A DNA stretch of 64,000 nucleotides from Candidatus Phaeomarinobacter ectocarpi (lineage in GTDB: Bacteria > Pseudomonadota > Alphaproteobacteria > CGMCC-115125), in the NCBI RefSeq assembly GCF_000689395.1, contig NZ_HG966617.1, forward strand, positions 2,702,721-2,766,720, given 5' to 3'. The stretch's first letter is position 1. Each line of letters begins with the position of its first letter. Shown piece after piece: positions 1-64,000 of the stretch. Under the pieces are notes generated by a model, which was not told the origin of the DNA, ran no database searches, and saw only the letters and a program-made list of their open reading frames with translations. The translations under genes and the position numbers were made by a program.

Positions 1-2
1 CA

Positions 3-50
3 CTCCTCAAGGAAACCGATGATGTTGATGCCCTGGTGGACGGCGCCTAG
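3..50 (+). CDS. C-terminal tail of an unidentified protein (partial)
   Basis: An open frame runs from the window edge to a TAG stop and gives the acidic tail LLKETDDVDALVDGA. Too little remains to name the protein. Its stop lies 12 bases before the convergent stop of the M48 peptidase gene, the tight tail-to-tail packing seen elsewhere here, which supports a real gene end. A chance open frame cannot be excluded. Confidence 0.45.
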   Translation, partial: LLKETDDVDALVDGA

Positions 51-62
51 AACACCCGTCGC

Positions 63-1523
63 CTATTCAACCACCAGCTTGACCCGCTGTCCCGCCTGCA
101 CCTGTTCACCATCACCCAGACCATTGAGCACCCGAAAACGCTTCTCTTCGTCGGTGAAGTAAGCAGCATTTGCCGCCAGTGACGCGACTGTCTCTCCGCG
201 TCGGACCGTGTGCACTTCGATGCGCCGCGGGGCGACATCGGCAGCCTCGGCAGCATTCAGACGCGTGAAGCTGCGCACCATCTCCTGCAATCCCGGCTTG
301 AGACTGCTTGTCTGGCGCGGCGGTGTGGCAAAGAGAAAGCGGAACACATTCTCCTTGTCACCCGCATCATAGGCCACAAGCCGCACGTCTTTGCCTTTGA
401 CCCGGGTAATGCCCGTCGCTGCGGGAATGCCATTCACGTCGAGGGCTTCAATCTGGCTGAGCGTTGCATCCCTGGACCAGACCCGTGTCAGATATTCCGC
501 CATGCTGCCTGCGCTGCGGCGCGGAGCGCTGTCGAACTTGATCTGCGCACCTGACGGGTGCCGGGCTGTGACAGATGTGGACGCGTTCGTCATTGTGAAG
601 CCGTCAGGCACTTCAAACGCAAACCGCATGTCCGGATGAATGAAGCGCTGCCCACGCACAAACCCTTCCTTGGGATCATCGCCGTGGAGCATGCCGTCAA
701 CGGCCGCAAAGTGAGCGTCCTCACCACCGGCACGCACGCCCGGTGCGACACCGGTGTCCTGCGCCTGCTTCAGAGTATCACGCACGCGCTGTCCGGTGGC
801 CGGGTGCGATGCCAGCCAGTCCACCCGGTTTGCGTCATATCGTGCGCCGCGCAGCTGGGCATGCAAGGCACTTTGTGCCCCCAACGACTCCAGAAACGCG
901 GGTGCGGCAAAGGGGTCATACCCGGCCATCACCAGCATGTTGAGCCCGACACTGTCTGCTTCATTCTCCTGATCACGCGAGTAGTCCGCAAGAAAGCCCG
1001 AGGCGCCCACGCTGAAGATCTGATTGACCAGGTCACTGCCGACCGCCACCCCCAGCACCGCGCCCAGCAACCCGGCACCAATGGCCCGGTTCTGCCGTCC
1101 CTGTCCATGCCGCATCGTGACGTGAGCGATCTCATGGCCGATGACGCTGGCAAGCTCGGCTTCCGAATTGGCAAGCGCAACCAGCCCGCGCGTCACATAG
1201 ACATACCCGCCAGGCAGGGCGAAGGCATTGACCACCGGGCTGTTGAGCACGGTGACACGGAATTGTTCATTGGGCATCGATGACGCGCCGGCCATACGCG
1301 TTGTCACGCGCGCCACATAAGGCCCAACCTCGGGATGATCATAAACACCGCCATATTGGGCAACGATCTGCTCATGAGCACTTGCACCCTGGCGGCGTTC
1401 ACTGTCGCTGATCTGCGCCTGCGCGGGCGCCAGAGGGATAAGCGCCAGCGAGAGTGTAGCGGCGGCAAAGAAAGCCCAGCGCCCTAAAACAACCTCACCT
1501 AGCCACCGCCCAATCGCCTTCAT
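63..1523 (-). CDS. M48 family zinc metalloprotease with C-terminal LysM-like domain (BepA/YfgC-like)
   Basis: Periplasmic zinc protease of the Peptidase_M48 family, 486 aa, whose relatives (BepA/YfgC) degrade or chaperone misassembled outer-membrane proteins. A signal peptide ends near residue 36 (APAQAQ). The zinc motif HEIAH is at residues 130-134 and the third ligand is in the ENEAD motif near 186-190. A hydrophobic glycine-rich stretch follows HEIAH. The last ~50 residues (HTVRRGETVASLA onward) resemble a LysM module, which would bind peptidoglycan. The start codon overlaps the stop of the upstream nuclease-fold gene (ATGA), so the two are probably cotranscribed. The family is certain; the exact substrate is unknown. 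Confidence 0.9.
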   Translation of the reverse strand: MKAIGRWLGEVVLGRWAFFAAATLSLALIPLAPAQAQISDSERRQGASAHEQIVAQYGGVYDHPEVGPYVARVTTRMAGASSMPNEQFRVTVLNSPVVNAFALPGGYVYVTRGLVALANSEAELASVIGHEIAHVTMRHGQGRQNRAIGAGLLGAVLGVAVGSDLVNQIFSVGASGFLADYSRDQENEADSVGLNMLVMAGYDPFAAPAFLESLGAQSALHAQLRGARYDANRVDWLASHPATGQRVRDTLKQAQDTGVAPGVRAGGEDAHFAAVDGMLHGDDPKEGFVRGQRFIHPDMRFAFEVPDGFTMTNASTSVTARHPSGAQIKFDSAPRRSAGSMAEYLTRVWSRDATLSQIEALDVNGIPAATGITRVKGKDVRLVAYDAGDKENVFRFLFATPPRQTSSLKPGLQEMVRSFTRLNAAEAADVAPRRIEVHTVRRGETVASLAANAAYFTDEEKRFRVLNGLGDGEQVQAGQRVKLVVE

Positions 1524-2401
1524 CTCAACACCTCGATTTGCTCCGGATGCGTTGCATCGATGCTGGGGCCGTTGAACAATCGAACCCAGCCACGCGCACG
1601 CACAATGCGGCCCTCATAGTCTGTCGGATCAATGCCCGCATCACGGAAGAGTTTCATATCGCGTGGGCTGATCGTGACGGTGAAATCATCGCGGTAGTTT
1701 GTGCCGAAATTGAGATAGACCCGGCCATTGATGTTCTTGGCCTCGCGGACCCGCCCCTCAATCAGCTCATAGGAGCCTTCACGGCTGTTGAGACGGTCAA
1801 GCTCATTGGCATTGACGATGCGGTAGGTATCAAGGCCCCACATACCTAAACCTTCTTCGCGAGCTGCCGCTTCTTGTGCGAGCAGGTCAGCGACACAGGC
1901 CCGGTTGTCAGGGAAGGTATAAACACGCGCGAGGCCACGCCTCAGCATCTCACCTTGAAACCAGATGGTGCCGCCCTGCCCGTCGCGCACATAGGTATGA
2001 GCCAGCCGACGGCCGTGCCGGTCTTCGTCAGACCCACCGGACCACAGAACCACATCGCGCCGGGACGCAATATCAACAGCCAGATCCCGCGCTTCTTTCG
2101 CCAGCGGCCATTCAGGGAAATTGCGGCGGCCCAGCGGCAGCTTGGGCGCCTGAATGCCCACCATGCGGACCTCGCTGCGGTCATCCAGCACGATCGTGTC
2201 GCCATCGACCACTTCAATGACATCAAAGGCCCGGCTTGCATCGGACGGAGGTACAGCGCACCCGGATGCCTCCCCCCCCGAAGGGATGGGCGCTGTCGCC
2301 GTTCCAACACCCGTGTCTGTGCCCTCTTCTCCGAGCAAAATGCTCCCGACCGCAAGCACACCAAGAATGACTGCGCCAAAAAGTGATACCTGTCTTTTCA
2401 T
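1520..2401 (-). CDS. Thermonuclease-fold (SNase-like) membrane-anchored protein, catalytic residues altered
   Basis: A 293-aa protein with an N-terminal hydrophobic anchor or signal (residues 5-25) and an SNase-like domain from about residue 60 (VVDGDTIVL). The start is set by GAAGGG just upstream of ATG at 2401; longer in-frame starts lack a ribosome site. In classical staphylococcal-type nucleases the next strand reads like R-L-x-G-I-D-A-P-E. Here it is RMVGIQAPK, so the aspartate and glutamate expected for calcium binding and catalysis are Gln and Lys. The DRHGRRLAH arginine segment is present. The C-terminal ~100 aa may be a second beta domain. Overlaps the M48 gene by 4 bases; probably a two-gene operon. 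Nuclease activity is doubtful. Confidence 0.82.
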   Translation of the reverse strand: MKRQVSLFGAVILGVLAVGSILLGEEGTDTGVGTATAPIPSGGEASGCAVPPSDASRAFDVIEVVDGDTIVLDDRSEVRMVGIQAPKLPLGRRNFPEWPLAKEARDLAVDIASRRDVVLWSGGSDEDRHGRRLAHTYVRDGQGGTIWFQGEMLRRGLARVYTFPDNRACVADLLAQEAAAREEGLGMWGLDTYRIVNANELDRLNSREGSYELIEGRVREAKNINGRVYLNFGTNYRDDFTVTISPRDMKLFRDAGIDPTDYEGRIVRARGWVRLFNGPSIDATHPEQIEVLR

Positions 2402-2542
2402 GTGGCCCTTCAGCAACTTAAGTCTGTTCTGCATAGGTGGGTTTTCGTGCCGCAATTGCACAAAAGGGCCAGATGCCCGTAAACTCCGCCCGGGTTTGAA
2501 TTGGATACCGCCCATTGAGCGGCGGCATCAGGGGAATATCAA

Positions 2543-3064
2543 GTGAAACATCTACTTTCCGGCCTGGCCGTTGCTGCCATGGCGCTCACCACCACCTTTG
2601 GCGCGGCAACGTCTGCCAGCGCTGAAAGCCTTGCCGAAGCGCAGCCCTCCCAGGTTTATGTAGGCGCGGGCTTCTTCGACATTAGCCACAGCTCTGAGTT
2701 CGCCTCTGCGGCCTTCGATGTGGGCTATATCCCCGATTACAACATCGTCTGGGAAATTCGTCCGCTTGTCGGCCTTATGGTGAACACGGACAGTGCGGTC
2801 TATGGCCATATCGGCCTATCACGCACTTTCTTCCTGACCGACAACATCGTCACCCGCATCCAGTGGGGCGTTGGCGCTTACAGCCAGGGCAACTCCATTG
2901 ACCTTGGTCAGGCCTTCGAATTCCGCGAGCAGCTGGAAATCGGCTATCAGTTCGACAGCGGCGACATGATCTCCGCCTATGTCTGGCATCTGTCCAACGC
3001 GGATATCGCCGACAAGAACCCCGGTGTAAACACCGCAGGCATTCACTATTCCTTCGGCTTCTAA
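2543..3064 (+). CDS. Acyloxyacyl hydrolase / PagL-like lipid A deacylase family outer-membrane protein
   Basis: 173 aa with a signal peptide (cleavage near ASA-ES, residue 28) followed by amphipathic beta strands ending in aromatic Phe, as in small outer-membrane barrels. The segment WHLSNADIADKNPG near residue 150 matches the PagL signature containing the catalytic His and Ser (H-x-S-N). PagL removes the 3-O acyl chain of lipid A. The catalytic Glu of PagL is expected about 12 residues after the Ser; here that position is Val or Asn, so activity is uncertain. The start is GTG with AGGGGAA upstream. A strong terminator follows directly. Diverges from the nuclease-fold gene. Confidence 0.75.
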   Translation: MKHLLSGLAVAAMALTTTFGAATSASAESLAEAQPSQVYVGAGFFDISHSSEFASAAFDVGYIPDYNIVWEIRPLVGLMVNTDSAVYGHIGLSRTFFLTDNIVTRIQWGVGAYSQGNSIDLGQAFEFREQLEIGYQFDSGDMISAYVWHLSNADIADKNPGVNTAGIHYSFGF

Positions 3065-3087
3065 GCCACCACAAACATCCAAAGAAA

Positions 3088-3122
3088 AGCCCGCGAGGTG
3101 AATGCCTCGCGGGCTTTTTGTT
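3088..3122 (+). terminator. Rho-independent terminator after the PagL-like gene
   Basis: An 11-bp perfect GC-rich stem (AGCCCGCGAGG / CCTCGCGGGCT) with a 6-base loop is followed by TTTTTG. It sits 24 bases after the PagL-like stop and just before the convergent autotransporter stop. On the other strand it is followed by only a short T-rich run. Confidence 0.9.
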
Positions 3123-3140
3123 TGCGAGCTTGGCTGCGCA

Positions 3141-4988
3141 CTAGTTGAGCGGCAGTGAGAACGTACCGCCGACTGACCAACCGTCTACATCCGCTCCGAT
3201 ACCAAAAACGCTGGTGTAAACGTCAAGCGATGCTCCACCCTCTGTGGTCACGGAGAGCTGCGGCGTCACAGCGAGGCTGAAATAGTCGTCATCACTCGTT
3301 GCCACATTGCCAGACTGACTGTCCCTGTTGGTCCAGTTGTAGTTTGCCGTAGCGCCAAGAGCAGGCTCGATCACAGTGAAGATGCCTTCATTCTCAATCG
3401 TCGTCCCGATCGTTGGACCGTGTGAAACACGACCGGACCACAAATCATTGTCACCAATGCGCGTGCCGACCGAGTTTGTGTAGCCATCACGATGCGACCA
3501 CGTGGACGAGAATGACGTCGAATGCTGGACCCAGATGCCATTGGACCAGTCGTCTCTGCCGGACACGCCCAGAGTCAGATCAATGAGATTTGAGTCATAG
3601 GAGCCCGTCGTGTTGGCAACAGAAATATCGCTATCAGAAATGCCGTAGCGAACAGTTGCCTTTAGAGCCAGCCCGTCAATCTTGTAGCGACCAAACACAC
3701 CCAGCGAATAACCGCGCGTATCAATATCAAGGTTGTTGAGCGGTGCCTTCACATCCGACCATTTGGTGGTGACAAATGTGCCAAGCCGGATGTCCTCCCA
3801 GAAGTCATGGTGAACACCCACGGCCGCAACCACGGTGTCGCCCTTCTGCTGGGTGGCATCTCCCTGTTTGTAACGGGTAAACGACGCACGCACCCAGGCG
3901 ACCGTCTTTTTAGTCAGCGTGCGGTCAAACGACAATTCCTGAACATCAGGCGCCCCGTTTGGCTCATCGAAGTGCCTGACAATGTCCTGAAACTCACGCT
4001 CGAACCGGTCAGCGGAGGCATTGGCAACAAACGGAATAGGTGCAGATGGGCTCCTATCCAGCAAAATGGCATTCTCCAGAGTCCTTTTTTCCTTAAGCAG
4101 TTCGCCCAGCTCAGTAACCGCTTGTGCGCGTTCGCCAGAGACTTTGAGCTCGCCCTCTTCGATCATCTCAAGACGTCGCTCATAGGCACCCTCGTTGCGA
4201 GCTTTCACAGGGTCAAAACCGGGAACAAAAATCTCCGCAAGGATTTCAGCTCCTGATTTGCTGGTCTTGTCTTCCGTCGCCTCCCTGGCATTGTCTCTCG
4301 CCTCTGCGAGCTCTTCGAGGCTCTGATCCGCCTGCTGGATTGCTGCGCCCAGTTCTGCTTCACGTTCCTCAATTTCCTTCAGACGGTCAGAGATATCAGC
4401 GCGTTCCTGATCTGAAAGGCCAAGACCCAGACCTTCATTCGGATCGAGATCAAAGCCCTCTTCCAGCAATTGACGAGCTGCTTCTTCTTCAAGCGCTGCT
4501 GACGCGGCATCGGCATTGTCTACCGTTTGCTCGATATCCGTTTGCGACGCGCCATCTGTTCCGTCCGCTCCAGCACCGGACACACACGTAAAGAGAAGGC
4601 TGGCCCCACCGCCGCCACCTGCATTCAACGCGCCGTTGATGGTGAACGTGCCCGTCGAGGGAATGGTGAAGCTGCCCGAGCCCGTGGCGCCATTGATGAA
4701 GATCAGCAGGTTGTTGCCAGGGTTCACATCCACAGCGACAGACAGGACAATGCCGGTCACCGTCGCCGTGATGACGTCACCGACAAAGAAAGTGCCGCTT
4801 TGATTGATGTTGGCCGCGCCGCCAGCCGCAGCCGTGCGGTTGAAGCCCGAGACATTGCCGCCATTGCACGACGACGCCGACTGCGCCGCCGCAGGTGTCG
4901 CGCTCCCAGTCACAAGTGCGGCCCCAAAAACAGCCGCCATACCAAGACCGGCGACGCTGCCCACCGCCGCTTGAAAACCCGTTTTCAT
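3141..4988 (-). CDS. Autotransporter-type protein with coiled coil and C-terminal beta barrel
   Basis: 615 aa from ATG at 4988, chosen because GGGAGC lies upstream and the signal peptide (MKTGFQ...ATPAAAQ) begins there. After the signal comes a ~120-aa Gly/Asn/Thr-rich beta-type passenger with two Cys. Next is a ~200-aa strongly charged Glu/Ala/Arg-rich helical region (coiled coil, roughly residues 140-320). The C-terminal ~270 aa consist of alternating amphipathic strands typical of the autotransporter beta domain. It ends in LPLN rather than the usual aromatic Phe. The passenger is short, so this may be a surface stalk rather than a secreted enzyme. Divergent from the LuxR-esterase fusion with 74 bp between the start codons. 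Confidence 0.75.
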   Translation of the reverse strand: MKTGFQAAVGSVAGLGMAAVFGAALVTGSATPAAAQSASSCNGGNVSGFNRTAAAGGAANINQSGTFFVGDVITATVTGIVLSVAVDVNPGNNLLIFINGATGSGSFTIPSTGTFTINGALNAGGGGGASLLFTCVSGAGADGTDGASQTDIEQTVDNADAASAALEEEAARQLLEEGFDLDPNEGLGLGLSDQERADISDRLKEIEEREAELGAAIQQADQSLEELAEARDNAREATEDKTSKSGAEILAEIFVPGFDPVKARNEGAYERRLEMIEEGELKVSGERAQAVTELGELLKEKRTLENAILLDRSPSAPIPFVANASADRFEREFQDIVRHFDEPNGAPDVQELSFDRTLTKKTVAWVRASFTRYKQGDATQQKGDTVVAAVGVHHDFWEDIRLGTFVTTKWSDVKAPLNNLDIDTRGYSLGVFGRYKIDGLALKATVRYGISDSDISVANTTGSYDSNLIDLTLGVSGRDDWSNGIWVQHSTSFSSTWSHRDGYTNSVGTRIGDNDLWSGRVSHGPTIGTTIENEGIFTVIEPALGATANYNWTNRDSQSGNVATSDDDYFSLAVTPQLSVTTEGGASLDVYTSVFGIGADVDGWSVGGTFSLPLN

Positions 4989-5062
4989 GCTTATTTGCTC
5001 CCAACCCCGAATTTCTTTCCTCCAAGGCATAACGAAGGCTTGATCGCGCCACATCATCAAAA

Positions 5063-6730
5063 GTGATGACTCTCGAGGCTAAATCTGGCCTAAAAGGGCG
5101 GTTACTTGGGGGCGGTGCGCGAATGCAACAGGCATCAGGGTTGGACAATCTGGGGGCTGAGGTCACACCGGCGACGGGACTTCCTGTCACCGGCGTTTGG
5201 ATCGCCCAGCCGGACACGAGGGCTGACGCCCGTATCGTTCTGTATGTGTATGGCGGCACATTTTCGCTCAATCGCGGGCCCATGCAGGAGATCGTCGCTT
5301 GTCGCATTGCCACCCATGCCCGGGCCCGTGTCCTGCTGTTTGACTACTCTCTGGCGCCCGAACAGCCCTTCCCCCTTGCCATTGAGGACGTGACAGCCAC
5401 CTATCTGTCCCTGCTTGAACAGGGCCACGACCCGTCAAAAATCGTCGTGATGGGAGATACGTCCGGCGCCGGCATTGCGCTGGCTGCGCTCATCTCCCTG
5501 CGCGATCAGCAGCACCCCATGCCGGCCGGCTTTGTGGCCCTCACCCCACTGGCGGATCTGACTTTCTCCGGCGGCAGCTATGTCAGCAATATCCGCAGCA
5601 ACGGGTCCACGTCAGACGTGGAACTGATCATGACCCTGGCCTTCGACTATCTGCAGGGTGCCGATCCGCGCCATCCGCTGGCCTCACCGGTTCTGGCGGA
5701 CCTTGCAGGCATGCCCGAGATTGAAATCCACGCCGACGTCAAAGACGTGCTCTACGACGACGCCATCATGCTGGCTGAAAAACTGCGCAGCACCGGCGGC
5801 AAGGTAAATCTCTATGAATGGGACGGGCTAGCCGACACGTGGCAGCGCCTTGCGCCCCTCTCCACCCAGAGCACCGCCGCTCTTGCCCGCATCGGGCAGT
5901 TCGTCCGTAAACAGACGGGCAGCCAGGCACCCGCAGGCAAGGCCGACGCTGACAATCTCATCACGTCTTACCAAGGCCTCATCAAGGAATTTGTGCAGCC
6001 TCACACGCGCGAACGTGTGGACGAGATTTTTGAATGGTCCCGGGCCCACGGTCCTGAATGGGTCTGGCCTTTCATTCAGCGCCGCTTGAAACACGGCGCG
6101 CTGGTGACCCAGGATCAGGTGGAGCGCGACTGGCTGACCATGCTGTTCACCGAAGCATCTGACGGCATGCTTCTGCTCAGCGCCAGCCGGCATATCCTTC
6201 TGTCCAACAGGCGCGCCCGCGATCGCCTGGAAACCGAAACGCCGATCCTCCTCAAGAATGGCCGGCTCTTTGGCACAACCGAGGCGGACGACGAGGCCTT
6301 GCAGACCGCACTTGATGCGCTTTTTCAGGCCTCCCCCAGTCACATTCACCGGGCCGTGCGCCTTGAAGGCGTGAAGGGCAAGCGTGGCCATACAGGCCCG
6401 ACACTCCTGCGCGGCGAACGCCTCCAGCAGGAAAGCGAAGGCCGCGGCGTCCCACCGGTGGTCCTGCTGAGATTGCTCACACCGCCCGACACAGCAGACA
6501 TCGACGAGACAGCACTGGTCACCTGGTACGGCCTGTCAAAAAAGGAAGCAAAGCTCGCTGCCGCCTTTGCGACCGGCGTCAGCCTTGCGGGCTTTGCAAA
6601 AGACAATGACGTGTCGATCACCACCGTCCGCACCCAGTTTGCCAATCTGAAGGCCAAACTGGGCGCCAGTGACCAGGCTGCTGTGGTGCGGCAGGTGTTG
6701 CAGGCGGCCACCCACACTTCGTTTCCGTAA
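5063..6730 (+). CDS. LuxR-type regulator fused to a degenerate HSL-family alpha/beta hydrolase
   Basis: 555 aa in three parts. Residues ~55-285 are an alpha/beta hydrolase of the hormone-sensitive-lipase group (LFDYSLAPEQPFPLA, the GD-x-S-G elbow region). The oxyanion motif HGGG is YGGT (63-66), the elbow GDSAG is GDTSG (131-135, nucleophile Ser to Thr), the acid Asp is kept (about 228) and the catalytic His is absent (WDGLADTW, 253-260). Residues ~350-450 resemble a PAS-like sensor (GMLLLSASRHILLSNRRA). Residues 487-548 are a LuxR/GerE helix-turn-helix (LSKKEAKLAAAF, VSITTVRTQFANLKAKLGA). It probably binds a small hydrophobic ligand and controls transcription. The start could be GTG 5063, ATG 5066, or ATG 5123. 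Confidence 0.85.
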   Translation: MMTLEAKSGLKGRLLGGGARMQQASGLDNLGAEVTPATGLPVTGVWIAQPDTRADARIVLYVYGGTFSLNRGPMQEIVACRIATHARARVLLFDYSLAPEQPFPLAIEDVTATYLSLLEQGHDPSKIVVMGDTSGAGIALAALISLRDQQHPMPAGFVALTPLADLTFSGGSYVSNIRSNGSTSDVELIMTLAFDYLQGADPRHPLASPVLADLAGMPEIEIHADVKDVLYDDAIMLAEKLRSTGGKVNLYEWDGLADTWQRLAPLSTQSTAALARIGQFVRKQTGSQAPAGKADADNLITSYQGLIKEFVQPHTRERVDEIFEWSRAHGPEWVWPFIQRRLKHGALVTQDQVERDWLTMLFTEASDGMLLLSASRHILLSNRRARDRLETETPILLKNGRLFGTTEADDEALQTALDALFQASPSHIHRAVRLEGVKGKRGHTGPTLLRGERLQQESEGRGVPPVVLLRLLTPPDTADIDETALVTWYGLSKKEAKLAAAFATGVSLAGFAKDNDVSITTVRTQFANLKAKLGASDQAAVVRQVLQAATHTSFP

Positions 6731-6748
6731 GGGATGAACCCCAAGTAT

Positions 6749-6825
6749 TGGTGATCCCGGGTGGATTCGAACCACCGACCCTCAGATTAGGAATCTGATG
6801 CTCTATCCAACTGAGCTACGGGACC
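6749..6825 (-). tRNA. tRNA-Arg (anticodon CCT)
   Basis: On the minus strand the gene begins GGTCCCG, which pairs with CGGGATC at the 3' end (one G-T pair). It has the D-arm segment AGCTCAGTTGGATAGAGC, anticodon stem TCAGA/TCTGA enclosing the loop TTCCTAA, the T-arm GGTTCGAATCC, and an encoded CCA end. The anticodon CCT reads AGG (Arg). Confidence 0.96.
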
Positions 6826-6888
6826 ACTGAGCTGGTGCATCTGCGAGCGGACAGTGCCCCAGTCAGGGGGCATGAGACAAGTGGCAGA

Positions 6889-9624
6889 TCACTGAGCGTC
6901 CGGTGTTGCCTGCGGCTGTGCCATCGCCGCCTGATCCGCGGCAAGCGACCGCGTCATCCAGCGGTTGAGCAAGGCCAGACCGGCAAGCGCCAACCCAAGG
7001 GCGAAGAACGACAGCACGCGGATCAGGCCCTCAAGGCCGCTCATATCAATCAGGAACACCTTGGCAATTGTCACAGCAATCACCGTGATGGCGATCTTCC
7101 GGATCAGCACGGACTTGCGCAGCATCGCCAGCACAAGCAGCGCGGCCCCAAGCAGGATCAAGGCAATGGTGTAGCTGTATTGCTCACCATCCAGTACGCC
7201 GGACAACTCCAAAGAGGGTCCCTGCCACAGGCGGCGAATCTCAAGCCCCGCATAAAGCACCATCAAAAACGCAGACAGCCCAACCATTGCGACGCGTATC
7301 TGCTGCCCCAGATGAGTGAAGCGCCAGGCGACCCCCGCAATCAGCACGGCCGGTGCCGCATAGGCAATCAGCAGAGTGTCAAACAACGGTGGCCCAAGCA
7401 CGATGCTGCCGAAAAGCGGATTACCAAGGGTGACGGAGAGGAAGAGCATGACCAGTCCCGCAGCCGCAAAGCCGATGCCCAGCACCGTTCGGACAATCCG
7501 CATTACGCCATCTATCTGCAGCCGGTAAAACTGGTTGGCCGCTGATATCAGCCACACCATGGCGAACAACGACAGCGACCAGTGCTCTTCACCCGGATTG
7601 TTGTCTTCCAGGACCCGGTAGATCAGCAACGTGATGAAGATGCCGATCAGGCTCCACAACGCGGATTCAGCCACAATGATCGAGCTTTGGCGCATCCGTC
7701 GCTGCAGCAGCACCCATGTAGCGGCGAGACCGGCAATCACACCGACATACCCGATGACAAGTTCCAGGAGGCTCGTATCTATCGCCCATGGGATGCCCGG
7801 ATGACCGATAAGCCGGAAGCCGCAGACAACAATGCCAAGCTGCACAAAGATGTTGATGACCTTGATGTCAAAGCGCCGGTCAAGCCACGCCGCTGACACG
7901 ACAAGCGCCACAAAGCCCAGTGTCAGCGCTGTCTCGGTAAGGGTCACAGCCATGGCAAAGGCAACCATGTTGAGGGCAGCCAGCGTGTAGAGCGCTGTGC
8001 GCAGCCGCATGTCGCCGTCCACAAGTCCGGCCCGGTTGGCGCATACAGCCATCACCGCCGCCACCGCTGCAATATGACCGGCCCACGCAAAGTCACTGAG
8101 ATGCGGGCGAGGTTGCCAGGCCAGTTCAATGGACAGCATGACGAGGGGCGCAAATGCCGCCGCACCAAAGGCCCAGATCACTGGAAAAGGCGTGGACCGC
8201 GTGCTCTTGAGCGCCGCCAGCAGAGTGACCGCCAAGCCAACACCGGTCAGCCATGTGATGGTCCACGGTGCCGGGCTTTCAAAGCCCACAAAGGCATCCG
8301 CAAAGGCTCGGTCAACCGGAAGGTCCACCAGTCCGTGCCAACCGATGATGGCAAAAATGGCAAGAGCAATCGGCGGCGCCAGATCTTCAAGGGTTGGCGA
8401 CCGGTCGAGCCAGAAACTGACAGCCATCAACACAACAAACAGCGCTGCAACAGCAAGCCAGAACGACGGCACATCACGACCGGCAACCAGGAACGCTACA
8501 CCACACAACGCCAGAATGCCGCCCGCCGCCAGTCGCGTGGGAAACTCAGGCCACCCCTTGGGGCCGAACGAATGCATGGGCCCAAACAGCATCGCCCCTG
8601 AAAACTGCGGCCGCACGGACATCATCGGCAAACAGGTGGCGGCGGCTGCGAGCACAACAGAGAAAAGCAGGAACTCAGGCCCGGAGGAATATGTTGTCAG
8701 CCAGATCAAAATGGCCCCCGCATAGGGGAGCGCCAGCGCCACAACCGACACCCATGCAGAGCGCTTGAGCGCATCTACCGTGAGACCAACAGCACCGATC
8801 AGCGCAAAATAATAGAACAGCCAGGTCGGGTCCGTACTGTCACCACCCACAATGAAGGGCGCCACCACAGCACCACCAATGCCGATGACCGTGAGGAAAT
8901 TGCCATAGACCCACCCAAGGGCAATGGCACCCGCGGCAACGGCGATGAGACCAATGAACGCCATCTCGGGACCAATGAGTCCATAAAGCTGGCGCGCCGC
9001 CACCACCGCTGAAAACAGCGTCACAATCCCCGCACCGGCAAACAGCGAGGGCAGAAAGGCCGTAAGGTCCTCGTCACCATCCCCACCCCGGCGACGGATG
9101 CGGTCACCAGCAGCGATCAGCGCCACACCAAACAGCAACGCTGAAACAACCCGCACGGTCGGCGACAGCAGACCTGTCTCAATGCCGTACTGAACGAGAA
9201 AGATTCCGGCCATGGTGAGCGACAGCGCTGCCACCACGTAAATCCAGTTTTCTTTCAGCCAAGCGCCCAGCCGCTCCATGTTGTCGGAGCCGAACACAAA
9301 CTGCTTTGGCGGTTGATAGTTCTCTTCGACCGTGTCGTCGGAAGTCACCGACGCCGCAATTGATGCCGCAGCAGGCGCAGGTGCTGACAGAGGCTCAGGG
9401 CTTTGCGGCACCAAAGGTGCGGGATCGGGGTCCGCAACGTCGGTGGAGCCCGCAGCGGCAACCGGTGCGCCATCTTCCGGCTGCGCATCACGAGACGTTG
9501 AGTCCGAAAGGTGAGCAGACAGGCGCGCAACCTCCTTGCTCAGCGCACGCTGCCGGATGAACAGATAGACAACGCAGCCGATGAGAAGAAGTTCAATCAA
9601 AACGAATGCTTTCGACGCTGCCAC
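6889..9624 (-). CDS. DUF2339 family large integral membrane protein
   Basis: 911 aa. An N-terminal membrane helix (VLIELLLIGCVVYLFI) is followed by a ~90-aa soluble Ala/Pro/Asp-rich linker. After that come about two dozen hydrophobic segments to the C-terminus, with motifs such as LGAWLKENWIYVVAALSL that mark the DUF2339 family. The family has no established biochemical role; its size and topology suggest envelope biogenesis or transport. Start GTG at 9624 with CAGGGGT upstream. The C-terminus (residues ~895-911) is soluble and Ala/Gln-rich. It lies 60 bases from the tRNA-Arg gene and probably shares the minus-strand transcript with the DUF3298 gene upstream. Confidence 0.85.
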   Translation of the reverse strand: MAASKAFVLIELLLIGCVVYLFIRQRALSKEVARLSAHLSDSTSRDAQPEDGAPVAAAGSTDVADPDPAPLVPQSPEPLSAPAPAAASIAASVTSDDTVEENYQPPKQFVFGSDNMERLGAWLKENWIYVVAALSLTMAGIFLVQYGIETGLLSPTVRVVSALLFGVALIAAGDRIRRRGGDGDEDLTAFLPSLFAGAGIVTLFSAVVAARQLYGLIGPEMAFIGLIAVAAGAIALGWVYGNFLTVIGIGGAVVAPFIVGGDSTDPTWLFYYFALIGAVGLTVDALKRSAWVSVVALALPYAGAILIWLTTYSSGPEFLLFSVVLAAAATCLPMMSVRPQFSGAMLFGPMHSFGPKGWPEFPTRLAAGGILALCGVAFLVAGRDVPSFWLAVAALFVVLMAVSFWLDRSPTLEDLAPPIALAIFAIIGWHGLVDLPVDRAFADAFVGFESPAPWTITWLTGVGLAVTLLAALKSTRSTPFPVIWAFGAAAFAPLVMLSIELAWQPRPHLSDFAWAGHIAAVAAVMAVCANRAGLVDGDMRLRTALYTLAALNMVAFAMAVTLTETALTLGFVALVVSAAWLDRRFDIKVINIFVQLGIVVCGFRLIGHPGIPWAIDTSLLELVIGYVGVIAGLAATWVLLQRRMRQSSIIVAESALWSLIGIFITLLIYRVLEDNNPGEEHWSLSLFAMVWLISAANQFYRLQIDGVMRIVRTVLGIGFAAAGLVMLFLSVTLGNPLFGSIVLGPPLFDTLLIAYAAPAVLIAGVAWRFTHLGQQIRVAMVGLSAFLMVLYAGLEIRRLWQGPSLELSGVLDGEQYSYTIALILLGAALLVLAMLRKSVLIRKIAITVIAVTIAKVFLIDMSGLEGLIRVLSFFALGLALAGLALLNRWMTRSLAADQAAMAQPQATPDAQ

Positions 9625-9727
9625 ACCCCTGAAAATACAAGGGCTGAATACGCTCTGGTGAAGTCAACAAGACCAATGCCGCGATGGTTGCAGGGCAGTC
9701 CGTGTGAATCAACAACGCAGTCGACAG

Positions 9728-10576
9728 TTACCTTTCTGTCTGCGCGGCGGGCTTGATCTCACCCCCGAACCAGTTTCTGGCGTCTTCGGTGAGATAATCT
9801 TCAAACACCGCATAAGGCACATCAAAGGAGAAGGACCCCATTGCGTAGGGACCCATGATGTAGGGCGCATAGTGAAACGTAAGGCCGCCGGATTTCTCAC
9901 TCTGTGTTGAGGGAAGCAACGTCGCCACCGGCTTGTATTCCGCGTGATAGGCCAACGCGCGCTTGGCGCTTTCGCGCCACGCTTCATCATTCTCTCCCAG
10001 GGGCTGGCCGATGCGCTTCACCCACTCTGCTTCCCACTGCGCCAGAAGGTTGCGGCCTAATACATCCCAGATCGGAGCATCCTTGCCCATGCCATCGGCA
10101 AACAGGGCTTCAAGCGGCACATACTCTCCGCCGCCCTCTGCTTCGTCCTTTGCACGACGCCGCCAGATGAAGCTCGAGAAATCAACATTGCCGTGCGCCC
10201 CACCTGTGAACATCCAATGCGAGCCCAGCACGCTCACAAATGTCGAATTGAATAGAGTCACCTCCCACCGTTCATCCACCAGATAGGGGCGAAAAAACTC
10301 GGGCGACGCTTCAGCATCTTCGGCAGCAAACACGGCAAGCTTTTTCGCGGCCTCTACACTGGAGGACACGAGATCTGACCCGAGACCGGGTTCCATGACG
10401 ATTTTCGGTGCAACAGTGATCGTTGATTCGAATTGCGGCGTCTTGATGCTTTGCACGAAAGCATCGCTCCTCTCTTCATCCTGTGCATGTGCGGGAAAAC
10501 AGCTCAGAGCTGCGACAATTCCCGCAACCAGCGTCCATAGCCACGGGCTTGTTCGAGGGGCACGGAATACAAACAT
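9728..10576 (-). CDS. Secreted DUF3298-domain protein (RsiV-like fold)
   Basis: 282 aa from ATG at 10576 (CGAGGT ribosome site). It has a signal peptide ending at PAHAQ near residue 31. The mature part shows two features of the DUF4163/DUF3298 (PdaC/RsiV-like) family: a central segment with GGAHGN and a C-terminal FHYAPYIMGPYAMGSFSFDVPY strand region. RsiV uses this fold as a lysozyme sensor, but most members are uncharacterised. Here there is no transmembrane or anti-sigma segment after the signal, so it is probably periplasmic. The role is unknown. Confidence 0.78.
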   Translation of the reverse strand: MFVFRAPRTSPWLWTLVAGIVAALSCFPAHAQDEERSDAFVQSIKTPQFESTITVAPKIVMEPGLGSDLVSSSVEAAKKLAVFAAEDAEASPEFFRPYLVDERWEVTLFNSTFVSVLGSHWMFTGGAHGNVDFSSFIWRRRAKDEAEGGGEYVPLEALFADGMGKDAPIWDVLGRNLLAQWEAEWVKRIGQPLGENDEAWRESAKRALAYHAEYKPVATLLPSTQSEKSGGLTFHYAPYIMGPYAMGSFSFDVPYAVFEDYLTEDARNWFGGEIKPAAQTER

Positions 10577-10689
10577 GACAGACCTCGTTGGTGCGCGGCG
10601 CTGTCTCTGACTGACAGCAACAAATATCTGCGCTAGCTTACCCACAACGCGCAAAAACAAGAACTTTGGCCCCAAGGAACCCCACCGTG

Positions 10690-11325
10690 ATGTCAGCAAC
10701 TCAGCGTACCCGCCAGGCATGGATCACGGGCTGTCTCACAGTCACGGCTGCGACCGCTGGCGCAATCATGCTCCTATCCGGAAGCACCGGCACTGCCAAT
10801 GCGCAGGGCGCCGCATCGGAAGCCTGCTCCGGCCTCGGCCTCAAGATCGAAAGCCACATCAGTGGCGACATTCCCCTCGGCGGCCCCATTTCACTGGCAA
10901 GCCGACGGGCGGTTGACCGCGATGTGACCATGGAAGACGACATCGCGGCACGGCTGGCCAATCTTGGTTTCAAGATCGACGACAACGCGTTTTGGCAGTT
11001 TGTCTATGAGACCGACAATCAGCACCCCAAGCGCGACCCGAACTTCACGATCCGGTCCGAAGTACAGGGGGGCCGTGAACCAGAGGCGGTGGGGCAATAC
11101 CGGTTTGATCGCGACGGTGATGTCTGCTCTCCCCTGTCCACCTACACGATGGACTTTGAAGTTCTCGACGAAGGCGCGCGCGTTGTCTGGCGCGGCCACG
11201 CCACATACACGACCCGCACGCAAGAGCCTGTTGCGGACAAGGAACGTCTGACAGAACGCCTGATCAGCGCGTTTCGCAGCGACCTCAAACAAAGCCACAA
11301 TCTGTCCGGTCGCGGCAGGGATTGA
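10690..11325 (+). CDS. Secreted protein of unknown function
   Basis: 211 aa from ATG 10690 (or GTG 10687), both served by AAGGAA upstream. The hydrophobic signal ends at TANAQG (about residue 39). The mature protein carries two widely spaced Cys (near 46 and 152 by my count), which could form a disulfide. A helix-strand layout (DDIAARLANLGFKIDD, then ARVVWRGHATYTTRT) recalls periplasmic lipid- or surfactant-binding DUF4136-like proteins, but I do not recognise a family. Divergent from the DUF3298 gene. The downstream lactonase ATG is 8 bases after its stop, so the two may form an operon. Confidence 0.7.
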   Translation: MSATQRTRQAWITGCLTVTAATAGAIMLLSGSTGTANAQGAASEACSGLGLKIESHISGDIPLGGPISLASRRAVDRDVTMEDDIAARLANLGFKIDDNAFWQFVYETDNQHPKRDPNFTIRSEVQGGREPEAVGQYRFDRDGDVCSPLSTYTMDFEVLDEGARVVWRGHATYTTRTQEPVADKERLTERLISAFRSDLKQSHNLSGRGRD

Positions 11326-11333
11326 TCCGACAC

Positions 11334-12089
11334 ATGACGGTTGCGCTCTACGCCTTCACCTGCGGACACCTCACCATGCCCTTCAAGTCGTTTCTTGAAG
11401 GCGAGGAAGGCACGCTGAAGGTTCCCGTGCCGGCCTATCTGGTGGTGCACGAAAAGGGGTCGGTGCTATTTGACACCGGGCTTAACCCGCATGCCGTCCA
11501 TGAAGACGCGCGCTATCGCGGTCAGGTGCACAAGTCACACGAGTTTCATGTGACCCAGCACGAGCTGCTGCCGGCCCGCTTTGAAGACGCCGGGTTGGAC
11601 ATCTCCACCGTCACCCATCTTGTGAATTCTCACCTGCACTTCGACCATGCCGGCGGCAACCAGCTGGCGCCCGACGTGCCGGTGATCGTGCAGAAGCGCG
11701 AACTCGAACACGCCCGCGAGGCAGGGCTGCCCTTTGGCTATGTGGCGGAAGACTTTGAGACCGGTCAGTCATTCAACACGATCACCGGTGAGCTTGACCT
11801 GTTTGGGGACGGCTCCGTGGTGTGCCTCCCGACACCGGGCCATACACCCGGGCATCAATCGCTGAAGGTGGCGACAGACATAGGACAATTCGTGCTGGCG
11901 GGAGACGCGTGCTACCTGCGCCGCTCACTGGACAACCTGCACCTGCCCCGGTTTCGTCATGACGAAGAAGCAATGCTTGCGTCTCTTCGCACCTTGCGAG
12001 ACCTGCAGCAGCGCGGTGCGACCATCATGTATGGCCATGACCCTGACTTCTGGAAAGACATTCCGCAGGCGCCGACGCGGCTTGGCTAG
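11334..12089 (+). CDS. Metallo-beta-lactamase-fold hydrolase, AiiA-like N-acyl-homoserine lactonase family
   Basis: 251 aa. The zinc motif HxHxDH is intact (SHLHFDHAGG, HLHFDH about residues 100-105). The second His lies in TPGHTPGHQS, followed by the bridging Asp (LAGDACY) and a C-terminal His (MYGHDPDFW). The Tyr two residues after the bridging Asp is at the place of the AiiA active-site Tyr. AiiA-type enzymes open the lactone ring of acyl-homoserine lactones (quorum quenching), but close relatives hydrolyse other lactones. Start ATG 11334, with CAGGGA 12 bases upstream; TTG 11322 would be too close to a ribosome site. It overlaps the convergent MFS gene by CTAG. Confidence 0.8.
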   Translation: MTVALYAFTCGHLTMPFKSFLEGEEGTLKVPVPAYLVVHEKGSVLFDTGLNPHAVHEDARYRGQVHKSHEFHVTQHELLPARFEDAGLDISTVTHLVNSHLHFDHAGGNQLAPDVPVIVQKRELEHAREAGLPFGYVAEDFETGQSFNTITGELDLFGDGSVVCLPTPGHTPGHQSLKVATDIGQFVLAGDACYLRRSLDNLHLPRFRHDEEAMLASLRTLRDLQQRGATIMYGHDPDFWKDIPQAPTRLG

Positions 12090-13354
12090 TCTGTCAGCGG
12101 GGCAGGCTGACGCACAGCACCCGACACCGCGAAAATCGTAAGAGCCACAACCGACGCTGCTGCAACTGCCAGATAGGCCGGGCTGTATCCCCCGGCAAGA
12201 TCGTAAACGACACCCACCAGCGCAGGACCAGCCGCAACACCAACGGTGCCGAACATCTGGCTGAGGGCAAAAATGCGACCATAGTCGCGCAGACCAAACG
12301 CCTCACCCAGCAGCAAGGGTTGCAGCATCAAGATATTGCCCACGGTCACACCAAACAGCACCGACGAGGCCATCAGCGCCACAACGCCCTCAGCAAAAGC
12401 AAATGCCGTCAGCCCGACTGCCTGCATGGCCATGAAGGCCAGCGTGAATGTCCGGATCGGCAGCCGCGATAGAGCAAACCCGCCTAGCAATCGGCCAACA
12501 ATGCTTGAAGCGGCAAGTACCGAAACCGCAATCGCCGCCAGCGCTGCATCTTCGCGCACGGTCACCAGTCTGAACTGATGTGACAGCGCCCCCACCTGCG
12601 CCATCATGGCAAACACATAGGCTGCGGTAACGCCGATAAAGAATCGCGAGCGGATGGCCACCGCCATGGGAACACCATCCGGCGGCCCGTCCTGCTCGCC
12701 ATCCGCAAGCGGTGGATCCCCATCAATGCGCAGCCCCATGCTTTGCGGGCTGGGCCGCATCACAAACAAGGCCGCAGGGACAACTCCCACAAAGAACATG
12801 ATCGCCAGCCAATGACCGGCAATCTCAAGGCCTTGGGTCTGAATGATCCAGGCTGAAAGCGGCGCAAAGACGATGCCGCCTATAGACAGACCCGTGGAGG
12901 CCATGGACAGGGCAACCGCGCGCCGCCGGGCAAACCACCGCGCAACCAGCGTGGTCGCCGGCACCAGGGCACAGCCCGCATAGAGCACACCAAACAACGC
13001 ATAGAAAAAGTAGAGCTGCCAGACTTCGGTGATGGATCCCACGAAGGCAAACACCAGTGCCCCCAACGCACCGGAGATCGCGACGACATAGCGTGCATCA
13101 TAAATTTCGATCAGGCGTCCAACCGCCATGCCCGCAAAGCCGGAAGCAAGGAAGAATGTTGCTGTCGCACCGGAAACTTCACTGACGTCAAAACGCTCTT
13201 CGCTGAAGGCACCGAGTAGAACGGAAAGATTGTAAAAACCGATGCCCGCCGTGGTCGCCATGGTGACGAACACCGCCGCAACAACCCACCAGCCATAATA
13301 GACGCCACGCAACTGCGTCAGTGTGCGGCCGACAAGTGAGCTGGAGTGCGACAT
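12086..13354 (-). CDS. Major facilitator superfamily transporter
   Basis: 422 aa with twelve predicted membrane helices. The first follows YYGWWVVAAVFV, a pattern common in the oxalate/formate and monocarboxylate-porter-like MFS group. A central cytoplasmic loop (PSPQSMGLRIDGDPPLADGEQDG) separates the halves. ATG 13354 lies 7 bases after the stop of the bile-acid-symporter-like gene, so translation is probably coupled. The substrate is probably a small organic acid, unproven. Its stop overlaps the lactonase stop by four bases. Confidence 0.85.
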   Translation of the reverse strand: MSHSSSLVGRTLTQLRGVYYGWWVVAAVFVTMATTAGIGFYNLSVLLGAFSEERFDVSEVSGATATFFLASGFAGMAVGRLIEIYDARYVVAISGALGALVFAFVGSITEVWQLYFFYALFGVLYAGCALVPATTLVARWFARRRAVALSMASTGLSIGGIVFAPLSAWIIQTQGLEIAGHWLAIMFFVGVVPAALFVMRPSPQSMGLRIDGDPPLADGEQDGPPDGVPMAVAIRSRFFIGVTAAYVFAMMAQVGALSHQFRLVTVREDAALAAIAVSVLAASSIVGRLLGGFALSRLPIRTFTLAFMAMQAVGLTAFAFAEGVVALMASSVLFGVTVGNILMLQPLLLGEAFGLRDYGRIFALSQMFGTVGVAAGPALVGVVYDLAGGYSPAYLAVAAASVVALTIFAVSGAVRQPAPLTD

Positions 13355-13361
13355 GAAGAGA

Positions 13362-14294
13362 TTACATCCCGGACGAGGAGCGCCCTTTTTGACCACGGCG
13401 CTCAGCGGCGCGTCTGCGATCCATCTTGATGGCCCGGCGATGTGCCAGGGCGGCAGCAAAGCCTAGCAGGCTGGCCGGGGCAATATACACAGCCCCGAAG
13501 GCTGCCCAGTCGACCCGGTCCAGAACACTGATGGCCACCAGTGTCGACAGGCCAACATTACGGGTACCGGTCTCAATCGCCACCGTGAAGGCCTGCGCCC
13601 GGGTCAAAAACAAGCTGGAGATGAAAAAGCCGCCGCCAGCGCTCAACGCAAACATGACCGCTGCCAGTGGGATGGATGATTCGATGCCCTCACTGAACGG
13701 CTGCCAGTCCTGAATCGCCAACAGCACAACCACGCCATAAAGCGCGTATTGAGCGCCCTGCTGCGCACGGTCGATATTTCGCTGCACCCAAGCTGGATGT
13801 GTCGCCCGCGCCCACATGCCAATGGCGACCGGCAACAAGACCACCGCAAACAACTGCGTCAGAGTCGGCCCCAGAGGAATGGATATGGATTCGCCGGTTT
13901 CAGCACCGACATCAGCAACGGACAGCGCAAAGGCCAGCACAAGCGGCAGCGTCAGGACGGCCAGCACGCTGGACATGGTGGTGAGGGAAATGGACAGCGC
14001 CAGATGACCACGGCCAAGCAGCGTCAGCACATTGGAGAACCCACCGCTTGGACAGGCCGCCACAATCGCCAGTCCGACTGCTGTCGCCACGGGAAGCGGC
14101 ACCAGCCAGAGAACCAGAATGGCAATGGCGGGAAACATCGTGAGCTGGACGGCACTGCCGATGAGGAAGCTCTTTGGCGCTGCCACGAGATCGCGGAAGT
14201 CGCGCCGGGTCAGCTCCATGCCGACGGTCACCATGACCCCGAACAGGGCCGCAGGCAGGATCATATCCTGCACAATGTTGAATGAGCCGCTCAC
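13362..14294 (-). CDS. Bile acid:sodium symporter family (BASS/SBF) transporter
   Basis: 310 aa, about nine to ten membrane helices. Diagnostic features are the early MVTVGMELTRRDF segment and the crossover region with ACPSGGFSNVLTLLGRGHLALS, matching the Na+-binding conserved stretch of the SBF family. The C-terminal end is basic and hydrophilic (HRRAIKMDRRRAAERR). The family imports bile acids, pantoate or other carboxylates with sodium. Start GTG 14294 with a weak ribosome site; ATG 14264 is an alternative. First gene of a two-gene transporter operon with the MFS gene. Confidence 0.83.
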   Translation of the reverse strand: MSGSFNIVQDMILPAALFGVMVTVGMELTRRDFRDLVAAPKSFLIGSAVQLTMFPAIAILVLWLVPLPVATAVGLAIVAACPSGGFSNVLTLLGRGHLALSISLTTMSSVLAVLTLPLVLAFALSVADVGAETGESISIPLGPTLTQLFAVVLLPVAIGMWARATHPAWVQRNIDRAQQGAQYALYGVVVLLAIQDWQPFSEGIESSIPLAAVMFALSAGGGFFISSLFLTRAQAFTVAIETGTRNVGLSTLVAISVLDRVDWAAFGAVYIAPASLLGFAAALAHRRAIKMDRRRAAERRGQKGRSSSGM

Positions 14295-14681
14295 GAGAAG
14301 AAGTGTCGCCTTTCAAGAGTGCGCCAGATCGATGAATTGCCCGGCCCGCGAAAGGAACGAGGCAATCTGTCGAAGGCCGGCAGGAAGGAAGGACGCCGGG
14401 ATTCTGACCGGCGGACAGTACCTACCCATCGGACCTGTGGAAAGCCCCGCTCCCATCAACATGTGGTGTAGCATTCGTGCGAAAATGTGGCCGCACAGTC
14501 GCAGCCAGGCCATGAACGACCGGTAAACACCACACTCAACCGCCCGCGCGGCATCAATGTGGCAACGCGCGCCCAAAGAGCCCTGCAATACCGTCACCCC
14601 ATGACCACACCAGACCTTGAGCAAGCAGGCCGGGCAGCGCACACTGGTGCTGAACATTCCCGAGAATGAAAGCGCCGCCCC
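14295..14681. other. 387-base stretch without a recognisable gene
   Basis: Lies between two divergent genes and must hold both promoters. I read both strands and found no open frame with protein-like composition, no tRNA and no strong terminator hairpin. Composition is slightly less regular than in coding DNA. Confidence 0.5.
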
Positions 14682-15095
14682 GTGCCCGATCACACCTCTG
14701 ATCACATCTCCGATCACACTGATGTCGAGCCCGCCATCCACCCGGACCTGGAAACGGACACCGGCGCGGAACGTCGCCTGCATGAGCGGGAGACGGATAC
14801 AGCGACCAGTCCCACCATTGATCTTGGCTTTGGCCCCGTGGATATCCTCGACTGGTCCTTCGGCGGCGCCCGGCTCAAAGGCGCGACCCTCTCTTTGACG
14901 GTCGGTGAGTTTGCCACCGGCGACATCGCGCTGGGCACGGCCAGCGGCAAGTTCATCGCTGACGTGGTCCGCATTCATCCGCCGTACTTTGACCCCCAAA
15001 GCAGCCCCGACGAAATCAGCCTGCGCTGGCTTGATCTCCCGCCCGACGTGCTCGAGCAGATGATCGCCGCCAAGGCCGCCCCCGCTTCGCCATAA
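14682..15095 (+). CDS. PilZ-domain protein, probable cyclic-di-GMP receptor
   Basis: 137 aa. The c-di-GMP-binding elements are visible: RLHER (R-x-x-x-R) near residue 31 and DWSFGGARL (D-x-S-x-G-G) near residue 58, followed by the beta-barrel strands (TGDIALG, GKFIADVVRI, ISLRWLDLP). No other domain is present, so it may act as an adaptor that passes the c-di-GMP signal to partners. The first ~20 residues come from an imperfect 12-bp tandem repeat (GATCAC unit, repeated D-H). Start GTG 14682 is the first start after an in-frame stop; its ribosome site is weak. The crotonase gene begins 30 bases downstream. Confidence 0.7.
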   Translation: MPDHTSDHISDHTDVEPAIHPDLETDTGAERRLHERETDTATSPTIDLGFGPVDILDWSFGGARLKGATLSLTVGEFATGDIALGTASGKFIADVVRIHPPYFDPQSSPDEISLRWLDLPPDVLEQMIAAKAAPASP

Positions 15096-15124
15096 CCAAA
15101 TCAAACCAAACCGAGGAAACAACC

Positions 15125-15934
15125 ATGGCCTACACCACACTCGACATCCGCAAAGAAGGTGCCGTTGACTGGGTAACGCTCAACCGTCCCGACGCCCTCA
15201 ATTCCCTTGATCCCACCATGATTGATGAGCTGCTGGATTACTTCCACTCACTCTACATGAACAACGCCGTGCGCGTGGTGGTCCTCAAGGGAGCCGGCCG
15301 CGCGTTCTGCGCCGGGCTCGACCTCAAGGATTCGTCCAACCGCTCCGACACCACCGCCATTCAGACGGGACCGGCAGCTGGCCTCATGTCCCAGCGCCGC
15401 ATCTCTGAAATCGTCATGCGCATGCGCAAATGCCAGCAGCCGATCATTTCGCTGGTTCATGGCCCTGCATGCGGCGGCGGCTTTGCCCTCGCGCTGGCAT
15501 CCGACATCCGCATTGCCGGTGAGAGCGCAAAAATGAATGCGGCTTTCATCCGCATTGGCCTGTCGGCGTGTGACATCGGCGTCTCCTACTTCCTGCCGCG
15601 CCTCGTCGGCGTGTCGGTCGCCAGCGAACTCATGCTTACCGGACGCTTCATCAAGGCCGAGCGGGCGCTCGCCACGGGCCTCGTTTCCGAAGTCGTTCCC
15701 GACGACAAGCTCGACGATGCCGTGCGCCCCTATCTCGACGAGATGCTGACAACGGCCCCGCTTGGCCTGCGCCTCACCAAGGAGTGCCTCAACATGAACA
15801 TTGATGCGGGCTCCCTTGAGGCTGCGATCGCCATGGAAGACCGCAACCAGATCCTCACCGCCCAGACCCAGGACGTGAAGGAAGGTTTCGCGGCTTTTGT
15901 GGAGAAGCGGGCACCCCAGTACCAGGACCGTTAG
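15125..15934 (+). CDS. Enoyl-CoA hydratase/isomerase (crotonase) family protein
   Basis: 269 aa, typical crotonase length. It has the CoA/oxyanion segments GRAFCAGLDLKD and HGPACGGGFALALASDIRIAGESAKMNAAFIRIGL. In true hydratases the second catalytic region carries Glu (E-x-G); here it is IGLSACDIGVSY, with Asp in the position where many isomerases and diverse crotonases have an acid. Substrate is therefore not assigned. Ribosome site GAGGAAAC precedes ATG 15125. Followed by a short hairpin duplication and then the acyl-CoA dehydrogenase and SDR genes, consistent with a beta-oxidation-type pathway. Confidence 0.88.
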   Translation: MAYTTLDIRKEGAVDWVTLNRPDALNSLDPTMIDELLDYFHSLYMNNAVRVVVLKGAGRAFCAGLDLKDSSNRSDTTAIQTGPAAGLMSQRRISEIVMRMRKCQQPIISLVHGPACGGGFALALASDIRIAGESAKMNAAFIRIGLSACDIGVSYFLPRLVGVSVASELMLTGRFIKAERALATGLVSEVVPDDKLDDAVRPYLDEMLTTAPLGLRLTKECLNMNIDAGSLEAAIAMEDRNQILTAQTQDVKEGFAAFVEKRAPQYQDR

Positions 15935-15973
15935 GTCCTGCGACCATCCACAAGTCAGGACCGTTAGGTCCTG
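15923..15973. repeat. Duplicated 18-bp hairpin at the crotonase stop codon
   Basis: CAGGACCGTTAGGTCCTG occurs twice, at 15923-15940 (containing the crotonase TAG stop) and 15956-15973. Each copy is a 7-bp inverted repeat with a GTTA loop. A decayed third copy (CCGGACCGCTAAACC) follows near 15990. No T-run follows, so this is not a standard terminator; it looks like a tandem duplication of the gene's 3' end. Confidence 0.75.
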
Positions 15974-16027
15974 CCGACATCGAGAAGCACCCGGACCGCT
16001 AAACCTCTATACCCGCTACGTAATTAC

Positions 16028-16080
16028 TGCAAAAATGCGGAGTCGATACCCGCATTTTGCAAATCTGCTGCGGTGCAAAA
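16028..16080. promoter_or_regulatory. Candidate operator with three TGCAAAA half-sites upstream of the acyl-CoA dehydrogenase
   Basis: A TGCAAAA half-site starts at 16028, its inverse TTTTGCA is at 16055-16061, and TGCAAAA recurs at 16074-16080. The first pair also forms a long imperfect inverted repeat, GCAAAAATGCGG / CCGCATTTTGC, with a short spacer. It lies about 80-130 bases before the acyl-CoA dehydrogenase start. Symmetry and position suggest a regulator-binding site; the regulator is unknown. Confidence 0.45.
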
Positions 16081-16158
16081 AAAGCTCGACATGTGCTCCA
16101 TCGTGGGTACACTGCCCGCCAATTCTAACAACTTTGTCAGTAAGCGAGGGATGGCCAC

Positions 16159-18009
16159 ATGCCTACCTATAAAGCCCCTGTCGACGACTTCATGTTTATC
16201 TTCCACGACCTCCTGAAAATTCAGGATCGTGACGATCTTCCCGGATTCTCGGACCTCACTGAAGACATGACGCGCGCCATTCTCGAAGGCGGCGGCAAGT
16301 TCTGCGAAGAAGTCCTCCAGCCGATCAACCAGTCCGGCGATGCCGAAGGCGCCCACTTTGAAAACGGCGTCGTGCGCGTGCCCGAAGGCTTCAAGGAAGC
16401 CTACGAGCAGTATTGCGAAGGCGGCTGGAACCGCCTGGCTGCCCCTGAAAGCCTGGGTGGCGCGGGAATGCCCGCCGTCGTGAGCTTTGCCTTCACGGAA
16501 ATGGGCATGGCCGCAAACCAGGCCTTCACCATGTATCCCGGCCTCACCAGCGCAGCCTACAGCGCCCTGGCAGCCACCGGCGATGACTGGATGAAAGAGC
16601 ATGTCGTTCCCAAGATGGTGAGCGGCGAATGGTGCGGCACCATGTGCCTGACCGAGCCCCATTGCGGCACCGACCTCAAGCTCATGAAGACCAAGGCTGT
16701 TGAGCAGGACGACGGCACCTACAAGCTGTCCGGCACCAAGATCTTCATCTCCGGCGGCGACCATGACCTGACGGACAACATCGTCCACATGGTAATTGCC
16801 AAGATCCCGGACGAAGACGGCAAGTTGGCCGATGACCTGTCCACCGTGAACTTCTTCATGGTGCCCAAGGTCAATGTGGACCCGGAAACAGGTGCCCTGC
16901 AGGAGCGCAACGGCGTCTCCACCGGCTCCATCGAAAAGAAGATGGGCATCAAGGCGCAGGCCACCTGCGTGCTCAACTTCGACGACGCCAAAGCCTATCG
17001 CCTTGGGCCAAAGCCGCAGCCGAAGTCCGCTGACAGCGGCGACAAGCCAAAATCCAAATCCTCCGGCATGGCCGGCATGTTCGGCATGATGAACGCCGCC
17101 CGCATGGGCGTGGGCATCCAGGGCATCGCCATCGGTGACGTCGCCTACCAGAACGGTGCCATCTACGCCAACGAACGCCTCGCCGGCCGCGCGCTCTCCG
17201 GGGCAAAAAACCCGGATGCGTCGGCTGATCCCATCATCGTGCACCCGGATGTCCGCCGCATGCTGCTGGCTTCGCGCTCGTTTGTTGAAGGCGCCCGTGC
17301 AGTGGCCATGTGGGTATCGCTCATGTTCACCGAGGCCCGTGCGGCCAAGGACGAAAAGGCACGTGAATTTGCTGAAGACATGGGCCAGCTGATGACCCCG
17401 ATCATCAAGGGCTACTTCACCGACAAGGGTTTTGAAGCCGCCAACAACTCCATGCAGGTCTTCGGTGGCCACGGTTACGTGGCTGACCACGGCATGGAGC
17501 AGTTCGTCCGTGATGCCCGCATCAACCAGGTCTATGAAGGCGCCAATGGCGTTCAGGCTCTGGACCTGGTCGGCCGCAAGATGACAGCCAAGGGTGGCCG
17601 TGCCCCCATGGCCTTCTTTGCACATGTGCAGGAATTCATCGACGCCAATCAGGGCGATGCCAATCTGAAGGCACTGCTTGATTCGCTTCAGGCAGGCCTT
17701 GGTGATCTTCAGCATGCGGCCCTGTGGCTGGCTGAAAACGCGCCCAAGGACTTCGAGCAGGCAGGCGCTGCCTCTTACGATGTCATGACCATATTCGGCA
17801 TCGTGACGCTCGGCTTCATGTGGGCCCAGATGGCCAAGACCGCTCAGGCCAAGCTTGATGCCGGCGAAGGCGATCCGGAGTTCTACAAGCGCAAGCTGGT
17901 GCTCGCAAAGTTCTGGATGGAACGCGAGATGCCCATGACAGCTTCTCTCAAGGTGCGCTCTGCCGCTGGTGCAGAAACACTCATGGAACTTGACGCCGCC
18001 AACTTCTAG
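16159..18009 (+). CDS. Acyl-CoA dehydrogenase, DmdC-like (long form with C-terminal extension)
   Basis: 616 aa FAD enzyme, longer than the ~390-aa short-chain type. It opens MPTYKAPVDDFMFIF, matching the DmdC (3-methylmercaptopropionyl-CoA dehydrogenase)/FadE-like group, which oxidises acyl-CoA at the alpha-beta bond. FAD/substrate segments CLTEPHCGTDL and GTKIFISGG are present, and the likely catalytic Glu lies in YEGANGVQALDLVGRK near residue 462. A Pro/Lys/Ser-rich insertion (PQPKSADSGDKPKSKSSG, around residue 285) precedes MMNAARMGVG. GCGAGGG is upstream of the chosen ATG. DMSP-derived substrates are possible but cannot be told apart from ordinary acyl-CoA by sequence alone. Confidence 0.87.
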   Translation: MPTYKAPVDDFMFIFHDLLKIQDRDDLPGFSDLTEDMTRAILEGGGKFCEEVLQPINQSGDAEGAHFENGVVRVPEGFKEAYEQYCEGGWNRLAAPESLGGAGMPAVVSFAFTEMGMAANQAFTMYPGLTSAAYSALAATGDDWMKEHVVPKMVSGEWCGTMCLTEPHCGTDLKLMKTKAVEQDDGTYKLSGTKIFISGGDHDLTDNIVHMVIAKIPDEDGKLADDLSTVNFFMVPKVNVDPETGALQERNGVSTGSIEKKMGIKAQATCVLNFDDAKAYRLGPKPQPKSADSGDKPKSKSSGMAGMFGMMNAARMGVGIQGIAIGDVAYQNGAIYANERLAGRALSGAKNPDASADPIIVHPDVRRMLLASRSFVEGARAVAMWVSLMFTEARAAKDEKAREFAEDMGQLMTPIIKGYFTDKGFEAANNSMQVFGGHGYVADHGMEQFVRDARINQVYEGANGVQALDLVGRKMTAKGGRAPMAFFAHVQEFIDANQGDANLKALLDSLQAGLGDLQHAALWLAENAPKDFEQAGAASYDVMTIFGIVTLGFMWAQMAKTAQAKLDAGEGDPEFYKRKLVLAKFWMEREMPMTASLKVRSAAGAETLMELDAANF

Positions 18010-18139
18010 GCGCGTCACGCACAGATTACGCAGCGTCCGCAAGGATGTGAACGGCGGCAAAGGGGACTCCCCTTCGCCGCCGCTTTGCGTTATGGCCTTG
18101 GGGGAACACAGACACACACTCCCCACGAGGACAAAACTC

Positions 18140-18907
18140 ATGAAAAACCTCTTCGATGTTTCCGGCAAAGTTGTCGTCATCACCGGCGGCAGCCGCGGCA
18201 TTGGCGAAATGATCGCCACCGGCTTCGTAGAAAATGGCGCCAAGGTCTACATCACCGCCCGCAAGGCGGAAGCCTGCGACGCAACCGCTGCCCGCCTGTC
18301 TGAAATCGGCACCTGCATCTCGCTGCCCTACGATCTGTCCACCGTTGAAGGCGTCACAGCATTCGCCAAGGAAATCGAGAGCCGCGAAGAAAAGCTCGAC
18401 GTCCTCATCAACAATGCCGGCGCGGCCTGGGGCGAGCCCATTGATGACTACTCGGAAAAAGGCTGGGACAAGGTTTTTGACATCAACATCAAAGGCCCGT
18501 TCTTCCTGACCCAGAAGCTGCTGCCGCTGCTGCGCAAGGCTGCGACATACGAAGAACCAGCCCGCATCATCAACACAGCCTCCATCAACGGCATCGAACC
18601 TCCGATCCTTGATACCTTCGCCTACTCCTCCTCCAAGGCCGGCATGATCATGCTGACCCGCCACCTGGCCGGTCGCCTTGCGGACGACAACATCCTCGTC
18701 AACGCCATCGCTCCGGGCCCCTTCCCGTCCAACATGATGGCCGCAACCCTTGCCACCATGGGCGACGCCATCAAGGCGGATAACCCGCGCAAGCGCATCG
18801 GCGAACCAGAAGACATCGCCGGCGTTGCCATCTTCCTGGCGTCCCGCGCCTCCGCCTACACCACAGGCGCGACGGTTCCGTGCGACGGTGGCGCAAGCCA
18901 GGTCTAA
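18140..18907 (+). CDS. Short-chain dehydrogenase/reductase (SDR)
   Basis: 255 aa classical SDR. NAD(P)-binding TGGSRGIG is at residues ~14-21 and NNAGAAWGEP near 93. Catalytic Ser lies in NTASING and the Tyr-x-x-x-Lys motif is YSSSKAG near 165. The C-terminal ASAYTTGATVPCDGG is standard for the FabG/RhlG-like group; RhlG-type reductases share the ATYEEPARIINTASINGI style region. Start ATG 18140 with CGAGGA upstream. Downstream of the acyl-CoA dehydrogenase with 130 bases between, so it could be a separate transcript. It probably reduces a 3-oxoacyl or hydroxy intermediate. Confidence 0.88.
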   Translation: MKNLFDVSGKVVVITGGSRGIGEMIATGFVENGAKVYITARKAEACDATAARLSEIGTCISLPYDLSTVEGVTAFAKEIESREEKLDVLINNAGAAWGEPIDDYSEKGWDKVFDINIKGPFFLTQKLLPLLRKAATYEEPARIINTASINGIEPPILDTFAYSSSKAGMIMLTRHLAGRLADDNILVNAIAPGPFPSNMMAATLATMGDAIKADNPRKRIGEPEDIAGVAIFLASRASAYTTGATVPCDGGASQV

Positions 18908-18927
18908 GGCTTCCCCGTTTTCTAAAA

Positions 18928-19052
18928 CCGTGTCCCCGGGCTCGACCCGGGGTCCACTCTCAGCAAGCCCAAGCCGCAGCGCTCCGGTCAATCCACAAGC
19001 GCTGCGGCAAGCGGCTTTGCGAGTAGGCCCCGGATCGAGCCCGGGGACACGG
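18928..19052. repeat. Paired REP-like inverted repeat element A
   Basis: Left unit reads CCGTGTCCCCGGGCTCGACC, then CGGGGTCCACTC. Right unit is its reverse complement with small changes (GAGTAGGCCCCGGATCGAGC, then CCGGGGACACGG). Each unit has a CCCCGGG-N-CCCGGGG palindrome. The 60-base spacer is itself palindromic (AGCCGCAGCGC / GCGCTGCGGC), so the whole could fold as one long hairpin. Same family as elements B to J. Confidence 0.85.
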
Positions 19053-19523
19053 AATTTCAGGTCCCGCCGCAGCACCAAAAACTCCGCCGGGCCAAAGCCC
19101 GCGAAAGCATGAGGGAGAACGGGAGCGCTGCCGTGGCAGCCCGGCCGTTGTGATCAAAAACTGTATCGAGTGCCGCTCCTAAGCAGCGCTCCCGTTACGG
19201 ATGGTCTTCGGCTCAGACACAAGCAATGGCGCGAGGCGTTACCTCACAGAAATCCACCGCAGCCCTGCTACCGGTCACACATGCATTCCGACACCGGTCT
19301 GGCCATGTGCCGCGTCCGCATGCAGGTCCACCGGGGCGATCTTACTTTACGCGCCGGGCCGAGCCTTTGCCGCCTCATGGTCACCTGCGTTCGTTACCCG
19401 CAAGCAGCCCACAAGGCCATCCGCCCCCATGCCCAAGCCCGGACGGTCCGGGATGCCCTCAAGCACGAGGCACGCCCAGTATGAGGCCGCCCAAAAGACC
19501 GGGGATAGATTCTCAAAAAAAAT

Positions 19524-19614
19524 CCGTAGCCCCGGACTTGATCCGGGGCCTACTCGCAAATGATCAACGGCACAGCCACCGCGAGTGGACCCCGGGTCAA
19601 GCCCGGGGATACGG
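19524..19614. repeat. Paired REP-like inverted repeat element B
   Basis: Left unit CCGTAGCCCCGGACTTGATC and right unit GAGTGGACCCCGGGTCAAGC are reverse complements with a ~25-base spacer. Same family as element A. Confidence 0.85.
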
Positions 19615-19645
19615 GTGTGCCCTGTGGCTCACACCAAATCCTCGC

Positions 19646-19733
19646 TGTCATCCCGGGCTTGATCCGGGATCCAGGGCAATCCACTCAAGCCTATCGGTGC
19701 TTCTCTGGACCCCGGATCAAGTCCGGGGTGACA
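19646..19733. repeat. Paired REP-like inverted repeat element C (variant ends)
   Basis: Starts TGTCATCCCGGGCTTGATCC and ends GGATCAAGTCCGGGGTGACA. The core is that of elements A and B but the outer ends read TGTCA...TGACA instead of CCGTG...CACGG, a second subtype. Confidence 0.82.
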
Positions 19734-19803
19734 TGTTGGATGAGGTGTGAGAGCGCCTGGCAAAAAACACAGAGGCAAGCAACGCTGAACTAACAAAAGG
19801 CAC

Positions 19804-19834
19804 AAAAAATCCCCCCGGCCGAGACCGGAGGGAT
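19804..19834 (-). terminator. Terminator of the minus-strand alpha/beta hydrolase gene
   Basis: On the minus strand AATCCCTCCGG and CCGGGGGGATT form an 11-bp stem with one mismatch and a 6-base loop, followed by TTTTTTG. It lies 30 bases after the stop of the gene at 19864. Confidence 0.85.
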
Positions 19835-19863
19835 TCTTGTCTTCTGACCTCAAGGTCTGAGGC

Positions 19864-20769
19864 TTATTCAGCCGCCGCAGCCCGACCTTCAGCGGCAGAG
19901 CAGTGGGCGCTGATTTCGTCAATCAGCTGTGGCTGCACTTCCTTGGGCAGGTCATGACCCCAGCCTGCGATTTCCACGAGCTTGGAACCCGGAATGTTCG
20001 CTGCCGTGTCCCGGCCACCTTCAACCCGCACGAGCGGATCATCAGTGCCGTGCAGCACCAGAACCGGGCAGGTGATCTTCTTCAGACGCTCGCGCCGGTC
20101 TCCATCGGCAATGATCGCCGCGTACTGACGGGTCGTGCCTTCAGGATAGTAAGCCCGGTCAAAGGTCTCGCCGGCCCGTGCGCGGGCTTCATCATCGGGC
20201 GTTGGAAACCCGGGAGAGCCGATCGCCGCCCGCACACCCATGGAGTGCTTGATGACCGTTTCGCGCTCTTCATTGGCAGGACGCGACAGCAGCGCTGCCA
20301 TGGCGGCATCCGTTGCCGGAGGCACTTCCTGATTGCCGGTGGTCGAGAAGATCGACGTCATGGATTTGAACCGGTCCGGCCATTCAGCCGCGGCCAGCTG
20401 GACGATCATACCGCCCATGGACCCACCAACAATGTGCGCCTTGTCGATGCCCAGCGTATCCAGCACGCCCACCGCATCAGCAGCCATGTCCGTCAGCGTG
20501 TAAGGAACCTCCGGCGTCTCACCTGAGAGCACCTTGCCCATCACTTCGCCCGCATCCGGCGTGCCAAGTTCCGGGAACTTCTGCGACAGGCCGACGTCGC
20601 GATTATCAAACCGCACCACATGGAACCCACGGTCGACCAGCGCGTTCATCATTTCCGGTGGCCAGTTGATGAGCTGCGCCCCGAAGCCCATCACGAAAAT
20701 GATGGTGGGGTTGGCCTTGTCGCCAAATGTCTCGACTTCGATGTCGATGCCGTTTGCCTTGATCTGCAT
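19864..20769 (-). CDS. Alpha/beta hydrolase (tandem copy 1)
   Basis: 301 aa alpha/beta hydrolase. Oxyanion region VMGFGAQLINWP, early RFDNRDVGLS, nucleophile elbow GGSMGG near residue 114, acid in HGTDDPLV and His in GWGHDLPKE. The family contains esterases, lactonases and haloperoxidase-like enzymes with no fixed substrate. GGGAGG precedes ATG 20769. It is the downstream member of a tandem pair with the gene at 20812; both share the same layout (KANG start, NRDVGLS, TSIFSTTGN or SIMSTTGN) and end in an Ala/Glu tail (AAAE). Confidence 0.87.
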   Translation of the reverse strand: MQIKANGIDIEVETFGDKANPTIIFVMGFGAQLINWPPEMMNALVDRGFHVVRFDNRDVGLSQKFPELGTPDAGEVMGKVLSGETPEVPYTLTDMAADAVGVLDTLGIDKAHIVGGSMGGMIVQLAAAEWPDRFKSMTSIFSTTGNQEVPPATDAAMAALLSRPANEERETVIKHSMGVRAAIGSPGFPTPDDEARARAGETFDRAYYPEGTTRQYAAIIADGDRRERLKKITCPVLVLHGTDDPLVRVEGGRDTAANIPGSKLVEIAGWGHDLPKEVQPQLIDEISAHCSAAEGRAAAAE

Positions 20770-20811
20770 GTGTCGCCTCCCAGCGATGTTCGTGTGTTGT
20801 TGTCTTGAAAA

Positions 20812-21720
20812 TTACTCAGCCGCCGCGCGCCCGGCTTCAACCTCGCGCACAAATCCGCCGACCTTGTCGAGATAGACCGGCACCAGCGCTTCGGTGAAGT
20901 CGTGGCCCATGCCCTCTACGATTTCCAGCCGTGCGCCGGGAATGGCGTCAGCCGTGTCCTTGCCACCTTCAACCGGCACTAGCGGGTCATCCGCCCCGTG
21001 CAGCACCATGGTTGGCGCGGTGATTTTTGCCAGCGCCTCATTGCGGGCAGGCGCTGCCAGAATGGCCAGCACCTGGCGGCCAAAGCCCTCCGGGCAGACC
21101 ATGCGGTCAACGCTTGCCGCTGCAACGGCACGCAGTTCTTCATCCGTACCCGGATATTTCGGGCTGCCGATCACCTTCCACATATCCACGCCCTGCTGGA
21201 TCATGCCTTCGCGACTGGTATCAGCCGGCGGTGTCAGCAGTGCAGCCATGGCTTCAGGCTTGGCAGGGGGAACATCCGGATTGCCGGTCGTGGACATGAT
21301 GGAGACCATGCTCTTCACTTTGGCAGGATGACGCGTCGCCACCAGCTGCGCGATCATGCCGCCCATGGAGGCACCCACCACATGGGCTGTCTCGATACCC
21401 AGCGCATCCATCAGGCCTGCAGCGTCATCTGCCATATCATCCAGTGAGTAAGGAGACGTCACCGGCTGGCCGGTCAACTGCGCGGTCACAGCGGCCATGA
21501 TGTCCGGTTCACCGGCCTCTTCAATTTTGCTGGAGAGGCCAACGTCGCGGTTGTCATAGCGAATGACGTAAAAGCCCAGATCAGCCAGACCATTGCAGAA
21601 ACTCTCCGGCCACATCACCAGCTGGCAGCCCACACCCATGATGAGCAGAAGCGGCGGATTGGCTTTGTCTCCGAAGGTCTCATATTCAAAGGACAGCCCA
21701 TTGGCTTTGGCCTGAGGCAT
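20812..21720 (-). CDS. Alpha/beta hydrolase (tandem copy 2)
   Basis: 302 aa from ATG 21720 (CGGGAGA upstream; longer in-frame starts lack one). Nucleophile elbow GASMGG, RYDNRDVGLS, HGADDPLVPVEGG and GMGHDF give a full Ser-Asp-His triad. Clearly paralogous to the adjacent gene at 19864, 42 bases downstream, so they are an operon born of tandem duplication. Preserved catalytic residues in both suggest divided substrate ranges rather than decay. Divergent from the HCCA-isomerase-like gene; the 172 bases between hold both promoters. Confidence 0.87.
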   Translation of the reverse strand: MPQAKANGLSFEYETFGDKANPPLLLIMGVGCQLVMWPESFCNGLADLGFYVIRYDNRDVGLSSKIEEAGEPDIMAAVTAQLTGQPVTSPYSLDDMADDAAGLMDALGIETAHVVGASMGGMIAQLVATRHPAKVKSMVSIMSTTGNPDVPPAKPEAMAALLTPPADTSREGMIQQGVDMWKVIGSPKYPGTDEELRAVAAASVDRMVCPEGFGRQVLAILAAPARNEALAKITAPTMVLHGADDPLVPVEGGKDTADAIPGARLEIVEGMGHDFTEALVPVYLDKVGGFVREVEAGRAAAE

Positions 21721-21892
21721 CACGTTTCTCCCGGTTTCGTCGTTGTTCTGATGTTTTGTCAGCCGGGAGCCTAGCAACTCATCTGGCGCGTTGAAAGCAT
21801 TAGGCAAATCCGACCGAATACGTCCGATTTTGCTTGGGGTCGCCTGCTCCCGCGCGGTAGCGTGCGCCCAACATACGCAAAGGAATCCAACG

Positions 21893-22567
21893 ATGGCTGC
21901 TGACCTCTCCTTCGACCTCTTCTGGTCGTTTCGCTCGCCCTACTCCTATCTGGCGACACCGCGCCTGAAAAAGGTCGTCGAGGATCACAACGTCACCGTC
22001 AATGTACGTCCGGTCTATCCCATTGCGGTGCGTATTCCCGGCTTCTTCAAGACCGTGAACCCGCAATGGCCGCCCTATCTGCTGATGGACACCGCCCGCA
22101 TCGCGGAAATGGAAGAACTGCCTTACGCCTGGCCCAAGCCGGACCCCATCGTCATGGACATCGCATCCGGCGAAGTGCCCGAAGACCAGCCCTACATCCA
22201 GCGGCTGACGCGTCTGGGCGTCGCCGCTGCGGAAGCCGGTCACGGCATCGATTTCCTTTACGAAATCAGCTCCATCATCTTTGGCGGTGTCCAGGGCTGG
22301 AACGAGGGCGACCATCTGGCCAAGGCCGCGGACCGCGCCGGGCTTGATCTCGCTGAACTCGACACCCGCATTGAAGCGGACCCGGAACACTTTGAAAAAG
22401 TGATCGAAGACAACGAAGCCGCCCAGAAGGCGTCGGGCCACTGGGGCGTGCCCCTTATGGTATTCAACGGCGAGCCGTTCTTTGGGCAGGACCGCATCGA
22501 CATGCTTGTCTGGCGCATGTCGCAGCACGGTCTCGTCCACAACGACAAAGACAAAAAAGAGGCTTAG
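21893..22567 (+). CDS. 2-hydroxychromene-2-carboxylate isomerase-like protein (DsbA-fold, kappa GST-like)
   Basis: 224 aa. N-terminal FDLFWSFRSPYSYLA matches the HCCA isomerase/kappa-GST branch of the DsbA fold, where the Ser of S-P-Y-S binds glutathione. The C-terminal HWGVPLMVFNGEPFFGQDRIDML completes the thioredoxin half; the middle is the helical insertion. In naphthalene degraders the enzyme isomerises 2-hydroxychromene-2-carboxylate, but most homologues have unknown substrates. AAAGGA precedes ATG 21893. glpD begins 6 bases after its stop, which makes cotranscription with the glycerolipid genes very likely. Confidence 0.85.
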   Translation: MAADLSFDLFWSFRSPYSYLATPRLKKVVEDHNVTVNVRPVYPIAVRIPGFFKTVNPQWPPYLLMDTARIAEMEELPYAWPKPDPIVMDIASGEVPEDQPYIQRLTRLGVAAAEAGHGIDFLYEISSIIFGGVQGWNEGDHLAKAADRAGLDLAELDTRIEADPEHFEKVIEDNEAAQKASGHWGVPLMVFNGEPFFGQDRIDMLVWRMSQHGLVHNDKDKKEA

Positions 22568-22573
22568 GCGCAT

Positions 22574-24241
22574 ATGCAGCGCGACCTGGAACGCATGGCG
22601 GCCACCCGCCACGACCTTCTCATCATCGGCGGCGGCATCACCGGTGCCTGCGTGGCCCGTGACGCGGCCCTGCGCGGCCTGTCCGTCGCGCTGGTCGAGA
22701 AGAAGGACTTTTCCTCTGCCACGAGTTCCGGCTCCTCCAAGCTGGTGCATGGCGGCCTGCGCTACCTCGCCAATTTCGAATTGAGCCTTGTGCGTGAAAG
22801 CCTGCGCGAGCGCCGCACCTGGGAGGCTATCGCGCCCCATATGGTGACGCCGGTGCCGTTCCTCGTACCGCTCTACGGCATGGCCTCCACCATCCAGCTC
22901 AAGATCGGCCTGACCCTCTATGACATGCTGTCCTATGACCGCAATCGGCTGGACGATCCCGACAAGCACATGCCGCGCCACAAGCGCCTCTCCCGTGAAG
23001 AAGCGCTGAAGCACGCCCCCTACCTCAAGAAGGAAGGGCTGACCGGCGCCATGATCTATTACGATTGCCAGACCTATGCCCCCGAGCGGGTCGGCGTGGA
23101 ATGCATCGGTGATGCCGCCGACAATGGCGCCCACATCGCCAATTATGCGCAGGTCGATGAAATCCTCACCGAAGTTGATGGCGCCAAACGCAAGGTCACT
23201 GGTGCCCGCGTCACAGACCTGCTGGATGGCAGCAGCCACGAAATCAAGGCGGACCTCACCATCAACGCCACCGGCCCGTGGGGCGACATCGTGATGGCGC
23301 TGGCAGAAAAAGGCGGCAAGCCGTCGCGCGGTCTCATCCGCTCCAAAGGCATCCACCTCATTACCCGCAAGCTGACCGACAACATGGCGCTGGCTGTACT
23401 GCCCAAGGGCGGCGGGCACTTCTTCGTCATTCCCTGGCGCGACCACACCATCATCGGCACCACCGACACGGTGTTTAACGGCAAGCCGGATGAGCTGGGC
23501 GTCAGTGAAAAGGACATCGGCGACTTCATCGAGATCATTAATACGGGCCTTCCCGGCCTGAATCTGACCCGCGATGACGTGGAACATTTCTACGCGGGCC
23601 TGCGCCCGCTGGTAGACACCAATCCGAACGATGAAGAAAAAGACAGCTACAGCGCCTCACGCGCCGCTGAAATCTTCGATCACGGCACCGAAGGTCTGGA
23701 CGGCCTGCTGTCGGCCCTTGGCGGCAAATGGACTACCTCCCGGCATCTGGCCGAAGAAGTGACGGACATGGCCTACGAAAAACTCGGCAAGGCCCCCGCC
23801 AGATGCACGACCGCCCAGACGCCCGTGCAGGGTGGGGAAATTACCCGCTACAGCGAGTTTGAAGCAGCTGCCCTCTCCCGCCTGCCCAACATGCCTCAGG
23901 ATGTCGTGCGCAATCTCGCCCGCAACTATGGCAGCCGACTGGACGATGTGGTGGATGTGGCCGAGCACGAGGGCAAGCCGGAGCTGCTGGAGCCCCTGTC
24001 CAACATCTCGCCGACCATCGGCGCGCAGGTGCTGTATTCCATCCGCACCGAGATGGCGCGCTCCTTGGACGATATTCTCCAGCGCCGCACAGGCCTTGGC
24101 ACATTGGGCCATCCCGGCCACGATACGCTGAGACGAATCGCTGACATTGCCGGCGATGAACTGGGATGGGATCCGGGTGAAAAAGAACGCCAGATTGCCG
24201 AAGCGGAACTGCGCTTCGCCACACGCGACGACGCCGCCTAG
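22574..24241 (+). CDS. glpD: FAD-dependent glycerol-3-phosphate dehydrogenase
   Basis: 555 aa. The FAD-binding GGGITGACVARDAALRG starts near residue 18. The GlpD signature SGSSKLVHGGLRYLANFEL follows near 55. The central IRSKGIHLI and HFFVIPWRDHTIIGTTDT segments and the C-terminal helical domain are present. The enzyme oxidises sn-glycerol-3-phosphate to dihydroxyacetone phosphate and passes electrons to quinone at the membrane. Its product is the substrate of plasmalogen/ether-lipid synthesis, which fits the downstream lipid kinase and AGPS-like genes. Start ATG 22574; ATG 22595 is also possible. Confidence 0.93.
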   Translation: MQRDLERMAATRHDLLIIGGGITGACVARDAALRGLSVALVEKKDFSSATSSGSSKLVHGGLRYLANFELSLVRESLRERRTWEAIAPHMVTPVPFLVPLYGMASTIQLKIGLTLYDMLSYDRNRLDDPDKHMPRHKRLSREEALKHAPYLKKEGLTGAMIYYDCQTYAPERVGVECIGDAADNGAHIANYAQVDEILTEVDGAKRKVTGARVTDLLDGSSHEIKADLTINATGPWGDIVMALAEKGGKPSRGLIRSKGIHLITRKLTDNMALAVLPKGGGHFFVIPWRDHTIIGTTDTVFNGKPDELGVSEKDIGDFIEIINTGLPGLNLTRDDVEHFYAGLRPLVDTNPNDEEKDSYSASRAAEIFDHGTEGLDGLLSALGGKWTTSRHLAEEVTDMAYEKLGKAPARCTTAQTPVQGGEITRYSEFEAAALSRLPNMPQDVVRNLARNYGSRLDDVVDVAEHEGKPELLEPLSNISPTIGAQVLYSIRTEMARSLDDILQRRTGLGTLGHPGHDTLRRIADIAGDELGWDPGEKERQIAEAELRFATRDDAA

Positions 24242-24271
24242 GCCAGACATGTCGTGGCGGGCGGTAGTGTC

Positions 24272-25276
24272 ATGAGTGACGCGCCCGCAACAAGCCAGGC
24301 ACCAAAGCCCTTTGCGCTGACCGATGGCGCAAAAGTGCATGTGATCGCCAATCCGCAATCAGCAGGCGGCAGCACCTCCAAACGCTGGGACGAATTGCTG
24401 GCCACCATCAACCGCGCCGTTACGCCCATCACAGGCCTGCCCGTCGAGACATCATTGACGACGGGGCCGTGGGACGCAGCCCGGCTCGCCACTCAGGCCC
24501 TCAAGGACGGCGCGGATCAGATCATCGCTGTCGGCGGCGACGGCACCATTCATGAATGCATCAACGGCTTTTTTGAAAACGCCCGGTTGATCAATCCCGA
24601 TGCGGTGCTCGCCATCCTGCCTGCGGGCACGGGCGGCGACTATCGCCGCACTTTCGGCATTCCCACGGACATCGAGCAGGCCGCAGACATCTGCGCCCGC
24701 GGTGACGCCCGCAGCGTGGATCTTGGCCGCATCTCCTATGTCGCCGACGATGGCTCGAAGGAAACCCGCTACTTCAACAACATCGCCAGCTTCGGCCTAT
24801 CCGGTGTCGTGGACCGCGCCGTCAACAAGGCCACATGGCCAAAGATGCTCGGCGGCAAGTTCACCTTCGCCTGGTGCACACTGTGGGCCGCCCTGCGCTA
24901 CAAGCCCGAGCCCGTGCGCATAAAAATGGATGAACGCTACGACGAAGTTTTCAATGTCGGCACGGCGGCGGTTGCCATCGGACAGTATTTTGGCGGCGGC
25001 ATGCACATGGCCCCCATGGCAGAACCAGATGACGGTGTGTTCGACGTGGTCATTATGACTGATACGACATTGAAGGACCTCGTGGCGGGCGATGGCGACC
25101 TCTACAAGGGCACACACATCCAAAGCCCGAAAGTCATCGCCACCCGCACCAGCACGTTGCTCGCCCTGCCCATCGACGAAAACGCCGAAGTCCTGATTGA
25201 TATCGACGGTGAGGCACCAGGTCGCCTCCCCGCGAGCTTTGAAATTCTGCCAAAAGCGATCAGACTGCGCACGTAA
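24272..25276 (+). CDS. Diacylglycerol/lipid kinase family protein (YegS/BmrU/DagK-like)
   Basis: 334 aa DAGK-catalytic-domain kinase. The nucleotide-binding motif VGGDGTIHECINGF lies near residue 85. IANPQSAGG at the N-terminus and ILPAGTGGDYRRTFGIP downstream are family hallmarks. It phosphorylates a lipid hydroxyl (diacylglycerol, sphingosine or a related alcohol) using ATP. Two starts are possible (GTG 24254, ATG 24272). It lies 30 bases after glpD and 42 before the AGPS-like gene, in one strand-consistent group, pointing to glycerolipid metabolism. Confidence 0.88.
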   Translation: MSDAPATSQAPKPFALTDGAKVHVIANPQSAGGSTSKRWDELLATINRAVTPITGLPVETSLTTGPWDAARLATQALKDGADQIIAVGGDGTIHECINGFFENARLINPDAVLAILPAGTGGDYRRTFGIPTDIEQAADICARGDARSVDLGRISYVADDGSKETRYFNNIASFGLSGVVDRAVNKATWPKMLGGKFTFAWCTLWAALRYKPEPVRIKMDERYDEVFNVGTAAVAIGQYFGGGMHMAPMAEPDDGVFDVVIMTDTTLKDLVAGDGDLYKGTHIQSPKVIATRTSTLLALPIDENAEVLIDIDGEAPGRLPASFEILPKAIRLRT

Positions 25277-25318
25277 GACGAACAACCTGGGCAGACCACC
25301 CCATCAAAGGGCAAAGAC

Positions 25319-27007
25319 ATGACGATTGATCGCACAAGTTTGCGCTGGAATGGCTGGGGTCCAACCGCCCAGCCAGACGCCCTGCCCGATGGATCCCCCG
25401 CATGGGACTGGATCGCAGATGCACTGGGCATCTCGTCACCCCTGCCCAAAACGCCGGCCAAGGACCTGAGCGACTGCACCGTGCCTGCGTCCGGCCTTGA
25501 TGGCGAAACGCGCCTTGAGCTGGAGCGCATCGTCGGCGCCAATCAGGTACATGTGGGCGACTACGAGCGCGCCTTCCACGCCCGCGGCAAGAGCTACCAT
25601 GACCTGCTGTGGATGCGTGCCGGCAACATCTCCAACGCGCCGGACGCAGTCGTCTATCCGCGCAGCGAAGAAGAAGTGCAGCGGCTCGTCGAGTTTGCCG
25701 CAGCCAGTGACATCGTGCTCGTGCCCTATGGCGGCGGCTCAAGCGTCGTTGGTGGCGTCACTGCCCGTGAGGAGGGTGAAACCCGCCTGTGCATCACGGT
25801 CGACACCACCTTGATGGCGTCCCTGCTGAGCATTGACGAAACCGCCATGACGGCAACCGCGCAGGCGGGCATCTATGGTCCGGCGCTGGACACAGCCCTG
25901 TCGAACCACGGCGTGCGCCTTGGCCACTATCCCCAGAGCTTTGAGTATTCAACCCTTGGTGGCTGGGTGGCCGCGCGCGGCGCAGGCCAAAACTCCATCC
26001 GCTATGGCCGCGCTGACAAATGGCTGGTGTCTGCCCATGTCGCCACGCCTTCCGGCCTGTGGCGCACGGAAGCCACACCGGGGTCTGCAGCCGCCCCCAA
26101 CCTCAACCAGCTGGTGGCCGGCAGCGAGGGCACGCTGGGCATCATCACCCAGGCGACATTCAAAATTCATGATGTTCCGGAAACGGAGGATTACCGCGGC
26201 TATCTCTTCCGCAGCTTTGCGGAAGGTGCTGACGCCATCCGCCAGATCGTGCAGGCGGAAATTCCCACTGCCATGCTGCGCCTGTCAGACCCAGACGAAA
26301 CCTACTTCTTCCGCACGCTTTCAAGCGTCGGCAAGGAAAAAGGCATCAAGGACAATCTCGCCGACGCCTATCTGCGCCTGCGCGGCTATGCCGACAAACC
26401 CTGCGTGCTGTTGATCGGCATGGAAGGCAGCGCGGTCAATGTGTCCTATGCGCGAGATCGCGCCGCCCGGATCATCGCTGCGACCGGCGGTCTGCATGCA
26501 GGCAAGTCTCCCGGCACAAGCTGGAAGGCTGGCCGCTTCCACGGCCCCATGGTCCGTGACCCGATGATGGATCACGGCCTGGGCGTCGATACGCTGGAAA
26601 CATCCACCTTCTGGTCCAACATCGAAACGCTGCACAAGGCCGTCACCGACGCCATCGCCACATCTACCAAGGAAACCCTTGATGGCCCCGGCCAGCAGGG
26701 CATTGTCATGGCCCATATCAGCCACGCCTATGCGGATGGTGCCAGCCTCTACTTCACCTTCGTGTTTCCCCGCCGCCACGATGGCGGGCTGGAAGGTGAA
26801 ATCGAGCAATGGCTGACGATCAAGCGCGCAGCCTCGGATGCCATCGCTGCCAATGGCGGCACAATCTCCCATCACCATGGTGTGGGCACGGATCACGCCC
26901 CGTGGCTGGGTCAGGAAAAAGGCCCCATCGGCATGCAGACCCTGAGTGCCGTCAAAAACTCCATCGACCCCAAAGGCGTGATGAACCCCCGCAAGGTGCT
27001 GGGCTAA
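25319..27007 (+). CDS. FAD-binding oxidase, alkyldihydroxyacetonephosphate synthase (AGPS)-like
   Basis: 562 aa of the VAO/FAD-linked oxidase family. FAD-binding PYGGGSSVVGGVT is at residues 137-149 and STLGGWVAARGAGQNSIRYG near 213-232. The C-terminal SHHHGVGTDHAPWL contains the His triplet conserved in AGPS. AGPS exchanges the acyl chain of acyl-DHAP for a fatty alcohol, forming the ether bond; bacterial homologues may act on other substrates. AAAGGGC precedes ATG. Last gene of the HCCA isomerase, glpD, lipid kinase, AGPS group and followed by a REP-like element. Family confident, substrate inferred. Confidence 0.85.
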   Translation: MTIDRTSLRWNGWGPTAQPDALPDGSPAWDWIADALGISSPLPKTPAKDLSDCTVPASGLDGETRLELERIVGANQVHVGDYERAFHARGKSYHDLLWMRAGNISNAPDAVVYPRSEEEVQRLVEFAAASDIVLVPYGGGSSVVGGVTAREEGETRLCITVDTTLMASLLSIDETAMTATAQAGIYGPALDTALSNHGVRLGHYPQSFEYSTLGGWVAARGAGQNSIRYGRADKWLVSAHVATPSGLWRTEATPGSAAAPNLNQLVAGSEGTLGIITQATFKIHDVPETEDYRGYLFRSFAEGADAIRQIVQAEIPTAMLRLSDPDETYFFRTLSSVGKEKGIKDNLADAYLRLRGYADKPCVLLIGMEGSAVNVSYARDRAARIIAATGGLHAGKSPGTSWKAGRFHGPMVRDPMMDHGLGVDTLETSTFWSNIETLHKAVTDAIATSTKETLDGPGQQGIVMAHISHAYADGASLYFTFVFPRRHDGGLEGEIEQWLTIKRAASDAIAANGGTISHHHGVGTDHAPWLGQEKGPIGMQTLSAVKNSIDPKGVMNPRKVLG

Positions 27008-27019
27008 CCCTGCCACCCG

Positions 27020-27109
27020 CGCGTCCCCGGGCTTGACCCGGGGTCCACTCTTGCTTGCTGATCAGTTTGGCGCAGGCGGGTAGGCCCCGGGTCAAGCCCG
27101 GGGACACGG
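27020..27109. repeat. Paired REP-like inverted repeat element D
   Basis: Left core CCCCGGGCTTGACCCGGGG is followed by TCCACTC. Right unit TAGGCCCCGGGTCAAGCCCG, then GGGACACGG, is its reverse complement. It lies between two convergent genes and could also act as a bidirectional transcription stop. Confidence 0.85.
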
Positions 27110-27118
27110 CACTGGAGG

Positions 27119-28069
27119 TTAATGCGCCAGCGCCGCCGCCAGCTTGTCCGCCGCGACCTTCACCGCTTCCTTCGATACATCAAGGACACCTTGCATGTTG
27201 AAGAAACCGTGGATCATGCCCGGATAGTCAACGTATTCAGCCTTGGTGCCCGCCGCATTGAGCGCATCCGCATAGGCCTTGCCTTCATCCCGCAGAGGAT
27301 CAAACCCGGCGGTAATCACATAGGCCGGTGGCAACCCGGAAAGATCATCGGCACTGAGGGGGGAGGCAAACGGCTCGGAGCGCGCCGCATCATTGCCGCC
27401 CATGTAATTACCTTCAAACCAGCGCATGGTTTCCTTTTCAAGGAAGTAGCCTTCGGCAAATTCCGTGCGTGATCCCCACTGGTCGGCGTCTGTAAAGTCG
27501 GTGGTGGGATAGATCAGCATCTGAAACGCGATCTGCGGGCCCTTCTTGGCTTTCGCCATCAGGCATACAACAGCGGCAAGGTTGCCGCCCGCACTGTCCC
27601 CGGCTACCGCAATGGAGTTGGGGTCGATGCCAAGCGTTCCCGCATTGGCTTCCACCCATTTGGTCGCCGCGTAGCAGTCATCCGCTGCTGCCGGATACAC
27701 GTGCTCCGGCGCCAGCCGGTAATCCACCGCCACAACGCGCACGCCTGCTTCGTTGGCGAGTGTCCGGCACAGGGCATCGTGGGTCACAAGATTGCCGATC
27801 ACAAAACCACCGCCGTGAAAGAACACAAGGCACGGCAGCGACGAGCTGCCACCGGCAACCGGCGTATAAACGCGCGCGGGAATGTCGCCCGCAGGGCCGG
27901 GAATGGAAATGTCTTCCGTCTTGCCGATGGGTGCGTCCGGCAGATCCAATACCGCTGCCATGCCTTCATACGTGGCACGCGCATCATCCAGCGGCAAATC
28001 CCACAACTTTGGTGCCGGGTTTTCGGCAAGCTGGGCGAGCATCGCCTCCACCTGGGGATCAAGTGACAT
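27119..28069 (-). CDS. Alpha/beta hydrolase, hormone-sensitive-lipase-type esterase
   Basis: 316 aa with a complete HSL (type IV) active site: oxyanion HGGG at 85-88, nucleophile Ser159 in GDSAGG, Asp257 in FDPLRDEG, His287 in MIHGF. DYRLAPEHVYPAA is the family consensus. It probably hydrolyses short to medium acyl esters in the cytoplasm. GAGGAAAC precedes ATG. It provides a useful in-window intact comparison for the degenerate copy in the LuxR fusion at 5063. It heads a minus-strand block but is separated from the DUF924 gene by 43 bases. Confidence 0.93.
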   Translation of the reverse strand: MSLDPQVEAMLAQLAENPAPKLWDLPLDDARATYEGMAAVLDLPDAPIGKTEDISIPGPAGDIPARVYTPVAGGSSSLPCLVFFHGGGFVIGNLVTHDALCRTLANEAGVRVVAVDYRLAPEHVYPAAADDCYAATKWVEANAGTLGIDPNSIAVAGDSAGGNLAAVVCLMAKAKKGPQIAFQMLIYPTTDFTDADQWGSRTEFAEGYFLEKETMRWFEGNYMGGNDAARSEPFASPLSADDLSGLPPAYVITAGFDPLRDEGKAYADALNAAGTKAEYVDYPGMIHGFFNMQGVLDVSKEAVKVAADKLAAALAH

Positions 28070-28112
28070 TGCGTTTCCTCAAATTGTTGTCGTGTTTTGT
28101 GTTGCCCGCAGT

Positions 28113-28667
28113 CTAGCCGGAAAAAGCCCCTTCGCTAGAGAGGTAATTTTTCTCCTCCTGGGTGCTGTCGCGACCAAACAGGATATTCCGGTGGGGAAAC
28201 CGGCCAAAACGCGCAATCAGATCACGGTGCAGAATGGCGAATTTCAACGTGTCCTCCGCCTTGGGCAGGCGCTCCCTCACCAGTTCAATGCACCGCTCCT
28301 GATCAGCCAACGCTTCTGAATGCATGAAGGGCATGTAGAACCACGAACGGTTCTCCTCGTCCGTGGCCATGTCGTGCCCGTCCGCAATGGCCTGCTGGGT
28401 CACAGCCAGCGCGCGGGCGTCATAAGCAAAGGCCTTGGCTGACCCGCGGTGCAGATTGCGCGGAAACTGGTCCATCAAAATGACCAGCGCCAGCGCCCCC
28501 TCCGGAGTGCCTGCCCAGTCCGCATAGTGGCCTTCACCCGCTGCTACCACGGCATCGCCAAACCGTGATGCGATTTCCGCATCAAATGCTTCGTCCTTGC
28601 TGAACCATTTTTTCGGTCCCGCTGTCAGCCAGAACTCAACCACGTCATGGGCCGTTACGTCACTCAC
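28113..28667 (-). CDS. DUF924 family protein
   Basis: 184 aa matching the all-helical, TPR-like DUF924 family: VVEFWLTAGPKKWFSKDEAFD at the start, then ALALVILMDQFPRNLHRGSAKAF and FYMPFMHSEALADQERC. The family has no assigned function, though the conserved DQFPRN stretch suggests ligand binding. Its start codon overlaps the stop of the MOSC gene (ATGA), so the two are translationally coupled. Confidence 0.9.
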   Translation of the reverse strand: MSDVTAHDVVEFWLTAGPKKWFSKDEAFDAEIASRFGDAVVAAGEGHYADWAGTPEGALALVILMDQFPRNLHRGSAKAFAYDARALAVTQQAIADGHDMATDEENRSWFYMPFMHSEALADQERCIELVRERLPKAEDTLKFAILHRDLIARFGRFPHRNILFGRDSTQEEKNYLSSEGAFSG

Positions 28668-29104
28668 GCCAATACCTCCACCGGATCACCCACCCGAATG
28701 ATGCCTGCCTTTTCAACAGTGCAACAGGCCCCACCGCGCCAATCAGGTTTCAGCGCATCTTTAAGTCCACTTTCAAACTCATCCATCAAGAAGCATGGCT
28801 GCGTCTGCATGGCGATGGTGAAAAGCACCTCACCAATGCGCAGCTGCCGGTGCTTGGTGAAGGCCAGGTCAACGCCTTCCACCAGAACATTCGCCCGCCT
28901 TGTGGTCCAGTCCAGCTCCTTGCCAAGGTCGGTGCACGCGGCCTCCCATGCTTCCCGCGAAATGACGGTCACCTGACGGCCTTTCTTGTGGCCGCGCGGG
29001 TCCCCCTCAACGCCTTTATCAAGACTGATTGCGGTTTCGCGCAGCAGTTCCATTGGCCCGCGCTTTACAAGGCACCGGGCGATGGCAAGAACACGTCCAC
29101 TCAT
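28664..29104 (-). CDS. MOSC-domain protein
   Basis: 146 aa single MOSC (molybdenum cofactor sulfurase C-terminal) domain. Visible features are GVEGDPRGHKKGRQVTVISREAWE, then RRANVLVEGVDL and QTQPCFLMDEFE, with the conserved Cys (QPC) and further C-terminal CC pair (GGACC). MOSC proteins carry sulfur for delivery to metal centres or reduce hydroxylated compounds. GAGGAA precedes ATG. Forms an operon with DUF924 and is divergent from the CinA-like gene, whose start is 63 bases away. Confidence 0.88.
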   Translation of the reverse strand: MSGRVLAIARCLVKRGPMELLRETAISLDKGVEGDPRGHKKGRQVTVISREAWEAACTDLGKELDWTTRRANVLVEGVDLAFTKHRQLRIGEVLFTIAMQTQPCFLMDEFESGLKDALKPDWRGGACCTVEKAGIIRVGDPVEVLA

Positions 29105-29167
29105 GCATTCTGTTCCTCAATCAATGTGCAGGCGTGAACCCTGCCCCACTCAACAAAGGCTGACAAT

Positions 29168-29662
29168 TTGGAAACGCTATTGCCGCTCGCACAAAAGGTT
29201 GCAGAAATTCTCAAGGCCCGTGGCGAGGCCATTGCCATCGGTGAAAGCGCAGGCGGCGGTCTTGTCTCCGCGGCTTTGATTGCCCAGCCCGGCGCCTCGG
29301 CGTTCTTTCTGGGCGGGACAGTCATCTATACGCCCCAGGCCGGCCGCGCCATCCGAGACCGCACGACCCTGAACCTCAAGGGGCTTGAACCCCTCACGCC
29401 CCCCTTCGCGCAGGAACTGGCGGACGGCTATCGCCGACAGATGCAATGTGACTGGACCACAAGCGAAATGGGCGCCGCCGGTCCCGCAGGCTCCCCCTAC
29501 GGCCCCAAGCCCGGCACAGCCGTGGTGGCAGTGTCCGGCCCCGTCTGCGATGCCAGACTTGTGGAAACAGGCATGGACACCCGCATCGACAACATGCGCG
29601 CCTTCGGCAAGGCCCAGCTTGACCTGCTGCTGGAGTGCATCGCCAAAGCCGACAAGCAATAA
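29168..29662 (+). CDS. CinA C-terminal domain protein, nicotinamide-nucleotide amidohydrolase (PncC-like)
   Basis: 164 aa single-domain CinA/PncC type. AIGESAGGGLVSAALIAQPGASAFFLGG carries the active-site Ser region, and SEMGAAGPAGSPYGPKPGTAVVAVSGP completes the fold. The family converts nicotinamide mononucleotide to nicotinate mononucleotide in NAD recycling. The start is TTG 29168, served by AAAGG; no ATG fits. Unlike typical PncC (TGPGG), the motif here reads AGPAG, so activity may differ. Followed by two REP-like elements. Confidence 0.85.
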   Translation: METLLPLAQKVAEILKARGEAIAIGESAGGGLVSAALIAQPGASAFFLGGTVIYTPQAGRAIRDRTTLNLKGLEPLTPPFAQELADGYRRQMQCDWTTSEMGAAGPAGSPYGPKPGTAVVAVSGPVCDARLVETGMDTRIDNMRAFGKAQLDLLLECIAKADKQ

Positions 29663-29752
29663 CCGTGTCTCGGGGTCGCGCGCCCAACCAAAGCGCTGCG
29701 TCATACACCGCAGCAACCAAGAGTGGACCCCGGATCAAGTCCGGGGATACGG
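29663..29752. repeat. Paired REP-like element E (degenerate left half)
   Basis: The right unit GAGTGGACCCCGGATCAAGT, then CCGGGGATACGG is intact. The left unit (CCGTGTCTCGGGGTCG) has lost its palindrome. Directly follows the CinA-like stop. Confidence 0.7.
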
Positions 29753-29773
29753 ATTTCGTTGGACCAGCACCCA

Positions 29774-29864
29774 CCGTGTCTCCGGGCTTGACCCGGAGCC
29801 TACTCGCAGTCGCTACAAACCGCAGCAAGGGCGAGTGGACCCAGGGTCAGGCCCGGGGATACCG
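29774..29864. repeat. Paired REP-like inverted repeat element F
   Basis: Left unit CCGTGTCTCCGGGCTTGACC and right unit GAGTGGACCCAGGGTCAGGC flank a ~30-base spacer. Tandem with element E, before the stop of the feruloyl-CoA-synthase-like gene. Confidence 0.8.
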
Positions 29865-29871
29865 ACTACAT

Positions 29872-31752
29872 TTAGATCACGATCACCCCGTCATCGGGGT
29901 CATCCGCATAAAGCACATCCACCAGAGCAGCGCGACGCTCAAGCGTCGCCCGCTGATTGATGTAGCCCTTGTCGGTAATTTCATGCCCGTCAATGGACGG
30001 TGGCTCCGTCATCAGATGCACCCTCTTGATGCGACCCGATGATCCGCCCGCATCCTTGTTGTGCGCGGCAATCTTGTCCTTGACCGCCGCAACAACAGCC
30101 GGGTGCTTCACCATTTCCTCTGGCGTTGAGGCACCGGCAGCGAGCTCTGCAACCGCTGCCATGTTCGGCCATGCCAGCAGCGCCACAAAGGGTTTGTCCA
30201 GCCCGCACACCACCGCGTCCTGCAGCAATGGCGACGCCGCCGCCACGACGTCAGCCCGCAGCGTGCCTGCCGACACCCATGTGCCCGACGAGAGTTTGAA
30301 GTCTTCGGTCACCCGCCCGTCAAAAACCAGGCCCTGGGCGGGATCATCCGGATCCACGAACTTGCCTGCGTCCCCCAGCTTGTAGAAGCCGTCTTCATCA
30401 AAGGCGTCCGCCGTCTTATCAGGATCATTCAAATAGCCCGGCGTCACCGTTGCTCCCTTGACGCGCACTTCCTTCTTGGTGCCGTTGGGCACAAGCTTGA
30501 GTGTCAGCCCCGGCAGCGGCAGACCGATCAGCCCCACACGCTCGGTGATCCAGTGGACAACCGTAATGCCCTGCGTCTCCGTCGCGCCATACATGGTCGT
30601 GAACGGCATCCGCATGCCTGTCTCGGCAATCGCCAGGGCCTGCATACGGTCATACAGATCATTGGAGAGCGTCGCACCGCCATAGGCCATGTATTTTAGC
30701 TTGGCGAAGAAACTCTTGCGCAGATCCTTATCGCGCTCCATCGCATCCGCCAGCATCGCAAAGGCAATGGGCGCTGACCCGAAAACCTGCGGCGACACTT
30801 CGCGCAGATTGGCAATCGTCTGGTCAAACATGCCGGGGATCGGCTTGCCCGCATCCAGATACAGGGTGCCGGCGTTGTTCAGCACGTTGTTGAAGCTGAT
30901 ATTGCCCGCGGAAATGTGGTTCCAGGGCATCCATTCCAGCGTTTCAGGTACTTCGTCCGAGTCCGGCTCTTCGTCGCGCAACGCTTCCTGGCCGGCCACC
31001 ACAGCGCACATCATGCCCTGGGTCTGCAACACACCCTTGGGCATGCCGGTGGAGCCGGACGTAAACAGATACTTGCCCACCGTCTCGTGATCGATCTGGT
31101 CCATGCTGGCCTGGACCGCCTCGCGGTCCACCGGTGACAGACACAGCAACTCATACGTCTGTGCGCCATCGGGCACCTTGTCTGCCGCGCCGGACTTGGC
31201 TTCGCAGACCACAAGTTCGATGCCCTCCATGTCAATGTCGGCAATGGCACCGGCAAACAGCTCCGCATTGTCCACATAGATCATGCTGGGCTGCGTGACC
31301 TTCACCACATGCTTGAGTTTCTCATGCCCCGGGCTCATCAACGAATAGGGCACGGAGATGGGCGCCACCGGCACCCGCGCCTTCATGGCGCCGAGCATCA
31401 GCACGCCATGCTCAATGGCATTGCCAGACAGGGTCATCAGCGGTGTATCCGGCCCCATGCCCCGCGCCAGCAGGGCCGACGCGATGGCGTCCGACTTGGC
31501 GCTCGCCTCACCATAGGTCACGAACTGCCACGCGCCGGCCATGTCACGCTCGCCGATGAAGTTGCGCGCCGGGTGGTCGCGGGCGGCATCATCCAGCATA
31601 TGGGGCACGCTGCGCGGCATGTCTCCCAGGGGATAGTCGGATGCGATGGTCACTGACCCGTCAGCCAGATGCTCCACCGTTACTTTCGGCGGCTTTTGCG
31701 GCAGCGGCTTGAAGGGTGGCAGGCTGTCGTCGACTTTGGCGGCTTCACTCAT
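29872..31752 (-). CDS. AMP-binding acyl-CoA ligase, feruloyl-CoA synthase-like
   Basis: 626 aa ANL-superfamily ligase. The phosphate loop is YLFTSGSTGMPKGV near residue 230 and TMYGATETQG near 395. The C-terminal region (GFYKLGDAGKFVDPDDPAQGLVFDGRVTEDFKLSSGTWVSAGTLR) is characteristic of feruloyl-CoA synthases, which activate hydroxycinnamates with ATP and CoA. The sequence GRxxEDFKLSSGTWV differs from fatty-acid ligases. AGGACACG precedes ATG 31752. Located between two other CoA-ligase genes and near the GST/CMD cluster, fitting aromatic or terpenoid acid catabolism. Confidence 0.8.
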   Translation of the reverse strand: MSEAAKVDDSLPPFKPLPQKPPKVTVEHLADGSVTIASDYPLGDMPRSVPHMLDDAARDHPARNFIGERDMAGAWQFVTYGEASAKSDAIASALLARGMGPDTPLMTLSGNAIEHGVLMLGAMKARVPVAPISVPYSLMSPGHEKLKHVVKVTQPSMIYVDNAELFAGAIADIDMEGIELVVCEAKSGAADKVPDGAQTYELLCLSPVDREAVQASMDQIDHETVGKYLFTSGSTGMPKGVLQTQGMMCAVVAGQEALRDEEPDSDEVPETLEWMPWNHISAGNISFNNVLNNAGTLYLDAGKPIPGMFDQTIANLREVSPQVFGSAPIAFAMLADAMERDKDLRKSFFAKLKYMAYGGATLSNDLYDRMQALAIAETGMRMPFTTMYGATETQGITVVHWITERVGLIGLPLPGLTLKLVPNGTKKEVRVKGATVTPGYLNDPDKTADAFDEDGFYKLGDAGKFVDPDDPAQGLVFDGRVTEDFKLSSGTWVSAGTLRADVVAAASPLLQDAVVCGLDKPFVALLAWPNMAAVAELAAGASTPEEMVKHPAVVAAVKDKIAAHNKDAGGSSGRIKRVHLMTEPPSIDGHEITDKGYINQRATLERRAALVDVLYADDPDDGVIVI

Positions 31753-31790
31753 GGGGCGTGTCCTCGGATATGTTTTTTCCCACTAAAGCA

Positions 31791-31839
31791 CAAAAGGCGC
31801 GCCCCTATCCAAGTCTGGATGTCAGGGCGCGCCTTTCGT
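31791..31839 (-). terminator. Hairpin terminator of the fatty-acyl-CoA ligase gene
   Basis: AAAGGCGCGCCC and GGGCGCGCCTTT form a perfect 12-bp stem with a ~21-base loop (itself containing a short TCCA...TGGA stem). On the minus strand the 3' arm runs into TTTTG. It lies 24 bases past the stop of the gene at 31863. Confidence 0.8.
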
Positions 31840-31862
31840 CTCGTCGTCTCGTATGAAGCAAG

Positions 31863-33431
31863 TTAGCCGACCTTGCGGTCGTGACCTTCCCAATGCGGAT
31901 CACGCAGCTCGCGGCGCAGGATCTTGCCGGACGGATTGCGCGGCAGCGCATCAATGAAGTCCACCGTCTTGGGCACCTTGTAGCCCGCAATCTGTGTCTT
32001 GGCCCAGGAGATGATTTCCTTGGGGTCCGGAGACTTGCCCTGCTCAGCCACAACAATGGCCTTCACAGCTTCGCCCCATTTTTCATCCGGCACACCGACA
32101 ACAGCCACGTCGGCAATCTCGGGATGCTTGAAGAGTGCGTTCTCGACTTCCGCCGGATACACGTTTTCACCGCCGGACACGATCATGTCCTTCACCCGGT
32201 CATGGATGTAGACGAAGCCTTCATCGTCCTTGTAGCCAGCGTCGCCCGTATAGAACCACTCGTTCTTGATCGCCCCTTCGGTGGCTTCCTGACGGTTCCA
32301 GTAGCCCTTCATGATGCAGCCGGACTTGATGATGATTTCACCAACATCGCCGGTCGCCACTTCCTTGCCGTCCTCATCAATGATCTGGACTTCAACGCCC
32401 GGGCTTGGCTGACCACATGAGCGCAGCTTGCCGCGCGCAGGATCGTGATCCTCCGGCTTCAGCACCGTGCCGCCGCCGGTTGTTTCCGTCAGGCCATAGA
32501 CCTGAATGAAGTTACACTTGAACAGGTCCTGCGCCTGCAGCAACAGATCTTCCTGAATGGGAGATGCACCATAGAGAATGTAACGCAGGCAGGAGTAATC
32601 CACCTCCTTTACATTCGGCATCATGGTCAGGAACAGGATCACCGCCGGCACCATGAACGCAATGGACACGCGCTGCTCGGTGATGGCATCCAGAATGCCC
32701 GCCGGGTCCACATCCTTCATGATGATGTTGGTGCAGCCCTGCGCGTGGCCGATCACGCCCACATTCACACCGGCCACATGGAACAGCGGCATGACCACGA
32801 GGTTCTTGTCCTCAGGCTCCCACTGCGCCCAGCCGGCACGCTCCGCCTGATCCAGCACGGAAATGTAGTTGGCGTTGGTCAGCTGCACGCCCTTTGGATA
32901 CCCGGTAGTGCCGGATGTGTAGAGCTGAATGATGTCGTCATCGGGCCCCATGTCGATATGCGGGTCCGTGGCTTCAAACTTGTCGCGCCACTCGGTGAAG
33001 GATTCCCATTCCGGATGCCCGCCATCAAGGGCAATGACCTTGCGCACCTTTGGGCAATTTGCGAGCGCTGCGCCCACCGTGTCGTAGAAATCTTCGCTGA
33101 CGAACACGATTTCCGAGTGGCTGTCAGTCAAGATGTACTCAACTTCCGGTCCGGCCAGACGCCAGTTGACGCCCACCACAACCGAGCCCGCCTTGAAGGC
33201 CCCGTTGAGCATTTCAAAATAGTGGTCCGAGCCCTTGCCCATGAAGGCAATGCGGCCGTCCTTCTTCATGCCCTCGGCAATCAGCCCCTGCCCGACCTGG
33301 CAGGCGCGTTTGTCCAGATCCCCATAGGTCGTCTCACGACCCTCGAAAACCTGCGCGATGTGGTCAGGACGTGTCCGCGCCTGATAGCGCGTGATGTCAC
33401 CAATCACTTTGATGTTGTCGAAATCAATCAT
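31863..33431 (-). CDS. Long-chain fatty-acyl-CoA ligase (FadD-like)
   Basis: 522 aa ANL ligase. Phosphate-binding YTSGTTGYPKGVQLTN at about residue 170, YGLTETTGGGTVL near 316, YTGDAGYKDDEGFVYIHDRVKDMIVSGGENVYPAEVE near 395-430, and the C-terminal catalytic Lys in NPSGKILRRELR. It activates a carboxylate as acyl-adenylate then thioester. GGGGAGC precedes ATG. Terminator downstream, so monocistronic or last gene of its unit. Divergent from the CMD/MBL/GST cluster with 272 bases between; the likely operator there could serve both. Confidence 0.88.
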   Translation of the reverse strand: MIDFDNIKVIGDITRYQARTRPDHIAQVFEGRETTYGDLDKRACQVGQGLIAEGMKKDGRIAFMGKGSDHYFEMLNGAFKAGSVVVGVNWRLAGPEVEYILTDSHSEIVFVSEDFYDTVGAALANCPKVRKVIALDGGHPEWESFTEWRDKFEATDPHIDMGPDDDIIQLYTSGTTGYPKGVQLTNANYISVLDQAERAGWAQWEPEDKNLVVMPLFHVAGVNVGVIGHAQGCTNIIMKDVDPAGILDAITEQRVSIAFMVPAVILFLTMMPNVKEVDYSCLRYILYGASPIQEDLLLQAQDLFKCNFIQVYGLTETTGGGTVLKPEDHDPARGKLRSCGQPSPGVEVQIIDEDGKEVATGDVGEIIIKSGCIMKGYWNRQEATEGAIKNEWFYTGDAGYKDDEGFVYIHDRVKDMIVSGGENVYPAEVENALFKHPEIADVAVVGVPDEKWGEAVKAIVVAEQGKSPDPKEIISWAKTQIAGYKVPKTVDFIDALPRNPSGKILRRELRDPHWEGHDRKVG

Positions 33432-33627
33432 GTCTCGCTCCCCAAGATGCCCCTTTTAATTCCGGGGCTTTAACGTCTTCTCTTGGCGATAAGTCTAGCG
33501 CGTGGTGGCACGCTGGCAATCACAACACGCAACATACGGTGCTTTTTTGCAGTGAAATTGCCCCGAATTAGCAGTGAGTCTGCTCGCTTTGCGGGCAGAC
33601 AGCGGTTTATGCTGCTGCTCCGGCCCC

Positions 33628-33655
33628 TGACAGAACGTCAAATGACAGAGTGTCA
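33628..33655. promoter_or_regulatory. Tandem TGACA palindromes: candidate operator of the CMD/MBL/GST cluster
   Basis: TGACAGAACGTCA (33628-33640) and TGACAGAGTGTCA (33643-33655) are two near-identical palindromes, with half-sites TGAC(A)/(T)GTCA, centres 15 bases apart. They sit 49 bases upstream of the first CMD start. Tandem symmetric sites are typical of TetR- or GntR-type operators. No -35/-10 pair is clear enough to place exactly. Confidence 0.6.
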
Positions 33656-33703
33656 AATTCACAAGAACACGTTGCAAAAAGACCGGATACAGAGGGAAAA
33701 CAA

Positions 33704-34249
33704 ATGGCACGCATCGACTACGCAGACCCCAGCACGCTGGAGGGCCTCTCCGCCAAGGCATTTGAGAACGCACCGCCCATCAATATCTTCAAAATGCTTG
33801 CCCACACCGGCCCGCTGTTTGGACGCTTCATGCAGTTCGGCGGCGGCATTCTTTCTGAAACAGAAATCGATCCGGAATTGCGCGAGCTTGCCATCCTGCG
33901 TGTCGGTCACCTGTCCGGCGCGGCCTACGAAGTGCAGCAGCACGAAACAATCTCTCGCCAGATGAAGATGCGCGAAGAGCTCATCTCAGCTGCCCGCACC
34001 GGTGACACCAAAGACCTGACCGAGATCGAAGCTCAAGTCATGGCTTTCACCGATGACATTCTCAAAAACGTCAAAGCGTCCGACGCCACCTTCAATCCGC
34101 TGCTCGAAAAACTTGGGCCCCGCCAGCTGCAGGAACTCACCATCACCGTTGGTTTCTACATGCTGGTGTCCCGCTACCTTGAAACCTTCGAGGTTGACCT
34201 TGAAGACGGCGAGGTTCCAGATCTCGCCAAAGTCACCCGCACCAAATAG
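33704..34249 (+). CDS. Carboxymuconolactone decarboxylase (CMD/AhpD-fold) family protein, copy 1
   Basis: 181 aa all-helical CMD-domain protein: ELRELAILRVGHLSGAAYEVQQHETISRQ carries the family's conserved His (QQHE). The AhpD-type redox Cys-x-x-Cys is absent, so this is the non-redox or decarboxylase-like type. Upstream GAGGGAAAAC fixes ATG 33704. First gene of a five-gene same-strand cluster (CMD, MBL, CMD, GST, GST) with gaps of 3-30 bases, so probably an operon. A tandem palindrome lies just upstream. The substrate is unknown. Confidence 0.86.
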   Translation: MARIDYADPSTLEGLSAKAFENAPPINIFKMLAHTGPLFGRFMQFGGGILSETEIDPELRELAILRVGHLSGAAYEVQQHETISRQMKMREELISAARTGDTKDLTEIEAQVMAFTDDILKNVKASDATFNPLLEKLGPRQLQELTITVGFYMLVSRYLETFEVDLEDGEVPDLAKVTRTK

Positions 34250-34278
34250 CCACCTCGCACAACGCAGGAGACCAGATC

Positions 34279-35259
<981 letters not shown>

Positions 35260-35262
35260 TCC

Positions 35263-35829
35263 GTGCCACGCATTCCCTATCCGGAAACCGACGACATCAC
35301 ACCTGAAAACGCTGCCCTGCTGGCGGACCTGCCCGACCTCAACGTCTTCAAGATGATGGCCCGCTCCGGCGCGGCCTTCGCGCCCTTCATGGCGCTGGTA
35401 AATGCCTACCTGAATGACGGCACCCTCGACCCTGAGTTGCGCGAACTTGTGATCCTGCGGGTCGGCCACAGCCGCAGCGCCCAGTATGAAGTCTGGCACC
35501 ATGAGCGCGTCGCCCGTGAGCTTGGCATGGCCGAAGACCGCATCATGGCGGCAGGCGCGCCGCTGCCCTCGCCTCTTCTCACCGACATCGAGAACGCAGC
35601 CCTCGCCTTTGCCGACGACGTGGTGGAAAACACCCGCGCGTCAGACACGACCTTCGATGCAGTACATGCCCATCTCGGCGACAACCAGACAGCCGAACTG
35701 CTTGTCATTGTCGGCGTCTATCAGATGGTCTGTTCCTTCCTGGAGACCATGGATATCGAAATCGAGTCCGGTCCGGTGCCAGAAGGCCGCCTTGAGAAAA
35801 TCGCAACCGGCGTATCAAACGCATCCTGA
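35263..35829 (+). CDS. Carboxymuconolactone decarboxylase (CMD) family protein, copy 2
   Basis: 188 aa, paralogous to the CMD at 33704: the two share DLPDLNVFKMMARSGAAFAPFM / APPINIFKMLAHTGPLFGRFM and ELRELVILRVGHSRSAQYEVWHHERVAREL. The conserved His is kept and no Cys pair is present. GTG 35263 starts 3 bases after the MBL stop with AGAGG upstream, so translation is coupled. Two diverged CMD copies around an MBL gene suggest they act on successive or isomeric intermediates of one pathway, or form a heteromer. Confidence 0.86.
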   Translation: MPRIPYPETDDITPENAALLADLPDLNVFKMMARSGAAFAPFMALVNAYLNDGTLDPELRELVILRVGHSRSAQYEVWHHERVARELGMAEDRIMAAGAPLPSPLLTDIENAALAFADDVVENTRASDTTFDAVHAHLGDNQTAELLVIVGVYQMVCSFLETMDIEIESGPVPEGRLEKIATGVSNAS

Positions 35830-35842
35830 AAAGGCCAAGCCC

Positions 35843-36634
35843 ATGGCAGACGTCACGATCTACGAACACCCGCTCTCGCCCTATGCCCAGAAGTGCAAGA
35901 TCGCCCTGCGCGAGAAAGGCGTCGCGTTCGCGGCAAAGCTGCCGGACTCGATCGGCACCGGCCTTGCCGGCGGCGAGTTTCGTGACGCGTCCCCGCGCAT
36001 CGAAGTGCCCGCACTCATCCACGGCGACGTGACGATCTTCGAGTCGACCGTCATTCTTGAATACATCGAGGAAACCTGGCCGGACCCGGCACTGCTGCTC
36101 AAAGAGCCTGCAGCCCGCGCCCATGCGCGCATGCTGGAGGAGATGATGGACACCCACTACGAAGCCATCACCTGGGCCCTGGGCGAAATCCATTTCTTCA
36201 AGCGCGCAACCGGCGCCGCCGCCGACCGCCTGACCGCCGCTGCCGCCGAACAGCTGGCCCAGGCCCATGCCTGGCTTGAAAAACACCTCGGCGACAATCA
36301 GTGGTTCGGTGGCCGCACCATTGGCTATGCCGACTGCGCCATTGCACCGCTGGTAAATGGCGCGGCGGGCTTCGACCTTGGCCCCAAGCCCGGCACGCCG
36401 CTGGGCCAGTGGCTGGTGCGCGCCAATGCCCGGCCATCAATTGAAGAAACCCAGACCGAAGCCGTCGCCTCCCTCAGCGACATGGCGCAGGTCGGCGATC
36501 TCATTTCAACCGGCCAGTTCAAACGTCAGTACCGCGATCACCGCCTTGAGTGGATGGTCCGCTCCGGTGGCCTCGACATCGTGGTCGACGGCATCAAGAA
36601 CGACACCATTCGTTTCGTCTGGCCCTTCGCGTAA
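35843..36634 (+). CDS. Glutathione S-transferase family protein (possibly LigF-like)
   Basis: 263 aa. N-terminal thioredoxin-like domain: YEHPLSPYAQKCKIALREKGV, then PRIEVPALIHGDVTIFESTVILEYIEETWPD, which holds the glutathione-binding E-S. The C-terminal helical domain begins near residue 90 and carries the D of ADCAIAPLV. The segment S-P-Y-A-Q-K in place of a Cys or Tyr catalytic residue resembles Ser-type bacterial GSTs. The FESTVI motif is also in LigF beta-etherases. AAAAGG precedes ATG. The final ~45 aa (QYRDHRLEWMVRSGGLDIVVDGI...) extend beyond the usual GST end. Confidence 0.8.
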   Translation: MADVTIYEHPLSPYAQKCKIALREKGVAFAAKLPDSIGTGLAGGEFRDASPRIEVPALIHGDVTIFESTVILEYIEETWPDPALLLKEPAARAHARMLEEMMDTHYEAITWALGEIHFFKRATGAAADRLTAAAAEQLAQAHAWLEKHLGDNQWFGGRTIGYADCAIAPLVNGAAGFDLGPKPGTPLGQWLVRANARPSIEETQTEAVASLSDMAQVGDLISTGQFKRQYRDHRLEWMVRSGGLDIVVDGIKNDTIRFVWPFA

Positions 36635-36664
36635 ATCCTTCATCCGCCTCCGGAGACAACTCAC

Positions 36665-37582
36665 ATGTCCGACAAGATCATTTTCCATCAGTACGAAATC
36701 TCGCCCTTCTCTGAAAAAGTGCGGATCATCTTCGGCATCAAGGGCATTGAGTGGCACGCGGTTGACCAGCCCGTCATCATGCCCAAGCCGGACCTCGTGT
36801 GCCTGACCGGCGGCTACCGCAAGATCCCGGTGATGCAGATCGGTGCAGACATCTATTGCGACAGCCAGATCATCGTCCGCGAGCTGGAGCGCCGCTTCCC
36901 CACAACAGCCCTGCCGGACGGAAACGGACTGGGCGCGGCACTCGGCTTTTGGACAGACCGCGAAGTCTTCCAGGCCAATGTCGCCATCACCTTCGGCAGC
37001 ATCGGTGAGCATGTGGATGAAAGCTTCAAGAAAGACCGCGAGGCGCTCTCAGGCCGTTCGTTCAATACGGACGAGATGAAACAGGCTGTTCCCATCATGC
37101 TCGAACAGATGCGCGCCCATCTGGCGATGCTGGAAAGCCAGCTTGCGGATGGACGCAAGTTTCTGCTCGGCGACAAGCCCGGCCTTACGGATGCCTCCGC
37201 CTACTACAACATCTGGTTTGCCCGCGCTGCCAACCCGGATGGCGGCGATCTGTTTGACAGTTTCAAGGCCGTGCAGGCGTGGGAACTGCGCGTGCGCAAT
37301 ATCGGCCACGGCACCCGCCACGAAATGAGCACTGAAGACGCCATTGCCATCGCGAAGGACGCCACCAGCACAGCCTACGAGCAGGAAGACCCCCACGAGC
37401 CAAACGGCCTCAAGCCCGGCATGGCCGTGCAGGTCATGGCCGACGACTATGGCCGCGACCCGATAGCAGGCACGCTCGTCTCCTCAAGCGCCAGCCAAAT
37501 CGCCATCAGGCGCAGCGACGACCGCGTCGGCGAAGTCGTCGTCCACTTCCCACGGGCGGGCTTCTGGGTTCTGCCGGGCTAA
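36665..37582 (+). CDS. Glutathione S-transferase with C-terminal extension domain
   Basis: 305 aa, longer than the usual ~210-250. N-terminal domain: HQYEISPFSEKVRIIFGIKGIEWH with the S-P-F-S active-site loop, then GGYRKIPVMQIGADIYCDSQIIVREL (E-D/S glutathione contact). The helical domain follows to about residue 230 (GLTDASAYYNIWFARAAN). The last ~70 aa (GLKPGMAVQVMADDYGRDPIAGTLVSSSASQIAIRRSDDRVGEVVVHFPRAGFWV) are beta-rich and look like a separate small barrel (SH3/KOW-like). Fifth gene of the cluster. The barrel may mediate partner binding or regulate specificity. Confidence 0.82.
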   Translation: MSDKIIFHQYEISPFSEKVRIIFGIKGIEWHAVDQPVIMPKPDLVCLTGGYRKIPVMQIGADIYCDSQIIVRELERRFPTTALPDGNGLGAALGFWTDREVFQANVAITFGSIGEHVDESFKKDREALSGRSFNTDEMKQAVPIMLEQMRAHLAMLESQLADGRKFLLGDKPGLTDASAYYNIWFARAANPDGGDLFDSFKAVQAWELRVRNIGHGTRHEMSTEDAIAIAKDATSTAYEQEDPHEPNGLKPGMAVQVMADDYGRDPIAGTLVSSSASQIAIRRSDDRVGEVVVHFPRAGFWVLPG

Positions 37583-37676
37583 AAAAGCCGACCGCCTGCC
37601 GATCAGGTGCCCTACACAAGATGTGCTATACTCCGCTCAACGCCTGCAAAGAAGGTGGGTAACGGGGGGACACGGA

Positions 37677-38246
37677 ATGAACCGTCTGGGCCGACTGGCA
37701 GGAATCGCCGTCATTGCATCCATGCTTGCGACACCCGCTTCGGCGTGCGGCGGCGCTGTCATGCTGGCCATGCTGTTCAACATCTTCCCGGAAGCCGAAG
37801 GCGTTCTTCAGGCCGAAGTGGCTGAATCCGAGAAGGGATCCCTGCACGGCGACAGATGGACACCCGAAACCGGGCAACTGCAACATGAGTGGCGCGCCGA
37901 CAAGACTAGCGTCACTGTTGCGGCTCTCGATGAGCGTCTGGAAGGCCTGTCAGCCGGACCGCACATCGATGGCAGCGCGCATATCCTGCTGATCCACGAA
38001 TTCCGCTGGCTGGAACTGACAGCGAGCACCGGTGGCCCAAGTGCAGACCTACGCGGCATCAGCCTTGAAGGCGAAGGCCCACGATTCTTCACAACACGTT
38101 ATGTGATCGACAATCTGCTGGCAGGAACACTCACCTGGGATGACGCGCTTGGCCGCGGCCTGATCCGCTCAGCCGCCCCCATGGAAGAACAGGCCCCGTG
38201 GCTCGGCGTCCTGCATGCCGCCCTGGCCCAGGCACCACGCAGCTAG
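37677..38246 (+). CDS. Secreted protein of unknown function
   Basis: 189 aa from ATG 37677 (GGGGGGACACGG upstream). A signal peptide (RLAGIAVIASMLATPASA) ends near residue 23 before ACGG. The mature part has a DGSAHILLIHEFRWLELTAS region and an acidic, Gly-rich C-terminus. One Cys remains after cleavage, at the +2 position, so it is not a clear lipoprotein. I recognise no domain. It begins 94 bases after the GST gene and may have its own promoter. Confidence 0.65.
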   Translation: MNRLGRLAGIAVIASMLATPASACGGAVMLAMLFNIFPEAEGVLQAEVAESEKGSLHGDRWTPETGQLQHEWRADKTSVTVAALDERLEGLSAGPHIDGSAHILLIHEFRWLELTASTGGPSADLRGISLEGEGPRFFTTRYVIDNLLAGTLTWDDALGRGLIRSAAPMEEQAPWLGVLHAALAQAPRS

Positions 38247-38253
38247 AGACGGT

Positions 38254-38937
38254 ATGGCTCCACCCAAAGATCGGCAGAATGGAGGAGCCCACCATTTGGC
38301 GGTAGCCGCGCTTGTTGCATTCATCGTCGGCTTGGCAAGCCTTCAGGAATCGCTTGCCACGACTTACTCCGTGGAATTCCAGCACCGGCACGATGTATCC
38401 GACATGGTCGCCGTCATCAAAGTCACTTCATCCACTAAACGGAAAACGGATTGGGATACTTGCGGCTTTCAATATGAGGCAACCGTGATAGAGCACATCC
38501 GACCTCTACAAGGCCAACCAGCGCCTACGCAGATCACCTTTGGGCGACATGCTTCCTTGAGAGTCGGTGAGCAGTATCTGCTGTTCCTGAAGCACTGGAA
38601 CGAACCTGACACTTGGTTGAGAGACTTTTACGCTCAGCCAGAGCACAGCAGGATAACCATCCCGGGAAAGGCAGACGGTCTAGAGCTTGCTGAATGTGGC
38701 GGATTGATACCGGGGCTGCAGTTTGATCACATCGCGCTTGGACACCGCGTTGATCAGGAGTTTCTATTCAGCCACCCGGCAGCCTTCTATAAGATCCCCA
38801 AAGGGATAAAAGTGCGACAGGTGGGAAGCAATGTCGTTGCAATACATGCGGGCGCGCTGCTCCATTATCTGAGATCACTCGGCACCCCGTCAAAAGGCGA
38901 TTCCAATTTAAGCTCTACTGATACTCTGCAGCCGTGA
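38254..38937 (+). CDS. Membrane-anchored protein of unknown function
   Basis: 227 aa from ATG 38254, 7 bases after the preceding stop (AGAGACGG upstream), so possibly cotranscribed. One N-terminal hydrophobic segment (HLAVAALVAFIVGLASLQ, residues ~15-32) acts as signal or anchor, and two Cys (CGF near 69 and CGG near 148) could pair. The central FGRHASLRVGEQYLLFLKHWNEPD resembles the OB-fold-like beta core of TIMP/NTR-type domains found in other secreted proteins. That match is weak. Codon choice is less GC-biased than in neighbours. Tail overlaps the convergent DM13 gene by 23 bases. Confidence 0.6.
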   Translation: MAPPKDRQNGGAHHLAVAALVAFIVGLASLQESLATTYSVEFQHRHDVSDMVAVIKVTSSTKRKTDWDTCGFQYEATVIEHIRPLQGQPAPTQITFGRHASLRVGEQYLLFLKHWNEPDTWLRDFYAQPEHSRITIPGKADGLELAECGGLIPGLQFDHIALGHRVDQEFLFSHPAAFYKIPKGIKVRQVGSNVVAIHAGALLHYLRSLGTPSKGDSNLSSTDTLQP

Positions 38938-39385
38938 TGAATTCGCCAAAGCTCTCGCACCACACGATGACGGTGGAGTAGTCGGCGACATTCACACCTT
39001 CGGGCACATCCACCAGAAACCCGTCAAAGGTCTTCACGCTGCCAATGCGCTTGGCAGAGGCCTTGATGCGTTCAAAGCCTGCTTCATCCTCGACGAATTC
39101 GGAGGCCAGATACAGCTGATAGTCCGGTCCCGGAGCAAGCGCACCTGTGTGCACCACCTGTGTCGGCGTGATGCTGACGGTGCCTTCGCCCCAATGCAGG
39201 AAGTCGCTGCCCGCCAGCTCGCGGGTGAACTCAGCTTCATACACCGCCGACTTGGCGCTTTCAGCCAGAACGGTTTCGCCCGGCCCCTCAGGCGCGGTGA
39301 GAATGGGCAGCAGATAGATACCAAGAGCAAAACCAACGGCGAGCGCGCCGCCATGTGTTCCGGCAAGAATGATCCAACGAAGCAT
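38915..39385 (-). CDS. DM13-domain protein, membrane anchored
   Basis: 156 aa from ATG 39385 (GGGGGAT upstream). N-terminal membrane helix (IILAGTHGGALAVGFALGIYLLPIL) then a DM13 domain: FLHWGEGTVSITPTQVVHTGALAPGPDYQLYLASEFVEDEAGF... with SVKTFDGFLVDVPEGVNVADYSTVIVWCESFGEFITAAEYQ. The Cys in VIVWCESF is the conserved DM13 Cys thought to support redox or metal binding. The function of DM13 is unproven. Confidence 0.87.
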   Translation of the reverse strand: MLRWIILAGTHGGALAVGFALGIYLLPILTAPEGPGETVLAESAKSAVYEAEFTRELAGSDFLHWGEGTVSITPTQVVHTGALAPGPDYQLYLASEFVEDEAGFERIKASAKRIGSVKTFDGFLVDVPEGVNVADYSTVIVWCESFGEFITAAEYQ

Positions 39386-39501
39386 GATTTTATCCCCCAT
39401 GCGGTAGACTGTTTGTGTCGATAAACATCGCCACGCAGGCGGCATCACGCAACCCACGCCGCTTCACACTTCAGCAGGCCTTCCGTGAACAGGCGTGATC
39501 G

Positions 39502-40530
39502 CTACGCGGGCTTCAGCATCACCTTACACTGGTCGCTGGGTGTGCGCAGCGCTTCAAATGCATCTGGAAACGCGTCAAATCCCACCCGATGCGTCACCAG
39601 ATGCTCAACCTTGAGCCGGTCATTGGCCATGAAGGACAACACCGTGTCCCAGTCGCGCGGCTCATAGCCGAGCACGAACTGCACACCAACCTCTTTCATG
39701 ATCGCCACCATCGGCATCATCTGGTCCTGCTGCTGGCACACGCCAACCACCACCACACGGCCTTTTGGTTTCACAAAATCAATCGCCTGCTGAACCATGC
39801 CGGGAATGCCCACAGCTTCGATCACTACGTCAGGCATCATGGCGCCGGTAAGTTCGGCGAACTGCTCCAGCACATTGCCCTTGGCATCAATGGTGCCCGT
39901 GGCACCCACGCTTTCAGCCAAAGCCCGGCGCTGGTCCGTCATCTCACTGACAATGACATTGGCCGCACCCATGCGCTGGGCAAAGGCAATGCTCGCCAGG
40001 CCAATGGGCCCCGCACCCAGCACCAGCACATTGTCGCCCGAGCGCATCTCAGCCCTGTTCACCGCATGCAGGCCAACGGCCAGCGGTTCCACAAGCGCAC
40101 CCATTTCATAGGAGACGGCTTCCGGCAGTTTCTTGGTCTGGGTCACGCCCACCCGCACATATTCGGCATAGGCGCCGGGCACCACACCAAGGCCGATGGT
40201 CTGTACATCAGACCGCAACCACGGTTCGATGTCTTCCTGCCCTGCCGGTGGGATCGGCGGCACGATGATCGGCAGCGCCGTTACCCGGTCACCTTCGGCA
40301 AATCGCCCGGCGATCTGGGTACCAAGGCCCACAACCTCGCCTGAAAACTCGTGCCCCATCACCGTGTTGCCGGGCAGCACAAACGGCCCATGCTCGGTGC
40401 AGTGAAGGTCGGAACCACAAATGCCGCAGGCCTGAACCTTCAAAACCAGCTCATGCGGGCCGGGGTCCGGCGACGCCACCTCACCAATGGTCAGCGGCTT
40501 GCCTGCCTCGTGAAAAATGGCGGCTTTCAT
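39502..40530 (-). CDS. Zinc-dependent alcohol dehydrogenase (MDR family)
   Basis: 342 aa. Catalytic-zinc site in ACGICGSDLHCTEHGPFVLPGNTVMGHEFSG (Cys38 region, His63 region with GHE). The NAD-binding GAGPIGLASIAFAQRMGA follows near residue 175. The usual structural-zinc four-Cys lobe (near 90-115) is missing; that stretch reads VPPIPPAGQEDIEPWL. This is typical of a subfamily that oxidises diverse secondary alcohols or sorbitol/threonine-like substrates. GGAGGGAG precedes ATG. Divergent from the TetR gene, which probably regulates it. Confidence 0.88.
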   Translation of the reverse strand: MKAAIFHEAGKPLTIGEVASPDPGPHELVLKVQACGICGSDLHCTEHGPFVLPGNTVMGHEFSGEVVGLGTQIAGRFAEGDRVTALPIIVPPIPPAGQEDIEPWLRSDVQTIGLGVVPGAYAEYVRVGVTQTKKLPEAVSYEMGALVEPLAVGLHAVNRAEMRSGDNVLVLGAGPIGLASIAFAQRMGAANVIVSEMTDQRRALAESVGATGTIDAKGNVLEQFAELTGAMMPDVVIEAVGIPGMVQQAIDFVKPKGRVVVVGVCQQQDQMMPMVAIMKEVGVQFVLGYEPRDWDTVLSFMANDRLKVEHLVTHRVGFDAFPDAFEALRTPSDQCKVMLKPA

Positions 40531-40604
40531 GGCGCAACTCCCTCCATCGCGTTTTCTTTTTGTCGTTTCTAACTCTGACTTTGACTCAAAGCGTCAGCGA
40601 AAAC

Positions 40605-40618
40605 TAGACTGGAGTCTA
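40605..40618. promoter_or_regulatory. Candidate TetR operator TAGACTGGAGTCTA
   Basis: A perfect inverted repeat TAGACT-GG-AGTCTA immediately precedes a TATAAA box at 40617-40622. It sits between the divergent TetR and alcohol dehydrogenase genes. A second weaker palindrome (TGAC-N7-GTCA) lies at 40582-40596. Position across the likely promoter suggests autorepression. Confidence 0.6.
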
Positions 40619-40647
40619 TAAATCCTAGAACGCAGGGACCCGGGGCA

Positions 40648-41274
40648 ATTTCAACATCCTCAACCACCAAGACGGGCGACAAACGCACCCAGCGCAAGGC
40701 CCGCACCCGGCGTCACATCTTTGATGCAGCCATGCAGCTTTTTGCCGAGCGCAGCTTTGACGCCGTGCGCATCGAGGAAATCTGCGAGGCCGCCGGCATT
40801 GCCAAGGCGACGTTCTTTCTGCACTTCGCCAGTAAGGCAGCGCTCATTGAGCAGTTCAATGCCCAACTGGTGGATCGCCTGCAAAGCGACCTTGCCGCAG
40901 CACCTGACACAGCCAACAGCGCCGAGCAGCGCCTGCGCCTTTTCGTGCGTCTGCTGGTGGACGAATACGAAGCCAATGCGGGCGTCATGCGCCAGATGGC
41001 CCGTGAGTTCGTCAACCAGACCGATCTCGTGTCAGCTGCTGAAAGCGCCAACCGCGAAGTGGTGGATGTCGTCGAAAACATCATCGCCGATGGGCAGGCG
41101 TCCGGTGAGTTTGCCGCCATCAACGATCCGTCCCTAGCTGCCACCGCGCTTATTTCCACCTGGGGGGCTTTCACCGTTCGCTGGTCAGGCCCCGGCACCC
41201 AGGTCGATATCGCCAAACTGCACGATGATCTTCTGAACCTGATACTCGGCGGCCTCAGGCCCCGCACCCAATAA
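40648..41274 (+). CDS. TetR/AcrR family regulator (start codon ATT inferred)
   Basis: 208 aa. N-terminal helix-turn-helix: RRHIFDAAMQLFAERSFDAVRIEEICEAAGIAKATFFLHFASKAALIE; the rest is a helical ligand domain. The first ATG (40732) would cut off helix 1. Reading upstream in frame gives MSTSSTTKTGDKRTQ... from ATT 40648, with CAGGGACCCGGGG before it. No ATG, GTG or TTG lies in frame between the upstream stop and ATG 40732. Either a rare ATT start or a sequencing error is implied. Downstream is the luciferase-like oxidoreductase (33 bases) which it likely controls, as well as the divergent dehydrogenase. Confidence 0.8.
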   Translation: MSTSSTTKTGDKRTQRKARTRRHIFDAAMQLFAERSFDAVRIEEICEAAGIAKATFFLHFASKAALIEQFNAQLVDRLQSDLAAAPDTANSAEQRLRLFVRLLVDEYEANAGVMRQMAREFVNQTDLVSAAESANREVVDVVENIIADGQASGEFAAINDPSLAATALISTWGAFTVRWSGPGTQVDIAKLHDDLLNLILGGLRPRTQ

Positions 41275-41307
41275 GAAACCAAAAAACCGCACACGGAGGA
41301 AATAACA

Positions 41308-42498
41308 ATGGCCCAGGCCCAATCACGCAAGAAGCGCAACGGCATCTTTCTGGCCCCCTTCCACCCCCTGGATGAAGACCCCACGCTCTGCATCCAGCGC
41401 GATATGGAACTGATCGAACATCTCGATCGCATCGGCTATGACGAAGCCTGGATCGGCGAGCATCACTCAGCCGGCTATGAAATCATTGCCTCGCCGGAAG
41501 TGTTCATTGCGGGCGTCGCCGAACGCACCAGCCGCATCAAGCTGGGCACAGGCGTCATTTCGCTGCCCTATCACCACCCGCTGACCACGGCCAACCGCAT
41601 CATCCAGCTCGACCATCAGACCAAGGGCCGCATCATGTTTGGCGCAGGCCCCGGCCTGCTGCCGTCCGACGCCATGATGCTGGGCATTGAGGTGGCCAAG
41701 CAGCGGCCGCGCATGGTGGAAGCGCTCGACGTGATCATGCGCCTGTTCAATGGCGAGACGGTCACCGAGGAAACCGAATGGTACAAGCTGGAAAAAGCCC
41801 GCCTGCAACTGACGCCTTACTCCAGCCCGCACCCTGAAGTCGCCGTGGCAAGTTCCGTGACACCATCCGGCGGCAAGCTCGCTGGCAAATACGGTTTGGG
41901 TATGCTGTGCGTCGCTGCCACCAATGAAGGCGGCTATGACGCTCTGGGCATCAACTGGCAAGTGGCGCAGGAAGTGGCCAAGGAACATGGCCGCACCATG
42001 GACCCGGACTGCATGCGCCTTGTCGGCCCGATCCACATCGCTGAAACAAAAGAAAAGGCGATGGAGAATGTGAAGTTCGGCTTCCACAAATGGTCCGACT
42101 ACTTCAACTCCATCAACCCGATGGCTGCCCCCAACGCCGACAAGAACAAGGACCCGCTGGACGCCATGATTGAAAGCGGTCAGGGCATTGTCGGCACACC
42201 GGAAGATGCCATCGCCCAGATCAAGCGCCTGGAAGAAAAGATGCCAGGCTTTGGCTGCTTCCTGCAGCTGGCGCACAACTGGGCCGACTTCGACAACACC
42301 AAGAAGTCCTACGAGCTGTGGCAGCGTCACGTGACGCCGGAAATCGAAAAGATGAACGACGCTCGCCGCGAAAGCTTCGGCTGGGCCACTGACAATGCAG
42401 AGGAGTTCATCGGTCAGGCCATGTCAGCCGCCATGACCACCATCCAGCAGCATTACGAAGACGAAGAGAAAAAGAAGTCTCAGACGGCTGCTGAATAA
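41308..42498 (+). CDS. LLM-class flavin-dependent monooxygenase (luciferase-like)
   Basis: 396 aa TIM-barrel luciferase-like protein. GIFLAPFHPLDEDP at the start, GYDEAWIGEHHSAGYEIIASPEVFIAG and SRIKLGTGVISLPYHHPL are typical of the LLM group close to limonene monooxygenase (LimB) and related terpenoid or alkanal oxygenases, which use FMNH2 from a partner reductase. ACGGAGGAA precedes ATG. The C-terminal ~40 aa are helical and charged. Linked to the TetR gene. A flavin reductase is not present in the window. Confidence 0.85.
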   Translation: MAQAQSRKKRNGIFLAPFHPLDEDPTLCIQRDMELIEHLDRIGYDEAWIGEHHSAGYEIIASPEVFIAGVAERTSRIKLGTGVISLPYHHPLTTANRIIQLDHQTKGRIMFGAGPGLLPSDAMMLGIEVAKQRPRMVEALDVIMRLFNGETVTEETEWYKLEKARLQLTPYSSPHPEVAVASSVTPSGGKLAGKYGLGMLCVAATNEGGYDALGINWQVAQEVAKEHGRTMDPDCMRLVGPIHIAETKEKAMENVKFGFHKWSDYFNSINPMAAPNADKNKDPLDAMIESGQGIVGTPEDAIAQIKRLEEKMPGFGCFLQLAHNWADFDNTKKSYELWQRHVTPEIEKMNDARRESFGWATDNAEEFIGQAMSAAMTTIQQHYEDEEKKKSQTAAE

Positions 42499-42505
42499 CG
42501 CAAAA

Positions 42506-42595
42506 CCGTAGCCCCGGACTCGATCCGGGGCCCACTCGCCGACGCTGTACTGTAAGCCGCTGCGAGTAGACTCCGGGTCAGGCCCGGAGACACGG
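42506..42595. repeat. Paired REP-like inverted repeat element G
   Basis: Left unit CCGTAGCCCCGGACTCGATC and right unit GAGTAGACTCCGGGTCAGGC flank a 30-base spacer. Immediately downstream of the monooxygenase gene. Confidence 0.82.
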
Positions 42596-42605
42596 ACCGG
42601 GAAAC

Positions 42606-42641
42606 AAAAAAGGGCGGCAGTTGAAACTGCCGCCCTTCTTT
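42606..42641. terminator. Bidirectional terminator between convergent genes
   Basis: AAGGGCGGCAGTT and AACTGCCGCCCTT form a 12-13-bp stem with a 2-3-base loop. The plus strand continues CTTTAT and the minus strand TTTTTG, so it can end both the monooxygenase and the acyl-CoA synthetase transcripts. Confidence 0.88.
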
Positions 42642-42661
42642 ATGCCTGAGGTTCAGAAATC

Positions 42662-44458
42662 CTAGAGCTTCAGCGTGCCCGTCTGGATTTCGTCGTAAAG
42701 CGGCTTGGTCAGATGCACATATTTCTTCTCGCGCGGATCGAAGAAGTAGATCGGGTCTTCGATTGTATCGGGATCAAAACCTTCCTTCACGAGATCCACC
42801 TTGCGGTGCTTGAACGTGCCGGTGATCTCCACCTCAGGCTGCAGCCGCACAAAGACCGGCTGCGAGTAGGCAGGAAGGTTGGCATCCAGATGCGCCTTGA
42901 ACTTGTCCCAGTCCAGGTCGCCAGCAACCACCATGGACACCATGCCCGCACGGCCGTCCATACCGTTGATCGCCATGCCATACACATTGGCTTCGGAAAT
43001 ACCCGGGAACACGGAAATGGCTTCAGCCACTTCGGATGTCGCCACGTTTTCGCCCTTCCAGCGGAACGTGTCACCGATCCGGTCCATGAAGTAGAAGTAG
43101 CCCTTCTTGTCCTGCTTCAGCAGGTCGCCGGACCGGAACCACTTGTCGCCCTTCTCGAACACGTCGCGAAGGATCTTCTTTTCCGTCGCCTTGGCATCCG
43201 CATAGCCGTCAAACCGACCTGTCGGCTTGGACGGGTCATCAACAATCTTGCCGATGGCCTCGCCCACCTCACCTGGCTGGCAGGCAACACACAGACCATC
43301 AGGTCCACGCACAGGTTCTTCGTTCTCAACGTCGAACTTCACGATTTCCACATTGAAGGTGTTCTTGGCATAGCCCGGAATTCGGCCCACGGAGCCGACC
43401 GTGCCGTCATAGTTCATCAGCGCGATGTTGCCTTCCGTCGCACCGTAGAACTCGGTGATATGCGGAATCTTGAACCGCTTCTGGAACGGCTCCCAGATTT
43501 CCGGACGCAGGCCATTGCCCACCGCCATGCGAACCTTGTGCTTGTTTTCGCCCGGCTTTTCTTCCGAGTTCAGCAGGTAGCGGCACAGCTCACCGATATA
43601 CTGGATCAGTGTCGCGTCATACTTGGCGCAGTCAGACCAGAACTGGCTGGCAGAGAATTTGCGCTTCACGATGACGGAGCCACCAACGGTAAGCGTCGTG
43701 CCCACGGCACACACGCCCCCCGCAGAGTGATAGAGCGGCAGCACCACATACATGCGGTCTTTTTCAGTCGCATTGGCCGCAGCGGAAAAGCCGCCGGCCA
43801 TGGTCTGCAAGCGGAAATGCGTGATCTTCGCAGCCTTCGGCAGACCCGTCGTGCCGGAGGTGTAGATGTAAAGCGCGTTGTCTTCCTGCTTCAGATCCTT
43901 GCGGGTATCCGCAGGAAGCGGCTCAGCAGAATAAAGATCAAGCGCAGAGCTCAGATCTTCAGCACCCTGAACAGAGCCGCCTTCAATCCACGGCTTGATG
44001 TCGCGGTCAAAATGCTCTTTGGCGCCAAAGAAATTGTCTGCCAGCGATGATTCAACAATGCAGTGATCAGCGCCTGAAATGTTCAGGCAGTGGCCAAGCC
44101 CCATGCCTGTGAGGTTTGTGTTGATCAGGGCAGCGGTCGCGCCCATTTTCACAATACCAAGCCAGGCTACGATGTATTCGGGCTTGTTTTCCATGAGCAG
44201 CGCCACGGCATCACCCTTGCGGGCACCCGACGCCAGCGCCCAGCGGGCATAGCGGTTGGCGCGCTCATTGAGCTGCGCATAGGTCATCGTGCTGCCGTCT
44301 TCGCCATAGATGGCGATGTTGTTCGGCTTTGTGGCAGCGATATTTTCGATGATATCTGCCCAGGTGCGCGTCGGGTTCTTCTGAATGTCCTTCAGGCGGC
44401 CGAGCGTGCGCACGGCGCTACGCAGATAGGTGACTTCTTTTCCAATTCGATTTAGCAC
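42662..44458 (-). CDS. Long/very-long-chain acyl-CoA synthetase (FATP-type)
   Basis: 598 aa ANL ligase. Phosphate loop YIYTSGTTGLPKAAKITHFR near residue 205 and FYGATEGN (the FATP/FadD6 form of the YGxTE motif). SGDLLKQDKKGYFYFMDRIGDTFRWKGENVATSEVAE at the C-terminal hinge also fits FATP-type enzymes, which couple uptake and activation of long-chain fatty acids. The start is GTG 44458 with GGGAGGAC upstream; longer in-frame starts read into unrelated sequence. Terminator immediately downstream. Divergent from the tusA gene, 110 bases apart. Confidence 0.87.
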   Translation of the reverse strand: MLNRIGKEVTYLRSAVRTLGRLKDIQKNPTRTWADIIENIAATKPNNIAIYGEDGSTMTYAQLNERANRYARWALASGARKGDAVALLMENKPEYIVAWLGIVKMGATAALINTNLTGMGLGHCLNISGADHCIVESSLADNFFGAKEHFDRDIKPWIEGGSVQGAEDLSSALDLYSAEPLPADTRKDLKQEDNALYIYTSGTTGLPKAAKITHFRLQTMAGGFSAAANATEKDRMYVVLPLYHSAGGVCAVGTTLTVGGSVIVKRKFSASQFWSDCAKYDATLIQYIGELCRYLLNSEEKPGENKHKVRMAVGNGLRPEIWEPFQKRFKIPHITEFYGATEGNIALMNYDGTVGSVGRIPGYAKNTFNVEIVKFDVENEEPVRGPDGLCVACQPGEVGEAIGKIVDDPSKPTGRFDGYADAKATEKKILRDVFEKGDKWFRSGDLLKQDKKGYFYFMDRIGDTFRWKGENVATSEVAEAISVFPGISEANVYGMAINGMDGRAGMVSMVVAGDLDWDKFKAHLDANLPAYSQPVFVRLQPEVEITGTFKHRKVDLVKEGFDPDTIEDPIYFFDPREKKYVHLTKPLYDEIQTGTLKL

Positions 44459-44568
44459 GTGTGTCCTCCCAAGACGTTGCCTGCGATATAGAGGCTTCAC
44501 CGTTTTCTGGTCAAGCAGAACCGGACGCAAACAGCGCAAAAGACGTAGAGACTGTAAGGGTTTACGCC

Positions 44569-44829
44569 GTGACCAAGGCTGCACAGGGTGAAATTGATGC
44601 AATCGGCCTGCTTTGCCCCCTGCCGGTGCTGAAGCTGCAAAAGGCCCTGCGCGCCCTGAAGCCCGGCCAGCAGGTGACCTTGCTGGCCACAGACCCCGCC
44701 TCCCGCATCGACGTCCCGCATTTTTGCGCACAGGCCGGTCATCGGGTCATCGAGACCAGACAGGACAATGAAACACTTATCTACCTGGTGGAATGCGGCG
44801 CGGCACCCACGGCCGAAAAAGACGCCTAG
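44569..44829 (+). CDS. TusA family sulfur-carrier protein
   Basis: 86 aa from GTG 44569 (AAGGG upstream), the usual TusA length; a 122-aa reading from 44461 would add an unlike N-terminus. IDAIGLLCPLPVLKLQKAL has the active Cys16 in the CPxP motif. It relays persulfide sulfur in tRNA thiolation or cofactor synthesis. Its stop overlaps the convergent acetyltransferase stop by CTAG. Confidence 0.88.
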   Translation: MTKAAQGEIDAIGLLCPLPVLKLQKALRALKPGQQVTLLATDPASRIDVPHFCAQAGHRVIETRQDNETLIYLVECGAAPTAEKDA

Positions 44830-45461
44830 CGGTCTCCCGCCAGCCATTCATCCGCCAGCAGCGCATACATCAAGACGTTGTGCCACTCGCCTTCAATGCG
44901 TTCCGCCCGCAACAACGTACCTTCGTGACGCATCCCCAGCCGCTCCAGCAGCCGCCGGGACGCCTTGTTGCTTTCAAGGCAGCGTGCCCACACCCGGTTG
45001 AGCGGCCAGTGCTCAAAAATGTGCGCGGTCAAAGCCTGCACTGCTTCAAACGCAAATCCACCGCCCCAGTAGTCTGAATGCAGCACATAGCCGATTTCAG
45101 CATTGCCCAGCCGGATGTCATCAAGATGAATGGACACCGCCCCAATTGCCTTGCCGCCCGGCAGACCCAGCGCCAGATCGTACCGCAGGCGCGGGTTTGC
45201 ACCCTGCTGGGTCATGAACTCCGCCAGCGTCGCGCGGGACTGTTCCACCGAATTGGGGCCCCACAGCAGATGCTTGGTGACCTCCCGGCGTTCTGAATAG
45301 GCATGCAGGGCGCCCAGATCGCCGGGCACAAAATCGCGAATGACCAGCCGCCGGCTGCGCATGGGCAGCGCCAGCGTGGGATAGATCTGCGATTGCCCGG
45401 GTGATTCCTGTTCACGGGAAACAGACGATGCAGGCGCAGGTTTGGCGGCGGAAGAACTCAT
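44826..45461 (-). CDS. GNAT family N-acetyltransferase (RimJ/RimL-like)
   Basis: 211 aa from ATG 45461. RSRRLVIRDFVPGDLGALHAYSERREV is the usual first strand and helix of RimJ/RimL-type N-acetyltransferases, GYVLHSDYWGGGFAFEAVQALTAHIFEHW is the acetyl-CoA-binding strand, and LGMRHEGTLLRAERIEGEWHNVLMYALL closes the fold. Acceptor unknown (protein N-terminus or small molecule). AAGGGG lies 13 bases upstream of the ATG. Confidence 0.85.
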   Translation of the reverse strand: MSSSAAKPAPASSVSREQESPGQSQIYPTLALPMRSRRLVIRDFVPGDLGALHAYSERREVTKHLLWGPNSVEQSRATLAEFMTQQGANPRLRYDLALGLPGGKAIGAVSIHLDDIRLGNAEIGYVLHSDYWGGGFAFEAVQALTAHIFEHWPLNRVWARCLESNKASRRLLERLGMRHEGTLLRAERIEGEWHNVLMYALLADEWLAGDR

Positions 45462-45645
45462 GAAGCTGGTCAGATCCCCTTGGAACAGGCTCACGACGCT
45501 ACCCGTTTGGCGCCAAACTTGCCAATGACCGTCCCGCGCGGGCATAACCCGCCTAGGCGCTGCGTGCGGGGGCAAGCCACCAAAGCCCGACCCACAAGGC
45601 ATTCTAAGGATTGGCCCGCAAGGCCAGATCAGGACCAGGGCAGAT

Positions 45646-46305
45646 ATGGCCAGCGAGACAAAGACACAAACAGCCCCCCGGCGGGTCAGGCGCACGGGCG
45701 AAGAAGCCCGACGACTGATTCTCGACGCGGCTGAAAAGCGTCTCGCCTCCAATGGCCCTGAAGGCATCCGTCTGCAGGATATCGCCAAGGATGTGGGCAT
45801 TTCCCACCCGGCCATCCTGCACCACTTCCAAAGCCGCGAAGGTCTGGTGGCAGCGCTGGTTGAGCGCACCATGCGCCATCTGCGCGAGGCCTTGTTCGGG
45901 GTGATTGAAAAAGGTCAGTCCGGCCCGGTTGATACCGGCGCCATGATGGATGAGGTCTTTGCCACCCTGTCAGACAAGGGCCATGCCCGCCTGCTGGCGT
46001 GGCTGACCCTGACGGGCCGCGTTGACGCGGAGCCTGAAGGTGCGGAAAAAGGCAGCGGCACCCAGATGCTCAGTGAACTGACGGCCCTGGTGCATGAAGC
46101 CAGCGTCAAGCAGGCCGAAGCCGCAGGACGCCCGGGACCGCAGATTGAAGATACGCGGTTCTATATGCTGCTGGCGGCTATCACCGCCTTTGGCGAGGCC
46201 ATCGTCGGCAGGCAGATGTATGCCGCCGCAGGTCTGGGTGACGACCCTAAGGCCGCCACCCAGTTTCGCGAACGCCTGAAGACGCTGCTAAATCCTGGCT
46301 ATTAG
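45646..46305 (+). CDS. TetR/AcrR family transcriptional regulator
   Basis: 219 aa. Helix-turn-helix near residues 22-65: ARRLILDAAEKRLASNGPEGIRLQDIAKDVGISHPAILHHFQSREGLVAALV. The remaining helical domain would bind a ligand. It has no neighbour in its own direction. Its stop overlaps the convergent DoxX-like gene by TTAG. The effector and targets are unknown. Confidence 0.92.
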   Translation: MASETKTQTAPRRVRRTGEEARRLILDAAEKRLASNGPEGIRLQDIAKDVGISHPAILHHFQSREGLVAALVERTMRHLREALFGVIEKGQSGPVDTGAMMDEVFATLSDKGHARLLAWLTLTGRVDAEPEGAEKGSGTQMLSELTALVHEASVKQAEAAGRPGPQIEDTRFYMLLAAITAFGEAIVGRQMYAAAGLGDDPKAATQFRERLKTLLNPGY

Positions 46306-46718
46306 CGGCCTCTGACCGCGTCAATCGACAGCATGTCCTCGTCGCGGAACGCCCACATCACCAATGTGCCGAAGAACACGATCAGCGACGGGAAGAACAG
46401 GATCTGCACATTGTCCTGACCAAAAATGAGTCCCAGCGGGTCAATCAGCGACGGCCACACGGCAGCAGCCCCAAGCCCAAGCACGATGATCATGGCTGGA
46501 AAAGCCAGCCCCCGGAACAACCCGAGAATGACCAGCAGGCCCAGCAGCGCCTGAGCAATCCCCAGCACCAGAATGAGCGTCTCACCGCTCAGCATGCCGC
46601 CGTAATATTTGTCGGACACGCCAATGGCCGCCTCCGGTGCGCCCAGCTTCACAGCGGCCCAGATCAAGATGAGCAGGCCCAGGCCCACGCGCAGCAGCAA
46701 CAGACTTATCGATTTCAT
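46302..46718 (-). CDS. DoxX-like small membrane protein
   Basis: 138 aa with four hydrophobic helices (LLLLRVGLGLLILIWAAVKLG; TLILVLGIAQALLGLLVILGLF; GLAFPAMIIVLGLGAAAV; VQILFFPSLIVFFGTLVMWAF). Pattern and size fit the DoxX/SURF4-like family of quinone-linked or redox membrane proteins. AAGGGG precedes ATG. No partner catalytic subunit is adjacent. Confidence 0.72.
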   Translation of the reverse strand: MKSISLLLLRVGLGLLILIWAAVKLGAPEAAIGVSDKYYGGMLSGETLILVLGIAQALLGLLVILGLFRGLAFPAMIIVLGLGAAAVWPSLIDPLGLIFGQDNVQILFFPSLIVFFGTLVMWAFRDEDMLSIDAVRGR

Positions 46719-46975
46719 GGATTTATCCCCTTCAGTGTCTCAGCCGATTGACCGGCCTTTTTGTTTTCAGCGTTTCTTGTCTTCAGATGTATGCCGCCGG
46801 GAAATGGGTACGCCCCCGGCGGTCTTGCAAATCACGGTTTGCGGAACGCGCGTGATATGAGCCCGAAGCAGTCTCCCCGAACGGCTTTCAATCTGCCGCC
46901 CAATCCCTATAGTGCGCCGCAATATGGCTGGATGTTCCTGCCAGTCGTACACACCCTACCCGGACCTGTACCTTC

Positions 46976-47650
46976 ATGGCCATCGATCGCACAGCGGACA
47001 ATCTGTCGACCTTCGGCAAGCGCTTTCGCACCTATATGGACATGATCTTTGTGGATCATGGGTTCGTCCGCCTGTTGATTGCCAAGGCGTCGCCCATCAC
47101 CCAGCGCGCCTGGCGCTCCGGCCAGCCCTGGCCCTACCAGGTGAAGCAGGCCAAAGAGCGCGGCATCAAGACCATTCTTAATCTGCGCGGCGCCCGCAAC
47201 TGCGGCTCCTATGTGCTGGAGCGCGAGGCGTGTGAAAAATACGGCATCACCCTGATTGATATGCCACTGGAAAGTCGCGGCGCCCCACAGGTCGATCGTC
47301 TCAACCGCGCCCGGGAAATTTTTAGCACCATCGAGTACCCGGTCCTCATGCACTGCAAGTCAGGCGCGGACCGCGCCGGCATCGGGTCAGCGCTCTATCA
47401 GATGCTGAAGGAAGGCCAGACAGTGACTGAGGCCAAGAGCCAGCTCTCCCTGCGCTACGGCCATGTCCGCCAGGCCAAGACCGGCGTGCTGGATGCATTC
47501 TTGGAAGAGTACGAAGCCCGCAACGCCCGTGAGCCCATCGATTTCATGACATGGGTGAACACGGAATATGACCGCGAAGGCCTCAACGGAAAGTTCCAGC
47601 ACATGAAATCGATGGATATCCTCGTCGACTTCATCCTGCGCCGCGAGTAG
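46976..47650 (+). CDS. Cysteine-dependent dual-specificity/tyrosine phosphatase family protein
   Basis: 224 aa. The phosphate loop HCKSGADR at 126-133 (Cys127, Arg133) is an intact C-x5-R. It is preceded by a fold typical of bacterial PTP-like proteins (GIKTILNLRG near 63-72 with the acid region DMPLESRGAP near 95). A conserved C-terminal helical part (HVRQAKTGVLDAFLEEYEARN) follows. It probably dephosphorylates a phosphoprotein or lipid headgroup. The ribosome site is weak. Confidence 0.85.
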   Translation: MAIDRTADNLSTFGKRFRTYMDMIFVDHGFVRLLIAKASPITQRAWRSGQPWPYQVKQAKERGIKTILNLRGARNCGSYVLEREACEKYGITLIDMPLESRGAPQVDRLNRAREIFSTIEYPVLMHCKSGADRAGIGSALYQMLKEGQTVTEAKSQLSLRYGHVRQAKTGVLDAFLEEYEARNAREPIDFMTWVNTEYDREGLNGKFQHMKSMDILVDFILRRE

Positions 47651-47741
47651 CAGCTCGGAATGGCTTGTCCGGATAAACCGGACAAGGACAATTGAGCGGT
47701 CGGGGGAGAGGTGACGTGCTTTTGCTTGCGGGCCACCCAAG

Positions 47742-47832
47742 CCGTATCTCCGGACTTGATCCGGAGCCTACTCGCCAACAATCAACTGCACAGCAACCAA
47801 GAGTGGACCCAGGATCAAGTCCGGGGATGCGG
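47742..47832. repeat. Paired REP-like inverted repeat element H
   Basis: Left unit CCGTATCTCCGGACTTGATC and right unit GAGTGGACCCAGGATCAAGT flank a ~35-base spacer. It lies between the convergent phosphatase and ABC-exporter genes. The rest of 47651-47938 shows no gene. Confidence 0.82.
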
Positions 47833-47938
47833 ATTTGTGCACCGCCGGCATTTCCCAGCCATCGCCCTCCTCCTCCTTGACGACCCGTCAGCCCTCCGAT
47901 GTGCCCGGAGGGGTAGGATCCATTCAGTTTCGCAACAC

Positions 47939-49807
47939 CTACTGCGCGGCGTCCGTCGCACTTTCGTCGGAGAAATACTGCATTTTGCACAGGCGCGCAT
48001 AGAGCTTGTCCGCCGCGACCAGTTCATCATGACTGCCAAGCTCAACGACCCGGCCTTTTTCCATGACGCAGATCATGTCCGCCTCGCGCACGGTCGCAAG
48101 ACGATGCGCAATCACGATGGTCGTGCGGCCCTTGCGCAGAACTTCCAGCGCGTCCTGCACCTTGCGTTCGCTCTCCGCGTCCAGCGCACTGGTCGCTTCG
48201 TCCAGCAGCAAAATCGGTGCGTCCCGCAGCACGGCACGGGCCAGAGCAATCCGCTGCCGCTGGCCACCTGACAGTTTGACACCACGGTCACCCACAACAG
48301 TGTCATAGCCTTCAGGCATGGCTTCGATAAAGTCATCCGCAGCGGCCACCTTGGCAGCCGCGCGAATGTCTTCGTCACTGGCGTCCAGTCGCCCGAACGC
48401 AATGTTGGCGCGCACGCTGTCATTGAACATGGTCACGTCCTGACTGACGATCGCCATTTCCTTGCGCAGGCTCGCCAGCGTCACATGCTTCACGTCCTGT
48501 CCGTCAATGGTCACGCTGCCCGATGTCGCGTCATACAAACGCGGTATGAGATTGATGACAGTGGTCTTGCCCGCGCCAGACGGGCCAACCAGCGCCACCG
48601 TCGTCCCCGGCGCCACATCCAGCGAGAAATCCATCAGTGCCGGCGCACCCTCATCATATTTGAAGCCGACGCCGTTAAAGCTGACCTTGCCTTCGCGAAC
48701 CTCAAGCGGCTTGGCATCTGCATCGTCCTGAATGCTCGGCTCTTCATCAAGCAGCGCAAACACGCGCTGCACCGCTGCCATGCTTTCCTGGAACACCACG
48801 TGCAACGTCCCAAGCGCCCGCGCCGATGGGGCCATGATCGCAAGGGCTGCGATGAAGCCGGTGAAATCACCAACGGTGCCCGACCCTTCAAATATGCGCC
48901 ACACGCTGAACCACAGCACGCCCGCAATCGCGATACCGCCAAGAATTTCCATGGTCGGGTCAACGCGCGCGCGCCCGCGCACCAGTTTCATGGTCCAGCC
49001 ATACAGGCCTTCAAAAAACGAACCGGAGCGTTCGCGTTCATAGTCTTCCAACCCATAGGTCTTGACCATGCGCGCACCGGACAGACTTTCATTCAACAGC
49101 GCCGTCATGTCACCCAGATAGGCCTGCGCGTCCGCGGACACCTTGCGCATCCGCTTGCCCAGCGCCGATATGGGCGCCGCCGCCAGGGGCAGGATCACCA
49201 GCACGACAATCGCCAGCAGCCAATCCATATAGACCATCGCCGCCGCCACACCGAGGATCGTCAGCACATCGCGCACCGCATTGGTCAGCACACGCATCAA
49301 CCCTTCACGCACAACGCTCACATCATTTGTGAAGCGGGACAGATAGCGCCCGGTCGCTTCTCGATTGAGGCGCGCAAGGTCGGAGGTCAGCAGCCGGTTG
49401 AACATTGCGATCTGCATCTTTTGCAGCACCCGCAGCACAATCGAGCTGGTGACAACAGTCTGGAAATAAAGCGAGATGGACTTGATGACGACAACGCCCA
49501 CCACCAGCAGCGGCACGTAAAACACATCGGCGTTGCGGTCGTTGGCCATGTCCAGCGTCTGCTGGATCAACACCGGGTAGATACTTGTCGTGGCCGCAAC
49601 CAGCGCCATCAGCACAAGCGCACCCACCACACGGGATTTTTGGTGCGCCATCCACAAGCGCCAGACGCGCAGAGCCAATTGCTTGTTGTTTGGAATGGAC
49701 GTCTCAGTCACCACACCATCCACCGATGGACCTTCAGCGGGCGATGCGTCCGCGGGCTCACTGGCAATCTCAGGGGATGTCGTATGGGTCTGGCTATCGG
49801 TCGCCAA
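47939..49807 (-). CDS. ABC exporter, MsbA-like half transporter (permease fused to ATPase)
   Basis: 622 aa. Six membrane helices (roughly residues 55-350), then an ABC ATPase with Walker A GPSGAGKTT, signature LSGGQRQRIALARA, Walker B ILLLDEATSALD and switch His (IVIAHRLATV). Matches the MsbA/lipid-A flippase type, which moves lipid or drug across the inner membrane as a homodimer. The start is TTG 49807 with TGGAG upstream. The first ~45 aa are Thr/Ser/Pro-rich and not conserved. Confidence 0.9.
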   Translation of the reverse strand: MATDSQTHTTSPEIASEPADASPAEGPSVDGVVTETSIPNNKQLALRVWRLWMAHQKSRVVGALVLMALVAATTSIYPVLIQQTLDMANDRNADVFYVPLLVVGVVVIKSISLYFQTVVTSSIVLRVLQKMQIAMFNRLLTSDLARLNREATGRYLSRFTNDVSVVREGLMRVLTNAVRDVLTILGVAAAMVYMDWLLAIVVLVILPLAAAPISALGKRMRKVSADAQAYLGDMTALLNESLSGARMVKTYGLEDYERERSGSFFEGLYGWTMKLVRGRARVDPTMEILGGIAIAGVLWFSVWRIFEGSGTVGDFTGFIAALAIMAPSARALGTLHVVFQESMAAVQRVFALLDEEPSIQDDADAKPLEVREGKVSFNGVGFKYDEGAPALMDFSLDVAPGTTVALVGPSGAGKTTVINLIPRLYDATSGSVTIDGQDVKHVTLASLRKEMAIVSQDVTMFNDSVRANIAFGRLDASDEDIRAAAKVAAADDFIEAMPEGYDTVVGDRGVKLSGGQRQRIALARAVLRDAPILLLDEATSALDAESERKVQDALEVLRKGRTTIVIAHRLATVREADMICVMEKGRVVELGSHDELVAADKLYARLCKMQYFSDESATDAAQ

Positions 49808-49934
49808 AATGGTCTCCAGCCGGGGCTATATCCGGTTCAGGCCCGCATCTTGGGCCAGCCCGTACCTTAACCCAGAATGTGGCAGCTATGGGTAAACGCA
49901 CGGATCATGTGCCACAGCCGCCCAAAAGCTTTCG

Positions 49935-50021
49935 TGGTGCCCCTGGCCGGACTCGAACCAGCACGGAGTTACCCCCAACAGATTTTGAGTCTGTCGCGTC
50001 TACCAATTCCGCCACAGGGGC
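49935..50021 (-). tRNA. tRNA-Leu (anticodon CAA)
   Basis: On the minus strand GCCCCTG pairs with CAGGGGC at the end. D-arm, anticodon stem ACAGA/TCTGT around the loop CTCAAAA (anticodon CAA), long variable arm (TTGGGGGTAACTCCGTGC) typical of class-II Leu, T-arm GGTTCGAGTCC, and encoded CCA. Confidence 0.96.
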
Positions 50022-50193
50022 CCAAGAAAGGATCATAAAGACGCCACGAAAGGAGCGGCATCATAGGCACCCCGCCTGCAAGGTCAATCGGAGTATTTAC
50101 CCCTTTTGTGCACACTCTTGGGTACCCTCTTGGGCAACCTGCGGCATCGCCACCAATCGACGCCCTCAATTCACCCTGATAATTTGTGAAACC

Positions 50194-50847
50194 ATGACGC
50201 ACATCGCCACCCACAAGCCGCCCCACAATGACGGGCAAATGAGTGACAAGCAGACGTCGCAGCTGCTGGATGAGGCCATTGCCTCGTTCGACAGCGAGAC
50301 AGTGCCTCTGGGCGCCCTTGTCGATGTGCTGGCTGAACGTGCCTTCGGCATGGTGCTGCTGGTGCTGGCCCTGCCCTGCGCCATTCCGTTTCTCTATGGC
50401 GTGCCACAAATCATGTCGCTGCCCATGGTGTTTGTCGCCGTACAGCTGGCCGCGGGCCGCCGCACCCTGTGGCTGCCCCAGAGCCTGCGCAACCGCACCC
50501 TCAAGAAAGACAGCCTCACCGACATGATGAACAAGGCGCGCCCCTGGCTGCGCCGGTTTGAACGGTTCAGCCGTCTGCGTCTTCAGTTCATGACCAAGCG
50601 GCCCATGGAACAGGTCATCGGCCTGCTGTTCATCCTGTTCTCGCTCACCATCATGATACCCCTGCCCCTCACCAACACGATTCCCGGCGCTGCCATTGTG
50701 ATTGCCTCATTGGGCTTCATCGAGCGCGACGGCATTCTGGTCTTCCTCGGCACCGCCCTTGGCACCGCCTGGGTCATCGTTCTCATGAGCCTTGCCGGCG
50801 GCGCTGCCGCGCTTATTTCTGACGCCGTCAATTCGGTGGGCCTGTAA
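50194..50847 (+). CDS. ExoD-like exopolysaccharide synthesis family membrane protein
   Basis: 217 aa. The N-terminal part is soluble and the C-terminal part has about three to four hydrophobic segments (VLLVLALPCAIPFLYGVPQIMSL; VIGLLFILFSLTIMIPLPLTNTIPGAAIVI). The AFGMVLLVLALPCAIPFLYG block is the ExoD family hallmark. Rhizobium exoD is required for exopolysaccharide and nodulation, but the molecular role is unclear. Starts ATG 50194 or ATG 50239 are possible. Four bases separate it from dsbB. Confidence 0.85.
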   Translation: MTHIATHKPPHNDGQMSDKQTSQLLDEAIASFDSETVPLGALVDVLAERAFGMVLLVLALPCAIPFLYGVPQIMSLPMVFVAVQLAAGRRTLWLPQSLRNRTLKKDSLTDMMNKARPWLRRFERFSRLRLQFMTKRPMEQVIGLLFILFSLTIMIPLPLTNTIPGAAIVIASLGFIERDGILVFLGTALGTAWVIVLMSLAGGAAALISDAVNSVGL

Positions 50848-50851
50848 TTTG

Positions 50852-51379
50852 ATGACCACCCTCCTCACGCTCATTCCCCCACGCCGGGCCATTCTTGTGG
50901 CCCTTGCCGGCACCATTGCCACGATTTTGGGGTTCCTGTTCTTTGAGCATGTGCTGGGCTACGTCCCCTGCGCCCTGTGCTATGAGCAGCGCTGGCCATT
51001 CTACAATGCCCTGCCGCTGTTGCTGGTGACCCTGGTCGTGTCCCGCGAGGCCAATCTGGGCCGCTGGCCCACATGGTTGATGACCGGTATCGGCTTCATC
51101 TTTGTGGTGAGCGCCATCCTCGGGCTGCGCCACGCAGGCGTTGAGTGGGACTGGTGGGAAGGCCCCGCCGACTGTGGCAGCGGCGGCGGCGTTTCGGGAT
51201 CCATTGAGGACTTCAACGCCGCCCTGTCCGGCAACATCACCATTGTCCCCTGCGACAAAGCCGCATGGCGATTCCTTGGTTTGTCGCTTGCGGGATATAA
51301 TTTCCTTATCTCCCTCGCCCTTGCGGCAGTGAGTTTCATACCCGCCTACGCCGCCCGCAAAGAAAGGCATGCCTCATGA
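50852..51379 (+). CDS. dsbB: Disulfide bond formation protein B
   Basis: 175 aa, four membrane helices. It has both redox Cys pairs: C40-A-L-C43 in the first periplasmic loop and C108/C134 (DCGSGG ... PCDKAAW) in the second. DsbB reoxidises DsbA using ubiquinone. Four bases after ExoD and overlapping the coq7 start (ATGA), so the three genes are an operon. The ubiquinone link with Coq7 is suggestive. Confidence 0.9.
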   Translation: MTTLLTLIPPRRAILVALAGTIATILGFLFFEHVLGYVPCALCYEQRWPFYNALPLLLVTLVVSREANLGRWPTWLMTGIGFIFVVSAILGLRHAGVEWDWWEGPADCGSGGGVSGSIEDFNAALSGNITIVPCDKAAWRFLGLSLAGYNFLISLALAAVSFIPAYAARKERHAS

Positions 51380-51957
51380 CGTCATCACCTAAAAAGATGA
51401 GCACCGCTGATCTGGCCGGCAACAGCGTCATCCAGCGCCGCCTGCACGAAATGATCCGTGTGGACCACGCAGGCGAAGCAGGCGCGGTGCGCATCTATGA
51501 AGGCCAGCTTGCCGTCTTCCGTGCGGCCAAGCCCCGCGCCAAGATTGTCCGCGACCTCGAGCACATGGCCGAGGACGAAGCTGTTCATCTGGATGCCTTC
51601 AACAAGGTCGTGGCCGACCGTGGCGTCCGCCCGGCTTTGCTCAACCCTGTCTGGGGGGCCGCTGGATATGCCATGGGCGTCGCCACAGCCCTGATGGGCG
51701 AAAAAGCCGCCCATGCGTGCACGGCGGCCGTCGAAGAAGTGATCGACGAGCACTACCAGGATCAGGTCCGCGAGCTGGAGAGCGAGCCCGCCGAAAGCGA
51801 GTTACGCGACATGGTGGAAAAATTCCGCGAGGAAGAAGTCGCCCACAAGGAAAAGGCGCTGGCCGAAGGCGCCGAAGAAGCACCCGGCTATCCGGTGCTC
51901 TCAGGCGCCATCAAAGCCGCCTGCCGACTGGCCATCCGCGTATCGGAAAAAGTCTGA
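51376..51957 (+). CDS. coq7: Coq7 family demethoxyubiquinone hydroxylase
   Basis: 193 aa ferritin-like di-iron monooxygenase. Metal ligands are visible: E in HAGEAGAVRIYEGQ, EDEAVH (E-x-x-H), VEEVIDEHY (E and H) and REEEVAHKE (E-x-x-H). It hydroxylates the 5-demethoxyubiquinone ring, the penultimate step of ubiquinone synthesis. Several alphaproteobacteria use Coq7 in place of UbiF. Translationally coupled to dsbB. Confidence 0.95.
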   Translation: MTSSPKKMSTADLAGNSVIQRRLHEMIRVDHAGEAGAVRIYEGQLAVFRAAKPRAKIVRDLEHMAEDEAVHLDAFNKVVADRGVRPALLNPVWGAAGYAMGVATALMGEKAAHACTAAVEEVIDEHYQDQVRELESEPAESELRDMVEKFREEEVAHKEKALAEGAEEAPGYPVLSGAIKAACRLAIRVSEKV

Positions 51958-51973
51958 CGCCTAGAGTCTCGGC

Positions 51974-52612
51974 CTACGGCTCAAGCTCGCTATCCCAGTA
52001 GAGATAGTCCTGCCAGCTTTCGTGCAGATAGTTTGGCGGAAACGCCCGGCCATTGTGATGCAGCTCATGCACCGTTGGACGAATGGGCGCGTCATACGGA
52101 ATCATGCCGATCTCCGTCGACAGCCGGTTGGCCTTGCGCAGATTACAGGGTGAACACGCCGCCACCACATTGTCCCATGTGGTCTGGCCACCGCGCGACC
52201 GCGGAATGACATGGTCAAAGGTGAGTTCCGTGCGTTCGCCGCAATACTGGCAGCTGAACCGGTCCCGCAAAAACACGTTGAATCGCGTAAAGGCGGGATA
52301 CTTCGCCGGCTTCACATAGGTCTTGAGAGACACCACGCTGGGCAGCTTCATCTCCGCCGTCGGGCTGTGCACGGCGCGGTCGTAGTGATCAAGAATGTTC
52401 ACCCGGTCCAGAAACACCGCCTTGATGGTGTCCTGCCAGGACCACAGCGACAATGGGTAATAGCTAAGCGGGCGATAGTCTGCGTTGAGTACCAGCGCGG
52501 GACATGCCTCCGGAGACACCATCCTCCGGCGTGCAGGAAATGCCTGGCCCGAAAGTGGTTGGGCAATGCCGGCTCCCGCCGCATCACCAATATCTGCCAA
52601 CTCCATGTGCAC
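51974..52612 (-). CDS. HNH endonuclease
   Basis: 212 aa. HNH/zinc-ribbon core CQYCGERTELTFDHVIPRSRGGQTTWDNVVAACSPCNLRKANR with two C-x-x-C pairs and the H of FDHVIP; residues before it (SLKTYVKPAKYPAFTRFNVFLRDR) are characteristic of the widespread bacterial HNH family of unknown role. The start is GTG 52612, 9 bases after AGGAGG. Not obviously part of a restriction or phage cluster; most homologues are core genes. Confidence 0.88.
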   Translation of the reverse strand: MHMELADIGDAAGAGIAQPLSGQAFPARRRMVSPEACPALVLNADYRPLSYYPLSLWSWQDTIKAVFLDRVNILDHYDRAVHSPTAEMKLPSVVSLKTYVKPAKYPAFTRFNVFLRDRFSCQYCGERTELTFDHVIPRSRGGQTTWDNVVAACSPCNLRKANRLSTEIGMIPYDAPIRPTVHELHHNGRAFPPNYLHESWQDYLYWDSELEP

Positions 52613-52704
52613 CGTCTGCGGCCTCCTGCCTCAACTCACACAACACTCACCAACGACGCGTCTCGAATCTCTGCGTCCAAACAAGAGTGCCTCAATCGCG
52701 CCAG

Positions 52705-52719
52705 AACATACAATATGTT
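52705..52719. promoter_or_regulatory. Perfect palindrome AACATACAATATGTT upstream of the HNH gene
   Basis: AACATA-CAA-TATGTT is a perfect inverted repeat in the 160 bases between the HNH start and the esterase stop. An AT-rich symmetric element in GC-rich surroundings suggests a regulator site. Single occurrence, so only a candidate. Confidence 0.35.
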
Positions 52720-52772
52720 GTGTGACGCGGGTATGACTCTACACAGAGTTTGCGCGCGCGAAAGCCCCGCAC

Positions 52773-53447
52773 CTATTGAGCCACTACCCCTTGCGCAAAA
52801 TTGTCCGCTACAAACTGCCCGCCAAGCTGCAGGCCTTCGGGGTCAATGCCATGACCAACACCGCGCGACACATGCCAGCGGGCGGTAAAGCCATTATCTC
52901 CCAATGCGCCAACCGCACCATGCATGGCAGCCACGGGCACCATGTCATCCGCGTCCCCATGTATCAGCATCACCGGCGGCTTTGACGGCACCTCGGCCAG
53001 ACGTTCCGGCCCGATCAGAGCCCCTGAATACCCAAGAATGCACGCAGGCCCCGGCGACCGGCGCGGCCCCACATGCAGCGACATCATCGTGCCCTGACTG
53101 AACCCCACAAGCGCAAGCTTCGACCCATCAAGCGAGTGGCTTGCCAGTTCCGCATCAATGAAATCGTTGAGTGCTGGTGCTGCCTCGTCCACACCCTGCG
53201 TCATGGCAGCTTCATTGGGACCGGCAGCGCCCAGCGCAAACCACTGATAGCCAGCAGGGTTACCATCGCAGCGTTGCGGACCATTGGGCGCCACGAAGGC
53301 TGCTGACGGCAGCAATTGCTGCCAATGCCGCCCAAGAGCAATCAGGTCGTTGCCATCTGATCCATAGCCATGAACCAGAACCACCAGCCGGTCAGCCGGT
53401 CCGCCATTGGCCGGGTCAAGACGTGGCCCATCAAACTGTGTCGTCAT
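52773..53447 (-). CDS. Alpha/beta hydrolase, YpfH-like phospholipase/carboxylesterase family
   Basis: 224 aa. LVVLVHGYGSDGNDLIALGRHW at the start, nucleophile elbow GFSQGTMM near 116 and HGDADDMVPV (Asp) then VGHGIDPEGL (His) match the phospholipase/carboxylesterase (Abhydrolase_2) group. It hydrolyses short-chain or thioester lipids. CGGAGA precedes ATG. Upstream neighbour is the DNA glycosylase gene, same strand, 46 bases away. Confidence 0.87.
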   Translation of the reverse strand: MTTQFDGPRLDPANGGPADRLVVLVHGYGSDGNDLIALGRHWQQLLPSAAFVAPNGPQRCDGNPAGYQWFALGAAGPNEAAMTQGVDEAAPALNDFIDAELASHSLDGSKLALVGFSQGTMMSLHVGPRRSPGPACILGYSGALIGPERLAEVPSKPPVMLIHGDADDMVPVAAMHGAVGALGDNGFTARWHVSRGVGHGIDPEGLQLGGQFVADNFAQGVVAQ

Positions 53448-53493
53448 GTCATTATCTCCGTGTTGACTGGATCACCATATGGAATGGCCGGGC

Positions 53494-54120
53494 CTAGACC
53501 GGGGGGACAGCGTAATACGCCCACAGCACCCGTGCTGCGACGCTTCGGTGAGGCTGCCAGCGTTTTGCAATTTTTGTAATGCCATCTGCATCCGGACGTT
53601 TGCGCTTGCGCATCAGCCGTTGCGCGGCCGCCTGCAGGGCAATGTCTCCCGCCGGAAACACATCCGGCCGTCCCAAGCCTGACAGCAGGTAAATATCAGC
53701 GGTCCATGGCCCGATGCCTTTGACAGCGATCAGATGCTCATGTGCATCCGCATCATCCATGCGGCTCAGCTTCTTGAAATCCAATAGCCCGTCTGTCACC
53801 GCTTGCGCACAGGCGCGCAGATAGCGCTGCTTGGGCCCTGACAGACCGTAGCTGCGCAGGGTCTCGTCTGACGTTGCATGAACAGCGTCAGGCGTCACCT
53901 CGCCAAGCCCTGCCTCCAACCGGCCCCAGATCGCACTGGCGCTGGCCACGGACAATTGCTGCCCCATCAGAATGCGCGCCAGCGTATCAAAGCCTGCAGG
54001 GCGACGGCGCAGCGGCGGCGGCCCGCCGCACGCCTCAAGCGCCTGCGCCATGTGCTCGCATTGATCCGCCAGCGCATCACAGGCCCGGGCAACGTCTCGA
54101 TTGGTTTTGATTATCGTCAT
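53494..54120 (-). CDS. DNA-3-methyladenine glycosylase II (AlkA-like)
   Basis: 208 aa HhH-GPD glycosylase. GRLEAGLGEVTPDAV, then the helix-hairpin-helix LIAVKGIGPWTADIYLLSGLG with catalytic Asp in the following PAGDIALQAA. Removes alkylated bases from DNA. The full-length AlkA N-terminal domain is missing, as in the short bacterial forms. ATG 54120 is only 18 bases from the divergent GluQ start. Confidence 0.9.
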   Translation of the reverse strand: MTIIKTNRDVARACDALADQCEHMAQALEACGGPPPLRRRPAGFDTLARILMGQQLSVASASAIWGRLEAGLGEVTPDAVHATSDETLRSYGLSGPKQRYLRACAQAVTDGLLDFKKLSRMDDADAHEHLIAVKGIGPWTADIYLLSGLGRPDVFPAGDIALQAAAQRLMRKRKRPDADGITKIAKRWQPHRSVAARVLWAYYAVPPV

Positions 54121-54138
54121 CGGTGCTATTAGTGACTC

Positions 54139-55047
54139 ATGAGCACGCAAACTACCAGCACCCCACCTCGCAGCACCCCACCGGCCAACACTCTGGCAAC
54201 CCGTTTTGCCCCCAGCCCCAATGGGCACCTGCACCCCGGTCATGCGTTTTCTGCGCTCACCGCATGGGACTGGGCCAATGCCAATCATGCCCGCTTCCTT
54301 TTGCGCATCGAGGACACCGATAGGACCCGCAGCCGCCTGGAGTTTGAGCAGTCCCAGCTGGAGGACCTCGCCTGGCTGGGCCTTGAGTGGGAAACACCCG
54401 TCCGCCGCCAGTCCGAACACATGGCGGACTACCAAAAAGGCCTCGACCGGCTGACCCAGCTCGGCGTCATCTATCCGTGCTTTTGCACCCGCAAGGACAT
54501 CACAGAAGCAGCCATTGCGCCCCATGGCGCTGACGGTGTGATCTATCCCGGCACCTGCCGACACCTGTCCCAGGACGTCCGCGCCACAAGGATCGCGGAA
54601 GGGACAGCCCACGCCCTGCGCATGGATGTCACGCGGGCCCTTGCCATCGCCGAACGTCTCAAAGGCAACCGCCTGACCTTCACGGAAGACGGATCAGGGC
54701 CGCAGGGAGAAACCGGACGCCTGCCCGTTGACCCCACTCCCATGGGCGACGCTGTCATCACCCGCAAGGACGGCGTCATTGCGTATCATCTGGCCGTGGT
54801 GATGGATGACGCGGCCCAGGGCATCACCCACATCATCCGCGGACAGGACCTGTTCTTCGCAACACCGCTGCATCGCGTGTTGCAGGTCCTGCTGGATTTG
54901 CCGGAACCCGCATACCACCACCACCGTCTCATCACCGACGACACCGGCGAGCGCATGGCCAAACGGCGCGACTCAAAAACCCTGCGTGACCTGCGCGCCG
55001 AGGGCGCAACCCCTGACGACATCAGACGCCTGGTCGGGTTAGGCTGA
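54139..55047 (+). CDS. gluQ: Glutamyl-Q tRNA(Asp) synthetase
   Basis: 302 aa GluRS-paralogue lacking the anticodon-binding domain. HIGH-type motif in FAPSPNGHLHPGHAFSA, LLRIEDTDRTRSR, zinc-site region CFCTRKD...YPGTCRHL, and KMSKS-like ERMAKR. It attaches glutamate to queuosine in tRNA-Asp. The acetyltransferase start lies 5 bases after the stop, so it is probably cotranscribed. Confidence 0.93.
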   Translation: MSTQTTSTPPRSTPPANTLATRFAPSPNGHLHPGHAFSALTAWDWANANHARFLLRIEDTDRTRSRLEFEQSQLEDLAWLGLEWETPVRRQSEHMADYQKGLDRLTQLGVIYPCFCTRKDITEAAIAPHGADGVIYPGTCRHLSQDVRATRIAEGTAHALRMDVTRALAIAERLKGNRLTFTEDGSGPQGETGRLPVDPTPMGDAVITRKDGVIAYHLAVVMDDAAQGITHIIRGQDLFFATPLHRVLQVLLDLPEPAYHHHRLITDDTGERMAKRRDSKTLRDLRAEGATPDDIRRLVGLG

Positions 55048-55051
55048 TGCC

Positions 55052-55642
55052 ATGACCCATGACCTGACCGTAAAACGGCTCACCTCAAAAACCTTTCCCG
55101 ATCTTGAGACCCTCTTCGCACAGAAGGGCTGCTCGTTTGCCCGCGACTGCTGGTGCATGGGTTATCGCCTGTCAGGCAAGGTCATTCCGCCCAAGGGCAC
55201 CAGCCTTGCAGACCACCGCAAGACCCTCATAGAGGACCGGGCCAGGCACAAACCCGCACCCGGTCTTATCGGCTACGACAAATCCGGCGCCCCCGTGGGG
55301 TGGGTGACATTCGGTCCGCGTGAAGAATTCGCACGGCTGAAACGATCACCCGTTATGAAACCCGTTGATGACACGCCGGTCTGGTCAATCCTGTGTTTCG
55401 TCGTCCCCTCACCCCATCGCGGGCAGGGCGTTGCAGCTGAGATGCTCTCCCATGCAGTCGCCTTCGCGAAGAGGAGCGGCGTCACAGCCATCGAGGCCTA
55501 CCCCATCGACAAGGCGGAACGGTCCCAGTCGCAGTTTTTGTGGCATGGCGCGATGTCCATGTTTGCCAAGGCCGGCTTCAAGGAGATTGCCCGCCGCAAG
55601 CCCGAACGGCCCGTGATGCGACTCACATTCGCCGGCAACTAG
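55052..55642 (+). CDS. GNAT family N-acetyltransferase
   Basis: 196 aa. Acetyl-CoA-binding strand WSILCFVVPSPHRGQGVAAEMLSHAVAFAKRSG, followed by IEAYPIDKAERSQSQFLWHGAMSMFAKAGFKEI, typical GNAT. The N-terminus has a CSFARDCWCMGYRLSG motif with three Cys, seen in a subset of GNAT proteins; could bind metal. Acceptor unknown. Likely cotranscribed with gluQ. Confidence 0.85.
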   Translation: MTHDLTVKRLTSKTFPDLETLFAQKGCSFARDCWCMGYRLSGKVIPPKGTSLADHRKTLIEDRARHKPAPGLIGYDKSGAPVGWVTFGPREEFARLKRSPVMKPVDDTPVWSILCFVVPSPHRGQGVAAEMLSHAVAFAKRSGVTAIEAYPIDKAERSQSQFLWHGAMSMFAKAGFKEIARRKPERPVMRLTFAGN

Positions 55643-55695
55643 GCCGCCGGATCTAATTTAGCCATTGCCGTGGACGTGACGGCACCGGAACTCAG

Positions 55696-56244
55696 ATGAC
55701 TCAAGCCCTGCACAAACCGCTGGTGATTTTGTCCGGCTGCTCAGGCGGCGGCAAATCCACCCTGCTCCTGGAACTGGCCCGACGCGGCCACACGACCTTT
55801 GACGAACCCGGCCGCGCAGTCGTCCGCGAACAGATCCGGACAGGCGGCACCATTCTCCCGGCAACAGACCCGGTGGGGTTTGCCAAGCGCTGCATCGCCC
55901 AGGCCGTCGTTCATTTTGAAAACGCGCCCGCGGACCAGATCTCGTTCTGCGATCGGTCCATCATCGATGCCATCAGCTTTCTCGACCACCACAAGGCCAC
56001 CTCCGACGCCATCACCGCGACGACGCGCACCTACCGATACGCGGACAATGTTTTCCTGACACCCCCATGGCGCGAAATTTTTGAGGCCGACGCCGAGCGG
56101 ACCCACAGCTTTGAGGAGGCCGTGGCCGAGTATGAGCGGCTCGCGATATCATTCCCGCACTACGGCTATCGCGCGCACATACTCCCCAAGATCCCCGTTG
56201 CCCAACGGGCCGACTACGTGCTGCAGGTGCTGGACGATCGCTAG
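55696..56244 (+). CDS. AAA_28-type P-loop ATPase/nucleotide kinase-like protein
   Basis: 182 aa. Walker A GCSGGGKS at 14-21, DEPGRAVVREQ near 36, and a Walker-B-like ISFCDRSIIDAI near 85. Resembles the ATPase/NadR-like kinase group (AAA_28) of unknown substrate. The convergent AEC transporter stop overlaps its stop by CTAG. Confidence 0.82.
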   Translation: MTQALHKPLVILSGCSGGGKSTLLLELARRGHTTFDEPGRAVVREQIRTGGTILPATDPVGFAKRCIAQAVVHFENAPADQISFCDRSIIDAISFLDHHKATSDAITATTRTYRYADNVFLTPPWREIFEADAERTHSFEEAVAEYERLAISFPHYGYRAHILPKIPVAQRADYVLQVLDDR

Positions 56245-57212
56245 AACGACAGCGCCCAGGTCAGCACAGCTGAGAGTGTCAGCAAGGACAGCCCGGTGGT
56301 GAGAACCACCGCACTGGAGGCAGCACCCGGGGCAGCCGCATAGCGGTTGGCCATGATGAACGTGTAAACGCCCGAGGGCACCGCTGCCATGACGGTTGCC
56401 ACCTTGAGCCACATGACTGGCAGCGCGAACACGTACGAGCCCAGCAGAAACACCACGAGGGGATGCAGCATCAGCTTGAACAGCGCGATCTGAGACGCCG
56501 CGCCAACCGAGCGCCGGATCTCGTAGCGCGACAGGGTGGCCCCCATCACAAACAGCGCACACGGAATGCCCGCCTGCCCCAGCTTCTCCAGCACACCGTC
56601 AATCGGCAGCGGCAACGTAAGCCCCGTCTGCCCGAAGATCACACCAGAGCCAAGCGCCCAGAGCAGCGGATTGCGCGCCATGCCCTTGAGGCTGTCGATC
56701 AGGATCTGTTTGGTGCTTGGCGGTGCCGAGCCGTCATGGCGCTCTGCCGCCTGCGCTGTCTCCAGCAGAAACGTGCAGATGGTGAAAACCGTCAGTCCGT
56801 GAAACGCCAGGATCAGGAACAACGGCACCGACGCTGCTTCTCCAAACGCTGTGAGAATGATCGGGATACCGAGCATCACCGTGTTGGAGAACCCACCGCC
56901 AAACCCGATGATGATGGCGTCCTTCAGGGGCCGCCGCAGCACGCTCATCGCCACCCCGATGCCCACGGCCCACACGATGAGAATGCCGCCATAGTACGAG
57001 CCCCACAGGCCCCAGGGCAGAACATCGGGAATGTCTGTGTTGGCCAGCGCACGAAACAAGAGAGCCGGAATGGCGAAGTTGAATACGAAGGTGTCCAGCC
57101 CATCCGTCGCACTGTCCGAGAACCAGCCAAAACGCGCCGCCACGTAACCGACAACGACCACCCCAAAGACAGGCAGCACCAGCGAGTAAGCAACTTCCAT
57201 CATGAGCGGCAT
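56241..57212 (-). CDS. AEC family permease (auxin-efflux-carrier type)
   Basis: 323 aa, about ten hydrophobic helices. The FVFNFAIPALLFRALA segment and the GFSNTVMLGIPIILTAFGEAASVPLF stretch are the AEC hallmark (N-terminal P-A-L-L-F and G-F-x-N-x-x-M-G-I-P). Family members carry malonate or auxin-like anions. CAAGGAC precedes ATG; in-frame ATGs 9-12 bases downstream are also possible. Confidence 0.88.
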   Translation of the reverse strand: MPLMMEVAYSLVLPVFGVVVVGYVAARFGWFSDSATDGLDTFVFNFAIPALLFRALANTDIPDVLPWGLWGSYYGGILIVWAVGIGVAMSVLRRPLKDAIIIGFGGGFSNTVMLGIPIILTAFGEAASVPLFLILAFHGLTVFTICTFLLETAQAAERHDGSAPPSTKQILIDSLKGMARNPLLWALGSGVIFGQTGLTLPLPIDGVLEKLGQAGIPCALFVMGATLSRYEIRRSVGAASQIALFKLMLHPLVVFLLGSYVFALPVMWLKVATVMAAVPSGVYTFIMANRYAAAPGAASSAVVLTTGLSLLTLSAVLTWALSF

Positions 57213-57250
57213 GTCCTTGGAATAGATGATGCCGCAGGAGAAACACGCTT

Positions 57251-57347
57251 ATGGACCCCCCGGTCAAGCCGGAGGGTGGCGCATTGGAGTGAACTGGGCC
57301 CTTCAATCCTTAGGTCGCCATTCTCCGGCTTGACCGGGGAATCCATG
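57251..57347. repeat. Paired REP-like inverted repeat element I (short-core variant)
   Basis: Left core CCCCCCGGTCAAGCCGGAGG and right core CTCCGGCTTGACCGGGGAAT are reverse complements. The core lacks the CCCCGGG-N-CCCGGGG palindrome of elements A-H but shares the CTTGACC motif. Confidence 0.75.
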
Positions 57348-57370
57348 CAGCATCACGTTCTGCCTACAAA

Positions 57371-57760
57371 TCAGCCCGCTGCAAACGCGCCAAATGAGCG
57401 TTCGCGCCGACGCGGCAACCGCCGGGTTTCTTCCAGCAGGACGGCGTCCACGCACAGGATACCGCGCAGATTACTGGCAATGCTGTTGGCAGCCGCGTCA
57501 TCGGAAAGCTCTGCTTCAACCCATATAGTCAGCCAGCCGGGTTCGCTCCCCGCCCGCGCGGAAAAGCGTTTGGGCACGAGGCCACGCTTGGCGAAAGGCA
57601 AGATCAGCCGGGGCACGGTTTCAGGCTCCGCCGCTGCCCTAATTGTAAAGGCAAAGACGCGCGGCTGATTGGACCGCGCGCGCTGTTGCAGCGGTTCAGA
57701 TGGTTCGGAAGGTTCAGCGTCGCTAGAGGCAGGAACCGCGATGTTCAAGAAGGGAGACAT
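57371..57760 (-). CDS. ACT-like small protein of unknown function
   Basis: 129 aa from ATG 57760. A short Ser/Glu/Pro stretch is followed by FAFTIRAAAEPETVPRLILPFAKRGLVPKRFSARAG...LTIWVEAELSDDAAANSIASNLRGILCVDAVLLEE. This has the beta-alpha-beta-beta-alpha-beta order of an ACT domain like that of acetolactate synthase small subunits. No ilvB-type catalytic gene is near. The C-terminus is Arg-rich. The ribosome site is weak. Confidence 0.6.
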   Translation of the reverse strand: MSPFLNIAVPASSDAEPSEPSEPLQQRARSNQPRVFAFTIRAAAEPETVPRLILPFAKRGLVPKRFSARAGSEPGWLTIWVEAELSDDAAANSIASNLRGILCVDAVLLEETRRLPRRRERSFGAFAAG

Positions 57761-57820
57761 GACCAGACCCGGAAGAAGAGAGTTCAACAACAGAAGAAGA
57801 AGCGTGCACGACAAATACGT

Positions 57821-57843
57821 CCCGGCTGATAATCACAGCCGGG
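57821..57843. other. Perfect 8-bp stem hairpin in an intergenic region
   Basis: CCCGGCTG-ATAATCA-CAGCCGGG folds into a stable hairpin. It is not followed by a T-run on either strand. It lies between the ACT-like gene start and the vWA stop. Could be a protein site or processing element. Confidence 0.45.
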
Positions 57844-58021
57844 CCTGTAAGCCGTACGCCCACGCACATCGATGTCACGGAAGGACACGCAGTGCGCCGG
57901 GCGCTTCTGGTCTGGGTTTTAGTCATAACGCCACGGACGGTAGTCCCGGCGTTTCAGGCAGCCAACATACAAATTTGCATATCACCTGCCCGCTTCTTCT
58001 GGTCACATCTGACGTGCGGAC

Positions 58022-58741
58022 CTACCAGTCATAGAGACCGGTGAAGCTCGCAAAGCCGGCGGTCTCAGCCCACCCCGTCCAGGTAGAGCGCAACCGCTCT
58101 GTGGTCTTCGGGCTGTTGAGACCCTGGCCAAGACCAAGAATCTGCAAATCGCTGCATCCCTGAAACCTCTCATGGGTCGGCGCAGGCAGCGTGGCGGATG
58201 TGTTTTTCAGCCGCGCATATTCACTGTCTTCCACGCCATCCGTCAGCAGCACGAAGGTCACTGGACCATCTGCACAATCCACCACCTGCGACATGGTCTG
58301 CAGGAACGGCAGAATGTTGGTCTTGTTCTGCGCCACCAGCTTGCCGTCGCGCACCAGCTTCGGCACGCCGGTGATCAGCGTCCTGAGGCCGCGTGCAAAA
58401 TCGGCGGGCTTGGCCCGGGCAGACAGCACCTGGTCAATGCGCAACGTGTTGGACGTCGCATCATAGGAGCCAAAGCTGCGCACCATGACCCGCGCCCGTA
58501 GCGGCAGGTCCTCGATCATCGGCGCCACCCGGTCCGCCACCCGACGCGCATAGTCGTCATTGGTGACCATGGGATTGGACTTCGACAGATCAAGGCCGAT
58601 CACCAGAACCGGCGCGGCTGCTTTTTCCATCACGGGCTCCGGCGCAGGCGGCGACTCAGCCAGCAGGGCCGTGCTTGAAAGTCCGATTCCGGCAACAAGG
58701 GCCAGGCTCAAGGTCGAGAGTGTGGAAAGGCTGCGGCGCAT
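58022..58741 (-). CDS. Secreted von Willebrand factor A-type protein
   Basis: 239 aa. Signal peptide with cleavage near residue 28-30 (LLAES). MIDAS metal site D51-L-S-K-S55 and VTFVLLTDGVED near 170 mark a vWA fold. Three Cys (including DCADG and GCSDLQ) could form a disulfide. It could scaffold a surface or envelope complex. Its neighbour upstream is the membrane protein at 58817, 75 bases away, same strand. Confidence 0.8.
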   Translation of the reverse strand: MRRSLSTLSTLSLALVAGIGLSSTALLAESPPAPEPVMEKAAAPVLVIGLDLSKSNPMVTNDDYARRVADRVAPMIEDLPLRARVMVRSFGSYDATSNTLRIDQVLSARAKPADFARGLRTLITGVPKLVRDGKLVAQNKTNILPFLQTMSQVVDCADGPVTFVLLTDGVEDSEYARLKNTSATLPAPTHERFQGCSDLQILGLGQGLNSPKTTERLRSTWTGWAETAGFASFTGLYDW

Positions 58742-58816
58742 GACGCATCGCTCCGGTAAGAAGGGTGAAACCAGAAGTGGTACTCAGTCTTGGCCAGACA
58801 CGCGAAGTGTAAGACC

Positions 58817-60253
58817 TCAGGTGGCAGTCGTCGGCAAGGCGGCATACTCGTTGCGACCACCCGAAAGCATGGGCGCCTCGAACTGCGCATCCCGTGCCAA
58901 AGCTGACTGGCTTCGGCTTGACCACCACGTGTCGAAAATCTCTTCGTACGCCTCAACCGACATGCTCTGGGAATTGCGTTCCAGACGCGCCCGCAGATCA
59001 TCGGCACTTTCATGTGTCTCAGCGACAGGCTGCATGGCATTGCCGCGGCTGAAGAACCCACCGCGCACAGGCTGTGCGCCCTGGCGTTTGCCAAGCCCTG
59101 CCCGGGCTTCGTCCATGCCATCCAGATGCGCCTGCACTTCGCGCATCAGGCCAGCCCACAGAATGGAACGGCGTGCCTGCGGCTGTTCAAGCTGCTGAAT
59201 TTCGCGGCTCAGCTGCACATACTCATGTTCGCGCCGGTCCAGCGCATCCGCCTCTGCAGCGCGCGAGCGATACTCACCCACCGCAACCAGATGCTTGAAC
59301 GCATCAACCGCCCCATGCAGCGCAATCGCGGCCACACCGGTCACCACCAGGAAAATCACACCAAGCGAGGCAAGCCATGTGACGGAGTGCACTTCGCGCG
59401 ACGTGGCTTCGTCCACAATACTCGGGCCTGCGGCCGGTGCAGCGCTCACTGCTTCTTGCGCCCCAAGGCCAAGGCCTGCCAGCGCATCATCGAGGGACGT
59501 GGTGCCGCCAAACGCATCAGCCGTGCCCGCAGGCAGCGACATGGTGGCCAACAGGAACCCAAGGCCAGCAAGCATCAGGACGGCGAATACAAACACGATA
59601 CGGGTAAACATCTTCTGTCCGGTCGGCCCAAGCGACGCATACACAAGATGCGCCGCAATGGCGGCAAACAGGACCTGAAGCGACTTGAACCCGACAGAGT
59701 CAGCCAGGGTGCCTGGCAACTCCAAAAACTCATTGGCCAGTGCCCGAGTCCAGAACTCGGACACGATCGTGTAATCCACAAACAGCGCACCGGCGAACAC
59801 CAGCAGACCGGCAAGAATGGCCATCAGATGCAGCGGCGTCTGCCGCGCGTTCTGGGCACTAGCCTGAAGGTAGTGGTCAATACGTGTACGGACAGACTGA
59901 GGCACAAGCCCGGAAGTTACTTCCACGCTCTCCCCGTCATTGTCCAATGTGCGGGATGACTTGCGGCCGAACAACCCGGACGACTTGTCCCCGGCATATT
60001 CATCAGCGCCTGCGAAGGGCGGCTGCGACAAGCGCCGCGCGGCGCTTTCGATCTGCGGCTTCAAGGCTTCCACCTTGGAGCTGTCATTGATGAAGCGCTG
60101 CGACAAATCCTGATCGAGCTCAGATAGCCGCGACACGAGATGCAGCTTCGACAGCGCTTCTCCATTGCGCCCACAATTGCGGGCAGACGGGCTGCCTTCG
60201 CGTGGCGCCAGTGCGGCGGGGTCAAAAGCCCTGCTGTTGTTTCCTGTGGTCAT
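58817..60253 (-). CDS. Membrane protein of unknown function with cytoplasmic coiled regions
   Basis: 478 aa. The N-terminal ~135 residues are soluble and charged. Four hydrophobic helices (LHLMAILAGLLVFAGALFVDY, LQVLFAAIAAHLVYASL, IVFVFAVLMLAGLGFLLATM, SVTWLASLGVIFLVVTGVAAIALHGAV) follow. The last ~150 residues are helical (RAAEADALDRREHEYVQLSREIQQLEQ). No family recognised. Position next to the vWA gene suggests they may work together. CGAAGGGG precedes ATG. Confidence 0.65.
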   Translation of the reverse strand: MTTGNNSRAFDPAALAPREGSPSARNCGRNGEALSKLHLVSRLSELDQDLSQRFINDSSKVEALKPQIESAARRLSQPPFAGADEYAGDKSSGLFGRKSSRTLDNDGESVEVTSGLVPQSVRTRIDHYLQASAQNARQTPLHLMAILAGLLVFAGALFVDYTIVSEFWTRALANEFLELPGTLADSVGFKSLQVLFAAIAAHLVYASLGPTGQKMFTRIVFVFAVLMLAGLGFLLATMSLPAGTADAFGGTTSLDDALAGLGLGAQEAVSAAPAAGPSIVDEATSREVHSVTWLASLGVIFLVVTGVAAIALHGAVDAFKHLVAVGEYRSRAAEADALDRREHEYVQLSREIQQLEQPQARRSILWAGLMREVQAHLDGMDEARAGLGKRQGAQPVRGGFFSRGNAMQPVAETHESADDLRARLERNSQSMSVEAYEEIFDTWWSSRSQSALARDAQFEAPMLSGGRNEYAALPTTAT

Positions 60254-60694
60254 ATCGTCGGCCCCTTCGCCGTGTCTTCCAATTGAGGGCTGCGAAATGA
60301 ACGCCCGCGCCCAACCAACTCATATTCCGATACATCTGCCGCCACCCTGAGGCTTCGGCAATGAACGCTACCTGAACAAATTAACCCGCCTTAACGCGTA
60401 TTAAGCTTTCGTTCGGCCTGTACAGAAGAGATACGCAGTACAAAATCCCCACATTTCTGCGCTTTTCTGGCAAAAAGCCGCCAAAGCGCAGCCATGCTGC
60501 ACTGCACAGAATACGTCGAAATGCGGCCAATAGATGACGCGCATTAACCTTGTTTTCCGCAACGTCCCCGGCAAAAGACTGTGCAAAATCGCCATTCGTT
60601 CCAGATATCAGCACGGAGCCACCCCCTCTCGCTTCACAACGAGCCGCCCTATAGGGTGGCGCCAAATCGCCCTTTCATGCCGCCGGACATATCC
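60254..60694. other. 441-base intergenic region with phased TTAA sites
   Basis: Contains no gene on either strand. TTAA begins at 60381, 60391 and 60401, one per 10 bases, and again near 60544 as ATTAACC. It must hold the promoter of the minus-strand membrane protein and of the methylsuccinyl-CoA dehydrogenase gene. Confidence 0.6.
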
Positions 60695-62359
60695 ATGAGC
60701 CTCGCCGAACAGCACCATCCTTCTGACTCCATCAGCCGCAACGCCCAGATCGCCGCCGATGCGGCAGGTCGCTACCTGACCGCAGCAACCGCAGCAGTTA
60801 AAGCCCGCGTCGCCCCCGACGGCAAACCGGATGCGGCCCTGATCGAGCGGGAGCAGATGGCCGCCCACGGCCTGGCATGGACCGCCACCTATGTTGAAAC
60901 CCTGCGCCAGCTCGCAGGCTATCTCGAGCGCATGGAAGCCGCCGGCACGCTGACCGACATGGAACGCGGTCTCGCGGGCCTTGCCATCGGTGAATACATC
61001 GCCGAGCTCAGCGGCGGCCTGCCCATGAGCCAGGGCGAAATTCTCCGCCCCCACGACATGGGCGTCCCGGCAGCGGCGGTTGAGGCTCTTGTCTCAGAAG
61101 CAGGCACGCTCTTCGCAGAAGCATCCACCGCAGACGCCCGCGTCGCCCTCGCCAATCTGATTGAAGCCGATGCAGGCGGGCTTTATGGCAATCCCGGCCT
61201 GGACGAAACGCTTGATCTCGTCCGCGACCAGTTCCGCCGGTTCAGCGATGAAAAAGTCGCGCCCTTCGCCCATGGCTGGCATCTGCGCGATGAATTGATC
61301 CCGTTGGACGTCATAGAAGCCATGTCCGAACTGGGCGTCTTCGGCCTCACCATCCCGGAAAACGCCGGGGGCCTTGGCATGGGCAAGATCGCGATGTGCG
61401 TCGTGTCAGAAGAATTGAGCCGCGGCTATATCGGCGTCGGCTCTTTGGGCACGCGATCCGAAATCGCCGCCGAGCTGATCCTCGCAGGCGGCACCGACGA
61501 ACAGAAATCCCGCATCCTGCCGAAAATCGCGTCGGGCGAAATTCTGCCCACCGCCGTGTTCACCGAGCCCAACACCGGCTCTGACCTGGCGAGCCTGCGC
61601 ACCCGCGCCACGAAGAATGGCGACAGCTACACCATCACCGGCAACAAGACGTGGATCACCCACGCCGCCCGCGCTGACATGATGACCCTCCTTGCCCGGA
61701 GCAATCCAGACGCGCCGGGCTACAAGGGCCTGTCGATGTTCCTGGTTGAAAAACCCCGCGGCACAGACACCGACGCCTTCCCCCTTGAGGGCATGACCGG
61801 CGGCGAGATCGGTGTGCTCGGCTATCGCGGCATGAAGGAATACGAAATCGGCTTTGACGGCGTGGACGTGCCCGACACAAGCCTGTTGGGTGGTGAGGAA
61901 GGCAAAGGGTTCAAGCAGCTGATGGCCACCTTTGAAAGCGCCCGCATCCAGACGGCTGCCCGCGCCGTCGGTGTCGCGCAGGCGGCCTTGGACCTTGGCC
62001 TTGCTTACGCAACCGAGCGCCAGCAATTCGGCAAGCCGCTGATCCGCTTTCCGCGCGTGGCCGGCAAGCTTGCCATGATGGCGGCGGAAATCATGGCCGC
62101 CCGCCAGCTCACCTACTTTGCTGCCCGTGAAAAAGACCAGGGCCGCCGCTGCGACCTTGAAGCCGGCATGGCCAAGCTGCTGGGTGCCCGTGTGGCCTGG
62201 GCCGCCGCCGACAATGCCCTGCAGATCCACGGCGGCAACGGCTTTGCGCTTGAATATCCAGTGAGCCGCGTGCTCTGCGACGCCCGCATCCTCAATATCT
62301 TTGAAGGCGCCGCAGAAATTCAGGCCCAGGTCATCGCAAGACGGCTGCTGGAGAGCTAA
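60695..62359 (+). CDS. mcd: Acyl-CoA dehydrogenase, probable (2S)-methylsuccinyl-CoA dehydrogenase
   Basis: 554 aa. A ~150-aa N-terminal domain (HGLAWTATYVETLRQLAGYLERME, then GLAIGEYIAELSGGLPMSQGEILRPHDMG) precedes the acyl-CoA dehydrogenase fold. This extension is characteristic of Mcd, which oxidises (2S)-methylsuccinyl-CoA to mesaconyl-CoA in the ethylmalonyl-CoA pathway for acetyl-CoA assimilation. FAD/substrate segments TAVFTEPNTGSDLASLRT and ITGNKTWITHAARADMM are present; IHGGNGFALEYPVSRVLCDARILNIFEGAAEIQ closes the fold. ATG 60695 was chosen over 60677. No other pathway gene is in the window. Confidence 0.85.
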   Translation: MSLAEQHHPSDSISRNAQIAADAAGRYLTAATAAVKARVAPDGKPDAALIEREQMAAHGLAWTATYVETLRQLAGYLERMEAAGTLTDMERGLAGLAIGEYIAELSGGLPMSQGEILRPHDMGVPAAAVEALVSEAGTLFAEASTADARVALANLIEADAGGLYGNPGLDETLDLVRDQFRRFSDEKVAPFAHGWHLRDELIPLDVIEAMSELGVFGLTIPENAGGLGMGKIAMCVVSEELSRGYIGVGSLGTRSEIAAELILAGGTDEQKSRILPKIASGEILPTAVFTEPNTGSDLASLRTRATKNGDSYTITGNKTWITHAARADMMTLLARSNPDAPGYKGLSMFLVEKPRGTDTDAFPLEGMTGGEIGVLGYRGMKEYEIGFDGVDVPDTSLLGGEEGKGFKQLMATFESARIQTAARAVGVAQAALDLGLAYATERQQFGKPLIRFPRVAGKLAMMAAEIMAARQLTYFAAREKDQGRRCDLEAGMAKLLGARVAWAAADNALQIHGGNGFALEYPVSRVLCDARILNIFEGAAEIQAQVIARRLLES

Positions 62360-62387
62360 GCGGCGAAACCAACCCCAAAAAGGAATT

Positions 62388-62525
62388 CCGCATCCCTCCG
62401 GCTTGACCGGAGGGCCTACTCGCATCCGCCATTTGCCGATGCGGGGGCAAGGGTGTTGTCAGGTCTCGCCGATTTCTAAGTACGGGTCCGAGAGTGGACC
62501 CTCCGGTCAAGCCGGAGGGATACGG
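62388..62525. repeat. Paired REP-like inverted repeat element J
   Basis: Left unit CCGCATCCCTCCGGCTTGAC and right unit GAGTGGACCCTCCGGTCAAG, then CCGGAGGGATACGG, are reverse complements with a longer (~70-base) spacer. It uses the short core of element I with the outer ends of elements A-H, bridging the two subtypes. Confidence 0.82.
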
Positions 62526-62585
62526 GTACGGGGTTGCCAGATCTAAATTTGCAACTGCCTCAGAGCAGACCTCTGAACCGCCCTC

Positions 62586-63023
62586 TCAACCAGGACACTT
62601 CTTGTAGGTCTTGGACACAAAGCCCGGTTCGTTCCAAGCTTCTTTTGCCAGCATCTCCACATATTCATTTTGAGACTGCACCCGCAGCTCTCCGTTTGAA
62701 TGGATGATGCTCAGATGGTCCGGCCGCGTAATACCGCTGTCATCGCCGCAGGACACCAGCACCACATATTCGTTGACGTCATGGCCCGGTCCCCAGCTCA
62801 CCGGCGTGTAGGTGAGGAAGGCGCAGCCAAACTCGGTGCCGGAAATGGACCCGTCTGAAATCTGCAACCCCTTGCGCTCGCCATATTGATCAGCAGCACA
62901 GGCCTCAGGCCGTTCCGCATAGGTGTGTTTGAGGAAATCAGGCGCCTTTGACGTTGTCTCCGCTACTGCCCCGAAGGAGCCCCCCAGCGAAACCGCCATT
63001 ACTGTTATCAGACCAACCCGCAT
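62586..63023 (-). CDS. Small secreted protein of unknown function
   Basis: 145 aa. A signal peptide (VGLITVMAVSLGGSFGAVAE) is cleaved near residue 21. The mature 124 aa contain four Cys (EACAADQYG, FGCAFLT, VSCGDD, KKCPG), probably two disulfides, and a strand-rich pattern. No recognised domain. CGAGGGC precedes ATG. Divergent from the alpha/beta hydrolase gene. Confidence 0.68.
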   Translation of the reverse strand: MRVGLITVMAVSLGGSFGAVAETTSKAPDFLKHTYAERPEACAADQYGERKGLQISDGSISGTEFGCAFLTYTPVSWGPGHDVNEYVVLVSCGDDSGITRPDHLSIIHSNGELRVQSQNEYVEMLAKEAWNEPGFVSKTYKKCPG

Positions 63024-63155
63024 TTATTGTGCCCTCGATTTGCTCGTGTGCCTTTGATTTGCAAAATGTGTGAATTGCCACACCGGCACGACCCTGAAAT
63101 GATTTGCCCTGCGATGCAATCGCATACGCACACCTCAAGTCCTAAAGGACATGCC

Positions 63156-64000
63156 ATGGGCAATTCGACACTCTGGAAACGCATTGGCATCGGCGCCGGC
63201 ATCGCCGTTCCCGTTCTGGTGCTCATCGTCCTGGCAGGCGTCCTGCCATCGCTTCTTACCGCCGCCCAGCGTGAAGCCCTCAACGGGACACCGGCAGATC
63301 ACGGCATCGCTTACGAAGACGTCAGCCTCACCACGTCAGACGGTGTGACCATCAAAGGCTGGTGGATGCCGGACGCGACACCACCCGGCATTGATGATTT
63401 CACCGGTGAGGTCATCGATACCCAGGGCGTCATCATCTTTGTGCATGGCGCAAACTCCAACCGCACCGACCCCTATGCCAATGCCTATGGCCTGTTCAAG
63501 CTGCTGACCCGGATGCGCCACCACGTGCTGGCCATCGACCTGCGCAATTCCGGCGAGTCAGATGCCTGGGGCGGCGGCAAGCTGGACTGGGGCGTGGCAG
63601 AAGCGCGGGATGTCCTTGCTGCCGTTGACTACGCTCACGTGCATGGCAAGGGCGAGCCCATCATTCCCTTTGGGGTTTCCATGGGCGGTGCCGCCGCCAT
63701 CAATGCGGCTGTGCAGGACCAGCGCATCCGCGGTCTCGTCCTGCTGGACCCGTTGCTGGACACCTATGACACCATGACCAATGGCGCGATTGCCGCAGCG
63801 GGCTTTCCCCGCGCCCTTGCCCACATCAACACGACAGCGGCTGGTCTTTTCCATGGCGCACCCGTTTTTGGTGACACGGCGCTTGATCGCGCCATCCCCT
63901 ATGACCGCCCGACCTTGCTCATTCAGGACGAACACGATCCGGTCAATCGCCGCGTCCACGCAGAAGCGCTGGCCGCCGCCAACCGCAACATTGACCTGTG
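63156..64000 (+). CDS. Membrane-anchored alpha/beta hydrolase (cut by the window end)
   Basis: At least 281 codons remain open to the window edge. N-terminal membrane helix (IGIGAGIAVPVLVLIVLAGVLPSLL), then an alpha/beta hydrolase: oxyanion FVHGANSNRTDPYAN, nucleophile elbow GVSMGGAAAI, acid region IQDEHDPV. Similar to secreted or inner-membrane Abhydrolase_1 or dipeptidyl-peptidase-like proteins that dock at the membrane face. The catalytic His should lie beyond the edge. AAAGGA precedes ATG 63156; ATG 63151 is out of frame. Confidence 0.85.
   Translation, partial: MGNSTLWKRIGIGAGIAVPVLVLIVLAGVLPSLLTAAQREALNGTPADHGIAYEDVSLTTSDGVTIKGWWMPDATPPGIDDFTGEVIDTQGVIIFVHGANSNRTDPYANAYGLFKLLTRMRHHVLAIDLRNSGESDAWGGGKLDWGVAEARDVLAAVDYAHVHGKGEPIIPFGVSMGGAAAINAAVQDQRIRGLVLLDPLLDTYDTMTNGAIAAAGFPRALAHINTTAAGLFHGAPVFGDTALDRAIPYDRPTLLIQDEHDPVNRRVHAEALAAANRNIDL

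Follow-up and report, generated by a model that had tools for sequence, protein, structure and literature searches.

In plants, an HSL-type esterase has been turned into a hormone receptor, and in bacteria several enzymes have become the sensors of transcription factors. The plant gibberellin receptor GID1 keeps the catalytic Ser and Asp of the HSL fold and loses only the His (PMC3531792, PMC9663428), which is replaced by Val or Ile; a lid covers its pocket, and its output runs through DELLA and SCF. In the bacterial MocR/GabR regulators, a GntR helix-turn-helix (HTH) is joined to an inactive aminotransferase fold, an inactive enzyme fold thus giving a DNA-binding protein its sensor (PMC8739950). 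A LuxR regulator with an HSL fold was not found in the literature that we searched: the open-licence literature yielded no description of a regulator combining an HSL or other alpha/beta-hydrolase domain with a LuxR HTH. The three-part architecture, proposed in the initial annotation of the locus presented here, is not known to have been described.

This locus lies in a 64,000-nucleotide stretch of Candidatus Phaeomarinobacter ectocarpi (contig NZ_HG966617.1, positions 2,702,721 to 2,766,720 of the forward strand; hereafter the window), and its product belongs to a regulator family that is real, narrowly distributed, and apparently derived from an enzyme.

Results

Gene Model and Domain Order

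The initial annotation had placed the gene at 5063–6730 on the plus strand. The open reading frame itself stands, but its start does not: the other Phaeomarinobacter copies begin with MQQASGLDNLG or MTQAGGLDNLG, at an ATG matching position 5123 of the window, and a conserved palindrome (5054–5069) overlaps position 5063, so that the likely gene is 5123–6730. From its N-terminus, the protein comprises an HSL fold, a conserved linker, a PAS-like stretch, and a LuxR HTH. A model of the full-length protein was of low quality (pLDDT 50). The features discussed below are the following:

3141–4988, minus strand: autotransporter gene, divergent from the regulator and its probable target (likely start 4988; PF03797, E = 1.1e-17)
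5054–5069, no strand: palindromic putative operator TCATCAAAAGTGATGA between the divergent genes, its pattern present in 26/26 upstream regions
5123–6730, plus strand: LuxR regulator with a pseudo-esterase domain (535 aa), probably starting at ATG 5123; congeners begin at the equivalent ATG
5159–5917, plus strand: HSL-fold domain, catalytically degenerate, residues 13–265 (Pfam, EstD11 alignment, AF2 model, Foldseek and VIA matches)
5249–5260, plus strand: former oxyanion motif, HGGG to YGGT, residues 43–46 (YGGT in 21/22 fused homologues, YVGT in one)
5453–5467, plus strand: former nucleophile elbow, GDSAG to GDTSG, residues 111–115 (Thr113 in place of Ser; Thr in 22/22 fused homologues)
5744–5746, plus strand: catalytic-acid position, Asp208, kept (Asp or Glu in 22/22 fused homologues)
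5834–5836, plus strand: former catalytic His, now Asp238, aligned with the His of EstD11 (Asp, Glu, or Ser in 22/22)
5969–6136, plus strand: conserved linker, residues 283–338, QPH..R...W..GP.WVWPF..RL..G..VTQ, the strongest constraint in the protein
6140–6496, plus strand: PAS-like stretch, residues 340–458 (profile match to the middle part of other LuxR regulators)
6524–6712, plus strand: LuxR-type HTH, residues 468–530 (GerE in 10/10 relatives)

An HSL Fold with an Altered Active Site

The proposal that the N-terminal half is built on an HSL-type esterase is borne out by Pfam (Abhydrolase_3, E = 1.7e-39), by alignment with EstD11 (E = 2e-53), and by the predicted structure. Modeled alone with AF2 from seven sequences, the HSL domain reached a pLDDT of 80.5 and a pTM of 0.84, and the best solved matches to this model were EstD11, EstE5, and E40, with Z scores of about 34 over 260 residues. 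EstD11 came first (VIA Z 34.8, 260 residues, 2.2 A). A His-to-Asp mutant of Est1 was among the structure matches, and no report on that mutant was found in open-licence papers. The model could be aligned only from residue 36 of EstD11 on, which indicates that the N-terminal part of the cap (EstD11 residues 1–35) is missing in the regulator.

The EstD11 alignment likewise confirmed every change that had been read in the active site, namely YGGT for HGGG, GDTSG for GDSAG, and the disappearance of the His, together with the retention of the Asp and of the LAPE core (residues 77–80, intact in the window copy). Measured against the hallmarks of HSL (family IV) esterases, the homologues in which the HSL domain and the HTH are fused have the fold and the acid position and lack the HGG, the nucleophilic Ser, and the catalytic His. 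The oxyanion His is a Tyr in all 22 of them, in which Y43, T46, D112, T113, and T239 are invariant.

The esterase at 27119, to which the regulator had been compared as the intact copy, proved to be a distant relative only (LipP1 family, 23% identity), closer intact relatives being located elsewhere. Two neighboring alpha/beta-hydrolase-like genes, similar to each other and belonging to another subfamily, are also found at 19864–21807 of the window. Among stand-alone HSL proteins, those at loci L115, L118, and L122 display the nucleophile motifs GDASGA, GDGSGG, and GDDAGG, respectively, and may be further natural pseudo-esterases.

Linker, PAS-like Stretch, and HTH

After the HSL domain comes a linker of some 55 residues, the core of which hardly varies. 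The stretch beyond it had been called PAS-like, a designation that holds as a profile likeness to the middle region of LuxR regulators of the same class but not as a Pfam call, since the scan of 10 members did not recognize PAS (one of the 10 at E = 0.21). Taken together, the PAS-like stretch and the HTH match ordinary LuxR regulators of the class in profile comparisons. The LuxR HTH is upheld by the GerE matches of all 10 scanned relatives (best E = 3.4e-8), the HTH of the window copy itself falling below the Pfam cut-off (E = 0.003), and weak profile matches to VraR/FixJ-type HTHs were obtained in the PDB. The autoinducer-binding domain of quorum-sensing LuxR proteins was absent from the Pfam matches at E <= 1.

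Conservation and Distribution

According to the initial annotation, homologues with conserved Ser and His would have made this copy a decayed outlier. None of the 22 fused homologues, from Phaeomarinobacter and one other family, keeps these residues, and the HSL domain is under strong purifying selection in Phaeomarinobacter (dN/dS 0.02–0.06, Nei–Gojobori); on both grounds the decayed-outlier reading was rejected. This loss, conserved in 22/22, and the strength of purifying selection indicate at the sequence level that the altered active site is maintained rather than decayed. By the same measure, the linker is at about 0.01 in Phaeomarinobacter and the HTH at 0.03–0.22, and the PAS-like stretch ranges from 0.05 to 0.35 in Phaeomarinobacter. 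The fused copies of genus g243 are less constrained (0.10–0.18 over the whole protein).

Full-length homologues were found in all four available Phaeomarinobacter genomes and, beyond that genus, in a single further family (f10), these two families being the only ones to have them among 385 class-wide genomes. A wide distribution was rejected, as 398 phylum-wide genomes, with about three candidates scored per genome, gave no other full-length match. Viral and plasmid origins were rejected as well, the viral contigs being devoid of any homologue and no plasmid homologue covering 80% of the protein. A homologue with 88% protein identity is present in a metagenome-assembled genome (MAG) labeled “Candidatus Phaeomarinobacter.” Because Parvibaculum was reported to have the sequenced genome nearest to that of Phaeomarinobacter, and the families of both are assigned to one order (PMC4110880, PMC10408702), f10 may be, as a guess, the Parvibaculaceae.

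A Two-Gene Form with an Intact Triad

In f10, close relatives of the HSL domain adjoin a separate small LuxR-HTH gene, and seven such pairs, hereafter called the split form, were collected. No adjacent HTH of this type was found at the other stand-alone HSL loci examined. The HSL proteins of the split form keep the Ser, the acid, and the His, the last oxyanion Gly being a Ser (HSGS or HGGS). Four of the seven pairs (split-A) have the same operator pattern upstream as the fused regulators, TCAYCA-N4-TGRTGA. The other three (split-B; L045, L105, L106) have in common a diverged palindrome, TCATACNNNNGTATGA: each of the three split-B genomes contains a single copy of it, located immediately upstream of the pair, and the window genome contains none. 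Compared with the profile of the fused linker, the split-B HTH proteins matched at their N-terminus (E from 3e-7 to 7e-6), and those of split-A gave no clear match.

Catalytic residues were compared across the 22 fused sequences, the seven split ones, and stand-alone esterases, and the phylogeny of the HSL domain was inferred without the catalytic columns. In this tree, the fused sequences form one clade (support 100/100), the split sequences another (98/90), the two clades are sisters (97/98), and the resulting group is nested among stand-alone esterases that are nearly all catalytically intact. On the basis of these sequences, the simplest history, and most likely the right one, is that an esterase became paired with a LuxR-HTH gene and that fusion and loss of catalysis came afterward. 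The order of pairing and fusion is not fixed by the tree alone; that pairing came first is deduced from the split form, in which the triads are intact.

A Putative Palindromic Operator and the Divergent Surface-Protein Genes

The pattern TCAYCA-N4-TGRTGA is found in all 26 upstream regions considered (22 fused and four split-A), for a chance of about 4e-5 per region in shuffled sequence, many of these regions coming from close relatives and thus not amounting to 26 independent events. It is absent from the scanned stand-alone esterase loci. The window genome holds 13 matches to the pattern, several of which fall within coding sequence and were set aside. Matches lying in a response-regulator gene and in a stand-alone esterase (L004/L067) were set aside as probable chance occurrences, and two other sites (G145:C2:1066784 and G389:C1:1138574) were set aside because they fall within a conserved coding sequence. 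No sigma-70-like promoter that would point to activation or to repression was recognized near the operator.

The head-to-head arrangement of the regulator and the autotransporter gene is shared by three Phaeomarinobacter genomes with five from a different genus (g10, of family f10), the Phaeomarinobacter genome G001 having the regulator with no adjoining autotransporter. The initial annotation had mentioned neither this autotransporter nor the operator. Across g10, this type of autotransporter follows the regulator exactly: all five genomes with the regulator have it, the two without the regulator do not (0/2), and up to three regulator–autotransporter pairs stand in tandem. Within the tandem cassettes L028, L029, and L057 (G012, G145, and G389), the autotransporter beta-domains look by eye much more similar to one another than the passengers do, as though they had been homogenized. 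In g243, the regulator is divergent from an operon whose first gene is of the OmpA type.

Operator-like sites are also present away from the regulator. In the window genome (2534500–2545500, L095), one lies in front of two more autotransporter genes, unlinked to the regulator and flanked by VWA and MoxR genes that are relatives of genes beside the g10 clusters. Another is found in the divergent region between an operon for a secreted VWA protein and an acyl-CoA ligase gene (L094, L097, L098), an arrangement conserved, with its site, in three Phaeomarinobacter species; one protein of the VWA operon has a homologue in the operon beside the g243 regulator (E = 4e-16, 28.6% identity across about 290 residues). 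Finally, G389 has a fourth autotransporter (L057:15201-17018) with its own operator-like site (L057:15117-15132) and no adjoining regulator.

Discussion

Taken as a whole, these observations make it likely that the locus encodes a transcriptional regulator of the one-component kind, in which an HSL-type esterase stripped of its catalytic residues serves as the sensor, and which evolved from an esterase–HTH pair. Its regulatory role is strongly supported by the HTH, by the presence of the conserved putative operator upstream of every copy, and by the divergent surface-protein genes. Under this reading, a dimer of the regulator would bind the palindrome through its HTH and would thereby control its own gene and the surface-protein genes. 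The old enzyme pocket probably senses a small molecule, and thus brings the surface proteins under its control; the ligand could be a small hydrophobic or ester-like compound lodged in the former active site, and the near-invariant linker may relay the ligand-induced change to the HTH. The ancestral state would be a two-gene system made of an intact-triad HSL protein and a small LuxR-HTH protein acting on the same operator, the genes of which would then have fused, with loss of catalysis. By extension, and more tentatively, in the two-gene form the intact-triad HSL protein could act as a receptor or signal-processing partner, its fused relative being a pure receptor without catalysis that drives autotransporters of the cell surface, with as many as three regulator–autotransporter cassettes in tandem in some genomes.

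Alternatively, the HSL domain could be a mere structural or dimerization module, with the signal entering through the PAS-like stretch. This would suit the resemblance of the PAS-like stretch and the HTH to ordinary LuxR regulators, as well as the missing N-terminal part of the cap, owing to which the pocket may be open. Such a role nevertheless seems unlikely to us, since in Phaeomarinobacter the HSL domain and the linker have lower dN/dS than the PAS-like stretch, and since a scaffold would not obviously need the five residues of the old active site that are invariant in all 22 fused homologues. One could also imagine a bifunctional, or trigger, enzyme, in which catalysis would have been retained through Thr113 as a nucleophile or through a different chemistry. 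In a plant relative, 2-hydroxyisoflavanone dehydratase, which has Thr-Ser at the elbow, Thr can indeed stand in for Ser with the His kept, and since that enzyme uses a Thr-Asp-His triad, Thr113 by itself is no proof of inactivity (PMC9663428); moreover, a cyclase has arisen from a carboxylesterase whose original function was lost (PMC10873640), and the split partners of the present family keep their triad. However, the plant enzyme needs its His, the position of which is held here by Asp, Glu, or Ser in 22/22 homologues, the oxyanion His has given way to Tyr, and no single residue substitutes for the catalytic His, which makes retained catalysis improbable.

A further objection concerns the operator, which might belong to another regulator and not be bound by the pseudo-esterase protein at all, as the occurrence of the pattern within coding sequences could suggest. 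Yet, all fused and split-A copies have the palindrome upstream, and the split-B HTH lineage comes with a variant of identical layout, once per genome, such that this objection appears very improbable.

With the family IV esterases EstD11, E40, EstE5, and Est8, the regulator has in common the fold, the LAPE core, and the acid position, at 34–39% identity over about 260 residues; unlike them, it has neither the Ser, the His, and the oxyanion His nor the N-terminal part of the cap, and it is fused to a LuxR HTH. With the LuxR regulators of Alphaproteobacteria that have a PAS-like middle, it shares the PAS-like and HTH part, but neither an autoinducer-binding nor a receiver domain is found in it, and an HSL fold and a conserved linker come first. 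As for MocR/GabR, only the logic is common, the present regulator having a GerE-type HTH and an HSL fold for which no cofactor is expected.

A precedent for the logic had been seen in GID1, which is, as proposed for this regulator, an HSL-fold protein turned into a non-catalytic receptor (PMC3531792, PMC10873640). GID1 is indeed the nearest receptor by fold, but the parallel is a loose one, because GID1 keeps its Ser and Asp whereas the regulator has had its Ser, His, and oxyanion His all changed and the N-terminal part of its cap lost. The output of the regulator also differs, being a fused DNA-binding domain. The initial interpretation of the protein is supported in part: the loss of catalytic residues, conserved in 22/22 homologues that group into a single clade, and the regulatory role bear it out, ligand sensing being its predicted component. 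The coexistence, in related bacteria, of an intact two-gene form, a common operator, and a fused dead form opens the transition from enzyme to receptor to direct tests, with the operator and its targets as a readout for finding the ligand. If this reading were true, esterase-based signaling would here be caught in its evolutionary steps, along a path that plants are thought to have taken with GID1.
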